This document shows, one piece after another, positions 1-64,000 of a stretch of DNA of 64,000 nucleotides (positions are counted from its first letter, which is position 1; every line of letters begins with the position of its first letter). Source of the DNA: Rhizobium sp. SL42. GTDB taxonomy: Bacteria > Pseudomonadota > Alphaproteobacteria > Rhizobiales > Rhizobiaceae. The stretch is taken from assembly GCF_021729845.1 (NCBI RefSeq), contig NZ_CP063397.1:2556001-2620000 (forward strand), in the 5' to 3' direction. Both the position numbers and the translations under genes were made by a program. The notes under the pieces were generated by a model. It was given only the letters and a program-made list of their open reading frames with translations, did no database searches and was not told the DNA's origin.

Positions 1-537
1 ATCTTCATTCACGGGCGGGGTGGCGACAGGAGACTGGGTGTCAACGACATCACCTTTGGCGGCAATTTCAATCGGCTGAAAAACCTCGTCGTCGCCAGCG
101 GCGGCACATATTATGCGCCCTCCGTCCAGAGTTTTGCGGATGATGGCGTGTCCACCGTCGCGGCGTTGATCGATCATGCCTATGTAGCTTCCGGCGGCCG
201 CCCGGTCGTGCTTGCCTGTGCTTCGATGGGCAGCTTCATCTGCTGGGGGATCACCCGCGATCCGAAGGCCGCAGCGCAATTGTCCGGCATGGCCATCCTT
301 GGGGGCGCGACGGATGCGAATTTCACCAAGAGCATTGCCGCCAAGCGCAAGCTGCCACTCTGGTTCACACATGGCAGTCGCGATAGCGTTTATGCTGCAA
401 CGGATCAGATTGCGCTCTACGACCGCTTGCACACGTCAGGCTATCCGGCCCGTTTCACACTGTTTGAGACCGGTGCTCATGGCACGCCGGTGCGCATGAG
501 CGACTGGCGCGCAATCCTGTCCTGGCTGATCCGATAG
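1..537 (+). CDS. Alpha/beta hydrolase, C-terminal part (gene cut by window edge)
   Basis: The reading frame is open from the first base, so the N-terminus lies outside the window and 178 residues are visible. The fold is suggested by a nucleophile-elbow-like ACASMGS with the serine at visible residue 75, an aspartate in GSRDSV near residue 128, and a histidine in GAHGTP near residue 160. The order and spacing fit the Ser-Asp-His triad of alpha/beta hydrolases, although the first elbow position is Cys rather than Gly. The visible start contains HGRGGD, which may be the oxyanion-hole region. Substrate is unknown. It ends 14 bases before the convergent diguanylate cyclase gene. Family assignment is fairly safe; any esterase or peptidase activity is inference. 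Confidence 0.6.
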   Translation: MFIHGRGGDRRLGVNDITFGGNFNRLKNLVVASGGTYYAPSVQSFADDGVSTVAALIDHAYVASGGRPVVLACASMGSFICWGITRDPKAAAQLSGMAILGGATDANFTKSIAAKRKLPLWFTHGSRDSVYAATDQIALYDRLHTSGYPARFTLFETGAHGTPVRMSDWRAILSWLIR

Positions 538-551
538 GCCACAGACCGGTG

Positions 552-1727
552 TCAGGCCGTCTGCTGCAACGCGTCACCCAACCAGGCAACCCGGTTGCGC
601 CCCAGGCGTTTGGCCTCGTAGAGCGCCGTATCGGCATGTTTGAGCAGATCCTCCAGCCCGATATCGAGGGTCGGGCCGCCAGCAATCCCCAGGCTTGCCG
701 TTACGATACCTGAAGTGCCCCGATGCAGAATGTTCTGCGCCTCGATCGCGCTTCTGATCGTCTCCGCCATTGCCAATGCCTGGGCTGGTTGAACGTTTGG
801 CAAGAGAACAAGAACCTCTTCTCCACCAAAGCGGAAGGTCACCCCTTGGTCGCCTACAGCGTCGGATATGCAACGACTGACCGAACGAATGCAGGTGTCA
901 CCCTCGATATGGCCATGCACATCGTTGAACAGCTTGAAATTGTCGATATCGAGCATGATTGCGGAGACAGACGCATTCTTGCCGGGGTTCTTCCAAATAT
1001 CGTCGGCGATACGGGTGAGGGAGCGCCGGTTGAGAAGCCCGGTCAGTTCGTCTTGCTCAGATTGTGCGGTGACCACGCGATGAAGGAGGGTGCCGCGAAG
1101 CTGATTGAGGAAGTTGAGCCGCTCGGAATGTTCCTGGAAGTAGGCGCCGAGTGCCAGGAACACCGAGACGGTGCCATAGAACGAGACCAGCGCCTCATAG
1201 GTGACGTCATCCAGCGAACCGTTGAGCTTGGTGGTGGTCAATTGAATGCAGGTCAGCAGGAGCAGACCGAGCAGCGTTGCGCGGAAGCGGGGACGCAGCC
1301 CGATGACAAGGAAGAGAAACACCAGAACATTGGCATTCTGGTAGATGAAGAGGTGCGGGCTGGTGGTGAATACGGCAACGGACATTGGCAAGAACGCACC
1401 AAGTACGACGACGCAAATGGAAAGGATGTCGTAGTTTCGTGGTGACGGCCATTTGCGGATTGCCAGTGTGGCGAACAGGGCGAATGGTGTGAATATGGCA
1501 AGACGCACGAATATGAGTTGAGGCAACATATCCGGAATCATTGTTGCATCGCCGACCCAAACCATGTCGTAGATCAATGTACCGACAATTGCCCATACAT
1601 GGACAATACGGATCCTTGACGCAGCAAATTCCTTGAGAAACTCGGCTTCGACCGCCGGCGAAAAGCGCAACCAGCGGAACCCCGACTTCAGTTGCCGGTT
1701 CACCTGGTCAAGCACAGCATCATGCAT
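552..1727 (-). CDS. Membrane-bound diguanylate cyclase (GGDEF domain)
   Basis: The 391-residue protein has a hydrophobic N-terminal half (about residues 40-195) with five to six likely membrane segments and a C-terminal GGDEF domain (about residues 220-385). The active-site loop reads FRFGGEEV, a functional GGEEF-type signature, and DELTGLLNRRSL marks the start of the domain. The protein would make cyclic di-GMP from two GTP at the inner membrane, with the membrane part probably sensing a signal. I see no RxxD inhibitory site at the usual place before GGEEV, so product inhibition may be absent. It is transcribed away from tpiA, with a 256-base region between the two starts. Confidence 0.88.
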   Translation of the reverse strand: MHDAVLDQVNRQLKSGFRWLRFSPAVEAEFLKEFAASRIRIVHVWAIVGTLIYDMVWVGDATMIPDMLPQLIFVRLAIFTPFALFATLAIRKWPSPRNYDILSICVVVLGAFLPMSVAVFTTSPHLFIYQNANVLVFLFLVIGLRPRFRATLLGLLLLTCIQLTTTKLNGSLDDVTYEALVSFYGTVSVFLALGAYFQEHSERLNFLNQLRGTLLHRVVTAQSEQDELTGLLNRRSLTRIADDIWKNPGKNASVSAIMLDIDNFKLFNDVHGHIEGDTCIRSVSRCISDAVGDQGVTFRFGGEEVLVLLPNVQPAQALAMAETIRSAIEAQNILHRGTSGIVTASLGIAGGPTLDIGLEDLLKHADTALYEAKRLGRNRVAWLGDALQQTA

Positions 1728-1983
1728 TCTTGCTCTCCGCTTCTACGATACATCCACAACTTTAAGGCATGATTCTGAAAGGAAGTAAAAAGTCGAGTTC
1801 TCGCGTCTGGTGTAAAACCTAAAGTTGAAATTACTAATACTCGGACTTCTGCCGTGAATTCTTGCATTTCTGGTTCACATTTTCACCATACAGCCCGAAA
1901 ATCGGGCCAAAAGCGAAGGCCAATCTTTCTTTTGAAGCAGCAATTTGCTAGTTCCGCTTGATTGGATAGAGGTGGGTGAAGAT

Positions 1984-2754
1984 ATGACGCCAGATGTTCG
2001 ACCGCTGGTCGCAGGCAATTGGAAAATGAACGGGACGAGGGATTCGCTCGACCAGATCAAGGCGATTGCACAAGGTGTAGAAGGCCCGCTGTCGCAAAAG
2101 GTCGAAACGCTCATTTGCCCTCCGGCCACACTGCTTTATGTCGCCACCGCGCTGTGCACCGACAGCCCCCTGCAGATCGGTGCGCAGGACTGCCATCAGA
2201 ATGCCTCTGGCGCCCATACGGGCGATATCGCAGCCGAGATGATTGCCGATTGTTTCGGCACCCATGTGATCGTTGGGCACTCGGAACGCCGTACCGATCA
2301 CGCCGAGACGGATCATCTCGTGCGTGCCAAGGCGGAAGCCGCCTATGCGGCTGACCTGACAGCCGTCATCTGCATCGGTGAAACAGCCAATGAGCGCCAG
2401 GCCGGCCAGACGCTCGACATTCTCAAGCGCCAGCTGGCGGCCTCGGTTCCCGATGGCGCCAAGGCTGATCGCACGGTGATCGCCTACGAGCCGGTCTGGG
2501 CTATCGGCACGGGCGTGACGCCGACAACGGCGGATGTCGCCGAGGCGCATGCCTTCCTGCGCGCCGAACTGGTCAAGCGCTTCGGCGCAGAAGGAAAGAT
2601 CATGCGGTTGCTCTATGGCGGCTCGGTCAAGCCATCGAACGCCAAGGAGCTGATGGGCGTCGCCAATGTCGATGGCGCTCTGATTGGTGGTGCGAGCTTG
2701 AAGGCGAGCGACTTCCTCGCCATATACCGCGTCTATGAAGAGCTGACCGCCTGA
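1984..2754 (+). CDS. tpiA: Triosephosphate isomerase
   Basis: The protein interconverts dihydroxyacetone phosphate and glyceraldehyde 3-phosphate in glycolysis and gluconeogenesis. It has the family signatures in order: N-terminal GNWKMNG with the substrate-binding Lys, VGHSERR with the catalytic His, [11 protein letters not shown] with the catalytic Glu, and the phosphate-binding YGGSVKP and GGASL loops. The ATG at 1984 gives 256 residues, the normal length, and follows an AGAGGTGG ribosome site. An upstream in-frame start at 1945 would add 13 residues not expected in this family. A hairpin at 2770-2795 follows the stop but has no T run, so read-through into secG is possible. Confidence 0.97.
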
Positions 2755-2858
2755 AAGCGGGCCGGAAAAGCAGGCAAGGGGCTTTCTTTGCCTGCATCTC
2801 TCATGTAAAGAGCCGCCAACCCTATTGATTTTGCCTTTTCGGGCAGGATGGACATTCC

Positions 2859-3245
2859 ATGCAGACCGTATTGCTTGTTATCTACCTCATGGTCGTCGTC
2901 GCATTGATCGGCGTCGTGTTGATTCAGCGTTCTGAAGGCGGTGGTCTCGGCATCGGCGGCGGCTCGGGCTTCATGTCCGCTCGCGGCACGGCCAATGCTT
3001 TGACCCGTACCACCGCGATCCTGGCGACGCTGTTCTTCGTCATCTCCCTGGCGCTTGGCATTCTTGCCCGCTACGAGGCAAAGCCGACCGATATTCTCGA
3101 CCGGATCCCGGCGGGCAATGGCACGACTCAGGGCGGCGGCAGCGTTCTTGACCAGCTTCCGGGTGCTGCTCCGGCAACCCAGGCACCGGCCACCACGCCG
3201 GCTGCTCCGGCGCCTGTCGACCCTAACGCTGTTCCGAATAACTGA
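2859..3245 (+). CDS. secG: Preprotein translocase subunit SecG
   Basis: SecG is the small accessory subunit of the SecYEG protein-export channel in the inner membrane. The 128-residue protein has two hydrophobic segments (about residues 3-20 and 50-70) around a glycine-rich loop containing GGGLGIGGGSGF, which is typical of SecG. The C-terminal third is rich in Pro, Ala and Thr, a low-complexity tail common in alphaproteobacterial SecG and probably cytoplasmic or disordered. It lies between tpiA and pyrG and is followed by a rho-independent terminator at 3266-3298. Confidence 0.93.
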   Translation: MQTVLLVIYLMVVVALIGVVLIQRSEGGGLGIGGGSGFMSARGTANALTRTTAILATLFFVISLALGILARYEAKPTDILDRIPAGNGTTQGGGSVLDQLPGAAPATQAPATTPAAPAPVDPNAVPNN

Positions 3246-3265
3246 TCGGAACGCATCCCATCGCT

Positions 3266-3298
3266 CCGGCGGGCTCTAGGGTCCGCCGGTTTTATTTT
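3266..3298 (+). terminator. Rho-independent terminator after secG
   Basis: A CCGGCGG / CCGCCGG stem (3266-3272 with 3283-3289) and a 10-base loop are followed by a TTTTATTTT run. It sits 20 bases after the secG stop and before pyrG, so it should separate the two transcripts. Confidence 0.75.
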
Positions 3299-3346
3299 GT
3301 CTGAATTCCGCCGATCTCATAAAAATATGTGGGACAGAGTCATTAA

Positions 3347-5017
<1,671 letters not shown>

Positions 5018-5040
5018 GGCGCAACCGACAGAATTCGACA

Positions 5041-5066
5041 AACCCGGCCTTTGTGCCGGGTTTTTT
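5041..5066 (+). terminator. Rho-independent terminator after pyrG
   Basis: AACCCGGC and GCCGGGTT (5041-5048 with 5055-5062) form an 8-base stem with a CTTTGT loop and then a T run to 5066. This is a textbook intrinsic terminator 23 bases after the pyrG stop. Confidence 0.85.
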
Positions 5067-5132
5067 GTTGCTCGGTCCAAGCTCCGCACAAGTTCTGCGC
5101 CGCAATCTCCGCCGATATTCAAGGAGATTGCC

Positions 5133-5570
5133 ATGCGAATCGGTGAAAATTCGATCTATTCCAGTTCATACGCCGTACAGACGAAGAAGAGTTCCGCCGA
5201 TGCGGCACTTCCCACGGCAGCGCCAGCGGCGACAGCGCCTACGGTGGGGGTTGAGACGGATGCCTCGGCAAAAAGCCTGAGCAGCAACCTCTGGCTGCTT
5301 CAAACAGATATCTATTATTCGAAGGATGCCGAAAAGGCAGCTGCAGGCAAAGACGATCTTGCGAACGAGTTTCGCGAACTTTCGGATATGACCGTGGCCG
5401 AAAAAATACGACAGGACTATCTTGAGAGCCACGGCATGACGGAAGAGGATCTTGCGGCACTGCCGGAGGAAGAGCGCAAGGCGATCGAGGCGGAGATCGA
5501 ACAGGCGATCAAGCGCCAGCTGGGATTCGATGAGAATGCCGATGCTGAGGATGGCTCGGCGCGTGCCTGA
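5133..5570 (+). CDS. Conserved-looking hypothetical protein, 145 residues
   Basis: I do not recognise a named family. The ATG at 5133 follows a clear AAGGAG at 5121-5126, so this start is favoured over upstream in-frame codons that lie in the pyrG end and terminator. Residues 20-45 are low-complexity Ala/Pro/Thr/Ser. Residues 80-138 are strongly charged and predicted helical, with DDLANEFRELSDM, TVAEKIRQDYLESHGM and a Glu-rich EEERKAIEAEIEQAIKRQ stretch. There is no signal peptide or membrane segment, so it is probably cytoplasmic. Its 3' end overlaps the start of the next gene by about 20 bases, which suggests translational coupling. Confidence 0.7.
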   Translation: MRIGENSIYSSSYAVQTKKSSADAALPTAAPAATAPTVGVETDASAKSLSSNLWLLQTDIYYSKDAEKAAAGKDDLANEFRELSDMTVAEKIRQDYLESHGMTEEDLAALPEEERKAIEAEIEQAIKRQLGFDENADAEDGSARA

Positions 5571-6156
5571 GGATCCTGAGACGCTGGAGTTTTACTCGCG
5601 GGAGGCGACAACCTACGTCCAATGGTCCGGTACGGAGCCAAGCCGTCGCCTTGATCTGTTCCTGTCGCGTCTCAAGCCGAATGCGCGCATTCTCGAACTC
5701 GGCTGTGGTGCCGGCAACGATAGCGCCGCCATGATTGCACGCGGTTTCGACGTGACCCCGACCGACGCTTCTCCTGAAATAGCAGCACGCGCTGCAAGCC
5801 GCCTTGCTCGTACGGTTACGGTCCTGGCGGCCGGAGACCTGTCCGCAGTTTCGGAGTTTGACGCGATATGGGCAAGCGCCTGCCTGCTGCATGTCCCGCT
5901 GCCGGATCTTGCCGATGTCATCGCCCGCATCAACACCGCTCTGAAACCGCAGGGTCGCTTCTATGCCAGTTTTAAATCGGGTGAGGCTGAGGGCAGGGAT
6001 CGTTTCGGTCGCTACTACAATAATCCTTCTGCGATGGAACTCGGAGGCATCTACCGCAGGTCGCCGTGGAGCAATCTTGATCTAACCTCGAACTCTGGTA
6101 GCGGCTATGATGGAGAAAGCACCACATGGCTCCATGTGACGGCCATCAAATCATGA
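5551..6156 (+). CDS. Class I SAM-dependent methyltransferase
   Basis: The protein has the Rossmann-fold methyltransferase motif I ILELGCGAGNDSAAMIARG (about residues 48-66), followed by a motif II-like VTPTDASPE and a motif IV region IWASACLLHVPLPDL. It should transfer a methyl group from S-adenosylmethionine; the acceptor cannot be read from sequence. The start is uncertain. ATG 5551 gives 201 residues, while GTG 5563 and ATG 5542 are alternatives and none has an ideal ribosome site. It overlaps the previous gene end and stops six bases from the convergent moeA gene. Confidence 0.8.
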   Translation: MARRVPEDPETLEFYSREATTYVQWSGTEPSRRLDLFLSRLKPNARILELGCGAGNDSAAMIARGFDVTPTDASPEIAARAASRLARTVTVLAAGDLSAVSEFDAIWASACLLHVPLPDLADVIARINTALKPQGRFYASFKSGEAEGRDRFGRYYNNPSAMELGGIYRRSPWSNLDLTSNSGSGYDGESTTWLHVTAIKS

Positions 6157-6162
6157 GCGGGC

Positions 6163-7386
6163 CTAGCCGGAAAACGGCCGGAGCGTCAGGATAGGGCAGA
6201 GTTCGCCGGAGGCCAATTCCGGTGCATGCGGCGGGCGCACGATCAGGCAGTCCGACTGCGCGAAGATATTCATCATCGACGAATCCTGCTTGCCGAAGCT
6301 CTTTACCTGCAATTCACCTGCGGGGCCGCGGCAGAGACTTGCACGAAGATAGTCCTGTCTCTGGTCGTTTGCGGCGAGCGGAGCGGCAAGACGGGCCATC
6401 GTCATGCGATTGTGCGCTGGTCGATGGCCGAGCTTGGCCAGAAGCGGCTCGAGAAAAAGCAATCCGCAGACCATGCTCGACACTGGGTTTCCAGGCAGTC
6501 CGAGTACGTGTGTCTCCCCCAGACTGCCGACCATCAATGGCTTGCCCGGTCGCATGGCGATCTTCCAGAAATCGAGCGTCATACCGGCCGCCAGAAAGGT
6601 CGACTGGACGAGATCGTGATCACCGACCGATGCACCACCCAGCGTAACCACGACATCGGCCTTAGCCGTCTGTGCCTTTACAATGGCATCGGTGATCATG
6701 TCGCGATCATCGGCGACAATGCCAAGATCAATTATGTCTGCACCGATCGCCCTCGCCAGTGCGGCAATGCCGAAGGTGTTGGAGCCGATAATCTGGCTCG
6801 GGCCCGGTTGGTTGCCCGGCGAGACAAGTTCGTCGCCCGTCGCAATGATCGCCACGCGTGGCCTGCGGTAGACAGGCAGCGATGCGTGGTTCATTGCAGC
6901 GGCGAGCGTGATGCGGGTGAAATCGACAGCAGTATTCGCGGTCAGAGCGATATCGCCTTGCCGGAAGTCCTGACCACGTGGCCGGATATGACGTCCAACG
7001 GTAACCGGAAAGGTGGTCCGGATCAGACCCCCATCCAGCTTTTCAGCATCTTCCTGTAGCAGAACGGCATCCGTCCCTTCGGGTACGGGGGCGCCGGTGA
7101 AGATCCGCACCGCTTCCCCATCACTCACCACGCCGGCAAAGGCATGACCGGCAGCGGAGCCGCCGACAACGCGCAAAACAGCGCCGGGGTCAGCCGCATT
7201 CGCTGCCTTGAGCGCATAGCCATCCATGGCGGACGCATCGAAGGGAGGCTGTGTCAGCCGCGCTTCCAGATCGCTCGCGAGCACACGGCCATCACAGGCA
7301 TGCAGAGGGAGATGTTCGACATCGATGATCGGTCTGGCCGTGGACAGCAGTCGAGCCTGCGCCTGCTCGACCGGGAGAAGTGACAT
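6163..7386 (-). CDS. moeA: Molybdopterin molybdenumtransferase MoeA
   Basis: MoeA inserts molybdate into adenylylated molybdopterin, the last general step of molybdenum cofactor synthesis, in the cytoplasm. The 407-residue protein has the N-terminal ARLTQPPFDASAMDGYA signature, the MogA-like central domain with GDELVSPG and VVTLGGASVGDHD, the conserved RPGKPLMVG, and LPGNPVSSMV. The start directly abuts the moaC stop, so the two are almost certainly translated from one message. It is the last gene of the minus-strand ppiD-trpD-trpC-moaC-moeA group. Its stop lies six bases from the convergent methyltransferase gene, with no clear terminator between. Confidence 0.96.
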   Translation of the reverse strand: MSLLPVEQAQARLLSTARPIIDVEHLPLHACDGRVLASDLEARLTQPPFDASAMDGYALKAANAADPGAVLRVVGGSAAGHAFAGVVSDGEAVRIFTGAPVPEGTDAVLLQEDAEKLDGGLIRTTFPVTVGRHIRPRGQDFRQGDIALTANTAVDFTRITLAAAMNHASLPVYRRPRVAIIATGDELVSPGNQPGPSQIIGSNTFGIAALARAIGADIIDLGIVADDRDMITDAIVKAQTAKADVVVTLGGASVGDHDLVQSTFLAAGMTLDFWKIAMRPGKPLMVGSLGETHVLGLPGNPVSSMVCGLLFLEPLLAKLGHRPAHNRMTMARLAAPLAANDQRQDYLRASLCRGPAGELQVKSFGKQDSSMMNIFAQSDCLIVRPPHAPELASGELCPILTLRPFSG

Positions 7387-7884
7387 CTATTCAGCCTCCG
7401 GGTGGCGGAATGGGCCTGATTTTCCGCCTGTCTTTTCCAGCACGCGGATGCTGCCGATTTCCATTGTCTTGTCGACGGCCTTTGCCATGTCATAGATCGT
7501 CAGGCATGCCACGGAAACGGCCGTGAGCGCTTCCATCTCGACACCGGTCTTGCCGGTCAACTTGACGGTTGCAACGACCCGCAGGCCCGGCAGCAGTGGC
7601 AGTTCGCTGATGTCGAGGGTGATCTTCGACAGCATCAGCGGGTGACACAGCGGAATGAGGTTTGAGGTCTGTTTTGCCGCCATGATACCGGCAATGCGCG
7701 CCGTGGCGATCACGTCGCCTTTCTTGGCATTGCCGTCCCGGATGATTTGCAGCGTCTCGGCTGCCATGCGTATCTGGCCCTCGGCCATCGCCACGCGAAC
7801 CGTCTCGGCCTTGTCTCCGACATCGACCATATGCGCTTCGCCGGATGCGCCGATATGGGTGAGGCCCGGCCGGTCGCTGCTCAT
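7387..7884 (-). CDS. moaC: Cyclic pyranopterin monophosphate synthase MoaC
   Basis: MoaC forms cyclic pyranopterin monophosphate from the MoaA product in molybdenum cofactor synthesis. The 165-residue protein matches the family along its length: [14 protein letters not shown] near the N-terminus, [17 protein letters not shown], the LIPLCHPL active-site segment, and [20 protein letters not shown]. The start overlaps the trpC stop by four bases (ATGA type) and the stop abuts moeA. MoaA is not in the window. Confidence 0.96.
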
Positions 7885-8696
7885 TCGGCGGCCAGCGCTC
7901 CGGACGTGCCGGTCAGCAGGGCCCGTGTCGCTGCCGCGACGTCATCCTGGCGCATCAGGCTTTCGCCGACAAGGAACGTCGTGATGCCGACCGCCTGCAT
8001 GCGCTTGCAGTCTGCATGGGTGAATATGCCACTTTCGCCGACCAGCAGCCTTTCGGCCGGAACCATTGGCGCGAGCTCTTCGCTGACCGTCAGGCTGACG
8101 TCGAACGTGCGAAGATTGCGATTGTTGATGCCGATCAGCGGTGAGGCGAGCTTCAGGGCCCGTTCCATTTCCTCGGCGTCGTGCACTTCGACCAGCACGT
8201 CCATGCCCAGTGCCACAGCTTCAGCCTCGAGCTCGGCGGCTTGGTCATCCGACAGCGATGCCATGATCAGCAGGATGCAGTCAGCGCCCCAGGCGCGAGC
8301 TTCCAGGACCTGGTATGGCTCGAACATGAAATCCTTGCGCAGCGCCGGCAACGAGCAGGCATCGCGGGCCGCACCAAGAAATTCCGGCGCGCCTTGAAAG
8401 CTCGGCGTATCGGTCAGCACCGACAGGCAGGCGGCACCGCCGGCCTCGTAGGCCGCGGCCAGGGATGGCGGATCGAAATCGGGGCGGATCAGACCCTTTG
8501 AGGGGCTTGCCTTCTTGATTTCGGCAATCAGGCCAAAACGCCCTTCGGCCTGTGCCTTCACCAGAGATCGGTAGAAGCCGCGGGGTGCGCTCTGTGTCTC
8601 GATGGCCGCCCTGAGAGTGTCGATTGGGCGAACAGCCTTGGCCGCTGCAATTTCTTCGCGCTTGTAGATTTCGATGCGTTTGAGAATGTCGGTCAT
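7881..8696 (-). CDS. trpC: Indole-3-glycerol phosphate synthase
   Basis: The enzyme closes the indole ring of the CdRP intermediate in tryptophan synthesis. The 271-residue TIM barrel shows the family signatures: [12 protein letters not shown] with the catalytic Lys, the substrate region [51 protein letters not shown], and VGESGIFTH. It is monofunctional, with no fused PRA isomerase. It lies nine bases after trpD and overlaps moaC by four bases, so tryptophan and molybdenum cofactor genes are read together. Confidence 0.97.
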
Positions 8697-8705
8697 GATT
8701 GAAGC

Positions 8706-9728
8706 TTAGCTCGACACGGCGGAATTGGAAATGGCAATCAGCTTGTCAAGCGCTGCGCGAGCGCTACCGGTGTCGAGCGACTGGCTGGCGAGATGCATGC
8801 CCTCGGTGATGTCGGCGGCCTTGCCGGCCACGATCAGCGAGGCTGCAGCATTGCACAAAGCCACGTCGCGATAGGCGGTCTTTGCACCGTTCAGCACATC
8901 GAGCAGCGCTGCCGCATTGACGGCACCATCACCGCCGCGAATGGCGTCCAGCCCCACTGTGGGCACGCCGAAGTCCGCAGGCGTCAGTTCGAACGTGGTG
9001 ATCTCGCCATCTTTCAGCGCTGCCACTTGCGACGGGCCGGTGGTGGTGATTTCATCGAGGCCACTGCCATGGACGACCCACGCGCTCGTCAGTCCGAGAT
9101 CGCGCAACGCTTCCGCCCCCGGTATCAGCCATTCCGGCGAATAGACGCCGAACAGCTGCCGCTTGACATTGGCCGGGCTGGAAAGCGGTCCGATGATGTT
9201 GAAAATCGTCCGAGTTCCAAGCTCAACCCGTGTCGGGCTGACATGGCGCATGGCCGGATGGTGCAGTTGTGCGAACATGAACCCGATGCCCGCTTCCCGG
9301 ATGCAGCGAGCGATCGTGTCGGGATCGATGTCCAGCTTGACGCCAAGTTGCGAAAGGGCGTCGGCCGTTCCTGATTTCGAGCTCAGGGCCCTGTTTCCAT
9401 GTTTGGCAACGGGGACGCCCGCACCGGCAACGATCAGGGCTGCAAGCGTCGAGATATTGTAGGTATTGGTGCCGTCGCCACCGGTCCCGACAATGTCGAT
9501 TGCGTCCGCCGGCGCTTCCACTGTCACCATCTTCTGGCGCATGATGGAGATGGCGCCGGCGATTTCGTCGACGGTTTCTCCACGCACGCGAAGCCCCATC
9601 AGGAAGCCGCCGATCTGAGCCGCGCTGGCTTCGCCGGACATCAGGATCTCGAAGGCATCACTCGCTTCCTGGCGTGTCAGCGACTGACGGGTGGCGATCT
9701 TCGCGATGAAGGGCTTCAAGCCGGACAT
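8706..9728 (-). CDS. trpD: Anthranilate phosphoribosyltransferase
   Basis: TrpD joins anthranilate to PRPP, the second step of the tryptophan branch. The 340-residue protein has the PRPP-binding [16 protein letters not shown], the [17 protein letters not shown] segment, and [14 protein letters not shown], all diagnostic. There is no fused TrpG amidotransferase domain. It starts 22 bases after the ppiD-like gene and is followed by trpC after nine bases. No leader peptide with Trp codons was seen in the short spacer. Confidence 0.97.
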
Positions 9729-9750
9729 TTTTGCTCCCCCCGGGCTGCTG

Positions 9751-11640
9751 TTAGCGGACCATGGCCTGCTGGGCCAGCGCCTGATTGAAGGTCACGCCGT
9801 AGTCGGACTGCAACTGGGTCACCATCTGGTCGAGAATGTCGTCGCCAGCGGCATTGGCCATGGACACGATCTGTTCGTCCTCATTGTTCAGCACGCTACC
9901 GCTCGGTTGATCGCGTACGGCGGTAACCGTAAGCAGGATCTGCGTCGTCGGGTCGGCGCCCGCAGCGCTTGCAACGGTGCCAACCGGGCCGCCAAAGGCG
10001 GCAACGATGGCGGCTGAACCGAGAACGGCGTCTTCGCTGCGGCGTGTCAGGCCGGCCTTGCTTTCAACCGCAAGGCCAAGTTCAGCGGCGACATCTTCCA
10101 GCTTTCCACCATCGGCGACCCGCTTGCGCAGGCTCTCGGCCTTGGCGCCAAGTGCAATCTTCTGCTGTTCCGCGGTCCAGTCGGCAACGGCCTTTTCACG
10201 CACTTCGGCCAGCTCGCGATCGCGTTCCGTCTTGATGTCTGTCACGTCGAACCAGATGTAGCCGCTATTGCCGACATTGACCGGCAAAGCCTCGACCCCG
10301 ATATCGGTCCGGAAGACTTCGGCAAGCAGCGCATCCCGTTCCGGAATGCCTGCAACTTCCGTATCACGAGCGTCCAGACCGCGACGGTCGATCATATCGA
10401 CCGTGATCGGCTTGAGCTTCAGCTGTTCGGCCGCTTCCTTGAGCGTCGTGCCGCCGGCGCGCAGGTCTTCGAACTGATCGTGAACCGTGGTGATATCGGC
10501 GATCGCGGCAGATTCCGCCAGCGCCTCGCGGATTTCTTCCTTCACTTCGTCCAGCGTCCGGGTACGGCCTTCCTTGATATTGGTAACGCGCAGGATCACC
10601 GGACCCAGTGCCCCCTCGACCACAGGCGTCGTGCCGCCTTCCTTGGCGACAGCGAAGGCGGCGTTGGCCAGCGTGACATCCGGCAGCTTGTCGCGCGAGA
10701 AGTCGCCGAGCAGGACATCGCCTGCGGTCTTGCCCTGGTCGGACACAAGCTGGTCGAACGGAGTGCCGGACGCGAGTTCAGCGGCAGCGGCGTCTGCAAG
10801 CTCGCGCGTCTCGAACGTGAGTTGCTCGATCGTGCGCGTGCCAGCAATCTCATAGCTGGCCTTGCGCTTTTCGTAGTCGGCGCGGATCGCGTCGTCAGTG
10901 ATTGCAGCCTTGTCGGCAATGTCGGCAGGCTCCAGCTTCACGTACGTGAAGCTGCGATATTCGGGCGCGCGGTATCCTGCTTTGGCCGTCTGGAACCATG
11001 CCGAAAGTGTTGCATCGTCTGGTGCCTTGACAGGATCGATATTGGCATTGGTCAGGAGGACGTAATTGATGTCGCGGTTTTCGTAGCGGTAGGCCTTCAG
11101 CGCGTCGACCAGGACCTTCGGTGCGGTGAAGCCATCTGCCGTCGCGTCGACGATCTGGCTGCGGATCGCCACTTTCGAGCGCTCCTCGATATAGTCGTCC
11201 TGCCGAAGGCCGGCATTGGCGAGACGCGAGGCAAACAGCTGGCGATCGAAAGCACCGGCAGCGTTCTTGAATGCCGGATCTTCGGCAATCAGCTGCGCCA
11301 GGCGATCCTGTGACAGTCCGAGATTCATGTCGGATGCCAGTTGGTCAAGTGCTGCGCCGGCTGCAAGCTGCGAGAATACCTGGCTTTCGATGCCGAGCGC
11401 GCGTGCCTGTTCCGTGGTCAGCTGTGTGCCGAAGCGTCGGCTGAGTTCGGTGACCTGCCGTTGATAGGCAAATGCGAAGTCGCTTGCCGATACTGTCTGG
11501 TCGCCAACGGTAACCACGGAATTCGAGGTTGTGCTGAACAGGGAGGCGGAAACGCCCCAGACTGCGAATGAGATGACAAGCATCGACATAAGCACTTTGG
11601 CGACCAGGGTTTGGGAAGCTTTTCTCAAAATGACGAGCAT
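9751..11640 (-). CDS. Membrane-anchored peptidyl-prolyl isomerase (PpiD/SurA-like)
   Basis: The 629-residue protein has one N-terminal membrane anchor (about residues 12-32) and a long periplasmic part. It has a SurA_N-type chaperone region (about 40-220, with [20 protein letters not shown]) and a parvulin-type rotamase region near 250-370 ([18 protein letters not shown], then [19 protein letters not shown]). This architecture matches PpiD, a folding factor for proteins leaving the Sec channel. The parvulin domain is divergent, so isomerase activity may be weak or absent. It is the first gene of the minus-strand ppiD-trpDC-moaC-moeA run. Confidence 0.88.
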
Positions 11641-11886
11641 CGGAACGCAATTACCTCATGACAAATCTTCGCATCGGGCGAAGCGGGTGGACTTCCTTAA
11701 ATCAAACCGTCGAGGAAATGAAGGCTCGTTTGGCGAAAAGCCTGCAACCTCTGGCGAAGGGCCAGCGGCGCGGCCGGCCCGTCTCCGACACCGGCAAGTT
11801 CCAACCGCTTGACATCGCGCAAAGCGGCCGGCGCGTGGCGCATTTATACTGCGAGGATAGATGGTCGAAACCGGGGTTGGAATGCC

Positions 11887-14514
11887 GTGACGGACACACG
11901 AATGCGTGAGGTCGCCCCGCATGTCTCCCGCGGCCTGAATGACGCTCAGGTGGCCGATGCGCGAGCAAGGTGGGGCGTAAACAGTCTTCCCGTTGCGCCG
12001 CCGCCAGTATTTTTCACCGTCTTGTTGCGTCAGTTCTTAAGTCCGCTGATCTATATCCTGCTTGCCGCCGCAGGTCTTTCTCTTGTGCTTGGCAAGGCGA
12101 CAGACGCCGGCTTCATTGCGATCGTGCTTGTGATAAACGGCATGATCGGCGCCTTTCAGGAGTATTCTGCAGGAAAATCGGCGGATGCGTTGAGAGCCTT
12201 GGAGCAACCACAGGCGACCGTTATGCGGGATGGCGTGCGCCAAAGGCTGGATGCCGTTGAACTGGTGCCGGGAGACATCGCGCTCGTGGAGAGCGGCGAG
12301 AGGACGCCGGCCGACATCGAACTGCTTGCGGCGGAAGGGCTGCAATGTGACGAGGCCTCGCTAACGGGCGAATCAAGACCGGTGTCCAAATCTGTCGGCG
12401 AATTCGCCTATGCCGGGACCATGATAACACGCGGGCGGGCGACGGGCTGTGTTCGGTCGACAGGCAGCCGCACCGAACTTGGCCGCATTGCCGGGGCCGT
12501 TCAGGCTCCCGCCAGTGTCAGGCCGCCTCTGATGATCAGGATGGAGCAGTTTACCCGCCATATCGCCTATGCGGTCGGTGTGGCGATCGTCGTTCTGGTC
12601 TTGGGCGGCCTTTGGCGGGGGATGCCCCTGGTGGACCTGTTGACCATGTCCGTCGGCCTGGCCGTCAGTGCCATACCCGAGGGGCTACCGATCGCGATCA
12701 CCGTGGCGCTGGCCATCAGCATGCGTCGCATGGCGAAAGCCCATGTCATAGTCCGTCATTTGCCGGCCGTGGAGGCACTCGGTTCCTGCACGATGATCGC
12801 GACCGACAAGACGGGAACGTTGACGCTGAACGAACTCACCGTCACCGACATCCGACTGCCCGATGAAACCCATTGGGTGATCGATGCCGGTGCTCATGCT
12901 CCCGATGGCGCGATCCGCAGCCGGGATGGCAACCATGTCAAGGCAAGCGAAGCCGTATCGCTGTTGTTGCGGGCTGCAAGTCTGCCCAATGAAGCCGAGC
13001 TCGCGGGCCGTGACGGCTTGTGGGGTCCGAGCGGTGACACGGTCGATATCGCCCTGCTGACCGCCGCCCACAAGGCCGGCATGTCGAAAGCCAGTCTGTT
13101 AGAAGAATTTCCGTTGCATCGGCGCCTGCCTTACGAGCCGGAGCAGAAATATGCAGCTTCCTTTCATCATTCAGAAGACCGGCTTCGCATCTTTGCCAAG
13201 GGGGCGCCGGAGCGGTTGATCGCCATGTGTTCCAGCATGCAACTCGGCGATGAGGTGGTCGCACTCGATCCGCATCTGCTGGAGCGTCAGATCGCCGAAA
13301 TGGCCTGCGATGGTCTGCGCGTGCTCGCCTTTGCCGAAGGCGAGATGGAGCATGTCGGTCGCGATGGTCTCGGCGGCCATCTGCTGGTGGATCTGACTTT
13401 CCTCGGACTGGCCGGCATGCAGGACCCGATCCGGCCCGAGGTTCCAACCGCTATCGCCGCCTGCGAGACCGCCGGAATTGGTGTCGTCGTGGTGACCGGT
13501 GACGATCCGCGCACGGCAAGGGTGATCGCCGGCAGGGCAGGTATCCCGGTCGATGATCGTTCCGTGGCAACGGGCGACGAGGTGGCGGATGCTTTGGCAG
13601 AGGCGGAAAGTGTGCTGGATCAGCTGACACGCCGCATCCGTGTCTTCGCCCGTGTGAAGCCCGAGCAGAAGCTTTCCATCGTTCGCTCGCTGGCCCGCAA
13701 CGGTCACTTTGTTGCGGTCACCGGGGATGGGGTCAACGATGCCCCGGCGCTCAAGCATGCGCATGTGGGTGTGGCAATGGGCATGAAGGGTACGGATGTC
13801 GCCAAGGAGAGTGCCGACATCATCCTGACGGATGACAATTTTGCCTCCATCGTTGCCGGCATTGTCGAGGGCAGGGTAGCCTATGGCAATATCCGCAAGG
13901 TCGTCTTCATGCTCGTTGCGACCGGTGCAGCAGAGGTCCTGCTATTCCTGCTTGCCATGGTGCTCGGTCTGCCCATGCCGCTCAGTGCGGTACAACTTCT
14001 GTGGTTGAACCTTGTCACCAATGGCGTCCAGGACGTGGCACTGGTGACAGAGCCCGCGGAAGGCGATGAGCTTACCCGCCCGGCTCGCCGGCCGGATGAG
14101 GCACTCTTCGACCGTCTGATGCTGCGCCGTCTGGTCGTGGCGACCTTGGTCATGGGCCTCGGCGGCTTTGCCGTGTTTTATACCCTTCTGAATACCGGCA
14201 TGGCACCGATCCAGGCAAGCAATCTCCTGCTCGTCCTGTTTATCCTCTTCGAGAATGTCCAGTGCTTAGCCAGCCGCTCCGAACGGCGCTCTGTCTTCGG
14301 CCAGTCGCCCTTTACCAATCCGTATTTGCTGCTCGGCATCATTGGCTCACAGGCGCTGCACCTTGCGGCCATGTATCTGCCCGGATTGAGCGATGTGCTC
14401 GGCATAGCCCCGATCGCGGCAACCGACTGGCTTCTACTTTTCGGCATCTCCCTGCTTGTTCTCGCCGTCAGCGAAATGGACAAGGCCTTCGAATGCCGCC
14501 GCTCCAACCACTGA
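11887..14514 (+). CDS. P-type cation-transporting ATPase (P2-like)
   Basis: This is an ion pump of about 875 residues. It shows an actuator domain with DEASLTGES, the M4 motif AIPEGLPIAI, the phosphorylation site DKTGTLT (Asp near residue 307), a nucleotide-binding domain with KGAPERL, and the hinge TGDGVNDAPALK, then a six-helix C-terminal membrane region. The M4 Glu and an Glu in M5 (GAAEVLLF) fit Ca-pump ligands, but M6 reads NLVTNG where Ca pumps have NLVTDG, so the ion is not certain. The start is uncertain: GTG 11887 is chosen for length; ATG 11902 and TTG 11809 are alternatives. It stands alone between ppiD and gltA. Confidence 0.88.
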   Translation: MTDTRMREVAPHVSRGLNDAQVADARARWGVNSLPVAPPPVFFTVLLRQFLSPLIYILLAAAGLSLVLGKATDAGFIAIVLVINGMIGAFQEYSAGKSADALRALEQPQATVMRDGVRQRLDAVELVPGDIALVESGERTPADIELLAAEGLQCDEASLTGESRPVSKSVGEFAYAGTMITRGRATGCVRSTGSRTELGRIAGAVQAPASVRPPLMIRMEQFTRHIAYAVGVAIVVLVLGGLWRGMPLVDLLTMSVGLAVSAIPEGLPIAITVALAISMRRMAKAHVIVRHLPAVEALGSCTMIATDKTGTLTLNELTVTDIRLPDETHWVIDAGAHAPDGAIRSRDGNHVKASEAVSLLLRAASLPNEAELAGRDGLWGPSGDTVDIALLTAAHKAGMSKASLLEEFPLHRRLPYEPEQKYAASFHHSEDRLRIFAKGAPERLIAMCSSMQLGDEVVALDPHLLERQIAEMACDGLRVLAFAEGEMEHVGRDGLGGHLLVDLTFLGLAGMQDPIRPEVPTAIAACETAGIGVVVVTGDDPRTARVIAGRAGIPVDDRSVATGDEVADALAEAESVLDQLTRRIRVFARVKPEQKLSIVRSLARNGHFVAVTGDGVNDAPALKHAHVGVAMGMKGTDVAKESADIILTDDNFASIVAGIVEGRVAYGNIRKVVFMLVATGAAEVLLFLLAMVLGLPMPLSAVQLLWLNLVTNGVQDVALVTEPAEGDELTRPARRPDEALFDRLMLRRLVVATLVMGLGGFAVFYTLLNTGMAPIQASNLLLVLFILFENVQCLASRSERRSVFGQSPFTNPYLLLGIIGSQALHLAAMYLPGLSDVLGIAPIAATDWLLLFGISLLVLAVSEMDKAFECRRSNH

Positions 14515-14525
14515 CTGGAAAATGG

Positions 14526-14556
14526 AAAAGGCCGGCGGATCATCTCCGCCGGCCTT
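14526..14556 (-). terminator. Rho-independent terminator of gltA
   Basis: A 12-base perfect stem AAGGCCGGCGGA (14528-14539) pairs with 14545-14556 around a 5-base loop. Read on the minus strand it is followed by TTTT, so it fits termination of gltA. On the plus strand there is little T run, so it may only partly stop the ATPase transcript. Confidence 0.8.
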
Positions 14557-14585
14557 CGTGCATTGAAGTCCAGAATTGCTGACGA

Positions 14586-15875
14586 TCAGCGCTTGGGCAC
14601 CGGCAGGTAGTCGCGCTGCGGCGAGCCGGTATAGAGCTGGCGCGGGCGGCCGATGCGCTGCTGCGGATCCTCGATCATTTCGTTCCACTGGGCGATCCAG
14701 CCGACGGTGCGGGCGAGCGCGAACAGAACGGTGAACATGGTCGTGGGGAAGCCAAGCGCGCGAAGCGTGATGCCGGAATAGAAGTCGACATTCGGGTAGA
14801 GCTTCTTTTCCTTGAAATACGGGTCGCTGAGCGCGATCTTTTCGAGCTCCAGAGCGACCTGCATCAGCGGATCGTCGCCATGACCGGTCGCTTCCAGCAC
14901 TTCGTACATGGTCTTCTGCATGATCTTGGCGCGCGGATCGTAGTTCTTGTAGACGCGGTGGCCAAAGCCCATCAGGCGGAACGGGTCGTTCTTGTCCTTG
15001 GCGCGGGCGATGTATTCCGGAATGCGATCAACGGTGCCGATTTCCATCAGCATGTTGAGTGCCGCTTCGTTGGCTCCGCCATGTGCAGGGCCCCAGAGGC
15101 AGGCGATTCCGGCCGCGATGCAGGCGAACGGGTTGGCACCCGAGGAGCCTGCCAGGCGAACGGTCGAGGTCGATGCGTTCTGCTCATGGTCGGCGTGCAG
15201 GATGAAGATGCGGTCCATGGCGCGGGCGAGAACCGGGTTCACCTGGTATTCCTCGCAAGGAACGGCAAAGCACATGCGCAGGAAGTTCGACGCATAGTCC
15301 AGGTCGTTCTTCGGGTAAACAAAGGGCTGGCCGATATGGTACTTGTAGGCCATGGCGGCGATCGTCGGCATCTTGGCGATCATGCGCAGCGAAGCGACCA
15401 TGCGCTGGTGCGGATCGGTGATGTCGGTCGAGTCGTGGTAGAAGGCCGAGAGCGCGCCGACCGTGCCGACCATGACCGCCATCGGATGGGCGTCGCGACG
15501 AAAGCCGGTAAAGAAACGGCTCATCTGTTCATGCACCATGGTGTGATGCGTGACACGATGGTCGAAGTCCTTCTTCTGGGCGGCTGTCGGCAGTTCGCCA
15601 TAGAGAAGCAGGTAGCAGACTTCCAGGAAGTCGCCCTTCTCGGCCAGTTGCTCGATTGGATAGCCGCGATGCAGGAGAACGCCTTCGTCGCCGTCGATAT
15701 AGGTGATCTTGGATTCGCACGACGCCGTCGAGGTGAAGCCCGGGTCGTAGGTGAAGGCGCCGGTGTGCTTGTACAGGGCAGCGATATCGATCACGTCAGG
15801 GCCGATGGTTCCACCCTTGACGGTCAGGTCAACCGTCTGTTCGCCGAGTTTCAAAGAAGCGCTCTTGTCCGTCAT
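14586..15875 (-). CDS. gltA: Citrate synthase
   Basis: The enzyme condenses acetyl-CoA and oxaloacetate at the entry to the citric acid cycle. The 429-residue protein is the long type II (hexameric, NADH-sensitive family) form. It has the catalytic His in [29 protein letters not shown], the second His in [13 protein letters not shown], and the catalytic Asp in NVDFYSGI. The ATG at 15875 follows GGAGGATT, a strong ribosome site; an upstream in-frame ATG at 15923 lacks one. The gene is divergent from comEC, with a 14-base perfect palindrome in the shared upstream region. Confidence 0.97.
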
Positions 15876-16014
15876 GCTAATCCTCCGGAATTGGCGGGAC
15901 GGCGTCTCGATAAAAGGCGCCATCGGTTAAGCGTATGGATGTAGCTATATGATACGGAAGTTAATGCCAAGCTATCCAAAGGGCAAATTGTGCATCGCGA
16001 AATCGGCAACAATC

Positions 16015-16028
16015 GAACCGATCGGTTC
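16015..16028. promoter_or_regulatory. Perfect 14-base palindrome between gltA and comEC
   Basis: GAACCGATCGGTTC reads the same on both strands and lies about 140 bases from each start in the divergent gltA/comEC region. Such symmetry is typical of a dimeric repressor operator, but the binding protein is unknown. The rest of 15876-16155 shows no gene; a G/C hairpin-like CGGGGCTTTTTCCCG is seen near 16118-16132. Confidence 0.45.
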
Positions 16029-16155
16029 TAATCGTTTGAAGTTGCAAAGGCTTTCCGACCTGGCCTTTATGCACGCATTGATTGTTGATGAAAAACCTTT
16101 AGTCTCTGGGCTTTAACGGGGCTTTTTCCCGGCAGTGGCGAGGGACGGGTTGCAC

Positions 16156-18672
16156 GTGTCTGACTTGGCGCAGAGCGAGACCGCAATGGCCGACGCAGTC
16201 GCGCAAGGCGGTGCGGCGCTGCCCGATAGGTCGCCTGCGGTCGAACGGCAGGCAGTCGCTGCAAGACGGACCAACTCGCCTCTGATCTACTGGCGCGCAC
16301 GCTGTGAAAGGCTTCCCGCGGTATGCACGGCCGCCCTCGCGCTTGAAGCGCGCCACGGCCATTTTTTTCACTTCGTACCGGTATGCCTCGGGACGGGGGC
16401 CGCGCTCTGGTTCGTCCTCCCTGCGCCACCACCGGCAGCCGTTACAGTCTGCATTTTTGCAGTGCTGTTGTCCGGCATCGGGGTGAAGAATGCGCCTGCA
16501 TCGGCAGCACATGCCATGTTTTGCGCTGCAGCATTGTTCTGTGCCGGCATGCTGCTTGCGGAATGGCAGACGCGGAGCGTCGCAACCACTGTGCTCGACC
16601 AGCCGGTGGTGACGATCGTTACCGGGGTGGTCGAACGTCGGGAGGCGGGAGCCGCCGGGGAATGGCGCTATGTCATGCGGCTAACGGGTACACTTGAGCC
16701 GCAACTGCGCCGCCCGCCCGAGCGCATCTCCATCCTTGCCCGCAGCCGCCATGAGCCGCTGCCGATTGGTGCTACGGCAACCGGACGTGCCCGCCTGTCG
16801 CCGCCGTCAGGCCCCGCGCTGCCCGGAATGAACGATTTCGCATTTGCCAGCTATTTTTCCGGTATCGGTGCCGTTGGCTTCTTTCTCGGCCCACCCGCGG
16901 CGGTCACTCCGCCGCGGCTCACGCCCTCGCTTTCGGGGCCGCCATGGACTGAATCGGGACCGCAAACCGGCTACGAATACTGGGGTGAATTCTGGCAGGT
17001 GTTGGATCGGCAGTTGTTTGCGCTGCGCGACCAGATCTCCACCCGCATTCGAACCGTTGTGCCAGGCGATCCCGGCGCATTTGCCGCATCGATCATCACC
17101 GGTGAGAGGCGGTCGATGTCCAAGGGTGCAACTGAAGCGCTGCGTCTGTCCGGCCTTGCCCATATCACGGCGATCTCCGGCCTCAATATGGCGCTCGCTG
17201 CCGGGATCTTCTTTGTCGGCCTGCGCGCCAGCCTCAGCCTGTTTCCGGTCTTGGCCCAGGCCTATCCGGTGAAGAAGATCGCTGCGGCTGGCGCACTTCT
17301 GGCGGTAACCGGCTATGTGCTGATTTCCGGTTATCAGGTCTCGGCAGTGAGGGCCTATCTGATGACTTCGATCATGCTGGTGGCTGTGCTTGTTGACCGT
17401 CCCGCGATCAGCCTGCGCAACCTTGCTCTGGCCGCGACCATCATCCTGATCGTCCAGCCCTCTGCCGTGCTGGGCCCCAGTTTCCAGATGTCGTTTGCGG
17501 CCACCGCGGCGCTGATCGCCGGTTACGCTGGCTGGCGATCGAGACCCAGACACCTGCTTCCACGCTTTCGCGCGCGCAAATACGTCGTGCTTGCGACCTT
17601 GGGGCGCTTTTTCGGCGGGACGTTGGCGACCTCCCTGATCGGCGGACTGGCGACGGCGATATTTGCAATCAACCATTTTCATCGGCTTTCGACCCACAGC
17701 CTCGAGGCCAATCTGATTGCCATGCCGTTGATATCTCTGATTGTGATGCCGGCAGGCTTTGTTGCGATGATTCTCATGCCGCTCGGGCTCGACGCCCCAT
17801 TCCTAATTGTCATGGGCTACGGCCTCGAATGGGTCCTGCTTGTCGCCCGGGAGATTGCAGGATGGGGTGACGGTTACGCGTTCACGCGTCAACCGGACTG
17901 GCTCCTGCCGCTGACCGTTGCCGGTTTTCTGCTGTTGACGCTTTTGCGCAGTCCTTTGCGTCATGCGGGGACCGTCGTGATGGCCGTCACCTTGCTGGCG
18001 GCGGCCCTTTCGAACCAGAAGCCGAGGGCCGATCTGGTCGTCAGTGAAGACGGGCGGTTGGTAGGATTCTGGCCGGGCACGACAGCAACGCCGACGGAGG
18101 GTGATCGGATCGCCACCAACCGCATCCGCCCGCCCGCTTTCATCTTCGATCAATGGCAGCCCGCGCTCGGCGTTACCGCCGCGATTGCGCCACAGACAAT
18201 GTCCGGTCCTGCAGTCGACGCTGTTTCGCCGGACAGGCCAAGGCGCACGCCTCTGTCGGAAATGGAAATCTCTGTGGCCCGTCAACGGCTCGAAGATCTT
18301 CTCGCCTCAGCCGGCAACCGGTATTTCACCTGCACCAAGAGCGCCTGCGCCGCCGTGCTTGACGGTTGGCGCATCATCACGCTCGACCGCCACGAGGTGA
18401 CGGGCATCGCCTGTGATCTAGCCGATCTTGTCATCGTTTCCCAGCGCCCGGGTTTTGACGACTGCCGGTCCGGCGCGCGGCTGATTTCGGCTGACAGTCT
18501 GCGCAGTAGCGGAACCCTCGAAATCTTCCTTCGTGATCGCTCCAGCCGCACGCTGACGATCGTCCCTTCCTTTGCCGGTCCGTCGCGTCCCTGGACGCGT
18601 CACCGCCTGTATGATTGGCAAAACGGTTCGCAAGCCGAAAGCCATTCGGCCGACCTGCTTTCCCAGCAGTAG
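16156..18672 (+). CDS. comEC: ComEC/Rec2 family DNA-channel protein
   Basis: The polytopic membrane protein of about 838 residues has an N-terminal soluble/DUF4131-like region (about 70-260) and the Competence domain (about 290-570). The core motif is TGERRSMSKGATEALRLSG followed by HITAISGLNMAL, which is diagnostic. In naturally competent bacteria ComEC carries single-stranded DNA across the inner membrane. The C-terminal 200 residues show no HxHxDH metallo-beta-lactamase motif, so the nuclease-like domain of longer ComEC proteins seems to be absent. The start is uncertain between GTG 16135, GTG 16156 (AGGGA ten bases upstream) and ATG 16186. No other competence gene is nearby. Confidence 0.9.
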   Translation: MSDLAQSETAMADAVAQGGAALPDRSPAVERQAVAARRTNSPLIYWRARCERLPAVCTAALALEARHGHFFHFVPVCLGTGAALWFVLPAPPPAAVTVCIFAVLLSGIGVKNAPASAAHAMFCAAALFCAGMLLAEWQTRSVATTVLDQPVVTIVTGVVERREAGAAGEWRYVMRLTGTLEPQLRRPPERISILARSRHEPLPIGATATGRARLSPPSGPALPGMNDFAFASYFSGIGAVGFFLGPPAAVTPPRLTPSLSGPPWTESGPQTGYEYWGEFWQVLDRQLFALRDQISTRIRTVVPGDPGAFAASIITGERRSMSKGATEALRLSGLAHITAISGLNMALAAGIFFVGLRASLSLFPVLAQAYPVKKIAAAGALLAVTGYVLISGYQVSAVRAYLMTSIMLVAVLVDRPAISLRNLALAATIILIVQPSAVLGPSFQMSFAATAALIAGYAGWRSRPRHLLPRFRARKYVVLATLGRFFGGTLATSLIGGLATAIFAINHFHRLSTHSLEANLIAMPLISLIVMPAGFVAMILMPLGLDAPFLIVMGYGLEWVLLVAREIAGWGDGYAFTRQPDWLLPLTVAGFLLLTLLRSPLRHAGTVVMAVTLLAAALSNQKPRADLVVSEDGRLVGFWPGTTATPTEGDRIATNRIRPPAFIFDQWQPALGVTAAIAPQTMSGPAVDAVSPDRPRRTPLSEMEISVARQRLEDLLASAGNRYFTCTKSACAAVLDGWRIITLDRHEVTGIACDLADLVIVSQRPGFDDCRSGARLISADSLRSSGTLEIFLRDRSSRTLTIVPSFAGPSRPWTRHRLYDWQNGSQAESHSADLLSQQ

Positions 18673-18752
18673 TCTGGCAACATGGAGCGGAACCGGGGGA
18701 GAGCAGGCCAAATGGCGCGACCGAAAAGACGAGCAGACGCCGGCACGACCCG

Positions 18753-19472
18753 TCAGTGATAGCGGCGGATGAGGCCGACGAGCTTGCCCTGGATCTTCAC
18801 CCGGTCTGGCCCGAAAATGCGCGTCTCGTAGGCCGGATTGGCCGCCTCCAGCGCGATCGATGCCCCACGCCGGCGAAAGCGCTTCAGCGTAGCCTCTTCG
18901 TCGTCAACCAGGGCCACGACGATGTCGCCGGGATTGGCGTTGGATGCATTGCGGATGATCACGGTGTCGCCGTCGAGAATGCCGGCATCGATCATCGAAT
19001 CGCCCTTGACCTCCAGCGCATAGTGCTCGCCCGAGCCGATCATCTCGGCCGGTACGGTGATGTCATGGGTATTGTTCTGGATGGCAGAGATTGGAACACC
19101 TGCGGCGATCCGGCCCATGACCGGAACGCTCACCGATGCGGATCCGCCGTCAGGGGACGACTTGCTCGGCGCAGCTGGTGCCGGCGGTGTCTTGCCAAGG
19201 CTGCCTTCTATCACGCTGGGCGCAAAGCCGCGCCGTGGCTGCAGGCTCGGCGTATAGGCTTCCGGCAGCTTGATGACTTCAAGCGCTCGAGCCCTGTTCG
19301 GCAGGCGGCGGATGAAGCCGCGCTCCTCCAGTGCCGTGATCAACCGGTGAATCCCGGATTTCGACGCCAGATCGAGTGCGTCCTTCATTTCGTCGAAAGA
19401 GGGAGGCACGCCGGATTCCTTCATCCGTTCATGGATGAATAGAAGCAGTTCCTGTTGCTTGCGCGTCAGCAT
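18753..19472 (-). CDS. lexA: LexA repressor, SOS regulator and self-cleaving protease
   Basis: LexA represses DNA-damage genes and cleaves itself when RecA filaments form. The 239-residue protein has an N-terminal winged HTH starting [17 protein letters not shown], a linker with Pro/Ala-rich sequence (about 100-125), and a S24 protease domain. The cleavage bond is Ala-Gly in GRIAAGVP, the nucleophile Ser is in KGDSMIDAG, and the Lys is in [10 protein letters not shown]. The start at 19472 gives the normal alphaproteobacterial length; longer in-frame sequence upstream overlaps the operator and is not coding. A GTTC-N7-GTTC box lies 47 bases upstream, so it is probably autoregulated. Confidence 0.97.
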
Positions 19473-19518
19473 ATGCGATGCCCCAATTGGTGAAACAAAT
19501 ACAGAACAGACACTATAT

Positions 19519-19533
19519 GTTCCATATGTGTTC
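19519..19533. promoter_or_regulatory. LexA operator (SOS box) upstream of lexA
   Basis: The sequence GTTC-catatgt-GTTC matches the direct-repeat SOS box GTTC-N7-GTTC known for alphaproteobacteria. It lies 47 bases upstream of the lexA ATG on the opposite reading direction (GAAC-N7-GAAC on the coding strand). An extra GAAC at 19504-19507 is close by. This supports autoregulation of lexA. Confidence 0.85.
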
Positions 19534-19607
19534 CGCAAGGGGATAAATTTCCGTGAACTTTGCATGTGATTTGCTGACCGACTGCGAAAAAAATCGCCAA
19601 TGCCAAT

Positions 19608-19730
19608 TTACTCGGGTGGCCGCGGCGCACCAAAGCCGTCGGCATAGACACCGTCTTCAATCGTAGCGACGGTGCGGTGTTCCGGGTCGATGGCATCGTG
19701 CGTTGATAAGTCCGTGCGGACAGGGCTCAC
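19608..19730 (-). CDS. Possible 40-residue small protein or gene remnant
   Basis: A short frame opens with GTG at 19730 and ends with TAA at 19608, upstream of lexA on the same strand. Its translation contains HDAIDPEHRTVATIEDG and VYADGFGAPRPPE, a composition that looks like real protein rather than random frame. No good ribosome site precedes the GTG, and the frame stays open further upstream without an ATG. It may be the tail of a lost gene left between the secretion locus and lexA. I do not recognise a family. The remainder of 19473-19796 holds the lexA operator and no other gene. Confidence 0.25.
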   Translation of the reverse strand: MSPVRTDLSTHDAIDPEHRTVATIEDGVYADGFGAPRPPE

Positions 19731-19796
19731 GGCAGCGGTCTGTCCTGTGGCGCAAGTATTGGACCGGGGTTGGTGTAGCCCCCGGTCGCTGATGGG

Positions 19797-21140
19797 TCAC
19801 TGTTCGGAAAAGGCGCGCGACATGCTGTCGGTAATCGGTCTGGCGATATAGTTGAAGAAGGTGCGCTCGTTGGTCTGGATCATCACTTCGGCCGGCATGC
19901 CGGGTGTCGGCGTGAAGCCATGAACCCGTGCCAGTTCCGTTGGTGGAATGTTGATCCGGGCGAGATAGACGTCATGCGGGGCGGTCGACGTATTGCCGGA
20001 TTGCTGCAGCGCGTCCGCCGACAGGTAGAAGACATCGCCCTTGAGCACGGGCGTCGTTCTCTGGTTCAGGGCAACCAGCCGAATGGTGGCCGACTGGCCC
20101 AGCTTGACGCTGTCGATGTCGTTGCGCGGGATCTGAGCTTCGATGATCAGCGGCACGCCGGCGGGCAGGATTTCGAGGATTGCCTTGCCGCTTTCGATGA
20201 CACCGCCGTTGGTGTGATAGTGGATCCGGACGACGGTGCCGGAAACCGGCGCATTGATTGTCGCGCGCTCGAGGATATTGGCCGCTTCCCGCAACTGCTC
20301 CCGCACCATGTCGCGCTCGCTCTGAATGGCCTGCAGCCGCTCGAGTGCATCTTCGCGATAGGCACTTTCCGCGCGCAACACTTCCTGCTCGCCCTTCGTC
20401 CGTTGTGCCTGGGTCTCGGCGATTTCCGCCTCAAGCCGTCCGATCTGGCCGTCCGCCTCGGCGATGGCCCGCAGCAGAGCCTTGACCTCGTTGGCCCGGG
20501 CCACGCCCTTTTCCAGCAGGATCTGCTTTGCGGCATATTCATCCTTCAGCAGTTCGAGCTGGCGGATGGACGCATCGCGTTGCCTTGTATAGCCAATTTC
20601 GCGGAATTCGAGTGCCCGGATGTTTTGTTGCAGCAAGGCGCTCTCGCTGGAGAGCTTTTGCCGCTGCGCCCTGAAATTCAGCTGCTGGCTGACCAGGATC
20701 GCCCAGACGTCGGGATCGCCGCGGTGTTCTTTCAGCAACGAGGAAAGATCCAGTTTCTCGACGGTCTCGAACTGCGCGGTCAGCCGCGCCGCCGTCACAT
20801 CCAGTCGCATGCGGCGTAGGAACAGTTCACGTTTTTTCGCCTGGGCCGCAGTCTCGTCCAGTTGCACGAGAGCCTGTCCTTCGACCACCTGATCGCCTTC
20901 GCTGACGAGGATTTGCTCGATAATGCCACCCTCCAGATGCTGGAGGATCTTGTTCTGGCCGGTCGCGACGAAGCTGCCTTGGGCAATGACCGCAGCGGCA
21001 AGCGGCGCGGTCGATGCCCAAGTGCCGAACCCGCCGAAGGCGATGGCCATCAGAACGAGGCCGATAATCGTCTGCTTGCTGATCGACCGTGGCACGTCGG
21101 AATACCACTCGATATCGTGGACTTTGGCGATGTCTACCAT
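19797..21140 (-). CDS. Type I secretion periplasmic adaptor (HlyD family)
   Basis: The 447-residue protein has a short cytoplasmic N-terminus, one membrane anchor (about residues 22-45) and the HlyD layout. A lipoyl-like half (QHLEGGIIEQILVSEGDQV) is followed by a long coiled-coil hairpin (about 105-285, rich in Glu/Gln/Arg) and a beta-barrel part (PVSGTVVRIHYHTNGGVIE, then PGMPAEVMIQT near the C-terminus). It should link the inner-membrane ABC exporter to an outer-membrane TolC channel. It starts 12 bases after the exporter gene, so the two are co-translated. No TolC gene is in the window. Confidence 0.93.
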   Translation of the reverse strand: MVDIAKVHDIEWYSDVPRSISKQTIIGLVLMAIAFGGFGTWASTAPLAAAVIAQGSFVATGQNKILQHLEGGIIEQILVSEGDQVVEGQALVQLDETAAQAKKRELFLRRMRLDVTAARLTAQFETVEKLDLSSLLKEHRGDPDVWAILVSQQLNFRAQRQKLSSESALLQQNIRALEFREIGYTRQRDASIRQLELLKDEYAAKQILLEKGVARANEVKALLRAIAEADGQIGRLEAEIAETQAQRTKGEQEVLRAESAYREDALERLQAIQSERDMVREQLREAANILERATINAPVSGTVVRIHYHTNGGVIESGKAILEILPAGVPLIIEAQIPRNDIDSVKLGQSATIRLVALNQRTTPVLKGDVFYLSADALQQSGNTSTAPHDVYLARINIPPTELARVHGFTPTPGMPAEVMIQTNERTFFNYIARPITDSMSRAFSEQ

Positions 21141-21152
21141 GCACGTCGCCTC

Positions 21153-23354
21153 CTATTGCAGTTGATGGCCGAATGAACCGCCTTCGATGTCGATGCCGCG
21201 GGCTTGCAATGCCTTCAGCACATCCATGCGCATGCCGAACAAGGCGACGGTGCCGTTGACCAAGAGCAGGATCTTGTCGACGCTGTTGAGCAGGGCAGGG
21301 CGCTGGGTCACGGTGATCATGGTGATCTTTTGCTCCTTGGCATGCTGAAGCGCGCGCATCAGGGCCACGTCGCCGGCGCTGTCGAGGTTGGAATTGGGCT
21401 CGTCGAGAACCACCAGATGCGGGTCGCCGAAAAAGGCCCGGGCCAGTGCAATGCGCTGCTTCTGGCCGCCCGACAGGGGTGAGCCGTCGGCAGCCACCAT
21501 CGTTTCATAGCCATGCGGCAGGCCCGCGATCATTTCGTGCACATCGGCCAGCATGGCGGCGCGGTAGATCTGCTCGTCATCGGCATCGGAGCGCATCCGG
21601 GCAATATTGGCCTTGATGGTTCCGGGGAAGAGCTGCACGTCCTGCGGCAGGTAGCCGATGTTTTCGCCGAACTGCCGCTGGTCCCAGTTGCGAAGGTCCA
21701 TCAGGTCCAGCCGTACATTTCCGGATGTCGGCAGGATCGAGCCGACCAGCATCTTGCCGAGCGTGGTCTTTCCCGCACCGGAATTGCCGATGACGGCAAG
21801 CGAATCGCCTGGCTGGAGAGCAAACGAAATCCCGTTCAGCACGACCCGCTTGGTGCCCTGAGGCACATAGAGCAGCCGCTCCACGTCCAGCCGCCCCTCG
21901 GGCTTCGGCAGGTTGAGGCGCTCGAAATTGAGCGGTGAGGCTTTCAGCAGCGCAGCGATCCGCCCATAGGCGGCGCGCGACTGGCTGAACTGGTTCCATC
22001 CTTCGATCGCACCTTCGATCGGCGCCAGCGCACGCCCGGCAATGATCGAGGACGCGATGACCATGCCACCGGTGAGTTCACCTTGGATCGAAAGGTAGGC
22101 ACCCCAGCCGAGCATCGTGACCTGCGTCAGAAGACGGATTCCTTTGGAGACCGCAGCGATTGCGATGTTCCTGTCCTGCGCAATCACCTGCGCCTTCAGC
22201 GATGCGGCCGTATCCTTGCCCCAGATGTGCACCGCCTCCGGTATCATCGCCAGTGCATTGATGATCTGCGAATTGCGGGTCATCGAATCAAGATGCAGGT
22301 TGGCCTTGATCTGTGCGGTGTTGGCGTCCGCAAATGGCACGGCCGTGATGCGCTGGTTTATCTGGGTGAAGATCAGCAGCAGGATCGCCGTGACCACGAC
22401 GATGTAGCCGAGATGCGGGTGAATCAGGAAAACCGCGAGCAGGAAAAGCGGTGCGATCGGGGCATCGAGAAAGGCGAGCAGCGTCCGCGAGACGAGGAAC
22501 GAGCGGACCTGCTGCAGGTCTCCGAGCGTCTGGTATTCACGACCATTGCCCTGCAGGGACGCCCGCGCTGCCGCGCTCAGGATCGGCGCCCCGAGCTGGG
22601 CTGCAACCTCCACGGCGGTTCGCATCAGTATGAAACGGCGCAATGCATCGAAGGCCGACTGGAGAATGATGGCACCGACGATCACGATCGTCAGCATGAT
22701 CAGCGTATCGGTCGAGCGGCTGGTCAGCACCCGGTCCGAAATCTGGAACAGATAGATCGGTATGGCCAGCACCAGCACATTGCTCGCAACAGTGAATACC
22801 ATGACGATCAACAGGTTGCGCTTGACCGCATGGATGCCGGCCTTCAGGCTGGCATTGAAATCGACCTGGCCGAGCCGCTTGTGGAACGCACCGCCACCGC
22901 CACCCGATCCCTTGCCGCCCCGGGGGGATGCCGGATTGTCCGTGGTGGTTGTTTCGGCCTTCACCGGGCCGCAATCTCCATCGATCACCTTCATGCCGTC
23001 CGGGGCTCTCGATTCGAGCGGGCGGCTCTGCGGTGCATCAGGTTCGGGCTGCGGTTCCTGCCTGATCTCGGTGGTCGGCTCGGGCGAGGGAGTTTCTGGC
23101 GAGGGCGTTTCTGGCGTATCTGTCTGGCTGTAGGCGACCCGCAGGTTTTGCGGGGGGCGGATCGGCTGGGCCGACGTCGCCGATTGCGGCTTGGGATTGC
23201 CGACCTCTGCTTTCAGATAATCTTCGACGGCCCGTTCGAGCCTTGCATAGGTTCCATCCGTATCATTCGATGCTTCCAGCCGTGGCGATCTCGGTCCCGC
23301 CCTGTTTTCTGTTGGTTCAATCGGTGGCTCCAGGCGTTTGCGGATTTCCGACAT
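21153..23354 (-). CDS. Type I secretion ABC exporter (fused permease-ATPase) with long N-terminal extension
   Basis: The 733-residue protein has a transmembrane domain (about residues 175-430) and an ATPase domain (about 490-725). It has Walker A GNSGAGKTT (near 520), signature LSGGQKQR, Walker B LVVLDEP and D-loop SNLD. There is no C39 peptidase domain, which places it with the PrtD/LapB-like exporters of proteins with uncleaved C-terminal signals. Two oddities are visible. The first 150 residues are a Pro/Glu/Thr-rich, probably disordered extension with PETPSPETPSPEP. The H-loop reads TVTQRP, so the usual switch His is Gln. It lies 11 bases after the 682-residue repeat protein and 12 before the adaptor. 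Confidence 0.93.
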   Translation of the reverse strand: MSEIRKRLEPPIEPTENRAGPRSPRLEASNDTDGTYARLERAVEDYLKAEVGNPKPQSATSAQPIRPPQNLRVAYSQTDTPETPSPETPSPEPTTEIRQEPQPEPDAPQSRPLESRAPDGMKVIDGDCGPVKAETTTTDNPASPRGGKGSGGGGGAFHKRLGQVDFNASLKAGIHAVKRNLLIVMVFTVASNVLVLAIPIYLFQISDRVLTSRSTDTLIMLTIVIVGAIILQSAFDALRRFILMRTAVEVAAQLGAPILSAAARASLQGNGREYQTLGDLQQVRSFLVSRTLLAFLDAPIAPLFLLAVFLIHPHLGYIVVVTAILLLIFTQINQRITAVPFADANTAQIKANLHLDSMTRNSQIINALAMIPEAVHIWGKDTAASLKAQVIAQDRNIAIAAVSKGIRLLTQVTMLGWGAYLSIQGELTGGMVIASSIIAGRALAPIEGAIEGWNQFSQSRAAYGRIAALLKASPLNFERLNLPKPEGRLDVERLLYVPQGTKRVVLNGISFALQPGDSLAVIGNSGAGKTTLGKMLVGSILPTSGNVRLDLMDLRNWDQRQFGENIGYLPQDVQLFPGTIKANIARMRSDADDEQIYRAAMLADVHEMIAGLPHGYETMVAADGSPLSGGQKQRIALARAFFGDPHLVVLDEPNSNLDSAGDVALMRALQHAKEQKITMITVTQRPALLNSVDKILLLVNGTVALFGMRMDVLKALQARGIDIEGGSFGHQLQ

Positions 23355-23365
23355 TTATGTCCCCT

Positions 23366-25414
23366 TTAATGTCCAATCATGCCGTTCACGCCATCACCCG
23401 TGTGGCCGTCATAGTCGGACGGCATGCAGGAGGCATCGGATGCCGTCGAGTGATCGTCTGGAGCGAGCATGGAATCGTCGAGAAAAAGTATGGCTTCGTT
23501 GACCAGCGCATCGGGATCCGGGTTGCCGAAGTCCGGTTGCCCGGAGATCAACTCGGCTTGGAAGAGCGTTTCCTGCGAATATTGCTCACCGCCGACATAG
23601 GTCTTCCCCACGGAATCCAGGTCGATGATCGTGGCGTTGTTCAGCAGTGCATTGGATCCGGTTTCGATTGTCCAGTTCGCATCGAGATTGGGTGCAATGG
23701 CATCCATCGCCAGCGCGATCTGGTCGCTGTCGCCAAGGATGTTCGTCTGGCGAATATATTGAAGGTTGATCAGGTCGCCGCTGATATAGAGGACCCGCAA
23801 CCCCTGCAGTCCCGCAAAGGCCTCATCGGACATTAGATCCGGCGAGATGCTGCCATCGCCATTTGCAAACGAGGCCAATGTGCCGAGTTGGTCCTGCGAC
23901 AGGCTGTCGAACCGGTCGGCATCGCCGATCGTGCCGATGCGAGCCTGGTTCCAGAGCAGGTTGCCGGATGAGGAAACGGAGCCTTCGCCTGATGTCTGGA
24001 AATCAGCCGTCGCGCCGACATAGTCATTGTCGAACAGCACGTTCATCTGGTGGATGATGTTCGCGTCGAAGATCGAACCGCCAATGATGATCAGATCGTA
24101 GGAAAAACCCAGTTCGAAGACTGAAGCGTGGTTGACGCCGAAATTGTCGCCGGCGATCACGCTTGTTGTGACGCCCGACGAGGAGAGAATGCCGACATCG
24201 TCGTCGCTCATGAAGATGATCTGCTCGAGCCAGTTGACGATCATCAGATCGCCATGGATCTCGGTAACCGCCCAAAAAGCCGGATAGTCGTCGTTGCCGC
24301 TCGCGCCAGGCTCGGATCCGTTCGACGTGTCGAGATGATCGAACGTTGCGATATTGAACATCTCGTTCGTGGCGGCGTCATGGGTCCAGTCGCTGACCGC
24401 TGACGTGATCGCGTCGGTGTCCCACAGCGCGTTGATTTGAACGATCGCGTTCACTTCGACATGATCTTCGGCAACGATGGTAATGGTCGCACCGGTCCAG
24501 AAATTCTGTAGCACGACATTGTTGATTAGGGTGTTGCCGCCGGTATGGACTTCCACCGACACCTCGATGGCGACCGTGCCATCGTCCTGGGTCCAGGTAT
24601 TGGTGCTTTCGCCGTCTGCGCCCTCTTCTCCCTCGCTGTCATCCTCTGCGCTATCGTCTCCGTCGCTCTCATCCTTGTCGAAGGAATGATAGTCGTCGAG
24701 ATTCGGAGCCTCCTCGACAAGTTCGCCGTTGACATAGATGCCGTCGATCGACGTCGCGCTGAGGTTAATCTGAACCGCGTCACTGTCTGCGGGCACGTCT
24801 TCCAGCTGGTCAATGACTGTCTGGATAACGCCGATCATGTCCGCGCTTGATCCGGGCCGTTCGAGGTCGCCCAGAGGCGATAGCGCAGCCGCCTCTTCGA
24901 AGCCTTCGAGCACGGCAGCGTCACCGACGGGTTCCGGATTGAACGCCAGTCCGTGCCCGCCAACGCTGAAGTAATCGTCGTCGGACAGCGAGATGGCCTG
25001 GTTGAAATGGTTGACGACCGAGCCGGGCGCTAGAATTTCCGGGGTTGGATAGAGATAGTGCACCGAGTCGATCGGTGTATTGAAACCGTAGTTTGGCGTA
25101 TCCGGCAGGACCCGGCCGTCAATGTGATGGCCGAAGGTTCTGGCATCGGAAAACGACTGTGATTGGACCGGTTTGGTCAGGACATACCAGTGGTCTGGTG
25201 CCGGGGCACGATAGCCGAAATCAGGCTCAAACCCCAGAAGATCGAAGGGCGCCGCAAAATCGCTCGTATGGACCGGCAGCTTCTCCACATCGACATCGGC
25301 CTTGGTAAAGGCGAATTCGTTATAAGCCTCCCGAGCCCGAGCATTCTCGACGCTGATATGGAAGAAGCCGATAAAGTGGCTGATCTCTTCGGTGAATTTG
25401 TCCATCATCGTCAA
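23366..25414 (-). CDS. Large acidic repeat protein, putative type I secretion substrate
   Basis: I do not recognise a named family for this 682-residue, strongly acidic protein. It has no signal peptide or membrane segment. Residues 245-272 are an Asp/Glu/Ser tract. From about 292 to 600 two short patterns alternate. Module B is N-x-h-x-N-x-[AV]-x-h (starting near 294, 350, 424, 485, 588). Module A is N/Q-x-h-x-Q-x-[NI]-x-[LM]-x-D-x-D (near 322, 394, 452, 553), with one more A-like copy near 135. Alternating inward residues suggest beta-strands, perhaps a solenoid. No RTX nonapeptide is present. The TTG at 25414 follows AAGGAG by eight bases; ATG 25408 is an alternative. Position directly before the exporter genes suggests export through them. 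Confidence 0.75.
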   Translation of the reverse strand: MTMMDKFTEEISHFIGFFHISVENARAREAYNEFAFTKADVDVEKLPVHTSDFAAPFDLLGFEPDFGYRAPAPDHWYVLTKPVQSQSFSDARTFGHHIDGRVLPDTPNYGFNTPIDSVHYLYPTPEILAPGSVVNHFNQAISLSDDDYFSVGGHGLAFNPEPVGDAAVLEGFEEAAALSPLGDLERPGSSADMIGVIQTVIDQLEDVPADSDAVQINLSATSIDGIYVNGELVEEAPNLDDYHSFDKDESDGDDSAEDDSEGEEGADGESTNTWTQDDGTVAIEVSVEVHTGGNTLINNVVLQNFWTGATITIVAEDHVEVNAIVQINALWDTDAITSAVSDWTHDAATNEMFNIATFDHLDTSNGSEPGASGNDDYPAFWAVTEIHGDLMIVNWLEQIIFMSDDDVGILSSSGVTTSVIAGDNFGVNHASVFELGFSYDLIIIGGSIFDANIIHQMNVLFDNDYVGATADFQTSGEGSVSSSGNLLWNQARIGTIGDADRFDSLSQDQLGTLASFANGDGSISPDLMSDEAFAGLQGLRVLYISGDLINLQYIRQTNILGDSDQIALAMDAIAPNLDANWTIETGSNALLNNATIIDLDSVGKTYVGGEQYSQETLFQAELISGQPDFGNPDPDALVNEAILFLDDSMLAPDDHSTASDASCMPSDYDGHTGDGVNGMIGH
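23615..24541 (-). repeat. Degenerate protein-level repeat array (alternating modules A and B)
   Basis: Within the 682-residue protein, five B modules and four A modules alternate B-A-B-A-B-A-B-A-B between residues 292 and 600. Examples are NALLNNATI and NLLWNQARI for B, and NAIVQINALWDTD and NIIHQMNVLFDND for A. Spacing between modules varies from about 20 to 60 residues, so this is a protein repeat and not a DNA tandem repeat. Confidence 0.65.
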
Positions 25415-25437
25415 GGCCGTAACTCCTTGTTCCTGAG

Positions 25438-25467
25438 GTGCCTCAATGACCGCCTGTCATGAGGCAC
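25438..25467 (-). other. Intercistronic hairpin 2
   Basis: GTGCCTCAATGAC and GTCATGAGGCAC pair around a CGCCT loop with one bulged base. It lies upstream of the ribosome site of the 682-residue protein gene. It has no T run on the minus strand, so it is unlikely to be a simple terminator. With the next hairpin it could stabilise message ends or hinder ribosome access. Confidence 0.6.
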
Positions 25468-25473
25468 AAGCGA

Positions 25474-25496
25474 GCTGCGCAGGAAGCCTGCGCAGC
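25474..25496 (-). other. Intercistronic hairpin 1 (perfect 10-base stem)
   Basis: GCTGCGCAGG and CCTGCGCAGC form a perfect stem with a 3-base loop, 43 bases after the stop of the glycine-rich gene. It is followed on the minus strand by TCGCTTGTG rather than a T run. The pair of hairpins occupies most of the 125-base gap between the two repeat-protein genes. Confidence 0.6.
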
Positions 25497-25539
25497 CCCG
25501 TGACGTTTTGCTATAATTGGCTAAATGCGATCCCGGCCC

Positions 25540-27243
25540 TTACACCCCGTCGTCGCCGTCCTCGCCAACAACCGTACTGGTCAGGCTGCCGCCGACGATT
25601 GTCATGTCGATTGCATTCTGCTGCAGGTTGGCACCCATCACGATTTCCTGGTTGAAGGCACTGGTGTCGATGCCAGCGTCAGCACTTGCCGAACTGGTTC
25701 CGGTGACATAGCCGTCATCGGAATTGCCCGATCCCCAAGAACCGCCGTCGCCTGCGCCGCCATAACCGGTAGTCGCAGTGCCACCGTCGCCGCCAAGAGC
25801 GCCGTTGCCGCCGAGAGCCCAGCCACCGACTGCTCCGCCACCGGTGCCGGCTGTCCAGGCGCCGCTCAGAGCGCTGCCGCCGTCACCACCTTCTGCCCAG
25901 GCATCCCCGCCCCAAGCATCTCCGCTGGTCGCACTGCCAGAAGTCCCGCCGCCGCCGGTACCAGCTGCACCGGCACCGCCGTCACCACCGACGCCAAGGC
26001 CAGCGCCTGTACCGGCACCGAGGCCAAGGCCCAGTCCACCGGCATCGCCGCCACCGCCACCATTACCGGAATCGGTTGCTGCACCAGAGCCGCCACCGGC
26101 ACCGCCGGCACCGCCGCCGCCACCTGCGCCACCGGTATTGCTGCCACCGGCTCCGCTACCGGCACCACCACCTTCGTTGTCGATGAGGATCGGATTGATC
26201 AGGCCAAGCGACAGACCGAGGCCGTTGCCGCCTTCGCCGCCCGTTGCTTCGCTGTCGCCGGCATCGTCCGCGTCGCCGCCATCGGCGTCACCGCCGTTGC
26301 CGCCTTCACCGCCGTCACCCGTGGTGTTGCTACCGCTGGCGCCGTCGCCAGCCAATGCCAGGCCGGCACCCAGACCAAGACCGAGGCCCAGACCGACACC
26401 AACGCCTTCAGCGCCGTTGCCGCCCTTGCCGCCGACACCGATGCCGCCAAGTGCGGCCCCTGAGTCCGCGCTGCCGGAATCGCCTTCGCCGCCGTCTGCA
26501 TCGCCGCCGTCGCCTTCGCCGCCTTCAGCGCCACTGAGCGCCAGACCGCCGAGACCGATGCCGCCGAGAGCAGTGCCGCCGAGAGCGTTGCCGCCGTCGC
26601 CGCCGTTGCCGCCGTCCGCGTCTGCATTGCCTCCGCCGTTTCCGCCTTCACCGCCGCCATTGATGCCGTCTTCGGCCTTGGCAATCCCGCCATTGGCTTT
26701 GGCGTTCACCGTGAAGGCGGCATCATTCTTGACTTCGGCTTCCTCCAGCTTGTCATTGTCCTGGAGATTGGCGATCTGGTTCATGACATTGCCGACGTCA
26801 TTGCCGGCGCCGTCAAGGGCATCGTTCATGATGTCCTTGAACTGGACGTTGAACAGGCCCTCCACCGAGGAGCCTTTGGAAACGTCGATATCGGCGAAGT
26901 CATCGTCGCTGGGCACATAGCCTTCAAGCCCGGCATCGACGGTCACGCCGACAGTAACGGTCGTGGTGCTGACGTTTTCGTTGAGGTTGAGATTGGCGTT
27001 CAGGTTACCGTTGAGGTTCCCATTGCCATTGCCATTCAGGTTGCCATTGCCGTTGCCATTGAGGTTTTCGGACTCACTGGACTGGTACTGACCTTGCCCC
27101 TGTCCCTGACCTTGGCCCTGTCCTTGCGCTTGAGCCTCAAACTGAGCTTGCGCTTCAAGTTGGGCCTGTGCCTGCGCTTCGGACTGTTCCTGATCCTGAC
27201 TGTCGTCGTCATGATCGTAGTAGTTATTCTTCGGCTTACCCAT
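25540..27243 (-). CDS. Glycine-rich low-complexity protein, putative type I secretion substrate
   Basis: This 567-residue protein matches no family I can name. The ATG at 27243 has GGAGG eight bases upstream; an in-frame ATG six codons earlier overlaps that site. In order it has an Asp-rich start (YYDHDDDSQDQEQ), an Ala-Gln tract (21-40), six Gly-Gln pairs (41-52), an Asn-Gly-Leu tract (61-90), a non-repetitive segment (91-190) with VSTTTVTVGVTVDAG, and a glycine-rich body (about 193-525) of GG-x-GG-x type. A different C-terminal tail contains NLQQNAIDMTIVGGS. The tail resembles module B of the neighbouring 682-residue protein. GGxGxD calcium-binding repeats are not evident. Secretion and a surface or matrix role are inferences from context. 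Confidence 0.72.
   Translation of the reverse strand: MGKPKNNYYDHDDDSQDQEQSEAQAQAQLEAQAQFEAQAQGQGQGQGQGQGQYQSSESENLNGNGNGNLNGNGNGNLNGNLNANLNLNENVSTTTVTVGVTVDAGLEGYVPSDDDFADIDVSKGSSVEGLFNVQFKDIMNDALDGAGNDVGNVMNQIANLQDNDKLEEAEVKNDAAFTVNAKANGGIAKAEDGINGGGEGGNGGGNADADGGNGGDGGNALGGTALGGIGLGGLALSGAEGGEGDGGDADGGEGDSGSADSGAALGGIGVGGKGGNGAEGVGVGLGLGLGLGAGLALAGDGASGSNTTGDGGEGGNGGDADGGDADDAGDSEATGGEGGNGLGLSLGLINPILIDNEGGGAGSGAGGSNTGGAGGGGGAGGAGGGSGAATDSGNGGGGGDAGGLGLGLGAGTGAGLGVGGDGGAGAAGTGGGGTSGSATSGDAWGGDAWAEGGDGGSALSGAWTAGTGGGAVGGWALGGNGALGGDGGTATTGYGGAGDGGSWGSGNSDDGYVTGTSSASADAGIDTSAFNQEIVMGANLQQNAIDMTIVGGSLTSTVVGEDGDDGV
26974..27201 (-). repeat. Low-complexity coding repeats (Ala-Gln, Gly-Gln, Asn-Gly)
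   Basis: This stretch encodes residues 15-90 of the glycine-rich protein and consists of successive short-period repeats. It has Ala-Gln with interspersed Leu/Phe-Glu, then six Gly-Gln pairs, then Asn-Gly-Asn-Leu units with related 6- and 18-base DNA periods. Such DNA is prone to slippage, so its length may vary between strains. Confidence 0.75.
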
Positions 27244-28050
27244 AGTCGTATCCTCCGTCATCGGATTCCGCGACTGTTTGACCGTTATTCATCTTCTATA
27301 CGGTCTTCACATGCGAATTCCGGATTGATCTGCGGTTGAAAGACGATTTGCCTCACGAGGCCATTTTCACTGTCGCCTGTGCGACGATTGTCGATGTTGG
27401 TGAAGTTCTCCTCCTGCCTGTGGTTGTGAGGTGCCGATCTCTGTTCGGGCCGTCTCTTGGAAAGGCATGCCCAACGCGAACAACCAAGTCGCCGCCTCAA
27501 CTCAAGTCTGTGCCTGTTGGCGCCAGAAGATAAGCTGATACATGGAGCTAGTAATGTGCAGTGCAGCAATTGTTTGCGGAGGTCTAGACAATCCGTGCAA
27601 TCGATCGTTGCTGACATGCTTTGCGCGATTGTCAGTCTAATCTTGTCTGTGGTTCACAATGAAACAGACTTGATCGATACTCTTCTCAGAGTTGAGCAAT
27701 TTTGTTGATACCCGCGGGAAAAACCTGACATACCTAGAAAGCGCGCTGTGCGGATTGTGTCGCGCGACTCTGGCATTTGGTCGTGGATCAGGATCAAAAG
27801 AGGTAGGCTGCGGTCCGAATCCCCCTCGTTTTGTGTAGATGATCTAGACTTGTACTTGTCGACGCGCGCTGGAATCCGCTTCGTTTGCAATATGCTGCGC
27901 CAATGTTGTCGCTCATGATGTCTAGTGGCGCGCCCAGTAGATCGTTCGGACTATTCCCAACCGTTGCCGTTTGGTTTACCGTTTTCTAAAGGAACGGAGG
28001 TGGCACCGGCTTGTGCACTCTGTGATTGTATTTTCGGGGAGGCATGCTGC
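27244..28050. promoter_or_regulatory. Long divergent non-coding region between glycine-rich gene and LuxR regulator
   Basis: About 800 bases with lower GC than the flanks and no convincing gene separate the two divergent starts. TCTAGAC occurs at 27583-27589 (inside the palindrome GTCTAGAC, 27582-27589) and again at 27843-27849, with a third partial TCTAG at 27921. A minus-strand frame ending at 27285 is coding-like over its last 40 codons (GLVRQIVFQPQINPEF) but has no usable start. The region probably holds the promoters of the secretion locus and of the regulator. Confidence 0.5.
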
Positions 28051-28872
28051 ATGAAACAACTTGCGCCTCACGTCGGAAGCGGTGGCGCGGATTTGGCGGC
28101 TTCTCTGGAGGCGATGCCAAATCTTCGAACACTTCTGTATGTTGGTCCGCCGGATGTTATTTCGGGGGCAATGGCTGCGGCCATTCAACGAGAATTTCCC
28201 TTCATCAGGGTTTCGCACAGCGTCAGCCTGTTATCGGCTTTGGGGGAGTTCGATATTCCGCTACGGCTCGTGCTTGTCGATCTGCTGCATGCACACGAAC
28301 TGAGTGATTGTGCCGGCGAACTGCTTGCACAGCATCCCAACGCCGCTATCGCCATCGTCACGGACAGTGATCTGCGTGGCAGCGTGGAGCGCTTTCACCT
28401 CGTCGATACCAGCCACGTCAAAGGCGTTTTGCCTCTCAATGTCAGCCTCGATGTTCTGCTTTCAATGCTGCGGATCATCCTGAGGGGAGGAACGTACTTC
28501 CCGTCGATCGCCTATCGAAATCAAGAAAGCTTCAGCTGGCGAAACGAGGAGCAAGGCTCATACGACGAGGCGAAACCGCACCCTGTGCAAGAAATCCAAG
28601 GCAAGATCATGCACCAGTTGACCAAACGTGAAAACGAGATCCTGGCCAGGATAGCCTTGGGCAACCAGAACAAGATCATCGCCGCGGCACTCGGCTTGTC
28701 CGAACACACGGTCAAGATCCATATCCACAACATCATCACCAAGCTTGGCGTCCACAATCGAACCGAAGCGGTCGCGCTCTATTTCGAACACAGGGACAGG
28801 GAGGGAGGCGGATCAGGCTCCGGCGAGTTCCAACGGCCGGGCAGCAATCCCGTCTCAGGCGGAGATGCGTAG
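28051..28872 (+). CDS. LuxR-family transcriptional regulator with degenerate receiver-like domain
   Basis: The ATG at 28051 has GGGGAGG eight bases upstream and gives 273 residues; in-frame sequence upstream to 27925 lacks a ribosome site. The C-terminal domain (about residues 185-250) is a LuxR-type HTH: LTKRENEILARIALGNQNK, then LSEHTVKIHIHNIITKLGV with the recognition helix. The N-terminal 140 residues resemble a response-regulator receiver (LVLVDLLHAH with one Asp, then AIAIVTDSD) but the full acidic pocket is not clear, so phosphorylation is doubtful. It is divergent from the secretion locus and is the best candidate for its regulator. Its 3' end overlaps the next gene by eight bases. 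Confidence 0.85.
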   Translation: MKQLAPHVGSGGADLAASLEAMPNLRTLLYVGPPDVISGAMAAAIQREFPFIRVSHSVSLLSALGEFDIPLRLVLVDLLHAHELSDCAGELLAQHPNAAIAIVTDSDLRGSVERFHLVDTSHVKGVLPLNVSLDVLLSMLRIILRGGTYFPSIAYRNQESFSWRNEEQGSYDEAKPHPVQEIQGKIMHQLTKRENEILARIALGNQNKIIAAALGLSEHTVKIHIHNIITKLGVHNRTEAVALYFEHRDREGGGSGSGEFQRPGSNPVSGGDA

Positions 28873-29347
28873 ATTCCAGGATGTGCTGCTGCTGATCGGG
28901 CAGCTGAACTACACGTGGACCAACACCGAAAGCCTCTTGATCCATATGATTGCCGGCCTTGCCCAATCGGACAAGGAGACGGCGATCGTCATCTTTCTGA
29001 CGCTGAATACGCCACGGGCGCGCATTGATCTCGTAGAGCGTCTGGCCAAGATGCAAAAGACACCGGCCGATTGTCGCGCCGATGTGCTGGATTCAACGAG
29101 ACGCTTGTCGGAAGAGGCAAAGCTTCGCAACAAATACAACCATTGTATCTATTCGTTTGATCCCGACAGCGGTCGCGGCTTGACCCAGTCCATGCGAATC
29201 TTCGAAGGCCGGGACGACATCAAATACGGCAAGATCGAAGAACTCGACGATCAGGAAATCGAGCGGATCCGTGAGAGCATCCGGTCACTGATCAGGATCA
29301 ACCAGTCTTTCTGGAGCATCACCGAGAAGTATGGATTTCCCAAATAG
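28865..29347 (+). CDS. Hypothetical helical protein, 160 residues
   Basis: No named family is recognised. The start at 28865 overlaps the end of the LuxR gene by eight bases and implies coupled translation; a longer form from 28745 would lie wholly inside the regulator gene. The protein is soluble and probably all helical, with RRFQDVLLLIGQLNYTWTN at the N-terminus, RIDLVERLAKMQ, a NKYNHCIYSF segment and a charged C-terminal helix. No signal peptide, metal site or enzyme motif is obvious. The overlap suggests a function tied to the regulator. Confidence 0.65.
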   Translation: MRRFQDVLLLIGQLNYTWTNTESLLIHMIAGLAQSDKETAIVIFLTLNTPRARIDLVERLAKMQKTPADCRADVLDSTRRLSEEAKLRNKYNHCIYSFDPDSGRGLTQSMRIFEGRDDIKYGKIEELDDQEIERIRESIRSLIRINQSFWSITEKYGFPK

Positions 29348-29505
29348 ACATCTCTTGATCTGAACGGCTGCAGGTCACCGGCCGACAGAGTTCGGCCGAA
29401 TCGCTCCGAAATCCTGTGACTGGCTGTATGTGACGGCGTCGCCCATTGTTTTTGCCGATTATTGGCGCAAGAACTGACCGCGAATCGCAATGGAGATCGT
29501 GATTG

Positions 29506-30048
29506 ATGTCGGTGGACACGGAAAAGACGCTGTTCGGCAAGGCTGTGCATGAACTGAATCCGGCGGAAAAGAAGGTGCTGCGCCACGCGCGTGAACAACG
29601 CACCCTTTCGACCGATGCCGGGCAGGACTTCCTGGCTGTGTCCACAACGGGCCAGCGTCTGGCCGATGCGATCGCCCGTATCGGCGGCTCGTGGAACTTC
29701 ATCATCGGGTTTCTGCTGTTCCTGGCGGTCTGGGTCGTCCTCAATACCGTCGTCCTGGCAACGGAAGCGCTGGATCCCTATCCATTCATCTTTCTCAACC
29801 TGATTCTCTCCATGCTCGCCGCCATCCAGGCGCCGATCATCATGATGAGCCAGAACCGCCAGGCAGAGCGCGACCGGTTCATGGCCGCCAAGGATTATGA
29901 GATCAATCTGAAGGCGGAGATCGAGGTGCTCGGTCTGCACCGCAAGATCGATCTGCATGTTCTGAAGGAGTTGCAGGAGACCCGGCAGGAGATCGCCGAG
30001 CTGAAGGCAAGCATCGACGCCCTTTCGCAAGGGCGTCACAAGCACTAG
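29506..30048 (+). CDS. DUF1003 membrane protein
   Basis: The 180-residue protein carries the DUF1003 pattern. There are two membrane segments (about residues 63-84 and 93-112), with RIGGSWNFIIGF leading into the first and ALDPYPFIFLNLILSMLAAIQAP around the second. These are followed by IIMMSQNRQAERDR and a charged coiled-coil-like C-terminal helix. Family function is unknown. ATG 29506 is preferred over TTG 29503; GGAG lies about 10 bases upstream. It is ten codons or so from the next gene but there is no direct functional link to kdsA. Confidence 0.85.
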   Translation: MSVDTEKTLFGKAVHELNPAEKKVLRHAREQRTLSTDAGQDFLAVSTTGQRLADAIARIGGSWNFIIGFLLFLAVWVVLNTVVLATEALDPYPFIFLNLILSMLAAIQAPIIMMSQNRQAERDRFMAAKDYEINLKAEIEVLGLHRKIDLHVLKELQETRQEIAELKASIDALSQGRHKH

Positions 30049-30081
30049 GTAGGGCGGATGCTGATAACGGGAGAGATCGAT

Positions 30082-30975
30082 ATGGAGACGCAACATCAGG
30101 CGCCGAGGGCGATCGATCATCTTGTCCTGCCGGTAGGGTCGCTGGACGTGGCAAGAGCGCGGTTGTCGGCGCTCGGCTTCACTGTCTCCGCTGATGCGGT
30201 CCATCCGTTCGGAACCGAAAACGCCTGCGTGTTTTTCGCGGATGACACCTATTTGGAGCCTCTGGCTGTCGCCGGTCGCGAGGACTGCGAGGCCGCGGCC
30301 AAGGCAGGCAATGTCTTTGTGGCGCGAGATCAGGCCTTCCGGTTCCGAAAGGGTGAGGGGCTGTCTGCCATTGTCGTGAAATCAGATGATGCTTCGGCAG
30401 ATGATCGTCGCTTTCGGCGCGACGGTTTCGGCGCAGGTGACATTCTGGAATTTGCCAGGCCCATGCGCTTTCCCGATGGTCGCGAGATCAATGCGGCCTT
30501 CACGCTTGCCTTCGCCGCAGATTTGCGCGGTCCCGATTTCTTCCTGTTCGCCTGCCAGAGGATCAATGCCCTGCCAACCGATCGGGGCGCATTGCTGGTG
30601 CATGACAATGGTGTTGTCGGCATTTCGCGCATCGTGCTGGTCGAGGACAATCCCAGCGATTTCCAGTACCTTCTCGAAATCGGCCTTTGCCAGAGAGATG
30701 TCATGGCCCATTCGTTTGGCATCTCGCTTGTCGCCGCAAATGCCACCGTTGATGCGCTGACGCCGGAAGGGTTCACTGCGCATTTCGGTGGTGTCTCGAG
30801 CCGCAAGGGGCGGGGCCTTGAAGGTGCAGCCGTCGTGTTTCACTGCCGCGATATCGGCGTGACAGAAGCCTGTCTCGCTGGTAATGCCATCGCCTATCAA
30901 AAACTGGGCGCGCGCCTGATCGTGGCGCCGGCCCCGGGGCAGGGCGTCCTATTCGTCTTCGAGGAGCAAGCATGA
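30082..30975 (+). CDS. VOC/glyoxalase-like domain protein
   Basis: The protein of about 297 residues starts with [19 protein letters not shown], the typical first beta-alpha unit of the vicinal oxygen chelate fold, and a second such half follows ([19 protein letters not shown] near residue 185). The arrangement matches the glyoxalase-like (Glyoxalase_3 type) domain family. The first half keeps the His in DHLVLP; a full metal-binding set is not confirmed. ATG 30082 follows GGGAGAG. Its stop overlaps the kdsA start by four bases, so the two are co-translated. Enzyme activity is unknown. Confidence 0.78.
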
Positions 30976-31820
30976 GCAATCCGACCAATTCCGAAGTCAT
31001 CGTCGGCGAAGGCGCCGGAAAGGCTGTTTTCTCGCAAAAGGGTCGCTTCGCCCTGATTGCCGGCCCCTGCCAGATGGAAAGCCGCGACCATGCCTTCATG
31101 ATCGCCGGAAAGCTTGTCGAGCTTTGCCGCGAGCTTGGCCTCGGTCTTGTGTACAAATCCTCCTTCGACAAGGCGAACCGTACTTCGCTTTCGGCCGAAC
31201 GCGGCATCGGCCTGGAAAAGGCCATGGAGGTTTTTGCCGACATCAAGAAGGAATACGGCATTCCGGTGCTGACCGATATCCACACAGAGGAACAGTGCGC
31301 CGCCGTGGCTCCGACGGTCGATGTGCTGCAGATCCCGGCCTTTCTCTGCCGCCAGACCGACCTTCTTGTCGCTGCCGCAAAGACCGGCCGCGTGGTCAAC
31401 GTGAAGAAAGGCCAGTTCCTGGCGCCGTGGGACATGAAAAACGTCCTCAACAAGCTCAACGCCAGCGGCAACCCGAATGTGCTGCTCTGCGAACGTGGCG
31501 CATCCTTTGGCTACAACACGCTGGTCTCCGACATGCGTTCGTTGCCGATCATGGCTGCCATGGGTGCGCCGGTCGTGTTCGATGCCACGCATTCCGTACA
31601 GCAACCCGGCGGGCAGGGCGGTTCCTCCGGCGGGCAGCGGGAGTTTGTCGAAACGCTGGCGCGCGCGGCTGTTGCGGTTGGCGTCGGCGGACTTTTCATC
31701 GAGACTCACGAGGATCCTGACAATGCGCCGTCCGACGGGCCGAATATGGTTCGCATCGGAGATATGCGCCGTCTGCTGGAAAAGCTGATCGCCTTTGATG
31801 ATATCGCCAAGGCGGCTTGA
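30972..31820 (+). CDS. kdsA: 3-deoxy-8-phosphooctulonate (Kdo-8-P) synthase
   Basis: KdsA condenses arabinose 5-phosphate and phosphoenolpyruvate to Kdo-8-phosphate for the lipopolysaccharide core. The 282-residue protein has the signatures [24 protein letters not shown], the TDIHTEEQC segment, [38 protein letters not shown] and [11 protein letters not shown]. The Cys in AGPCQMES points to the metal-dependent class of the enzyme. It overlaps the upstream VOC gene by four bases and precedes eno by about 200 bases. Confidence 0.97.
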
Positions 31821-31829
31821 GTTCCATTC

Positions 31830-31877
31830 AATCGATTGCTGGGCTTCGGCTATCGATTCAATTCTTTTAAATCGATT
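31830..31877. promoter_or_regulatory. Three phased ATCGATT motifs upstream of eno
   Basis: ATCGATT occurs at 31831-31837, 31852-31858 and 31871-31877, all in the same orientation, with steps of 21 and 19 bases, near two helical turns each. The first and third extend to the palindrome AATCGATT. This spacing suits a cooperative DNA-binding protein at the eno promoter or the kdsA end, but no factor is identified. Confidence 0.35.
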
Positions 31878-31915
31878 AGGTTTTCGGAATTCTAGGCCGG
31901 AGCCTGTCATTGTAA

Positions 31916-33298
<1,383 letters not shown>

Positions 33299-33322
33299 TA
33301 CCGCTTTCGATACCCATCGGTG

Positions 33323-33354
33323 AACCTGCGCCATACCCGTGGCGCAGGTTTTTT
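33323..33354 (+). terminator. Rho-independent terminator after eno
   Basis: AACCTGCGCCA (33323-33333) and TGGCGCAGGTT (33340-33350) form an 11-base perfect stem with a TACCCG loop and then a T run. It lies 24 bases after the eno stop. Confidence 0.9.
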
Positions 33355-33438
33355 ATTGCTTGCCAATCGCGGTCAATGATCGGTTAAGACATCAGCGCTA
33401 ACTTGGCGAAAAGTTTTGCGTATCAGGGCGTTGTCGGC

Positions 33439-33756
33439 ATGTGGACCAGGCATCATAAAAAGAAGAAATTCGGTCGTCTCATTCTTCCTGCCGTGACCAT
33501 CGCATTCCTCTCCTACTTCGGTTATCATTCCCTCCATGGCGATTACGGCCTGCGCGCAGCGCAGGAGTTCGAGCGACAGCGCCTGGCGCGCAGCGCTGAG
33601 CTTGCTGTGTTGGTTGCCCAGCGTACGAGCCTTGAAAAAGAGGTCGGATTGTTGAGCGACGGCTCGCTGGATGAGGATATCATTGACGAGAAGGCGCGCT
33701 ATCAGTTGAACATGTCTCGGCCGGACGAAATCGTCATCTTCAATACCTATTTCTAA
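33439..33756 (+). CDS. Septum formation initiator (FtsB/DivIC-like) protein
   Basis: The 105-residue protein has a basic cytoplasmic start (MWTRHHKKKKFGR), a single membrane segment (about residues 15-32), and then a coiled coil (AAQEFERQRLARSAELAVL) ending with DEKARYQLNMSRPDEIVI. This is the FtsB/DivIC layout; such proteins bridge FtsL and FtsQ in the divisome. The start at 33439 removes a 12-residue stretch read from a TTG upstream. Position between eno and pdhA is the usual one for this family in Proteobacteria. Confidence 0.88.
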   Translation: MWTRHHKKKKFGRLILPAVTIAFLSYFGYHSLHGDYGLRAAQEFERQRLARSAELAVLVAQRTSLEKEVGLLSDGSLDEDIIDEKARYQLNMSRPDEIVIFNTYF

Positions 33757-33775
33757 TTAACTGAAATCAGGTTAA

Positions 33776-33799
33776 TTGTAATTCTGCAAGAAATTACAA
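33776..33799. promoter_or_regulatory. AT-rich dyad upstream of pdhA
   Basis: TTGTAATT (33776-33783) and AATTACAA (33792-33799) form an inverted repeat with an 8-base centre, about 107 bases before the pdhA start. An imperfect TTAAC-type dyad lies just before it, at the end of the FtsB-like gene. Either an operator for the pdh operon or a weak terminator is possible. Confidence 0.35.
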
Positions 33800-33905
33800 A
33801 TACTTGTGTGGAATGCAAGCTATGCATTTCTAGCATTGCCGCCGCGCCTTTTCTTGCATATCCTGCATTCAACGATAGAGCATGCATAACCCATGGGAGG
33901 GATGA

Positions 33906-34952
33906 ATGGCGCCGCGAAAATCCGCGACTGCTTCCAGCCGGAAAACGACTGCAAAAGTTGCCGGCAAGGAATTCACCGGAAAGAATATGCCCGAGTTTGG
34001 TGCCGATGAAGAGCTTCACGCCTATCGCGAGATGCTTCTGATCCGCCGTTTCGAAGAGAAGGCCGGCCAGCTTTACGGCATGGGTTTCATCGGCGGTTTC
34101 TGTCACCTCTATATCGGTCAGGAAGCTGTCGTTGTCGGCATGCAGATGGCGCAGAAGGAAGGTGACCAGGTCATCACCGCCTATCGCGACCACGGTCACA
34201 TGCTGGCTGCCGGCCTTAGCGCTCGCGGCGTCATGGCCGAGTTGACTGGTCGCCGCAGCGGCCTGTCCAAGGGCAAGGGCGGCTCCATGCACATGTTCTC
34301 GAAAGAGAAGCATTTCTATGGTGGTCACGGCATCGTCGGCGCGCAGGTCTCGCTCGGCACCGGCCTCGCCTTCGCCAACAAGTATCGTGGCAATGACAAC
34401 GTAGCGGTTGCGTATTTCGGCGACGGCGCTGCCAACCAGGGCCAGGTCTACGAGAGCTTCAACATGGCCGCTCTCTGGAAGCTGCCCATCATTTATATCG
34501 TCGAGAACAACCGTTACGCCATGGGCACCTCGACCGCCCGCGCGACGGCGCAATCGAACTACTCCCTGCGCGGCTCCGGCTTCGGTATTCCGGGCGTCCA
34601 GGTCGACGGCATGGACGTGCGCGCGGTCAAGGCTGCGGCCGACGATGCGCTTGAACATTGCCGTTCCGGCAAGGGTCCGATCATCCTCGAAATGCTGACC
34701 TATCGCTATCGTGGTCACTCGATGTCGGACCCGGCCAAGTATCGTTCCAAGGAAGAAGTGCAGAAGATGCGCTCGGAGCAGGATCCGATCGAGCAGGTGA
34801 AGGCTCGCCTTCTCGAAAAGGGCTGGGCCAACGAAGATCAGCTGAAGGCGATCGACAAGGACGTTCGCGACATCGTCGCCGACAGTGCCGATTTCGCCCA
34901 GGCCGATCCGGAGCCGGATGTATCCGAGCTCTACACCGACATTCTTCTGTAA
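33906..34952 (+). CDS. pdhA: Pyruvate dehydrogenase E1 component, alpha subunit
   Basis: With PdhB this forms the E1 enzyme that decarboxylates pyruvate using thiamine diphosphate. The 348-residue protein has the GFCHLYIGQEAVVVGM start of the domain, YRDHGHMLA, GKGGSMHMF, and the thiamine diphosphate motif GDGAANQGQ with the matching Asn in VENNRYAMGT. The C-terminal YRYRGHSMSDP loop is also conserved. The ATG at 33906 follows GGGAGGG. A Lys/Ser/Ala-rich N-terminal tail of about 30 residues is expected in this form. It is followed after 15 bases by pdhB. Confidence 0.97.
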   Translation: MAPRKSATASSRKTTAKVAGKEFTGKNMPEFGADEELHAYREMLLIRRFEEKAGQLYGMGFIGGFCHLYIGQEAVVVGMQMAQKEGDQVITAYRDHGHMLAAGLSARGVMAELTGRRSGLSKGKGGSMHMFSKEKHFYGGHGIVGAQVSLGTGLAFANKYRGNDNVAVAYFGDGAANQGQVYESFNMAALWKLPIIYIVENNRYAMGTSTARATAQSNYSLRGSGFGIPGVQVDGMDVRAVKAAADDALEHCRSGKGPIILEMLTYRYRGHSMSDPAKYRSKEEVQKMRSEQDPIEQVKARLLEKGWANEDQLKAIDKDVRDIVADSADFAQADPEPDVSELYTDILL

Positions 34953-34967
34953 TCGGGGAGGGAACCC

Positions 34968-36344
34968 ATGCCGATCGAAATTTTGATGCCCGCCCTTTCT
35001 CCGACGATGGAAGAAGGCACGCTTTCCAAGTGGATCAAGCAGGAAGGCGACACCGTCAAGTCCGGCGACGTGATCGCCGAGATCGAGACAGACAAGGCGA
35101 CCATGGAAGTGGAAGCCGTCGATGAAGGCGTGCTCGGCAAGCTGCTGATTGCTGCCGGCACCGAGAACGTCAAGGTCAATACGCCGATCGCGGTCCTGTT
35201 ACAGGATGGTGAAAGCGCCGACGCTGCCCCGGCCCCGAAGGCTGCCGCACCGGCTGAGGCTGCACCAGTTGCCGCTCCGGCAGCAAGTGCCGCATCGGCG
35301 CCCGTGCCGGCCGCTCCGGTCACGCAGATTGCCGCCGATCCGGATATTCCGGCCGGCACCGAAATGGTGACGATGACGGTGCGTGAAGCGCTGCGCGAAG
35401 CCATGGCGGAAGAAATGCGCGCCAACCCCGATGTCTTCATCATGGGTGAGGAAGTCGCCGAGTATCAGGGCGCCTACAAGATCACGCAAGGGTTGCTCGC
35501 CGAATTCGGCGCCAAGCGCGTCGTCGATACCCCGATCACCGAGCATGGCTTTGCCGGCGTCGGCGTCGGTGCGGCGATGACCGGCCTGCGTCCGATCGTT
35601 GAGTTCATGACCTTCAACTTCGCCATGCAGGCGATCGACCAGATCATCAATTCGGCCGCCAAGACGCTTTACATGTCCGGTGGCCAGATGGGCGCGCCGA
35701 TCGTGTTCCGCGGTCCCAATGGTGCGGCTGCCCGCGTCGGCGCCCAGCACAGCCAGGACTATGCGGCCTGGTACAGTCAGATCCCGGGTCTGAAAGTCAT
35801 CATGCCGTACACGGCTGCTGATGCGAAGGGCCTGCTGAAGGCAGCCATCCGCGACCCGAACCCGATCATCTTCCTCGAGAACGAAATCCTCTACGGTCAT
35901 TCGTTCGAAGTGCCGAAGATGGATGACTTCGTCCTGCCGATCGGCAAGGCGCGCATCCACAAGACCGGCAAGGACGCGACGATTGTCTCCTTCGGTATCG
36001 GCATGACCTATGCCGTCAAGGCGGTCGAGGAACTGGCCAAGGAAGGCATCGACGTAGAGCTGATCGACTTGCGCACCATCCGTCCGATGGATCTTCCGAC
36101 CGTGATTGAATCGGTGAAGAAGACGGGCCGTCTGGTTACCGTCGAGGAAGGTTACCCGCAGGGTTCCGTCGGCACCGAAATCGCCACCCGCGTCATGCAG
36201 CAGGCCTTCGACTATCTCGATGCGCCGATCCTGACGATCGCCGGCAAGGACGTTCCGATGCCTTACGCGGCCAATCTCGAAAAGCTCGCTCTGCCGAATG
36301 TCGGCGAAGTGGTTCAGGCCGTCAAAACCGTCTGCTACAAGTAA
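34968..36344 (+). CDS. pdhB: Pyruvate dehydrogenase E1 component, beta subunit with lipoyl domain
   Basis: The 458-residue protein starts with a lipoyl domain (about residues 1-78, lipoyl-Lys in ETDKATMEV), then an Ala/Pro linker (about 80-125). The E1-beta catalytic part (about 130-458) has [35 protein letters not shown] and [18 protein letters not shown]. The extra lipoyl domain on E1-beta is a known alphaproteobacterial feature. A 90-base stretch of its lipoyl domain is 86/90 identical to that of pdhC, differing only at third codon positions. It follows pdhA by 15 bases and precedes pdhC by 15. Confidence 0.97.
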
Positions 36345-36359
36345 GGGGAGGCTAGGGTC

Positions 36360-37685
36360 ATGCCGATCAATATCACCATGCCGGCGCTCTCTCCGACAAT
36401 GGAAGAGGGCAATCTGGCCAAGTGGCTGGTCAAGGAAGGCGACACCGTCAAGTCCGGCGATGTCATCGCCGAGATCGAGACCGACAAGGCGACCATGGAA
36501 GTGGAAGCCGTGGATGAAGGCGTCGTCGCCAAGCTGGTCGTTCCGGCCGGCACCGAAGCCGTGAAGGTCAATGCCGTGATCGCCATCCTCGCCGCCGACG
36601 GCGAGGATGTTGCTGCCGCCGCAGCCGGCGGCGGTTCTGCCGCGCCGGCCAAGGCTGAAGCACCTCCTGCCGCTCCTGCACCGGCCGCCACTCCGGCTCC
36701 GGCTGCTGCCGCGGCACCGGCACCCGTTGCTGCTGCTGCACCCGCTGTTGCACAGTCGGGCGACCGCATCTTCGCATCGCCGCTGGCGCGTCGCCTCGCC
36801 AGGGAGGCAGGCCTCGACCTGTCGGCTGTTGCCGGTTCCGGCCCGAAGGGCCGCGTCGTCAAGAGCGATGTCGAGAAGGCTGTCACCACCGGTAGCGCCA
36901 AGGCTGCTCCGGCTGCTGCCGCGCCGGCACCCGTTCTGGCAAAGGGTGCATCGGACGAGGCTGTTCTCAAGAACTTCGCCGAAGGCTCCTACGAGCTGGT
37001 GCCGCATGACGGCATGCGCAAGACGATCGCCAAGCGCCTGGTCGAATCCAAGCAGACGATCCCGCATTTCTACGTCTCCGTGGATTGCGAGCTCGACACC
37101 CTGCTTGCCTTGCGTGCCCAGCTGAACGATGCCGCACCTCGCAAGGATAGCGCGCCGGCCTACAAGCTCTCGGTCAATGACATGGTCATCAAGGCCTTGG
37201 CGCTTGCCCTGCGCGACGTGCCGGATGCCAACGTGTCCTGGACGGAAAGCGCCATGGTCAAGCACAAGCACGCCGATGTCGGCGTTGCCGTGTCGATCCC
37301 GGGTGGCCTGATCACGCCGATCATCCGCAGCGCCGAGCTGAAGACGCTTTCGGCCATCTCGACCGAGATGAAGGACCTCGGCAAGCGCGCCAAGGACCGC
37401 AAGCTGAAGCCCGAAGAATACCAGGGTGGCACGACAGCCGTGTCCAACATGGGCATGATGGGCGTGAAAAGCTTCTCCGCTGTCGTCAACCCGCCGCATG
37501 CCACCATTCTGGCAGTCGGTGCCGGCGAGGAGCGCGTCGTGGTCAAGAACGGCGAGATGAAGATCGCCAACGTCATGACCGTGACACTGTCGACCGACCA
37601 TCGCTGCGTCGATGGAGCGCTCGGTGCCGAACTGCTCGGTGCCTTCAAGCGCTACATCGAAAATCCTATGGGCATGCTGGTCTGA
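36360..37685 (+). CDS. pdhC: Pyruvate dehydrogenase E2 component (dihydrolipoamide acetyltransferase)
   Basis: E2 is the core of the pyruvate dehydrogenase complex and moves the acetyl group from lipoate to CoA. The 441-residue protein has one lipoyl domain (about 1-78, ETDKATMEV), an Ala/Pro linker, an E3/E1-binding domain (about 137-172, [19 protein letters not shown]), a second linker, and the catalytic domain (about 215-441). That domain has [25 protein letters not shown] and the active-site [15 protein letters not shown] with the catalytic His. Start ATG 36360 follows AGGGGAGG. It lies between pdhB and an SGNH hydrolase gene. Confidence 0.97.
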
Positions 37686-37700
37686 CAAAGGAGCGGGTGC

Positions 37701-38339
37701 ATGAAATCCGTTCTTTGCTTTGGCGATAGCCTGACCTGGGGATACGATCCGGTCAATCCGGGTCGTCATGCCTACGAGGACCGTTGGACGAGCGTCTTGC
37801 AAAAGGCGCTCGGACACGGTGTCAGGGTGATTGCCGAGGGCCTGAACGGCCGCACCACCGCCTATGACGACCATCTCGCCGATTGCGAGCGCAATGGCGT
37901 CAAGCTGCTGCCGAGCATCCTCGAAACCCACAAGCCGCTGGATCTCGTCATCCTGCTGCTCGGCACCAACGACATGAAGCGTGGCATCGGTGGTTCAGCG
38001 ATTGCGGCCACCAAGGGCATCGATCGCCTGGTCAAGCAGATCCGCCATCATGACTGGGGTTTCGGCTATGACGGGCCTGACATCCTGCTCGTCTCGCCGC
38101 CGCCGATTTGCCATACGGCCAATGTGCATTTTGCTGCCATGTTCAAGGGTGGACTGGAGGAATCGCAGATGCTTGCGAGCCTCTACCGCGATCTCGCGGA
38201 CGAGGCGGGTTGCGGTTTCTTCGATGCCGGTTCTGTGGCGAAAACATCGCCGTTGGATGGCATTCATCTCGATGCGGAAAATACCTGTGCGATCGGTCGC
38301 GGGCTTGAACCGATCGCTCGTATGATGCTCGGGATATAG
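37701..38339 (+). CDS. SGNH/GDSL-family hydrolase
   Basis: The 212-residue protein has all four SGNH blocks: LCFGDSLTWG with the nucleophile Ser, the Gly block in AEGLNGRTT, LLGTNDMK with the Asn, and DGIHLDAENT with the Asp-x-x-His pair. It resembles the arylesterase/acyl-transferase type found in rhizobia and mycobacteria. No signal peptide is seen, so it is likely cytoplasmic. Natural substrate is unknown. It is inserted between pdhC and lpdA, 15 bases after pdhC with AAGGAGCGG upstream, so it is probably expressed with the pdh genes. Confidence 0.9.
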   Translation: MKSVLCFGDSLTWGYDPVNPGRHAYEDRWTSVLQKALGHGVRVIAEGLNGRTTAYDDHLADCERNGVKLLPSILETHKPLDLVILLLGTNDMKRGIGGSAIAATKGIDRLVKQIRHHDWGFGYDGPDILLVSPPPICHTANVHFAAMFKGGLEESQMLASLYRDLADEAGCGFFDAGSVAKTSPLDGIHLDAENTCAIGRGLEPIARMMLGI

Positions 38340-38458
38340 ACTGGACTATGCCAAAGGGTGCCGGAGCGACAAAGGCCGGCACCGTTGATCAAAATCAAGG
38401 AGTGATTGTGCGCCGTGCTTAGGGTGTTGCCGTAGACCTTAGAAGAGGAGACGGGCAC

Positions 38459-38725
38459 ATGTCGAACACACCGCACGAACTGGCGGCGGAATTTCCGGAA
38501 CACGTCGGGCTGATGCGTCATCTGAAGGAAACGGATGGACATTTTGCCAGGCTGTTCGAGACCTATCATCAGGTCAACGGGACCATCCATCGCGCCGAGA
38601 CCAATATCGAGCCTGCTGACGACTTCCACATTGTCGAACTTCGCAAGAAGCGGATGCAGCTCAAGGATGAAATCTACGGGATGCTGGTTCGTCATGAACC
38701 GGAAGCCGAGAAACCCGCCACATAA
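38459..38725 (+). CDS. DUF465 (YdcH-like) protein
   Basis: The 88-residue protein is a short helical hairpin of the DUF465/YdcH type. It has FPEHVGLMRHLKETDGHFARLF, TYHQVNGTIHRAE and LRKKRMQLKDEIYGML with the usual KRLxLKDEI-like ending. Family function is unknown; members are small cytoplasmic proteins. The start follows GAGGAGACGGG. It lies between the SGNH gene and lpdA. Confidence 0.88.
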   Translation: MSNTPHELAAEFPEHVGLMRHLKETDGHFARLFETYHQVNGTIHRAETNIEPADDFHIVELRKKRMQLKDEIYGMLVRHEPEAEKPAT

Positions 38726-38807
38726 GACGGGATGTGCTTCCAGTCCCGCTTGAACCTTCGGTGCCAATGTAACCGGAGGCTCTGATAACCAAGGAGTGGA
38801 AGCACCC

Positions 38808-40253
38808 ATGTCGAATGCTTATGACGTCATCATTATCGGTTCCGGCCCCGGTGGCTATATCGCGGCGATCCGTGCCGCACAGCTCGGCATGAAGGTCGCA
38901 GTGGTCGAGCGCGAGCACCTGGCCGGCATCTGCTCGAACTGGGGCTGTATCCCGACCAAGGCTTTGCTGCGGTCGGCCGACGTCCTGCATGCCGCCCAGC
39001 ACGCCAAGAGCTTCGGCCTGACGCTGGAGGGCTCGATCAAGCCGGACCTGAAGGCGATCGTTGCCCGTTCGCGCGGCATTGCCGAGCGCATGAATGCCGG
39101 CGTTGGGTTCCTGTTCAAGAAGAACAAGGTCGATATCATCTGGGGCGAGGCCAAGCTGACCAAGCCGGGTGAGGTGGTCGTATCCAAGACCGCAAAGCCG
39201 ATCGTCCAGCCGCAGGCGCCGCTCCCGAAGAACACGTTGGCCGAGGGTACCTACACGGCCAAGCACATCGTCATTGCCACTGGCGCGCGTCCGCGCGCGC
39301 TGCCTGGCATCGAGCCGGACGGCAAGCTGATCTGGACCTATTTCGACGCGATGAAGCCGGAAGCCATGCCGAAGTCGCTGCTGGTCATGGGCTCGGGCGC
39401 GATCGGTATCGAATTCGCCTCCTTCTACCGCACCATGGGCGTGGATGTGACCGTCGTCGAACTGATGAGCCAGGTCATGCCGGTGGAAGACATCGAGATC
39501 TCGAATTTCGCCAAGAAACAGTTCGACAAGCAGGGCATGAAGATCATTCTCGACGCCAAGGTTTCCAAGGTCGAGAAGGGTGCCGACAGCATCACCGCGC
39601 ATGTCGAGAAGAAGGACGGCTCTGTCGAGAAGATCACCGCTGACCGGATGATTTCGGCTGTCGGCGTTCAGGGCAATATCGAAAACCTCGGCCTTGAAAC
39701 CTTGGGCATCAAGACCGATCGTGGTTGCATCGTCATCGATGGCTACGGCAAGACCAACGTGCCTGGCGTCTACGCGATCGGCGACGTTGCCGGCCCGCCG
39801 ATGCTGGCCCACAAGGCCGAGCATGAAGCCGTCATCTGCATCGAGAAGATTGCCGGCCTGCCGAACGTGCATCCGATGGACAAGTTGAAGATCCCGGGCT
39901 GCACCTACTGCAATCCGCAGGTCGCCTCTGTCGGCATGACGGAAGCCAAGGCCAAGGCCGAGGGCCGTGACATCCGCGTCGGTCGCTTCCCGTTTGCCGG
40001 CAACGGCAAGGCGATCGCGCTCGGCGAGGACCAGGGTCTGGTCAAGACGATCTTCGACAAGAAGACCGGCGAACTGCTCGGAGCGCACATGGTCGGCGCT
40101 GAAGTGACCGAACTGATCCAGGGCTTCGTCGTCGCCATGAACCTCGAAACCACCGAGGAAGAACTGATGCACACGATCTTCCCGCATCCGACCATTTCGG
40201 AAACGATGAAGGAAAGTGTGCTCGACGCTTACGGCAGGGTTCTCAACGCCTGA
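38808..40253 (+). CDS. lpdA: Dihydrolipoamide dehydrogenase (E3)
   Basis: E3 reoxidises the lipoyl groups of the pyruvate dehydrogenase complex using FAD and NAD. The 481-residue protein has the FAD-binding YDVIIIGSGPGGYIAAIRAA, a redox disulfide in GICSNWGCIPTKALL, the NAD-binding GSGAIGIEFASFY, the second FAD motif VYAIGDVAGPPMLAHKA, and the C-terminal active-site HPHPTIS-type sequence (FPHPTISETM). The ATG at 38808 gives the canonical start and has AAGGAG upstream; a GTG at 38796 is less likely. The redox motif reads C-SNWG-C with Ile before it, a variant known in this subgroup. Confidence 0.96.
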   Translation: MSNAYDVIIIGSGPGGYIAAIRAAQLGMKVAVVEREHLAGICSNWGCIPTKALLRSADVLHAAQHAKSFGLTLEGSIKPDLKAIVARSRGIAERMNAGVGFLFKKNKVDIIWGEAKLTKPGEVVVSKTAKPIVQPQAPLPKNTLAEGTYTAKHIVIATGARPRALPGIEPDGKLIWTYFDAMKPEAMPKSLLVMGSGAIGIEFASFYRTMGVDVTVVELMSQVMPVEDIEISNFAKKQFDKQGMKIILDAKVSKVEKGADSITAHVEKKDGSVEKITADRMISAVGVQGNIENLGLETLGIKTDRGCIVIDGYGKTNVPGVYAIGDVAGPPMLAHKAEHEAVICIEKIAGLPNVHPMDKLKIPGCTYCNPQVASVGMTEAKAKAEGRDIRVGRFPFAGNGKAIALGEDQGLVKTIFDKKTGELLGAHMVGAEVTELIQGFVVAMNLETTEEELMHTIFPHPTISETMKESVLDAYGRVLNA

Positions 40254-40332
40254 GGCCCGCAACCGCGCGACTGTTGTGACGAAGGGTCTCGCCGCCTATA
40301 TAGACGGCGAATTGGAGACAGAGGAGTGGACG

Positions 40333-40584
40333 ATGGGTTTTGAAATTGGCTGGTTCCTGACCATTGTCGTCGGCGGTTTGGCCGGCTGGCTCGCCGGCAA
40401 GCTCATGGACATGCGTTTCGGCATATTCATGAACATCATCATCGGCATTGTCGGTGCAGCGGTTGCCGCCGCCATCTTCCGCCGCCTCGGCATCTTCGTC
40501 GAAGGCGACTGGCTCGGCTACCTGATCACCAGCTTTGTCGGCGCAAGCCTTCTTCTCTTCGTCGCCAAGCTTGTGCGGCGCTAA
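40333..40584 (+). CDS. GlsB/YeaQ/YmgE-family small membrane protein
   Basis: The 83-residue protein has three hydrophobic segments (about residues 3-22, 30-50, 58-80) and the family pattern GGLAGWLAGKLMD and IIIGIVGAAVAA with Gly-rich helices. It belongs to the transglycosylase-associated (GlsB/YeaQ) family, a stress-associated small membrane protein group of unknown biochemical role. ATG 40333 follows GAGGAG. A frame extending upstream to 40216 overlaps lpdA and is not favoured. It lies between lpdA and lipA. Confidence 0.88.
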   Translation: MGFEIGWFLTIVVGGLAGWLAGKLMDMRFGIFMNIIIGIVGAAVAAAIFRRLGIFVEGDWLGYLITSFVGASLLLFVAKLVRR

Positions 40585-40629
40585 TTTCTCTACTGCCGCC
40601 ACGCTGAGCGGCCAGGACAGGTTACCATA

Positions 40630-41601
40630 ATGGTCACGATCCTCGACAGGACCAATCTCGCCGACGAAAAGCGCGTGCGCCATCCGGAAAAGGCCCACCG
40701 GCCGGATACGGAAGTGATGCGCAAGCCGGAATGGATCCGCGTCAAGGCCCCGACATCGAAGGGCTACCATGAGACGCGTGAGCTGGTGCGCAGCCACAAG
40801 CTCGTCACCGTCTGCGAGGAAGCCGGTTGCCCGAATATCGGCGAGTGCTGGGACAAGAAGCACGCGACCTTCATGATCATGGGCGAGATCTGTACGCGTG
40901 CCTGCGCCTTCTGCAATGTCGCGACCGGCAAGCCGAATGCCCTCGATATGGCCGAGCCCGAAAATGTCGCCAAGGCCGTCAAGCAGATGGGTCTGTCACA
41001 TGTGGTCATTACTTCGGTTGACCGCGACGATCTGGAAGACGGCGGCGCCGAGCATTTCGAAAAGGTGATCTGGGCGATCCGCGAAGCATCGCCGGAAACG
41101 ACGATCGAGATCCTGACGCCGGACTTCCTGAAGAAGCCGGGTGCCCTGGAGCGTGTCGTCGCCGCAAAGCCGGACGTCTTCAATCACAACATGGAAACCG
41201 TTCCGGGCAACTATCTGACCGTTCGACCGGGCGCCCGCTATTTCCATTCGGTGCGTCTGCTGCAGCGGGTCAAGGAACTCGACCCGACCATGTTCACCAA
41301 GTCCGGCATCATGGTCGGCCTAGGCGAGGAGCGCAACGAAGTGCTGCAGCTTATGGACGACCTGCGCACCGCCGATGTCGACTTCCTCACCATCGGCCAG
41401 TATCTGCAGCCGACCCGCAAGCACCACAAGGTGATGAGCTTCGTCACGCCGGACGAATTCAAGTCCTACGAGACCGTGGCCTATGCCAAGGGCTTCCTGA
41501 TGGTGTCGTCGAGCCCACTCACCCGATCCTCGCACCACGCTGGCGACGACTTCGCTCGGCTGAAGGCCAATCGCGAGAAGGCGCAAGCGGCGCGGGGCTG
41601 A
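40630..41601 (+). CDS. lipA: Lipoyl synthase (radical SAM)
   Basis: LipA inserts two sulfurs into octanoyl groups on E2 and related proteins. The 323-residue protein has the auxiliary cluster motif [12 protein letters not shown] (C-x4-C-x5-C), the radical-SAM motif [10 protein letters not shown] (C-x3-C-x2-C), [24 protein letters not shown] and the C-terminal [10 protein letters not shown] with the conserved RSS. Its place next to pdh genes fits: the lipoyl domains of PdhB and PdhC are its substrates. Beyond its stop lies a decayed toxin gene on the other strand. Confidence 0.97.
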
Positions 41602-41604
41602 TCT

Positions 41605-41829
41605 GTCGCGTATTGCCTGCCAATCTTCGTGGCCATGGCATATGCGGATCACGAGAATGTCGTGATCCGTCAAGTCTTGCTAAGCGATCAAATGCGCACG
41701 AACGGGGTAAACGCGGATTGGCGGCGTGATTTCCAACCGCTGTCCGGCGAGTTTTGGATTGCCTGCCAGCAGATGCAGTGTCCGCTCCAGATTAAGACGG
41801 TAAGCCTAGGCTCGCCGCTCTCCGAAAGC
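41605..41829 (-). pseudogene. Decayed ParE-family toxin gene
   Basis: In one minus-strand frame the translation reads like the last 70 residues of a ParE/plasmid-stabilisation toxin: NLERTLHLLAGNPKLAGQRL, then ITPPIRVYPVRAHLI, then DHDILVIRICHGHEDW, all in register. The frame is broken by TAG at 41806-41808 and TAG at 41680-41682, with a TGA at 41833-41835 upstream. The N-terminal third cannot be recognised and no ParD-type antitoxin is seen. The rest of the 41602-41974 gap shows no gene. The remnant runs up to the lipA stop on the opposite strand. Confidence 0.7.
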
Positions 41830-41974
41830 GTGTCACCTCATCGATAGATCCGCCCCGCGCATCGCTGGCGAACTGGACCTGCACGGTCCCAACATAGGTG
41901 TACTGCTGCTGAAATCCCGCAAAGACATGCGCCGCCTGCTTGATCTTGTCGGCGCGCCTGCTTAAGTCGGCTCC

Positions 41975-42427
41975 ATGCCACAGTTTGAAACCCGCCGCCT
42001 TGTCACGCATTCTCCCGATCGGATGTACGATCTCGTCGCCGATGTGGAGCGTTATCCGGAATTTCTGCCGCTCTGCGAAGCGCTTGTCATCCGTTCGCGC
42101 CGTGAACGCGATGGCAAGGAATTGCTGATCGCCGACATGACCGTGGGCTACAAGGCGATCCGCGAAACCTTCACCACCCAGGTTCTGCTCAATCCAGCCG
42201 AGCATGTCATCGACGTCAAATATATCGAGGGGCCGTTCAAGTATCTCGACAATCGCTGGCGGTTCGAAGAGACGGGTGAGGGCGGTTGTGCGGTCAATTT
42301 CTTCATCGACTACGAGTTCAAGAACCGCATCCTCGGCGCCCTGATGGGATCGATGTTCGATCGCGCCTTCCGCATGTTCGCCGAAGCCTTCGAGACACGT
42401 GCCGACAAGATCTATGCCGCCGTCTGA
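41975..42427 (+). CDS. RatA/Coq10-like START-domain protein
   Basis: The 150-residue protein has the Coq10/RatA pattern: MPQFETRRLVTHSPDRMYDLVADVERYPEFLPLC at the start (two segments), then RERDGKELLIADMTVGY, PFKYLDNRWRF and a C-terminal helix with FRMFAEAFETRA. In mitochondria Coq10 binds ubiquinone; the bacterial RatA is proposed to affect ribosome assembly. A lipid- or quinone-binding role is plausible but unproven. The gene is convergent with cinA and the two 3' ends overlap by 16 bases. Confidence 0.88.
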   Translation: MPQFETRRLVTHSPDRMYDLVADVERYPEFLPLCEALVIRSRRERDGKELLIADMTVGYKAIRETFTTQVLLNPAEHVIDVKYIEGPFKYLDNRWRFEETGEGGCAVNFFIDYEFKNRILGALMGSMFDRAFRMFAEAFETRADKIYAAV

Positions 42428-42918
42428 GCGGCTTTCATCAACAGTTCCAGCGCTGTCTGCACGGTCGCCAGCCTTACTCCGTCGCGACCGATGTCGCCAT
42501 AGTGCATTTCCCGATGCAGCATGAGACCCGACCGGCTCTTTAACGCCAGATGAACCAGCCCGACCGGCTTGTCTGTCGTTCCGCCACCGGGTCCGGCAAT
42601 ACCGGTCACGGCGACGGCGACATCTGCCCGTGAACGGTAAAGCGCGCCATGCGCCATCTGCAGCGCGGTTTCGCGCGACACTGCGCCAAACATTTCAAGT
42701 GTTGCCGGCGTCACGCCGATCAGGTCCATCTTGGCGTCATTCGTATAGGTGACAAAGCCACGATCTACCACCGCGGAGGAACCGGACACATCGGTCAGGG
42801 CTCCGGCAATCAGTCCGCCGGTACAGGATTCAGCGGTTGCCACCATCCAGCCACGCGTCCGGTAAAGTGCAATGATCTCTTCGGCAAGCCTGGCCGTTCC
42901 GGCTGGAAACAGGCTCAT
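42412..42918 (-). CDS. cinA: CinA-family nicotinamide-nucleotide amidohydrolase (PncC type)
   Basis: The 168-residue protein corresponds to the C-terminal CinA/PncC domain alone, without the N-terminal MoaB-like domain of full-length CinA. It has [54 protein letters not shown] and [10 protein letters not shown]. Such proteins deamidate nicotinamide mononucleotide in NAD recycling. The start overlaps the ispDF stop by four bases, so the two are co-translated. Confidence 0.93.
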
Positions 42919-44123
42919 GCGGACGTGCTTTGAAACACGACGGTCGCCGTTGCAATGGCGGCAATCCCTTCGCGCCGACCGACAAAGCCGATTGTCTCGT
43001 TGGTTGTTGCCTTGACCGAGCAGCGATCGAGCGAGATCCCGAGCATGTCAGCCAGCTTTTCGCGCATCTCTTGCCGGCGAGGCCCGATCTTAGGCGCTTC
43101 GGCAATAAGCGAAATATCTGCGTTCATGATGGTGCCGCCGGCCTGGCGGATGATCTTGACGGCATGCTCGACAAAAATACGCGAGGCCGCACCGCGCCAC
43201 TGAGGATCCGATGGCGGAAAATGGTCGCCAATATCGCCCGCTCCGCATGTCGCAAGCAAGGCGTCGGTCAGGGCGTGCAGGGCGACGTCGGCGTCGGAAT
43301 GCCCCTTCAAGCTCTGGTCATGCGGCAGGAAGATGCCGCACAGCGTCACGCCATCGCCGGCCTCGAGTTGGTGCACATCATAGCCATTGCCGGTGCGCAC
43401 GTCGGGAAGCGCGCTGCCCGCAAGTTTCTCATCCGCCATGGTGATGTCCTTCTGTAAGGTAAGCTTGACGTTGTCGACAGAGCCCTCGATCAGCGTCACC
43501 GGCAGTCCGGCCCATTCCGCAATCGAGGCGTCGTCGGTGAATTCGGTGCTGGCCATTTCGGCGGCGCGGTCGTGCGCGTTCAGGATGGCTGAAAATTCGA
43601 ACGCCTGCGGCGTCTGGGCCGTGAAAAGGCCGGCCCTGGGAATGGTGTCTGTCACTAGGCCGCTTGCGCCACGCTTTACCGTGTCGGCAATCGCCAGCGC
43701 TGGGAGCATCGCAGCCAAGCCCTGATTGAAGCCAGCCTCGATTCTCTCCAGCAGAGCAAGATCGACAAAAGGACGGACGCCGTCATGGATGAGCACATGG
43801 CTGATGCCGTGCGGCTCAATCGCTTTCAGGCCCTTCTGCACCGAGATTTGTCGCGTTGCGCCACCCGTTACGCAATATAGCGGCGCTTCGGCTGGAAACT
43901 GGCTGCGAACGGCATCGAACAGCGATTGGTCGTCCGGATGGATGACCGCCACGATCGGGCCAGTTTTGGGCCAATCAAGCAGGCGTCGTATCGTGTGCCA
44001 GAGCACCGGCTTGCCGCCGATCCTGCGGTATTGCTTGGGCCCTTCGACCGAAGCGCCCGCCCGTTCGCCGCGTCCGGCAGCCACGACCACGATACCGATT
44101 GTGCGCGTCAACTCTTGCTCCAT
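42915..44123 (-). CDS. ispDF: Bifunctional IspD/IspF (MEP-pathway isoprenoid synthesis)
   Basis: The 402-residue fusion has an N-terminal cytidylyltransferase (IspD, about residues 1-225: [22 protein letters not shown]) and a C-terminal cyclodiphosphate synthase (IspF, about 245-402: [52 protein letters not shown]). It therefore carries out two non-consecutive steps of the methylerythritol phosphate pathway. The fusion is typical of alphaproteobacteria. ATG 44123 follows GGCGGGA; a start eight codons earlier is less likely. It is divergent from dusB across a 173-base region. Confidence 0.96.
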
Positions 44124-44296
44124 CGTCCCGCCTGGTCCATGACACATTTTCTTCGCACCCGTGCTCTATCGGCTCGTAATCGCCTTTTCCAGCATTTGCC
44201 CGAAATTTTGTCGATGAGACATCAATGCCTCTTGGCAAGTGGCGGAACACTGGCTAAAAATAGTGCAAAACCCACGATTGCCCGAAAGATAATCAT

Positions 44297-45298
44297 TTGA
44301 ATTCAGTTGCGTTAGATACGCCTTTCAGCATCGGCTCAGTGTCCATACGCAACCGTGTGGTGCTCGCGCCGATGTCCGGCGTGACTGATCTTCCGTTTCG
44401 GCAGCTTGCCTTTCGCTTCGGCGCTGGCTTGGTCGTGACCGAGATGGTGGCCAGCCGCGAACTTGTGTTCAATGCTGCCGAAAGTTGGAGCCGTCTGAAG
44501 GGGGCGGGGCTAACGCCGCATATGGTGCAGCTTGCCGGGCGCGAGGCTTATTGGCTGGCCGAAGCCGCCAGGATCGCCGAAGGCAATGGCGCCGACATCA
44601 TCGACATCAACATGGGCTGCCCTGCCAAGAAGGTCATCGGGGGTTATGCCGGCTCCGCGTTGATGCGCGAGCCTGACCACGCTCTGTCGCTGATCGAGGC
44701 GACGGTAAGGGCTGTCAAGGTTCCCGTGACGGTCAAGATGCGGCTCGGCTGGGACGACAACTCGATCAATGCGCCGCAGATCGCTGCCCGTGCCGAAGCG
44801 GCGGGCGTGCAATTGATCACCATTCATGGCCGCACCCGCATGCAGTTTTACGAGGGGCGCGCAGACTGGGATGCGATTGCCGTAGTTCGCGATGCGATCA
44901 AGGTGCCGTTGATTGCCAATGGCGATGTTGAAAGCCGCGAGGACGCGGCCGAGATCCTGCGCCGTTCCGGTGCGGATGCCGTCATGGTTGGGCGCGCGTG
45001 CCAGGGACGCCCTTGGCATGCCGGCTGGCTGGCCGGAGCAACGGTGCCGTTGGCTGCCGATATTCCGGCACTCGCGGTCGAGCACTACCGGATGATGCTC
45101 TCCCACTACGGTGCCGATGTCGGAGTGCGGCATGCGCGCAAGCATCTCGGCTGGTATCTCGGCCATCATGCGCCGACGCTTCCGCCGGACGCTAAAGCCG
45201 CGATCATGACGGCGAAGGATCCCGATTTTGTCGCCGATGCGATGATGGCTGCACTTTCTGCCGGGCTTGCCCCGCAATCAAGACAGGAGGCCGCATGA
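44297..45298 (+). CDS. dusB: tRNA-dihydrouridine synthase DusB (NifR3)
   Basis: The 333-residue flavoprotein reduces uridines in tRNA D-loops. It has [15 protein letters not shown], the catalytic Cys in [19 protein letters not shown], the HGRTR segment and [13 protein letters not shown] with [10 protein letters not shown]. In Rhizobium the gene is known as nifR3, the first gene of the nitrogen-control operon; here its stop overlaps the ntrB start. The annotated start TTG at 44297 is the best available in frame, but the N-terminus is not certain. Confidence 0.95.
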
Positions 45299-46428
45299 CG
45301 GCGAATTCAAGCGGCAACGGGCTGGCCATGGCGGTCTTGAACGCCATCCAGAATCCGGTTGTCATGGTTGATGCCAATGGCCATATCGCCTTTGCCAACT
45401 GGGAGGCTGAAGCCTTCTTCGGCGCCAGCGCGAGCCATCTCGCCCGCTACCGCCTATCGACATTCATTCCCTTCGGAAGCCCGCTATTGTCGCTGATCGA
45501 GCAGGTGCGCGAGCGTCTGGCGCCGGTCAACGAGTACCGCGTCGACCTCAGTTCGCCCCGCCTTGGCCAAGAAAAGCTCGTCGACATCTACGTCGCGCCG
45601 GTCGTCAGCCAGCCCGGCAATGTCGTGGTGGTCTTCCAGGAGCGTTCGATGGCCGACAAGATCGACCGCCAGCTGACCCATCGCGCCGCCGCGCGTTCCG
45701 TTACCGGTCTGGCCTCGATGCTGGCGCACGAAATCAAGAACCCGCTTTCGGGTATCCGTGGCGCGGCCCAGCTGCTGGAAACTGCCGTCACCGATGAAGA
45801 CCGCGCGCTTACCCGTTTGATCTGCGACGAGACAGATCGTATCGTTTCGCTCGTCGATCGCATGGAGGTGTTTTCCGACGAACGCCCGGTCGATCGCCAG
45901 TCAATCAACATCCATTCGGTACTGGACCAGGTAAAGGCCGTCGCCAAGGCCGGCTTCGCCCGCAATATCCGCATCACCGAAAGCTACGACCCGTCTCTGC
46001 CGTCTGTCTTTGCCAATCGTGACCAGCTGGTGCAGGTCTTTCTCAATCTGGTCAAGAATGCCTCGGAAGCCATCGGCGAGCGTTCCGATGGTGAGATCCA
46101 GCTGACCACAGCATACCGACCGGGAATCCGACTGTCTGTTGCCGGATCGCGTGAGAAAATTTCGCTGCCGCTTGAATTCTGCGTGCACGACAATGGCCCG
46201 GGCGTGCCTTCCGATCTGGTGCCGCACCTTTTTGATCCCTTCATCACCACCAAGACCAACGGCTCCGGCCTTGGGCTTGCGCTGGTGGCGAAGATCATCG
46301 GTGCCCATGGCGGTATCGTAGAATGCGACAGCCAGGCCAGCCGAACCACTTTCCGCGTGCTCATGCCGATGTCCAAGGAGACATCGCCGGATGATGCGCC
46401 CCTTGCAAAATCCACAGGAACAAATTGA
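45295..46428 (+). CDS. ntrB: Nitrogen-regulation sensor kinase NtrB
   Basis: NtrB phosphorylates NtrC when nitrogen is scarce and is controlled by PII proteins. The 377-residue cytosolic protein has an N-terminal PAS-like domain (about 10-120, [17 protein letters not shown]), the HisKA site [20 protein letters not shown] with the phospho-His, and a HATPase domain with [18 protein letters not shown] and GSGLGLALV. The start overlaps the dusB stop and the stop overlaps the ntrC start, so dusB-ntrB-ntrC forms one operon. Confidence 0.96.
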
Positions 46429-47879
46429 TGACGGCCACGATTCTTGTTGCTGACGACGATGCAGCGATCCGCACGGTATTGAACCAGGCCCTGAGCCGGG
46501 CCGGTTACGATGTGCGCATTACGTCCAATGCCGCCACGCTCTGGCGCTGGATTTCCGCAGGAGAGGGCGATCTGGTGGTGACCGATGTCATCATGCCCGA
46601 TGAAAATGCATTCGACCTTCTGCCGAGGATCAAGAAGGCTCGGCCGGATCTCCCGGTGCTGGTGATGAGCGCGCAAAACACATTCATGACGGCGATCAAG
46701 GCGTCCGAGAAGGGGGCATACGATTACCTGCCGAAGCCGTTCGATCTGACCGAACTGATCGCGATCATCGGTCGGGCACTCGCCGAGCCGAAGAAGAAGC
46801 CGGCGCGGCTCGATGACGACATGCAGGACGGCATGCCGCTCGTTGGGCGCTCCGCCGCGATGCAGGAAATCTACCGGGTGCTTGCCCGACTGATGCAGAC
46901 CGACCTGACGCTGATGATCACCGGTGAATCGGGCACCGGCAAGGAGCTGGTCGCCAAGGCGCTGCACGACTACGGCAAGCGCCGCAACGGTCCTTTCGTT
47001 GCGATCAACATGGCCGCCATCCCGCGCGACCTGATCGAGTCGGAACTGTTCGGCCACGAAAAGGGCGCGTTCACCGGTGCGCAGAACCGCTCGACTGGTC
47101 GTTTCGAGCAGGCCGAAGGCGGAACACTCTTCCTCGACGAAATCGGCGACATGCCCATGGATGCGCAGACGCGCCTGTTGCGCGTGCTCCAGCAGGGTGA
47201 ATACACCACGGTTGGCGGCCGCACGCCGATCCGCACCGATGTCCGCATTGTGGCTGCGACCAACAAGGACCTGAAACATTCGATCAATCAGGGCCTTTTC
47301 CGTGAAGACCTTTATTACCGCCTGAATGTCGTGCCGCTGCGCCTGCCGCCGTTGCGTGATCGTGCCGAGGATATCCCCGATCTTGTCCGCCACTTCATCC
47401 AGCAGGGTGAAAAGGAAGGCCTCGATTCCAAGCGTTTCGAGCATGAAGCGTTGGAGGTGATGAAAGCCTATGCCTGGCCGGGCAATGTGCGCGAGCTCGA
47501 GAATGTCGTGCGTCGCCTGATGGCGCTCTACCCGCAGGACGTCATCGCGCGCGAAGTTGTGGAGCAGGAACTGCGGGCTGATATTGCCGATAGCCCGATC
47601 ACAAAGGCCGGCATGCCGACCGGGTCGATGACCATTTCCCAGGCAGTCGAGGAAAACATGCGGACTTATTTCGCCGGTTTTGGCGATGCTCTGCCGCCCT
47701 CTGGTCTTTATGATCGTGTGCTGACCGAAATGGAATATCCACTGATTCTGGCGGCCCTTACGGCGACCCGCGGCAACCAGATCAAGGCGGCCGATCTCCT
47801 CGGACTGAACCGCAATACACTGCGCAAAAAGATCCGCGAACTGGGTGTCTCTGTCTACCGAAGCTCGCGCTCGGCTTGA
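46428..47879 (+). CDS. ntrC: Nitrogen-regulation response regulator NtrC
   Basis: NtrC activates sigma-54 promoters of nitrogen-assimilation genes. The 483-residue protein has a receiver ([14 protein letters not shown], phospho-Asp in [12 protein letters not shown]), an AAA+ domain with Walker A GESGTGKE, the sigma-54 contact loop [18 protein letters not shown] and the arginine-finger region, and a Fis-type HTH at the end ([20 protein letters not shown]). The ATG at 46428 overlaps the ntrB TGA by one base. A short CGGCTT/AAGCCG hairpin spans its stop. Confidence 0.97.
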
Positions 47880-48064
47880 CAAGCCGAAAGCCTCCGTTGC
47901 AATTTCGCCACATTGCGTTGCTCAAAAGCCACGTTGCCTTTGTACCTGTCAGTCCGTGCCGGATTGCGGGAACAGCGGTACGCTTTTGCAAATGACAATT
48001 CACCGATCGCGGACTTTGCCCCGATCGTCGCGACAATGGCTCTGAACGGGCCAGGGGGAAACGG

Positions 48065-50332
48065 ATGGTGAGCTTGAGAAGAGCGTCGGTTGCGGACGCC
48101 GATGCCGCATTGGCTCATGATCGGCGCGCATCATTTGCGCTGCCCGGACTTCTGGTCGCGAGCGGCGCGCTGATCTGCGCCATCGTCACGCTGCCGATCC
48201 TGCTCGGGCTGACCCCGATCGAGCCGACCTCGCAGGTCCTGATCGCATCGGCTGTGGTCAATTCGCTGTTCATCGTCGGTCTGATGTTCCTGATCGGCCG
48301 CGAAGTCACCCGCCTGTTTCGTGCGCGCAACCGTGGTCGTGCCGCAGCGCGCCTCCATGTGCGCATCGTCGCGCTGTTTTCGATCATCGCGATCACCCCG
48401 GCGATCCTTGTGGCAATCTTTGCCTCCATCACCCTGAATGTCGGTCTGGATCGCTGGTTCTCACTGCGCACGCAGTCGATCGTCTCGTCGTCCATGAACG
48501 TCGCCCAGGCTTACATGATGGAGAATGCCAGCTATCTGCAGGGCCAGACCATCTCGATGGCCAATGATCTGGAGCGCAACCGGTCGCTGTTTTACCTCGA
48601 TCGCACCGGCTTCGTCGAGCTTCTGACCCGCCAGGCACGGGGCCGCGGCATGCTCGGCGCGTTTCTCGTTCGAGAAGATGGTTCGGCAATCACCCAGGCC
48701 GACATCCAGACGGAAAAGCCGCTTCCGGCCATTCCGCGCGATGCGCTGCAGAGCGCGTCCGCCGGCCAGCCGACGCTGATCCCGCCCGGTGTCACCAACT
48801 TGGTCGGCGCCATCATCCAGCTCGATTCGATATCGGGAACCTTCCTTTACACCATCCGGGCGGTGGACCCGAAGGTCATGGCCGCCATGCGGCTGATGGA
48901 AGAAAATACGGCCGAATACAAGGCGATGGAGGATGGTCGGACGACCTTGCAGATCGCCTTTGCAATCCTCTATCTCGGTTTTGCCCTGATCGTGCTTCTT
49001 GCCGCCATCTGGACCGCCATTGCGGTGGCCGACCGCATCGTGCGGCCCATCCGCCTTTTGATCGGCGCTGCCGACAGCATTGCGTCCGGCAATCTCAATG
49101 TGATCGTGCCGGTCCGGGCCGCAGACGGCGACGTGGGCAGTCTTTCGCGCACCTTCAACAAGATGATCACCCAGATCCGGACCCAGCGCGACGAGATCCT
49201 CGAGGCCAAGGACGAGGTCGATGACCGTCGCCGGTTCATCGAGGCGGTATTGTCGGGCGTCACTGCCGCCGTCATCGGTGTCGAGGACGATGGTGTGATC
49301 ACCATCGTCAATCCATCGGCCGAATTCTTCCTCGGCCTGTCGGCCGACCAGTTGATCGGCCAGAAGCTGGCTTTGGTCGCACCGGAGGTTGACCGCGTGC
49401 TCGCCGAAGCGGCCGTTCGCCATCGCGGCGAATATCGCGAGCAGATCAACCTGATCCGTGGCGGCAAGGAGCGGACGCTGAACGTCCAGGTCACGCGCGA
49501 GGAGACACGCGGGTCCGCCGACAGCTACGTGATTACGCTCGACGACTTCACCGATCTCGTCATCGCCCAGCGATCGTCAGCCTGGGCCGATGTCGCACGC
49601 CGTATCGCCCACGAAATCAAGAATCCGTTGACCCCGATCCAGTTGTCGGCCGAACGCCTGAAGCGTCGCTATGGCAAGCAGATAGCCGAGGACGATAAGG
49701 CGGTGTTCAACCAGTGTACCGACACGATCGTCCGCCAGGTTGAGGATATCGGCCGTATGGTCGATGAATTCTCCGCATTCGCCCGTATGCCAAAGCCGAC
49801 GAAGCAGCGGACCGATCTGCGCGAGATCTTGAAGGATGCCGTCTTCCTGCGCGAGATGGGCACCACCGAGATCGATTTTCAACGCGACTTCGGCAATGAG
49901 CCGCTCGAAGGCAGCTTCGACGCCCGCATGCTGTCGCAGGCCGTCGGCAACATCGTCAAGAATGCCGTGGAAGCGATTGAGGCGGTCCCCGCCGAGGAAC
50001 TCGGCACCGGCGGCAAGATCATGGTGCGCTCGTATTTTGATCGCGAGCTGGACCGCTTTGCCGTTGATGTGATCGACAACGGCCGGGGTCTGCCGGTGGA
50101 GAATCGTCACCGTATTCTCGAACCCTATATGACCATGCGCGAGAAGGGCACCGGCCTCGGTCTCGCCATCGTCAAGAAGATCATTGAAGAGCATGGCGGG
50201 CAGCTCGAGCTGCATGATGCACCGGCCGATTTTGACCGGGGCAGGGGCGCGATGATCCGCATCATCCTGCCGCGCATCGAGACTGCCGCCATGGAAAGCG
50301 ATAACGACAAGGAAAAGGTCTATGGCCTCTGA
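48065..50332 (+). CDS. ntrY: Membrane sensor kinase NtrY
   Basis: NtrY is a second nitrogen- and redox-related sensor kinase that works with NtrX. The 755-residue protein has three to four N-terminal membrane segments (about residues 25-120 and one at 285-310), a periplasmic part, a HAMP linker after RIVRPIRLLIGAADSIA, a PAS domain (about 395-490), HisKA with [20 protein letters not shown], and HATPase with NIVKNAVEAIE, DNGRGLP and GTGLGLAIVKK. It begins 185 bases after ntrC and its end overlaps ntrX by 11 bases. Confidence 0.96.
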   Translation: MVSLRRASVADADAALAHDRRASFALPGLLVASGALICAIVTLPILLGLTPIEPTSQVLIASAVVNSLFIVGLMFLIGREVTRLFRARNRGRAAARLHVRIVALFSIIAITPAILVAIFASITLNVGLDRWFSLRTQSIVSSSMNVAQAYMMENASYLQGQTISMANDLERNRSLFYLDRTGFVELLTRQARGRGMLGAFLVREDGSAITQADIQTEKPLPAIPRDALQSASAGQPTLIPPGVTNLVGAIIQLDSISGTFLYTIRAVDPKVMAAMRLMEENTAEYKAMEDGRTTLQIAFAILYLGFALIVLLAAIWTAIAVADRIVRPIRLLIGAADSIASGNLNVIVPVRAADGDVGSLSRTFNKMITQIRTQRDEILEAKDEVDDRRRFIEAVLSGVTAAVIGVEDDGVITIVNPSAEFFLGLSADQLIGQKLALVAPEVDRVLAEAAVRHRGEYREQINLIRGGKERTLNVQVTREETRGSADSYVITLDDFTDLVIAQRSSAWADVARRIAHEIKNPLTPIQLSAERLKRRYGKQIAEDDKAVFNQCTDTIVRQVEDIGRMVDEFSAFARMPKPTKQRTDLREILKDAVFLREMGTTEIDFQRDFGNEPLEGSFDARMLSQAVGNIVKNAVEAIEAVPAEELGTGGKIMVRSYFDRELDRFAVDVIDNGRGLPVENRHRILEPYMTMREKGTGLGLAIVKKIIEEHGGQLELHDAPADFDRGRGAMIRIILPRIETAAMESDNDKEKVYGL

Positions 50333-51686
50333 TATTCTGGTAGTCGATGACGAAGAGGACATTCGCGAGATTGTCTCCGGCATCCTGAGCGACGAGGGCC
50401 ACGAGACGCGGACGGCGCATGATGCCGACAGCGCTCTTGCGGCGATTTCTGATCGTGCCCCGCGCCTGATTTTCCTCGATATCTGGATGCAGGGCAGCCG
50501 CCTCGACGGCCTGTCCCTGCTTGACGAGATCAAGGTGCGCCATCCCGATCTGCCGGTGGTGATGATTTCCGGTCACGGCAATATCGAAACGGCCGTATCG
50601 GCGATCAAGCGCGGTGCGTTCGATTTCATCGAAAAGCCGTTCAAGGCGGATCGCCTGATCCTGATTGCCGAGCGTGCCTTGGAAAACTCCAAGCTCAAGC
50701 GCGAGGTGTCCGATCTCAAGCGCCGCACTGGTGATGCCGTCGAGCTGATCGGAACCTCGGTCGCCGTCTCGCAGCTGCGCCAGACGATCGAGAAGGTCGC
50801 GCCGACCAATAGCCGCATCATGATTTTTGGTGCCTCAGGCTGCGGCAAGGAACTGGTTGCCCGCATGATCCACAAGCGCTCGTCCCGCGCCGGTGGACCA
50901 TTTGTGTCGCTGAATGCGGCCGCTATCACCCCGGACCGCATGGAAATGGCGCTGTTCGGCACCGAAGGCACGCCGGGTCAACCGCGCCGTATCGGTGCGC
51001 TGGAAGAAGCCCATCGCGGCATTCTCTACCTCGACGAAATCGGCGAAATGCCGCGTGAGACGCAGAACAAGATATTGCGCGTCCTTGTCGATCAGCAGTT
51101 CGAGCGCGTCGGCGGCTCCAAGCGCGTCAAGGTCGACGTCCGGATCATTTCGTCCAGTGCCTATAATCTTGAGAGCATGATCGCCGAAGGCCGGTTCCGC
51201 GAAGACCTGTTCCACCGGCTTGCCGTGGTGCCGATTAAGGTGCCGGCGCTGGCCGAGCGTCGGGAGGATATTCCGTTCCTCGTCGACATGTTCATGCGCC
51301 AGATCTCCGAGCAGGCGGGTATCCGCCAGCGAAAGATCGGCGAGGATGCCATGGCCGTGCTTCAGGCGAACGATTGGCCCGGCAATATCCGGCAGTTGCG
51401 CAACAACATCGAGCGACTGATGATTCTCGCCCGTGGTGACGCGCCGGAGACCGCAATTACCGCTGAAATGTTGCCGCAGGATCTGTCCGACATGCTGCCG
51501 AAGGTATCGGCCAGCAATGACACCCATATCATGACCCTGCCTTTGCGCGAGGCGCGCGAAATGTTCGAACGCGACTATCTGATTGCCCAGATCAATCGCT
51601 TCGGTGGAAACATTTCACGGACCGCGGAATTCGTCGGCATGGAGCGCTCTGCACTCCATCGCAAACTGAAATCCCTTGGCGTATAA
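50322..51686 (+). CDS. ntrX: Response regulator NtrX
   Basis: NtrX is the partner of NtrY. The 454-residue protein has a receiver (ILVVDDEEDIREIV, phospho-Asp in LIFLDIWMQGSRLDG), an AAA+ domain with Walker A-like GASGCGKE and GILYLDEIGEMP, and a Fis-type HTH (ISRTAEFVGMERSALHRKL). The GAFTGA sigma-54 contact loop is replaced by EGTPGQPRRIGALEEA, so it should not activate sigma-54 polymerase in the NtrC manner. The start overlaps the ntrY end by 11 bases. Confidence 0.96.
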   Translation: MASDILVVDDEEDIREIVSGILSDEGHETRTAHDADSALAAISDRAPRLIFLDIWMQGSRLDGLSLLDEIKVRHPDLPVVMISGHGNIETAVSAIKRGAFDFIEKPFKADRLILIAERALENSKLKREVSDLKRRTGDAVELIGTSVAVSQLRQTIEKVAPTNSRIMIFGASGCGKELVARMIHKRSSRAGGPFVSLNAAAITPDRMEMALFGTEGTPGQPRRIGALEEAHRGILYLDEIGEMPRETQNKILRVLVDQQFERVGGSKRVKVDVRIISSSAYNLESMIAEGRFREDLFHRLAVVPIKVPALAERREDIPFLVDMFMRQISEQAGIRQRKIGEDAMAVLQANDWPGNIRQLRNNIERLMILARGDAPETAITAEMLPQDLSDMLPKVSASNDTHIMTLPLREAREMFERDYLIAQINRFGGNISRTAEFVGMERSALHRKLKSLGV

Positions 51687-51737
51687 CTGAGTCTCGCAGC
51701 GCCGGGCGATTGAGCCTGACGGCCGGGAAAGGCATTC

Positions 51738-53114
51738 ATGAAGGTCATCATTTGTGGCGCAGGTCAGGTTGGCTACGGCATCGCCGAGCGCCTGTCCCAG
51801 GAAGACAACGATGTGTCGGTCATCGACACGTCTGCATCGCTCGTCAGCCACATCACCGAGACGCTGGACGTGCGCGGCTATGTCGGCCATGGCGCGCATC
51901 CTGACGTTCTGGCCAAGGCCGGCGCCGATCAGGCCGACATGCTGATCGCCGTCACGCTATACGATGAAATCAACATGACCGCCTGCCAGGTAGCGCATTC
52001 GCTGTTCAACGTTCCGACCAAGATCGCGCGTATCCGCTCGCAGAATTACCTGCGTCCGGAATATTCCGACCTGTTCAGCCGCGACAACTTGCCGATCGAC
52101 GTGACGATCTCGCCGGAAATCGAAGTCGGCAAGATGGTCCTGCGCCGCATTTCCTTTCCAGGCGCGACGGATATCGTGCGTTTCGCGGACGATAACATTG
52201 CCATGCTGGCGATCGAATGCATGGAGGATTGTCCGGTCGTCGATACGCCGCTGCATCAACTCAGCGAGCTTTTCCCCGATCTGATGGCAACCGTCGCGGC
52301 CATTTATCGCAATGGCAAGCTGATGGTGACCCGATCCGAGGATCATCTCCTCGTCGGCGATCTGGCCTATGTCATCTGCCAGCGCGACCATGCGCGGCGC
52401 ACGCTCGGGCTGTTTGGCCACGAGGAGCAGGAGGCCGCCCGCATCGTTATCGCCGGCGGCGGCAACATCGGCTATTTCGTCGCCCGCACGATCGAAGAAA
52501 TGCAGCCGAAGACCCGCATCAAGATCATTGAAAGCGACCGGGAACGCGCGGTATCGGTGTCCGATCAATTGCGCGAAAGCATCGTCCTGCATGGCTCTGC
52601 GCTCGATCAGCACATTCTGCAGCAGGCTGACATTCAGGACGCTGACCTGATGATCACGCTGACCAACAACGACCAGACCAACATTCTGAGCGCCGCCATG
52701 GCCAAGCGCCTTGGCTGCAAGTCCGGCATGGCGCTGATCAACAGCCCGTCATTCCACGATCTTGCCGCATCGATCGGCATCGACGCCTATATCAATCCGC
52801 GCGCGGTGACGATTTCCCGCGTCTTGCAGCATGTGCGCAAGGGCCGCATTCTCGCGGTCTACGCGGTACAGAAGGGCACGGCCGAAGTCATCGAGGCCGA
52901 AGCGCTTGAGACGTCGCCCCTGGTCGGCCGTCCTTTCCGCGATCTCGAGCTGCCGGCCGGCCTGCGCATCGGTGCGATCTACCGCGACAAGACAGTGATC
53001 CGGCCGAATGGCGACACCAAGATCAAGGCCAAGGATCGGGTGGTGATCTTCGCGACCGCGGCTGCCGTGCGTCATGTCGAGCAGCTGTTCCGCGTCTCAA
53101 TCCAGTATTTCTAA
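51738..53114 (+). CDS. trkA: Trk potassium uptake regulator TrkA
   Basis: TrkA is the peripheral NAD-binding subunit that gates Trk potassium uptake. The 458-residue protein has two Rossmann/RCK halves: MKVIICGAGQVGYGIAERLS (about 1-130), with a TrkA-C domain, and IVIAGGGNIGYFVARTIEE (about 232-360), again with a TrkA-C domain near the end. Both GxGxxG nucleotide motifs are intact. The TrkH/TrkG membrane subunit is not in the window. It follows ntrX by 51 bases. Confidence 0.95.
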   Translation: MKVIICGAGQVGYGIAERLSQEDNDVSVIDTSASLVSHITETLDVRGYVGHGAHPDVLAKAGADQADMLIAVTLYDEINMTACQVAHSLFNVPTKIARIRSQNYLRPEYSDLFSRDNLPIDVTISPEIEVGKMVLRRISFPGATDIVRFADDNIAMLAIECMEDCPVVDTPLHQLSELFPDLMATVAAIYRNGKLMVTRSEDHLLVGDLAYVICQRDHARRTLGLFGHEEQEAARIVIAGGGNIGYFVARTIEEMQPKTRIKIIESDRERAVSVSDQLRESIVLHGSALDQHILQQADIQDADLMITLTNNDQTNILSAAMAKRLGCKSGMALINSPSFHDLAASIGIDAYINPRAVTISRVLQHVRKGRILAVYAVQKGTAEVIEAEALETSPLVGRPFRDLELPAGLRIGAIYRDKTVIRPNGDTKIKAKDRVVIFATAAAVRHVEQLFRVSIQYF

Positions 53115-53132
53115 CCGACAGGTTCAATATCC

Positions 53133-53996
53133 ATGCCGAGAATAGCCTATGTGAATGGTCGCTACGTGGCACACGACGATGCTGCTGTTCATATCGAGGA
53201 TCGTGGCTACCAGTTCGCCGATGGCGTTTACGAAGTCTGCGAGATCCGCCATGGCATGATCGTCGATCTGACCCGCCATCTCGACCGGCTTGATCGATCA
53301 CTGGGCGAACTTCGGATGAAGAGCCCGATGAGCCGCAGGGCATTGACCCAGATCATTCGCGAGGTCGCCCGTCGCAATCGGGTGAAGAACGGCTTGTTCT
53401 ATCTGCAGGTGACTCGGGGCGTTTCCCGCCGCGATCATGTCTTTCCCTCGGCCGATACCACGCCGTCGCTGGTCATCACCGCCAAGATCACCGATCCTGG
53501 TATCATTGCGGCCAAGAACGAAAAGGGTCTCAAGGCGATCACCCTGCCGGACAATCGCTGGGACCGCGTCGATATCAAGACGGTCGGGCTGCTTCCGAAT
53601 GTTATGGCACGTCAGGCCGCCAAGGAGGCCGGCGCTCAGGAAGCGATCTATGTCGACGCACGTGGCATGGTGACCGAAGGGGCCGCCACCAATGTCTGGA
53701 TGGTGGACGCAAACGGCGTTCTGGTCACCAGGCCGGCCGAACACGGAATTCTGCGCGGTATTACCCGCACCGGACTGATGGACGTGACCGCCCGCCTCGG
53801 CATTAAGGTTGCAGAGCGTGAATTTTCCCGCGAGGAATTGTTGTCGGCACGCGAAGTTTTCATCACGGCGGCTACCAGCATTTGTTTTCCGATCGTCGAA
53901 ATCGATGGCCAAACGATCGGAAACGGTCATCCTGGATCGGTTTCCGACAAGATCCGATCCGCCTTTTTCGACGTTGCGGAGAAGACGGCGATTTGA
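53133..53996 (+). CDS. dat: D-amino-acid transaminase (class IV aminotransferase)
   Basis: The 287-residue PLP enzyme has the class IV layout: VHIEDRGYQFADGVYEV at the N-terminus, LYLQVTRGVSRRDH-type region (FYLQVTRGVSRRDH), the PLP-binding Lys in DIKTVGLLPN, and VTEGAATNVWMV with TAATSICFPIVEIDG near the end. It is expected to make D-Ala and D-Glu for peptidoglycan by transamination. Branched-chain aminotransferase activity is the main alternative. It lies 18 bases after trkA. Confidence 0.9.
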   Translation: MPRIAYVNGRYVAHDDAAVHIEDRGYQFADGVYEVCEIRHGMIVDLTRHLDRLDRSLGELRMKSPMSRRALTQIIREVARRNRVKNGLFYLQVTRGVSRRDHVFPSADTTPSLVITAKITDPGIIAAKNEKGLKAITLPDNRWDRVDIKTVGLLPNVMARQAAKEAGAQEAIYVDARGMVTEGAATNVWMVDANGVLVTRPAEHGILRGITRTGLMDVTARLGIKVAEREFSREELLSAREVFITAATSICFPIVEIDGQTIGNGHPGSVSDKIRSAFFDVAEKTAI

Positions 53997-54105
53997 TACC
54001 AAGTTTTGCTGGTGAAGGGGCGAGGGGGCCATTTCCTGCAACCCGACCAGTGACAACAATAATCACACCGGCCAAAAGGCTGGCAAGAAAGAAAGAAGCG
54101 GCGCC

Positions 54106-54357
54106 ATGGCGGAACGTTCTCAGAACCTGCAGGATCTTTTCCTCAACACAGTCCGTAAGCAGAAAATCTCGTTGACCATCTTCCTGATCAACGGCGTGAA
54201 GCTGACGGGTGTTGTGACGTCCTTCGACAATTTCTGCGTTCTCCTGCGTCGTGACGGGCATTCGCAGCTCGTCTACAAACACGCCATCTCGACCATCATG
54301 CCGGGCCAGCCGATGCAGATGTTCGAGAGCGAAGACAACGCTTCCGGACAGGACTGA
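54106..54357 (+). CDS. hfq: RNA chaperone Hfq
   Basis: Hfq is the hexameric Sm-like protein that pairs small RNAs with messages. The 83-residue protein has the Sm1 motif ([20 protein letters not shown]), the Sm2 motif YKHAISTI, and the distal and rim residues expected (N-terminal [14 protein letters not shown]). In rhizobia hfq is needed for nitrogen fixation and stress control. ATG 54106 lies after GAAGCGGCGCC, with a weak ribosome site. hflX follows. Confidence 0.97.
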
Positions 54358-54424
54358 GATCATCACAAACCGCGATACCAAGAACGAATCGATCATCCCG
54401 GAAGGCGAAAAGCGTCGGGATGAC

Positions 54425-55759
54425 ATGCGGGCGGTCGTGCTCGTGCCCGTACTCAAGCAGGGCCGCCAACAGGCTCTGCCGGAAGGCGCGCCACCCGCTC
54501 CCGGTCGTTCGAATGAAGCCCGCCTCGAAGAAGCGATGGGGCTTGCGCGCGCAATCGACCTGACGATTGCGGCCGGCATGATCGTTCCGGTCAATCAGCC
54601 GCGTCCGGCCACGTTGCTCGGCTCCGGCAAGATCGAGGAAGTGACGGCCATGCTCGACGAGCGCGACGCCGGCTTGGTCATCGTCGATCATCCGCTGACC
54701 CCGGTCCAGCAGCGCAATCTCGAAAAGGAATGGAACGCCAAGGTCATCGACCGCACCGGCCTCATTCTGGAAATTTTCGGTCGCCGCGCCTCGACCAAGG
54801 AAGGCACGCTGCAGGTCGAACTTGCCCACCTGAACTACCAGAAGGGCCGTCTGGTCCGCAGCTGGACCCACCTGGAGCGTCAGCGCGGTGGTGCGGGCTT
54901 CATGGGTGGTCCGGGTGAAACCCAGATCGAAGCCGACCGGCGCATGTTGCAGGACCGCATCGTCAAGCTCGAAAAGGAGCTTGAGCAGGTCGTGCGCACC
55001 CGCCAGCTGCACCGCGCCAAGCGACGCAAGGTTCCGCATCCGATCGTCGCACTGGTCGGCTACACCAATGCCGGCAAGTCGACCCTGTTCAACCGGATTA
55101 CCGGCGCTGGCGTGTTGGCCGAAGACATGCTGTTTGCCACGCTTGATCCGACATTGCGCCGGATGAAGCTGCCACATGGCCGAACGGTCATTCTCTCCGA
55201 CACCGTCGGCTTCATTTCCAATCTGCCCACCCACCTTGTCGCCGCCTTTCGCGCGACGCTGGAGGAGGTGCTGGAGGCCGATCTGATCCTGCATGTGCGC
55301 GACATGTCCGATCCGGACAACGGTGCCCAGTCCGCCGACGTGCTGCGCATTCTCGATGACCTCGGCATTGACGAGAAGGAGCGCTCCGAACGCATCATCG
55401 AGATCTGGAACAAGATCGACCGGTTGGACCCGGAGACCCATGATGCCATCCTGCAGAAGGCCGATGGCCGTGAGAATGTCATGTCCGTCTCGGCGATCAC
55501 CGGTGAAGGCATCGACAAGCTTCTCGACGTCATTTCGCAGCGTCTGTCGGGAGTCCTGACCGAGGCGACGATCACGATTCCCGCCGACAAGCATGCGCTG
55601 ATCTCCTGGGCCTATGAAAACGCCGTTGTCACCGGCCGCGAAGACCACGAGGACGGCTCTGTCAGCCTCGACGTGCGCCTGACCGAGAGGCAGGCCGACG
55701 AAATGGAGCGCAAGCTGGGATCCGGCCAGAAGCCGGACAAGGAAGACTGGGAGCGATAA
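54425..55759 (+). CDS. hflX: Ribosome-associated GTPase HflX
   Basis: HflX is a GTPase that splits stalled ribosomes. From ATG 54425 it has 444 residues: an N-terminal HflX domain (GRGKIEEV-like SGKIEEV, then GFMGGPGETQIEADRR), G1 GYTNAGKSTLFN, G3 SDTVGF and G4 NKID. The coding pattern continues in frame upstream of 54425 to at least RDTKNESIIPEGEKRRDD, yet there is no ATG, GTG or TTG between the hfq stop and that ATG; a GTG at 54251 lies inside hfq. The true start is therefore uncertain. A GGGAGCG/CGCTCCC hairpin spans the stop (55748-55765) without a T run. Confidence 0.94.
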   Translation: MRAVVLVPVLKQGRQQALPEGAPPAPGRSNEARLEEAMGLARAIDLTIAAGMIVPVNQPRPATLLGSGKIEEVTAMLDERDAGLVIVDHPLTPVQQRNLEKEWNAKVIDRTGLILEIFGRRASTKEGTLQVELAHLNYQKGRLVRSWTHLERQRGGAGFMGGPGETQIEADRRMLQDRIVKLEKELEQVVRTRQLHRAKRRKVPHPIVALVGYTNAGKSTLFNRITGAGVLAEDMLFATLDPTLRRMKLPHGRTVILSDTVGFISNLPTHLVAAFRATLEEVLEADLILHVRDMSDPDNGAQSADVLRILDDLGIDEKERSERIIEIWNKIDRLDPETHDAILQKADGRENVMSVSAITGEGIDKLLDVISQRLSGVLTEATITIPADKHALISWAYENAVVTGREDHEDGSVSLDVRLTERQADEMERKLGSGQKPDKEDWER

Positions 55760-55937
55760 CGCTCCCGGTTCTCTGACATGCACCGGGCCGAAATGCCGGA
55801 GCTTCGCCGGAGGCGATCAAGTCCTCCGGTCGTGGATCGCATAGAACGTCAGTTCTTGCCGAATTTGTCGAAGCTGTTGTTTCGCTGAACCCGGCACCGG
55901 CACGCAAACATCAAGTGCCTCATGCTTGCTTGCCCGC

Positions 55938-56771
55938 CTAGTCGAGGCGACGCTCGATCTGTTTTGCCGCTTGCCAGAGTTCTTCCATACGCTCCAGCGT
56001 TGCTGCCTTCAGAGCCTCTCCATTTGCATGAAGTTCTGTTTCTATATGATTGAACCGGCGACGAAACTTTGTATTGGTTCCGCGCAGCGCCTGTTCAGGT
56101 TCGGCTCCCACATGCCTGCCGATATTGACCAGTGCGAAGATCAGGTCACCAAGCTCGTCCGAGATCTTGTCCTGCTTGCCAGCCTTCAGCGCCTCACGCA
56201 GTTCGCCGATTTCCTCCTCGACCTTGTCGAGAATGGGTTCAGCCTCGGACCAGTCGAAGCCGACTTTGGCCGCCTGTTCCTGTAGTTTCAGTGCCTCTGT
56301 GAGAGCCGGGAACGAGCGCTGCACGCCGCCGAGATGGCCTTGCTTGAAATCCTCGCTGGCGCCGTTGTTGGCCCTCCGCTCTGCGCGCTCCTGCTTCTCC
56401 TGGCGCTTGATGGCGTCCCATTGCAGCTTGACCGTCTCCGGCGTGTCTGCATCCGAGCGAGCAAACACATGCGGATGCCGGCGGATCATCTTCGTGGTGA
56501 TCGCGGTGACGACGTCGCCGAAATTGAACAGCCCCGCCTCTTCGGCAATCCGGGCATGGAACACCACCTGCAGCAGAAGATCGCCGAGTTCGTCGCACAG
56601 GTCGTCCGGATCATTCCGCTCGATCGCGTCGGCGACTTCATAGGCCTCCTCGATCGTATAGGGCTTGATCGTCTCGAAGGTCTGGACGATGTCCCAGGGG
56701 CAGCCGGTCTCGGGATTGCGCAGTGCCGCCATGATGTCGAGCAGGCGGGTTATGTCGGTCGAAGCTTTCAT
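55938..56771 (-). CDS. mazG: Nucleoside triphosphate pyrophosphohydrolase MazG
   Basis: MazG hydrolyses nucleoside triphosphates to monophosphates and pyrophosphate, cleaning the pool and lowering alarmone levels. The 277-residue protein has two MazG repeats. The first has TIEEAYEVADAIE and DELGDLLLQVVFHARIAEE with the EExxE and ExxD metal sites. The second, near residue 175, has EPILDKVEEEIGELREAL and DELGDLIFALVNIGRH. Start MKASTDITRLLDIMAALR is typical. It is convergent with hflX and lies downstream of the deaminase gene on the same strand (23-base gap). Confidence 0.96.
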   Translation of the reverse strand: MKASTDITRLLDIMAALRNPETGCPWDIVQTFETIKPYTIEEAYEVADAIERNDPDDLCDELGDLLLQVVFHARIAEEAGLFNFGDVVTAITTKMIRRHPHVFARSDADTPETVKLQWDAIKRQEKQERAERRANNGASEDFKQGHLGGVQRSFPALTEALKLQEQAAKVGFDWSEAEPILDKVEEEIGELREALKAGKQDKISDELGDLIFALVNIGRHVGAEPEQALRGTNTKFRRRFNHIETELHANGEALKAATLERMEELWQAAKQIERRLD

Positions 56772-56794
56772 GATCTGTTCTGCGTCTCGCTTGC

Positions 56795-57382
56795 TCAGTT
56801 GAGCGGAATTTCGTTGTCGCCCTTGGTGGCCTGATAGGTGTCCGATAGCCGGTCATAGGCGGCGCGGATCCGGCTCACCTGCTCGAACAGGGCCGGGCGC
56901 TCGGAATCGTTGGCCGATGCCACCATCTCGATCATCGCATGGCTGAGCCAGAAGGCGTTCTGCCGGCGATAGCCGCCCGGCTCCAACCCGAAAACCTCTT
57001 TGAGGATCTTGAGGTCGTGCGGAATCGCAAACGCATCGCGGCTGTCTTCATGGCTGAAGAAATAATAGAAATTGTCAAAACCGGCCCAGGTGATCGCCGA
57101 CATGCACATGGTGCAGGGTTCATGCGTCGACAGAAAAATGAGGTCCTTGGTGTTTGGCCGCTCGCCCAGCTCATAGAAGCGCTTCAGCGTGTGAACCTCG
57201 CCGTGCCAGAGCGGGTTTTCCAACTCATTGTTCGTCTCGGCGACGACCAGCGACAGATCGGATTTGCGCAGGACGGCCGCGCCGAACACCTTGTTGCCCA
57301 TGGCAACGCCTTTGGCCGTCAGCGGCAGGATGTCATTCTCGATCACGTCGAGAAGGCGTTTGGTGATGGCGAGTGTCGTCAA
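56795..57382 (-). CDS. Cytidine/deoxycytidylate deaminase-family protein
   Basis: The protein of about 195 residues has the zinc deaminase motifs: HGE in NPLWHGEVHTLKRF, with the catalytic Glu, and PCxxC in STHEPCTMCMSAI. It falls in the broad CMP/dCMP and guanine deaminase superfamily. Substrate cannot be assigned. The TTG at 57382 is preceded by GGGGA seven bases away and is chosen; upstream in-frame sequence (to 57481) is rich in Arg/Cys and unlike the family. A C-terminal part with AFWLSHAMIEMV is specific to this subgroup. Confidence 0.85.
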   Translation of the reverse strand: MTTLAITKRLLDVIENDILPLTAKGVAMGNKVFGAAVLRKSDLSLVVAETNNELENPLWHGEVHTLKRFYELGERPNTKDLIFLSTHEPCTMCMSAITWAGFDNFYYFFSHEDSRDAFAIPHDLKILKEVFGLEPGGYRRQNAFWLSHAMIEMVASANDSERPALFEQVSRIRAAYDRLSDTYQATKGDNEIPLN

Positions 57383-57650
57383 TGTCGTATCCCCGGTCAA
57401 TCTTGCCACGCGATCATATCGGTGCCGGTTGCAACCGCGAAAGCAAAATTGTTGTTCGTCTCCTGTTTTCTGCGATCTCAATCAGCGATCGTCCATGGAA
57501 AGCGCGGTTTCCTCAGCTTCCGGTGAGTTTTGCTCGCAATGGCGAAAAGCCTAGTAAAGAAATACCTGCGGGCTGTGGGGAAGGGATTTATCTTTCTTCA
57601 AATGCTGGTCGCAAAAGGTGATAGTGCAGCCCACTGGAATTGGGTTGACC

Positions 57651-59093
57651 ATGGCAGAGAACGATTCACAGCTTTCGGTTTTTCCGGCCTTCTTCAAGGT
57701 CGAGAATGCAGTCGCCGCCGTTTTTGGTGACGGCGCGGAAGCCTATGCCAAGGTGCGGTTGCTGAAAAATACCAAGGCGCGGATCGTTGCCTACACGGTA
57801 GCGCCTGAAGCCGACTATGCGGCCTTTCTTGCCCAGCATGAAATTGTCCGGGTCGCCGGACCATTTGCCGCTGATCAGGTCGAAGGCGCAAGGCTTGTGT
57901 TTGCCGCGACAGGCAATGCAGCGCTCGACCGCGATATCGTCGCGGCCGCGCGCCTTGCCCGCATTCCGGCCAACGCGGTCGATCAGCCCGACTATTGCGA
58001 CTTCTACACGCCTGCTCTGGTCAATCGCGCTCCGGTCGCAGTCGCGATCGGGACGGAGGGCGTCGGGCCTGTTTTGGCGCAGATGATTCGTGCCGATATC
58101 GACCGGCTGCTGCCGCGTTCGCTTGGCAACCTTGGCCGCCTGGCCAATTCCTACCGCAGCGCGGTCGATCGGCTGGTGCCCCGTGGTGCTCCGCGTCGCC
58201 TTTTCTGGCGTGACTTCTTCAAGGGCAAGGTCGCCGATGCGGTCGAGGCGGATGATGTCAGCCAGGCCCGCCGCGAGGCAACGCGACTGTTGCGAGCGAC
58301 TGCTGCATCGAAGGTCGAGGGCCGCGTGTTCCTGGTCGGCGCCGGTCCGGGGGCCGAAGATCTGCTGACGCTGCGTGCGCACCGTTTGATGATGGAATGC
58401 GATGTGATCGTTTATGACGCCCTGGTGCCGCGTGAAGTTGTCGATATGGGCCGGCGCGATGCTGACCGTATCCCCGTCGGCAAGCGCAAGGGCTGCCATT
58501 CGAAGTCGCAGGACGAGATCAATGACTTGCTGGTCGAGCTCGGACGCGAAGGAAAGCGCGTCGTTCGGTTGAAATCCGGCGATCCGCTGATTTTCGGTCG
58601 TGCGGGGGAAGAAATGGCGGCATTGCGCCATGCCGGCATCCCCTATGAAATTGTCCCGGGTGTTACCTCGGCATTCGCTGCAGCTGCCGATTTCGAGCTG
58701 CCGCTGACCCTGCGCGGTGTATCGTCATCGCTGGTCTTCACCACCGGTCACGATCTCAATGGCGATATTCTGCCAGATTGGGCGCGCCTGGCGCTCTCGG
58801 GCACGACGGTTGCCGTCTATATGGGCCGGACGGTCGCGGCTTCCGTCGCGGAACGGCTGATGGCGGCAGGCCTCGCCGAGGATACGACGGTGGCCGTGGT
58901 CGAGAATGCCGGCCGTCGAGACAGCCGGCGCATGCATGGGACATTGAAGGAATTGCCCGGACTGGAAGCCCGCACGGAGTTGACCGGCCCGGTAATGGTA
59001 ATCATCGGCGACGCTGTTGCCGGCGCCGATTTCAGCCGCTCCGAACCACTCGGTGCGCGCCAGTCTGCGGAACTTGAAAGTGTGAGGAACTGA
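57651..59093 (+). CDS. cysG: Siroheme synthase CysG (fused dehydrogenase/ferrochelatase and methyltransferase)
   Basis: The 480-residue protein makes siroheme, the cofactor of sulfite reductase. The N-terminal precorrin-2 dehydrogenase/ferrochelatase domain (about 1-200) has a dinucleotide fold (AVFGDGAEAYAKVRLL) and LVNRAPVAVAIGTEGVGP. The C-terminal SUMT domain (about 220-470) has VFLVGAGPGAEDLLTLRAHR, KRKGCHSKSQDEIN and VVRLKSGDPLIFGR. The start at 57651 gives MAENDSQLSVFPAF and follows GGAATTGG; a GTG at 57618 is an alternative. It lies two bases before the DUF2849 gene in the sulfite-reduction operon. Confidence 0.96.
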   Translation: MAENDSQLSVFPAFFKVENAVAAVFGDGAEAYAKVRLLKNTKARIVAYTVAPEADYAAFLAQHEIVRVAGPFAADQVEGARLVFAATGNAALDRDIVAAARLARIPANAVDQPDYCDFYTPALVNRAPVAVAIGTEGVGPVLAQMIRADIDRLLPRSLGNLGRLANSYRSAVDRLVPRGAPRRLFWRDFFKGKVADAVEADDVSQARREATRLLRATAASKVEGRVFLVGAGPGAEDLLTLRAHRLMMECDVIVYDALVPREVVDMGRRDADRIPVGKRKGCHSKSQDEINDLLVELGREGKRVVRLKSGDPLIFGRAGEEMAALRHAGIPYEIVPGVTSAFAAAADFELPLTLRGVSSSLVFTTGHDLNGDILPDWARLALSGTTVAVYMGRTVAASVAERLMAAGLAEDTTVAVVENAGRRDSRRMHGTLKELPGLEARTELTGPVMVIIGDAVAGADFSRSEPLGARQSAELESVRN

Positions 59094-59095
59094 CC

Positions 59096-59410
59096 ATGGC
59101 TGATAAAGTCTTGACCGCCAACCGGCTGAGCGACGGCATCGCTGTCTGGCTTGATGCCAGCGGCCATTGGACCGAACGTCTGCAGGATGCATTTGTCGCG
59201 CGCCATGTGGAAGCCGTCGACGCACTGGAGGTTGCCGGCAGGCAGGCATTCGCCAGCAATTTGGTTGTCGATGTCAACGTCATCGACATCGAGGAAAAGG
59301 ATGGCCTGCTTCGCCCGTTGCGCCTTCGTGAACGCATTCGCGCCGAAGGCCCCACCATTGCATATGCCGAGGGTCATGGTTATGCCGACCCCGCATTCAT
59401 CGCTGCCTGA
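59096..59410 (+). CDS. DUF2849 protein
   Basis: The 104-residue protein matches the DUF2849 pattern: KVLTANRLSDGIAVWL, then a central helix, VVDVNVIDIEEKDGLLRP and RLRERIRAEGPTIAY. Such genes lie next to sulfite/nitrite reductase genes in rhizobia, here two bases after cysG and 15 before cysI. No catalytic or metal motif is evident. A role in sulfite reduction is inferred from position only. Confidence 0.85.
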   Translation: MADKVLTANRLSDGIAVWLDASGHWTERLQDAFVARHVEAVDALEVAGRQAFASNLVVDVNVIDIEEKDGLLRPLRLRERIRAEGPTIAYAEGHGYADPAFIAA

Positions 59411-59425
59411 GGCCTGAGGAAAGAC

Positions 59426-61096
59426 ATGTATCGTTACGACGAATTCGACCACGCCTTTGTATCGGCGCGCGTAGAGCAGTTTCGCGACCAGGTGAACCGC
59501 CGCCTGTCAGGAGAGTTGGCCGAGGACGCCTTCAAGCCGTTGCGCCTGATGAATGGCGTCTATCTGCAATTGCACGCCTACATGCTGCGCGTCGCCATTC
59601 CCTATGGCACGCTGAACTCGAAGCAGATGCGCATGCTGGCCCACATTGCCCGCAAGTATGACCGCGGCTATGGCCATTTCACCACCCGCCAGAACATCCA
59701 GTACAACTGGCCGAAGCTGTCCGACACGCCGGATATCCTGAGCGAACTCGCCAGTGTCGAGATGCACGCGATCCAGACCTCGGGAAACTGCATCCGCAAT
59801 GTCACTGCCGACCATTTTGCTGGTGCCGCCGCCGACGAAGTCGCCGACCCGCGCCCCTATGCCGAGATCCTGCGCCAGTGGTCGTCTCTGCATCCCGAAT
59901 TTTCCTTCCTGCCGCGCAAGTTCAAGATCGCCGTTACTGGTGCTCCGAGCGACCGTGCGGCCATCCAGGTTCACGACATCGGCCTGCATCTGAAGAAGAA
60001 CGAAGCGGGCGAACTCGGATTTGCAGTCTATGTCGGTGGTGGTCAGGGCCGCACGCCTCTGATTGCAAAGAAGATCCGCGACTTCCTGCCGGAAGCCGAT
60101 CTGTTGACCTATGTCACGGCGATCGTCCGCGTTTACAATCTCAATGGCCGCCGCGACAACAAGTACAAGGCGCGTATCAAGATCCTCGTGCACGAAACCG
60201 GCGCCGAGGAACTGACCCGTCAGGTCGAGGCCGAGTTCGACCAGATCCGCGACAGCGAATTGAAGCTGCCGGAGGCCGATATCCGGTCGATCGAGGCCTA
60301 TTTCGCGCCGCCGGTTCTCGCCGATCGCGCTGATGGCTGGGAAGCGCTTGCCCGCGCCAAGAAGGCGGATGCCGCCTTCGCTGCCTGGGTCGGCCAGAAC
60401 GTCCAACCACACACCCATCCCGATTACGGCATGGTCACGATCTCGCTGAAGCCTATCGGCGGCACGCCGGGTGACGCTTCGGACGCCCAGATGGATCTGG
60501 TTGCCGATATTGCCGAACGTTATGCCTTTGACGAGATCCGTGTCAGCCACGAGCAGAACCTGATCCTGCCGCATGTCGCCATGGGCGATCTCTATGCGGT
60601 TTATCAGGCGCTGGAAAAATCAGGCCTGGCTACAGCGAATGCCGGCCTGATCACCGACATGATTGCCTGTCCGGGCCTGGACTACTGCGCCTTGGCCAAT
60701 GCTCGGTCGATCCCGGTGGCCCAGGAGATTTCGCAGCGCTTCGGCTCGCAGGCTCGCCAGGCTGAAATAGGCGAGTTGAAGATCAAGATTTCCGGCTGCA
60801 TCAATGCCTGCGGTCATCACCATGTCGGTCATATCGGCCTTCTGGGGGTTGAGAAGAAGGGCGCCGAGCTCTATCAGATCACGCTCGGAGGCTCCGGTGA
60901 CGAGAATTCGTCGATCGGCGAGATCATCGGCCGCGGCTTCGAGCCGGAAAAGGTGACGGACGCGGTGGAGACCATCGTCGACACCTATCTTGGCCTGCGC
61001 CTTGATCCGAAGGAGACCTTCCTTCTGGCCTATCGTCGCGTCGGCCCCAAGCCGTTCAAGGATGCCCTTTACGGCGCGACGGCAGAAGCCGCGTAA
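59426..61096 (+). CDS. cysI: Sulfite/nitrite reductase hemoprotein
   Basis: The 556-residue protein has the siroheme/4Fe-4S reductase architecture: two ferredoxin-like half domains and two 4Fe-4S/siroheme domains. The cluster ligands are visible as TSGNCIRNVTADH near residue 115 and, in the C-terminal half, CPGLDYCALANARS and CINACGHHHVGHIG. It should reduce sulfite to sulfide for cysteine synthesis, with siroheme from CysG. Nitrite reductase activity is an alternative, but the DUF934 neighbour favours sulfite. It lies 15 bases after the DUF2849 gene. Confidence 0.92.
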   Translation: MYRYDEFDHAFVSARVEQFRDQVNRRLSGELAEDAFKPLRLMNGVYLQLHAYMLRVAIPYGTLNSKQMRMLAHIARKYDRGYGHFTTRQNIQYNWPKLSDTPDILSELASVEMHAIQTSGNCIRNVTADHFAGAAADEVADPRPYAEILRQWSSLHPEFSFLPRKFKIAVTGAPSDRAAIQVHDIGLHLKKNEAGELGFAVYVGGGQGRTPLIAKKIRDFLPEADLLTYVTAIVRVYNLNGRRDNKYKARIKILVHETGAEELTRQVEAEFDQIRDSELKLPEADIRSIEAYFAPPVLADRADGWEALARAKKADAAFAAWVGQNVQPHTHPDYGMVTISLKPIGGTPGDASDAQMDLVADIAERYAFDEIRVSHEQNLILPHVAMGDLYAVYQALEKSGLATANAGLITDMIACPGLDYCALANARSIPVAQEISQRFGSQARQAEIGELKIKISGCINACGHHHVGHIGLLGVEKKGAELYQITLGGSGDENSSIGEIIGRGFEPEKVTDAVETIVDTYLGLRLDPKETFLLAYRRVGPKPFKDALYGATAEAA

Positions 61097-61098
61097 GG

Positions 61099-61623
61099 AT
61101 GATTGAGACCATGACCAAGATTTGGAAAGAAACCGGCTTTGTCGCCAAGGATGCCTGGGTCATCGAAACAGATGAGGTGAAGGCAGGCGAGGGCGAAACG
61201 CCGATCTACGGCCTCGACGCCTTCCTTGCAGCGGCAGCCGACACGAACGAAGGCGGCTTTGGTGTTCTGGTCGCGCCTGCCGATGATGTGCGCAAGCTCG
61301 AACCTTATCTTGACCGCATCGCCCTGATTGCCATTGCCTTCCCGGCGTTCAATGACGGCCGCGGCTTCAGCCATGCGAGCCTGCTGCGCGAACGCCTCGA
61401 CTATCAGGGCGAATTGCGCGCTGTGGGCGACGTGCTGATCGATCAGGTTCCTTTGATGCTGCGCACCGGTTTCGACAGTTTCGCCGTGACCAATGAGACT
61501 GCGTTGAAGCGGCTGGACGAACACTGTCTGATGGGCGTTGCCCAGCAATATCAGCCAACGGCACGGTCTTCCAAGGCGGTTGCCGGCTTTAGCTGGCGCA
61601 GGATCGGCTCGACCGGCGCTTGA
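61099..61623 (+). CDS. DUF934 protein
   Basis: The 174-residue protein fits the DUF934 family (about residues 40-150): FGVLVAPADDVRKLEPYLDRIALIAIAFPAFNDGRGFSHASLLRER appears in three consecutive parts of the family pattern, with FNDGRGFS as the key block. DUF934 genes directly follow sulfite reductase genes in Proteobacteria. Biochemical role is unknown. It starts two bases after the cysI stop; ATG 61111 is an alternative start. Confidence 0.88.
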   Translation: MIETMTKIWKETGFVAKDAWVIETDEVKAGEGETPIYGLDAFLAAAADTNEGGFGVLVAPADDVRKLEPYLDRIALIAIAFPAFNDGRGFSHASLLRERLDYQGELRAVGDVLIDQVPLMLRTGFDSFAVTNETALKRLDEHCLMGVAQQYQPTARSSKAVAGFSWRRIGSTGA

Positions 61624-61792
61624 AACATAACAAACAGCCTATGTATTGATGGCGATTTGACCGTGGTCAAGGACGCTGCCTTTGCTTTCAGGCATCCCAT
61701 GGCTGCAAAATCTGCATGCCGGCTGAATTGTGGAATGGCGAAGTCTGCTTTATAGGCTGCCCCACGCGACCGAACGATAGGACCGACAGCCT

Positions 61793-62605
61793 ATGAATGC
61801 TCTTGTGAAGACCGACAATGCCGAAATGATCGTGCCCGACGGCGTCTATGCCGAAACGGTGCTGAGCGTGACGCATTATACCGATCATCTGTTCCGCTTC
61901 CGGATGACCCGTCCGGCAGGCTTCCGTTTTCGTTCGGGCGAATTCGCCATGATCGGCCTGATGGTTGAGGGAAAGCCGATCTACCGGGCTTACTCCATTG
62001 CCAGCCCGTCCTGGGATGAAGAACTCGAATTCTTCTCGATCAAGGTACAGGACGGTCCGCTGACCCAGCACCTGCAGCGAATCCAGCCGGGTGACAAGGT
62101 TCTGATGCGCAAGAAGTCGACCGGCACCCTGGTGCTCGACGCGCTGACGCCGGGCAAGCGGCTTTATATGTTTTCGACCGGTACCGGGATTGCACCATTC
62201 GCCAGCCTGATCCGAGACCCGGAAACCTATGAAAAATTCGAGGAAGTCGTCCTCACCCACACCTGCCGCGATGTGGCCGAACTGAAATACGGTTTCGATC
62301 TGGTCGAGGAAATCAGGAATCATGAATTCCTGGCGGAACTCGTCGGCGATAAGTTGAAGCACTATGCGACAGTGACGCGCGAAAACTATCCGTTCATGGG
62401 CCGTATCACCGACCTGATGGAGAACGGCAAGATGTTTGCCGACCTTGGCGTGCCGGCGCTTGACCCGACGATCGACCGCGGCATGATCTGCGGGTCGACC
62501 GCCATGCTGAAGGACACCAAGGCGATCCTGGAAAAGGCGGGCCTGACCGAAGGCGCCAACAACAAGCCGGCCGAATTCGTCATCGAGCGCGCCTTCGTCG
62601 GCTGA
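61793..62605 (+). CDS. fpr: Ferredoxin/flavodoxin-NADP reductase
   Basis: The 270-residue flavoprotein has FAD-binding RAYSIASPSWDEELEFFSI and KSTGTLVLDAL, and NADP-binding MFSTGTGIAPFASLIRDPETYEKF (start of motif) with MICGSTAMLKDTKAIL. It passes electrons between NADPH and ferredoxin or flavodoxin and is a likely electron source for the sulfite reductase made by the preceding genes. A 169-base gap separates it from the DUF934 gene, so it may have its own promoter. A strong hairpin terminator follows. Confidence 0.95.
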   Translation: MNALVKTDNAEMIVPDGVYAETVLSVTHYTDHLFRFRMTRPAGFRFRSGEFAMIGLMVEGKPIYRAYSIASPSWDEELEFFSIKVQDGPLTQHLQRIQPGDKVLMRKKSTGTLVLDALTPGKRLYMFSTGTGIAPFASLIRDPETYEKFEEVVLTHTCRDVAELKYGFDLVEEIRNHEFLAELVGDKLKHYATVTRENYPFMGRITDLMENGKMFADLGVPALDPTIDRGMICGSTAMLKDTKAILEKAGLTEGANNKPAEFVIERAFVG

Positions 62606-62626
62606 CCTCGACATATAGTCTCGACT

Positions 62627-62655
62627 GAAAACGCCCGGCTTGTCCGGGCGTTTTC
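62627..62655. terminator. Bidirectional terminator between fpr and GntR gene
   Basis: GAAAACGCCCGG (62627-62638) and CCGGGCGTTTTC (62644-62655) form a 12-base perfect stem with a CTTGT loop. It provides a T run in both directions and lies between two convergent genes, so it likely serves both. Confidence 0.85.
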
Positions 62656-62666
62656 AATGGAAGTCG

Positions 62667-63290
62667 TCAGTTTTCGCTGAGGTAGCCGATCAGATTGGCC
62701 GTGGCGCGTTCAGCCTCGACGCTTTTATCCTGCTGGATGGCGTGGATCACCGCGACATGCATCGCCACCGATCGATCCATCTTCTCCGCGGTCGCCGTGC
62801 TGTACCACAGCCGCCTCGAATGGGTCTGCAGCGGCGCAAGCGCGGTGGTCAGAAAACAGTTCGGGCAGGCGCTTTCGATCAGCACGTCAAATGCCTTGTC
62901 GGCCCGGAGGAAGGCATCAAAGTCGCCCTCGGCGGCCGCGGCCGTCATGGCGGTGGCGCAGTCGGCAAGGGCGGACTTGACCTCGATATTGGCGGATTCG
63001 GCTGCAAGACGCACGGCATATGGTTCGAGGCGTACGCGAACGGCCATGATCGCCCGATGATCATAGGGTTTGATCTCGGAGATCTGCAGTCCGACACGCG
63101 GACGAACCACGATCAACCCCTGCCACTCAAGCTTTTGAATCGCTTCCCTAACGGGAGTTCGCCCGAAACCCGAGGCTTCAATCAGTTCCCTTTCGCTGAC
63201 CGTGGCACCCGGCTTGAGCCTTAGCATGACGATCTGCCGTTCAAGCTCCAGATAGGCGAGGTGGCTTTGCGAGGGGCTTTTGTTCTGCAT
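62667..63290 (-). CDS. GntR-family regulator (FadR/FCD subfamily)
   Basis: The 207-residue protein has an N-terminal winged HTH of GntR type (about 10-75, with LKPGATVSERELIEASGFGR and TPVREAIQKLEWQGLIVV) and an FCD effector domain (about 80-205) of all-alpha type with possible metal-binding His/Asp residues (CPNCFLTTALAPLQTHSRRLW, HVAVIHAIQQDKSVEAE, in part). It should repress or activate metabolic genes in response to an acid or sugar acid. ATG 63290 gives the common length. Two CTGATATA-type sites lie just upstream, which suggests autoregulation. Confidence 0.88.
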   Translation of the reverse strand: MQNKSPSQSHLAYLELERQIVMLRLKPGATVSERELIEASGFGRTPVREAIQKLEWQGLIVVRPRVGLQISEIKPYDHRAIMAVRVRLEPYAVRLAAESANIEVKSALADCATAMTAAAAEGDFDAFLRADKAFDVLIESACPNCFLTTALAPLQTHSRRLWYSTATAEKMDRSVAMHVAVIHAIQQDKSVEAERATANLIGYLSEN

Positions 63291-63300
63291 GCGCGCTCCA

Positions 63301-63359
63301 CTGATATACCAAGCTGTCGCATGGCGCAGACAGAATGGCAAGTCAGGCTGATATATCAG
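63301..63359. promoter_or_regulatory. Two CTGATATA operator-like sites upstream of GntR gene
   Basis: A perfect 12-base palindrome CTGATATATCAG lies at 63348-63359. A related half-symmetric site CTGATATACCAAG lies at 63301-63313, about 10 bases upstream of the start codon and next to the GGAG ribosome site. The two CTGATATA cores are 47 bases apart. GntR/FCD proteins often bind sites of TGGTATACCA or TGATATATCA type. Confidence 0.5.
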
Positions 63360-63403
63360 GCCGCCGGTCTGCGCTGGTACCGGCTGGAGCTGGTGCTATG
63401 GCA

Positions 63404-64000
63404 CTATTCGTGCCGCAATGCCTCGATCGGGTTCAACTGTGCTGCACGTCTGGCGGGGAAATAGCCGAAGACCATGCCGATGATTGCCGAGAAGGCGAAG
63501 GCCAACAGCACGATGGACGGGCTGGCGACAAACGGGACAGACATCAGACTGACGGCCGTATAGGCAATCGTCAGCCCCAGCGCGATACCCACCACGCCGC
63601 CAAACACGGAGAGCGTCACCGCTTCGACGAGAAACTGCATCAGCACCTGGCTTTCCACGGCGCCGATCGCCAGGCGGATGCCGATCTCGCGCGTCCGTTC
63701 GGTAACCGAAACCAGCATGATATTCATGATGCCGATACCACCGACCAGCAGTGACACGGCTGCCACGGCTCCGAGCAGGCCGGTCATCAATGTTGTCGTT
63801 CCGGTCAGCGTCGCGGCCATCTGCGTCATGTCGTTGACGCTGAAATCGTCTTCGCGGCCGGAAACGATCTTGCGACGCTCCCTCAGCAACAATTCGACGC
63901 TGGCCTGGACCTTGGAGGTGGAGACGCCGTTTTCTGCCGACAACATGATGCTGGACACGTCTTGCGATCCGCCGATTCGCCGCTGGAACACCTTGAGCGG
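63404..64000 (-). CDS. MacB-type ABC permease, C-terminal part (cut by window edge)
   Basis: The frame is open to the end of the window; 198 residues are visible. The C-terminal FtsX/MacB_PCD domain shows three membrane segments (LLGAVAAVSLLVGGIGIMNI, then VLMQFLVEAVTLSVFGG, then FAFSAIIGMVFGYFPARR) with the family signature VSVTERTREIGIRLAIGA and the C-terminal ARRAAQLNPIEALRHE. This is the C-terminal half of a MacB-like macrolide or peptide export permease, or of a related lipoprotein exporter. The ATPase domain and the MacA partner lie outside the window. Confidence 0.85.
   Translation of the reverse strand, partial: PLKVFQRRIGGSQDVSSIMLSAENGVSTSKVQASVELLLRERRKIVSGREDDFSVNDMTQMAATLTGTTTLMTGLLGAVAAVSLLVGGIGIMNIMLVSVTERTREIGIRLAIGAVESQVLMQFLVEAVTLSVFGGVVGIALGLTIAYTAVSLMSVPFVASPSIVLLAFAFSAIIGMVFGYFPARRAAQLNPIEALRHE

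Follow-up and report, generated by a model that had tools for sequence, protein, structure and literature searches.

A candidate non-RTX type I secretion module with two acidic putative substrates and a co-inherited sixth gene in Rhizobium sp. SL42 and its relatives

The window analysed here, a stretch of 64,000 nucleotides from Rhizobium sp. SL42 (contig NZ_CP063397.1, positions 2,556,001 to 2,620,000), harbors a module of six genes. Four are located on the minus strand in the order of a glycine-rich protein (GLY), an acidic repeat protein (REP), a PrtD-type ABC exporter (ABC) and an HlyD adaptor, and are separated by 125, 11 and 12 bases. Upstream, a gene of the LuxR type (LUX) lies in divergent orientation on the plus strand, and its stop is overlapped by the ATG (28865) of the sixth gene, ORF6. 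The original prediction had placed the first five genes and the three gaps in agreement with the ORF coordinates and had missed ORF6. Comparison with homologues led to corrected starts for GLY, where ATG 27243, preceded by GGAGG, is the most likely one, and for LUX (ATG 28051). The arrangement is more than a chance one, as the gene order is preserved in REP relatives. Three of the six proteins, GLY, REP and ORF6, fall in no recognised family; no convincing match to them was found among curated families. The genes are:

19797-21140, minus strand: HlyD-family type I periplasmic adaptor, 447 amino acids (TIGR01843, 357.6 bits, cut-off 208.65)
21153-23354, minus strand: PrtD-type ABC exporter, 733 amino acids (TIGR01842, 711.5 bits, cut-off 510.15; module clade in the tree)
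23366-25414, minus strand: REP, acidic repeat protein, 682 amino acids (family and PDB searches without a match; homologues)
25540-27243 (ORF up to 27261), minus strand: GLY, Gly/Asn-rich protein, 567 amino acids (conserved termini, variable Gly-rich middle)
28051-28872 (ORF from GTG 27925), plus strand: LUX, CsgD/NarL-type regulator with a degenerate receiver (domain matches, homologues)
28865-29347, plus strand: ORF6, 160-amino acid protein with an RNxxxH motif (homologues, co-occurrence with REP)

Both transport proteins thus score above the NCBIfam cut-offs for their families. A C39 peptidase domain was not found on ABC in the Pfam search, and the protein stays below the cut-offs for LssB (352.9 vs 693.1 bits) and HlyB (260.3 vs 725.55 bits). 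The earlier description of a PrtD/LapB-like exporter without a peptidase domain holds for the PrtD assignment (711.5 bits) and the missing peptidase, and is not supported for the LapB/LssB type. In a tree of the exporters from 78 rows and 25 others, the module exporters form a single clade apart from other PrtD exporters (SH-aLRT 100). As indicated by stop-to-core lengths, sequences and composition, members of this clade bear a long low-complexity N-terminal tail, which in the window is located as follows:

22833-23354, minus strand: low-complexity N-terminal tail of ABC (residues 1-174), with the short motif IDGDCGPV and a Gly linker ahead of FHKRL

The tail motif was considered as a constant of the clade and rejected, since even a loose pattern fits 35 of the 78 rows and is absent in most distant rows. 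The source genome encodes one TolC above the cut-off (C2:305115-306335, 246.9 vs 225.15 bits), which answers the earlier suggestion to look for a TolC homologue elsewhere; its gene adjoins an ABC protein scoring below the PrtD cut-off.

As six exporters of the genome exceed the PrtD cut-off, proteins of this type are common, and an ordinary PrtD exporter might by chance have come to lie beside unrelated genes. This was examined with 162 overlapping rows (41 family rows including the window, 80 named, 33 order and 8 plasmid rows), which were collected by REP similarity alone. The original prediction, that the repeat proteins belong with the exporter/adaptor pair, was to be doubted if their homologues occurred mostly away from type I exporters; a related exporter adjoins REP in 162/162 rows, an outcome that favors the prediction. 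On a profile of the module exporter, 156 of these score 850-1071 bits, three are sister exporters with 694-758 bits and three are cut or broken, as compared to 241-540 bits for the other exporters. With a single exporter clade, and with REP and ORF6 marking the identical 41 of 199 Rhizobiaceae genomes, a chance neighborhood is contradicted by the data and retains hardly any probability.

These 41 of the 199 sampled Rhizobiaceae genomes carry the module, which occurs in many relatives of the rhizobia from soil and in some from the sea, and also on plasmids of certain Rhodobacterales, among them isolates from seawater. Sinorhizobium fredii is one of its carriers. Among the matches listed in the open-access PMC literature, titles and the first parts of abstracts held no description of it. 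GLY was undetected in 11/162 rows, three of which are too short to contain it. In Rhodobacter sp. CZR27 an annotated protein of 1,517 residues spans both GLY and REP. A genuine fusion was rejected: where the C-terminal part of GLY is expected, the protein has an Arg-rich middle which by its look is out of frame, and the GLYC profile finds no match there, so we take it to be a frameshift merged by annotation.

Most characterised type I substrates of the size of GLY and REP bear RTX repeats. The full nonapeptide (GGxGxDxUx) is absent from the window REP, and in the window GLY no copy with a hydrophobic eighth residue was found. By a hydrophobicity criterion, an N-terminal hydrophobic segment was detected in 0/78 REP and 0/34 GLY proteins. 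The proposed absence of signal peptides and RTX repeats from the substrates is in line with both results. The window REP has no match in Pfam, NCBIfam or PHROG, and the REP profile none in the PDB. Its sequence is marked by five motifs with an invariant Gln, alternating with motifs that contain a near-invariant Asn. The Gln motifs are:

24974-25000, minus strand: REP Q-unit 1 (Q139-D147), Gln invariant in 78/78 rows
24413-24439, minus strand: REP Q-unit 2 (Q326-D334), Gln invariant in 78/78 rows
24197-24223, minus strand: REP Q-unit 3 (Q398-D406), Gln invariant in 78/78 rows
24023-24049, minus strand: REP Q-unit 4 (Q456-D464), Gln invariant in 78/78 rows
23723-23749, minus strand: REP Q-unit 5 (Q556-D564), Gln invariant in 78/78 rows

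In GLY, homologues show conserved N- and C-terminal parts which flank a variable Gly-rich middle. A single REP-like Q-motif is found in each of the 34/34 GLY homologues, as compared to 160/3400 shuffled sequences. A common Asn motif was rejected: the REP-derived profile does not separate GLY from shuffled sequences (best real score 1.9, best shuffled score 8.5 bits), and therefore only the Q-motif is claimed as shared. In profile-profile comparisons, GLY and REP match each other weakly (probabilities of 14% and 30%). The conserved elements of GLY are:

26752-26778, minus strand: single Q-motif QIANLQDND (one copy per GLY protein, 34/34)
25543-25767, minus strand: conserved C-terminal part, GANLQQNAIDMTIVGG (homologues)

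The combination of an invariant Gln and a near-invariant Asn in alternating motifs, with the Q-motif occurring in both proteins, suggests that the repeats contact each other. This speaks against a different function for the same module, in which GLY and REP would leave the cell as soluble factors that do not polymerise, such as acidic binders of calcium or exopolysaccharide. Both proteins are indeed strongly acidic and poor in Lys and Arg, and several D-x-D motifs could bind metal. Moreover, RapD, a known rhizobial type I substrate, binds calcium and exopolysaccharide (excerpt of PMC9298526). Three Sulfitobacter strains and one Shinella have polysaccharide genes in the vicinity of the module; 5 of the 11 usefully annotated neighborhoods show none. 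In view of the motif pattern we consider soluble factors unlikely. That GLY and REP are instead exported into a surface or matrix structure is suggested by the shared motifs, the type of regulator and the polysaccharide genes near some modules.

The regulator LUX has a GerE domain (Pfam, 69.9 bits), and its top NCBIfam match is CsgD, with a score of 57.3 bits that is far under the cut-off of 250 for NF007505. LUX is present in 31/41 family, 53/80 named, 12/33 order and 7/8 plasmid rows, and absent in 44 of the 144 rows with room for it. The proposal that the module has its own LuxR-type regulator thus applies to this locus, where LUX is divergently encoded, and does not extend to a constant partnership. 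Two conserved elements lie around the GLY start and upstream of it:

27236-27292, minus strand: short leader reading frame, MNNGQTVAESDDGGYDYG, which overlaps the start of GLY (leader element in relatives)
27527-27554, minus strand: conserved upstream element TTACTAGCTCCATGTATCAGCTTATCTT, a candidate operator or promoter (conservation)

The leader element was found in 58/143 loci, in 46 of which it is out of frame with GLY.

ORF6 is more constant than LUX and ranks among the more conserved parts of the module. It is absent in only 3 of the 144 rows that have at least 5 kb upstream of REP; ORF6 without REP and REP without ORF6 were each encountered in three genomes. The motif RNxxxH, a signature of HEPN proteins, is conserved in 25 of 27 members and in the form [RK]NxxxH in all 27. 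Among the Pfam and PADLOC families listed for the 27 members, none is HEPN by name, and the strongest match was to JetA1 (E 0.00034, 1/27 members). Because of this lack of profile support, the HEPN assignment is kept as a suggestion at the level of the motif.

Typical immunity proteins do not belong to the more conserved parts of their systems, unlike ORF6. This bears on the possibility that GLY and REP are a toxic pair for contact-dependent killing from the cell surface with ORF6 as the immunity protein, similar to the Caulobacter Cdz system (cdzABCD-cdzI). Cdz likewise combines an exporter and an adaptor of type I with two secreted surface proteins and a divergent gene, and its TolC is unlinked (excerpt of PMC5380434). 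The apolar pattern GxxxGxxxG occurs 9 times in the window GLY (shuffled mean 0.59) and 13 times in L040, but among seven GLY proteins tested it is lacking in L058 and L064 and found only twice in L055 and once in L067. CdzC and CdzD are small glycine-zipper peptides of 86 and 84 residues which are cleaved, and CdzI resides in the inner membrane (same excerpt), whereas GLY and REP have 567 and 682 residues, Pfam reveals no peptidase domain on ABC, and a hydrophobic segment is absent from ORF6 in 27/27 members. A Cdz-like function therefore appears improbable.

Other type I systems share parts of this organization. The PrsDE/PrtDE systems of rhizobia and relatives similarly combine a PrtD-type ABC protein and an HlyD adaptor with substrates that lack a signal peptide, and the module has no gene for an outer-membrane factor, which the PrsDE operon is not known to contain either. 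The module differs in that two non-RTX proteins are encoded in the operon and that its exporter, with the long tail at the N-terminus, falls into a clade of its own; PrsDE exports many substrates scattered over the genome, including Rap proteins, glycanases and NodO, and R. leguminosarum harbors the orphan type I systems toaDE and tobDE (excerpt of PMC2275737). In BapABCD of Paracoccus denitrificans, an acidic repetitive type I substrate that is needed for biofilm formation is encoded beside its exporter (excerpt of PMC5588039). One record of this species carries the module. Kinship to BapA was rejected, as this protein of 2,211 residues consists of Asp-Ala repeats (891) and has its own BapBCD, including the linked outer-membrane protein BapD (same excerpt).

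Our preferred explanation is that the locus encodes a dedicated non-RTX type I module with two substrates that assemble outside the cell as a coat or matrix, which we consider probable. LUX, CsgD-like with a decayed receiver pocket, would activate the operon GLY-REP-ABC-HlyD from the intergenic region that the two divergent units share. Export of GLY and REP, whose C-termini may hold the signal for it, would proceed in a single step through ABC and HlyD together with a TolC encoded at another site of the genome, and the substrates may dock at the long tail that ABC has in the cytoplasm. Once the proteins are outside the cell, the five Gln motifs of REP, alternating with the Asn motifs, probably form strands, and GLY would contribute its one Gln motif and the conserved C-terminal part, which flank a spacer rich in Gly. 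Both proteins may co-assemble into a polymer that coats the surface or forms a matrix. ORF6 may be an obligate cytoplasmic helper that keeps the substrates export-ready or controls the operon at the RNA level.

The curli system (csgDEFG-csgBAC) likewise pairs a divergently encoded regulator of the CsgD/NarL type with two repeat proteins that are secreted and share a Gln/Asn motif. The module, with its own regulator of this type and two putatively secreted repeat proteins, differs in that a type I exporter takes the place of the CsgG pore, in the lack of a Sec signal and in three proteins of no recognised family; curlin families in Pfam are not matched by REP, and GLY matches only TrAA12 (18.8 bits, cut-off 30.9). 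More tentatively, it can be proposed that the coat is a curli-like two-component polymer, exported by a type I instead of a type VIII route. REP might then be a beta-solenoid with a Gln/Asn ladder, GLY a nucleator or cross-linker with a single copy of the strand, ORF6 a cytoplasmic guard of amyloid-prone substrates and LUX the counterpart of CsgD. This specific form is possible but rather doubtful.

What the locus adds is a clade of exporters that comes with putative non-RTX substrates of its own and with one further, nearly constant protein. It also poses the testable question why a secretion module almost always retains a small, soluble-looking RNxxxH protein. If its products form a matrix, the module would offer studies of root and surface colonisation a ready target, and a curli-like polymer, if true, would be a major matrix system, built of protein, in many rhizobia and in some of the marine Rhodobacterales.

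The window carries the five genes of the original prediction at the places and with the spacings proposed there: on the minus strand, in order of transcription, the glycine-rich protein GLY, the acidic repeat protein REP, the exporter ABC and the adaptor HlyD, and divergently, on the plus strand, the LuxR-type regulator LUX. A sixth gene, ORF6, is absent from that gene list; it encodes 160 residues behind LUX, its ATG at 28865 overlapping the LUX stop, and the six genes together are called the module. Alignment to relatives moved the likely starts of GLY and LUX to ATG 27243 and ATG 28051, respectively. Adjoining ORF6 is a DUF1003 protein (29503-30048, plus strand, 127.8 bits), for which a search of 40 family neighbourhoods listed no match of at least 45 bits. 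The scored transport genes and the elements near GLY are the following:

19797-21140, minus strand: HlyD, type I adaptor, 357.6 bits against a curated cut-off of 208.65
21153-23354, minus strand: ABC, PrtD-type exporter, 711.5 bits against a curated cut-off of 510.15
27236-27292, minus strand: short leader reading frame MNNGQTVAESDDGGYDYG, overlapping the GLY start
27527-27554, minus strand: upstream element of GLY, nearly unchanged in close relatives, candidate operator/promoter of the operon

By the features tested, the module is a type I secretion system. The exporter had been described as PrtD/LapB-like; the PrtD part of this placement stands and the LapB part does not, the scores with the LssB and HlyB models being far from both cut-offs. 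The TolC homologue sought elsewhere in the genome was found, one protein scoring over the type I cut-off and being unlinked to the module. This only TolC over the cut-off is adjoined by an ABC protein under the PrtD cut-off (G000, the window's genome, C2:302852-306335), apparently a separate type I locus. The REP of the window has no match in Pfam, NCBIfam or PHROGs, nor has GLY except for one sub-threshold Pfam hit, and the REP profile found no PDB chains. Some REP relatives are already named 'Type I secretion protein' or 'type I secretion protein ATPase' in databases; no ATPase family matches the REP of the window.

REP occurs in 41 of the 199 Rhizobiaceae genomes sampled, in 35 of 397 genomes of the order sample (Rhizobiales) and in 2 of 385 of the class sample (Alphaproteobacteria); since one of these two is the window's own, its occurrence outside the order is sporadic. 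Plasmid records with REP number 32, of which 13 are from Rhodobacterales as read from the record table; a genome collection yielded 289 confirmed stretches, and the best 80 of these, by score, are the named loci. Neighbourhoods of REP were scanned with profiles of all six proteins in four overlapping sets (41, 80, 33 and 8 rows), the rows of which are not independent because the sets share genomes. ABC lies beside REP throughout (41/41, 80/80, 33/33 and 8/8), which bears out the expected co-occurrence of repeat protein and exporter, and HlyD was found in 40/41, 79/80, 33/33 and 7/8 rows, the three misses being stretches that end within 2 kb of REP. The counts for GLY (38/41, 79/80, 26/33, 8/8), ORF6 (39/41, 69/80, 28/33, 8/8) and LUX (31/41, 53/80, 12/33, 7/8) favour family loci, from which these profiles were built, and include weak matches (18 GLY rows below 50 bits, 7 LUX rows below 100 bits). 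Co-occurrence with the regulator holds only in part, as 44 of the 144 rows that reach 5 kb or further upstream of REP lack LUX. In Sulfitobacter sp. W074 the module is found on two plasmids of one strain (L225 and L226); the smaller record begins about 1.2 kb away from REP and thereby truncates the exporter.

ORF6 is missing in three of the same 144 rows (L222-L224). Both family rows without it break off at a contig end; in these two genomes ORF6 sits on a different contig, once next to a LUX fragment at the edge of that contig. Counted by genome, ORF6 and REP coincide fully in the family sample, 41 of 199 having both and no other having either; in the order sample ORF6, like REP, is found in 35 of 397, 32 being common to both lists. 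Six discordant genomes speak against strict linkage: G303, G460 and G481, all weak REP matches, have REP without ORF6, and G486, G529 (32 bits) and G541 (near a contig end) have ORF6 without REP, none being seen in their ORF6 neighbourhoods. In several loci ORF6 lies downstream of HlyD, separate from LUX; given this placement and the distribution, it seems to belong to the secretion module and not to the regulator alone. Identity to its 26 aligned relatives is 45-86%, and a profile search found 1986 proteins, with 8000 candidates scored. The 120 of these proteins that were listed show no Pfam domain. None of 27 ORF6 proteins has a hydrophobic segment; together with co-inheritance, this suggests that ORF6 would act in the cytoplasm. 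The motif RNxxxH, a HEPN signature, is present in 25 of the 27 proteins, and [RK]NxxxH in all 27. HEPN membership is not claimed, since no HEPN profile is among the matches listed for the 27 members against profile libraries and the strongest, JetA1 of PADLOC (E 0.00034), concerns one member.

The exporters beside REP form a clade of their own. On a module exporter profile, 156 of the 162 score 850-1071 bits. Of the other six, those of L225 and L083 are cut by the record end, that of L096 looks broken (477 bits), and those of L222-L224 are sister exporters at 694-758 bits. The tree described next has 22 more exporters from outside the module, which score 241-540 bits; module rows are favoured in this comparison, because 26 of the 78 in the tree served to build the profile. 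In a quick tree of 103 exporters, made without bootstrap or the named loci and with some long outer branches, the 78 beside REP group together (SH-aLRT 100) to the exclusion of the remaining 25, which comprise the three sisters, two exporters that miss the PrtD cut-off and 20 further PrtD-like rows. Besides its module exporter, the window's genome has five PrtD exporters, of which four are among these 20; the partial fifth was removed by the length filter. Core identity to the window's exporter is 60-91% for module exporters, 49-53% for the sisters and 36-43% for the 20 others. As the sisters stem from the weak-REP genomes G303, G460 and G481, a more distant form of the secretion system seems to exist.

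The stop-to-core length, an upper bound for the N-terminal tail, is mostly 90-300 residues in module exporters and at most 77 in 18 of the 20 other PrtD-like exporters. The ABC tail is rich in Gly, Ala and Pro, and 35 of 78 module exporters carry a loose I[ED]GDxGP-like motif in it. In S. meliloti Ak57 (L229, 10092-12288) the exporter is unannotated between REP and HlyD; its tail may be frameshifted, because the in-frame stretch before the well-scoring core is only 33 residues, the lowest module value. The copy in Rhizobium sp. RCAM05350 (L096) looks broken, given its low exporter and adaptor scores (477 and 524 bits) and a REP annotated in pieces.

Across 78 aligned REP proteins five Gln are invariant (139, 326, 398, 456, 556), each beginning a Q-x3-h-x-D-x-D motif (Q-unit) with Asp at 94-100% and a less strict hydrophobic position. 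Between these lie N-x3-N motifs (Asn 96-100%), with a shorter version at N354. GLY begins with a variable N-terminal tract, Gln- or Asn-rich in many rows; a conserved block follows, then a middle that is rich in Gly in most rows, and the C-terminal part is again conserved. Among the 34 GLY proteins with a homology-found frame above 250 residues (of 41 family rows, seven dropped), the block contains a single Q-x3-[LIM]-x-[DE]-x-[DE] in 34/34, versus 160/3400 block shuffles, and the REP Q-unit profile reaches at least 8 bits in 14/34, versus 1/1020 shuffles; the Asn-motif profile gave nothing above shuffles on GLY. In profile-profile comparison, four successive alignments matched the block to Q-units of REP (best P 0.0019), and the C-terminal part of GLY aligned with REP 409-453 (P 0.00056), at low HH-suite probabilities of 14% and 30%, respectively. 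Both proteins are acidic, with a median pI of 4.05, which we take to be the floor of the method, and median Lys+Arg contents of 3.4% (REP) and 1.2% (GLY). In Rhodobacter sp. CZR27 (L323, 8584-13137) a single large protein is annotated over GLY and REP; it looks like the two genes joined through a frameshift.

LUX has a NarL-like helix-turn-helix, and its receiver acceptor position is not conserved in 27 aligned rows read by eye. The strict form of the 27527-27554 element is present in 11/141 loci versus 0/705 shuffles; a relaxed core, counted without shuffles, was seen in 26 of 109 dereplicated upstreams, and in 25 of these it stands 242-372 bases ahead of the GLY reading frame. LUX is nearby in 23 of these 26 versus 53 of the other 83, and a link between element and LUX is possible. 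A similar leader element occurs in 58 of 143 loci, out of frame with GLY in 46, and may be a regulatory leader.

Of 14 annotated regions retrieved, 11 were usefully annotated. Four Sulfitobacter records (three strains, close kin) and Shinella PSBB067 carry polysaccharide genes close to the module, and Shinella zoogloeoides a flippase and a polyketide synthase; the other five regions have no polysaccharide genes near it, and this pattern is anecdotal.

No description of the module was found in titles and abstract starts of the open-access literature. The presumed substrates are not RTX proteins, in line with the lack of RTX nonapeptides stated in the original prediction. The layout resembles that of the Caulobacter contact-dependent killing system Cdz, but protein size, processing and immunity protein differ (PMC5380434). 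The best NCBIfam model of LUX is CsgD, under its cut-off, and no curlin repeats were recognised in the module. We consider it fairly probable, on sequence grounds, that this is a module dedicated to export whose product is assembled at the surface or as a matrix; a stricter, curli-like form of it is possible but less likely than not. From family knowledge, position and sequence motifs, LUX would switch on the operon, ABC-HlyD with the unlinked TolC would export both GLY and REP, and these two would assemble outside via like strands.
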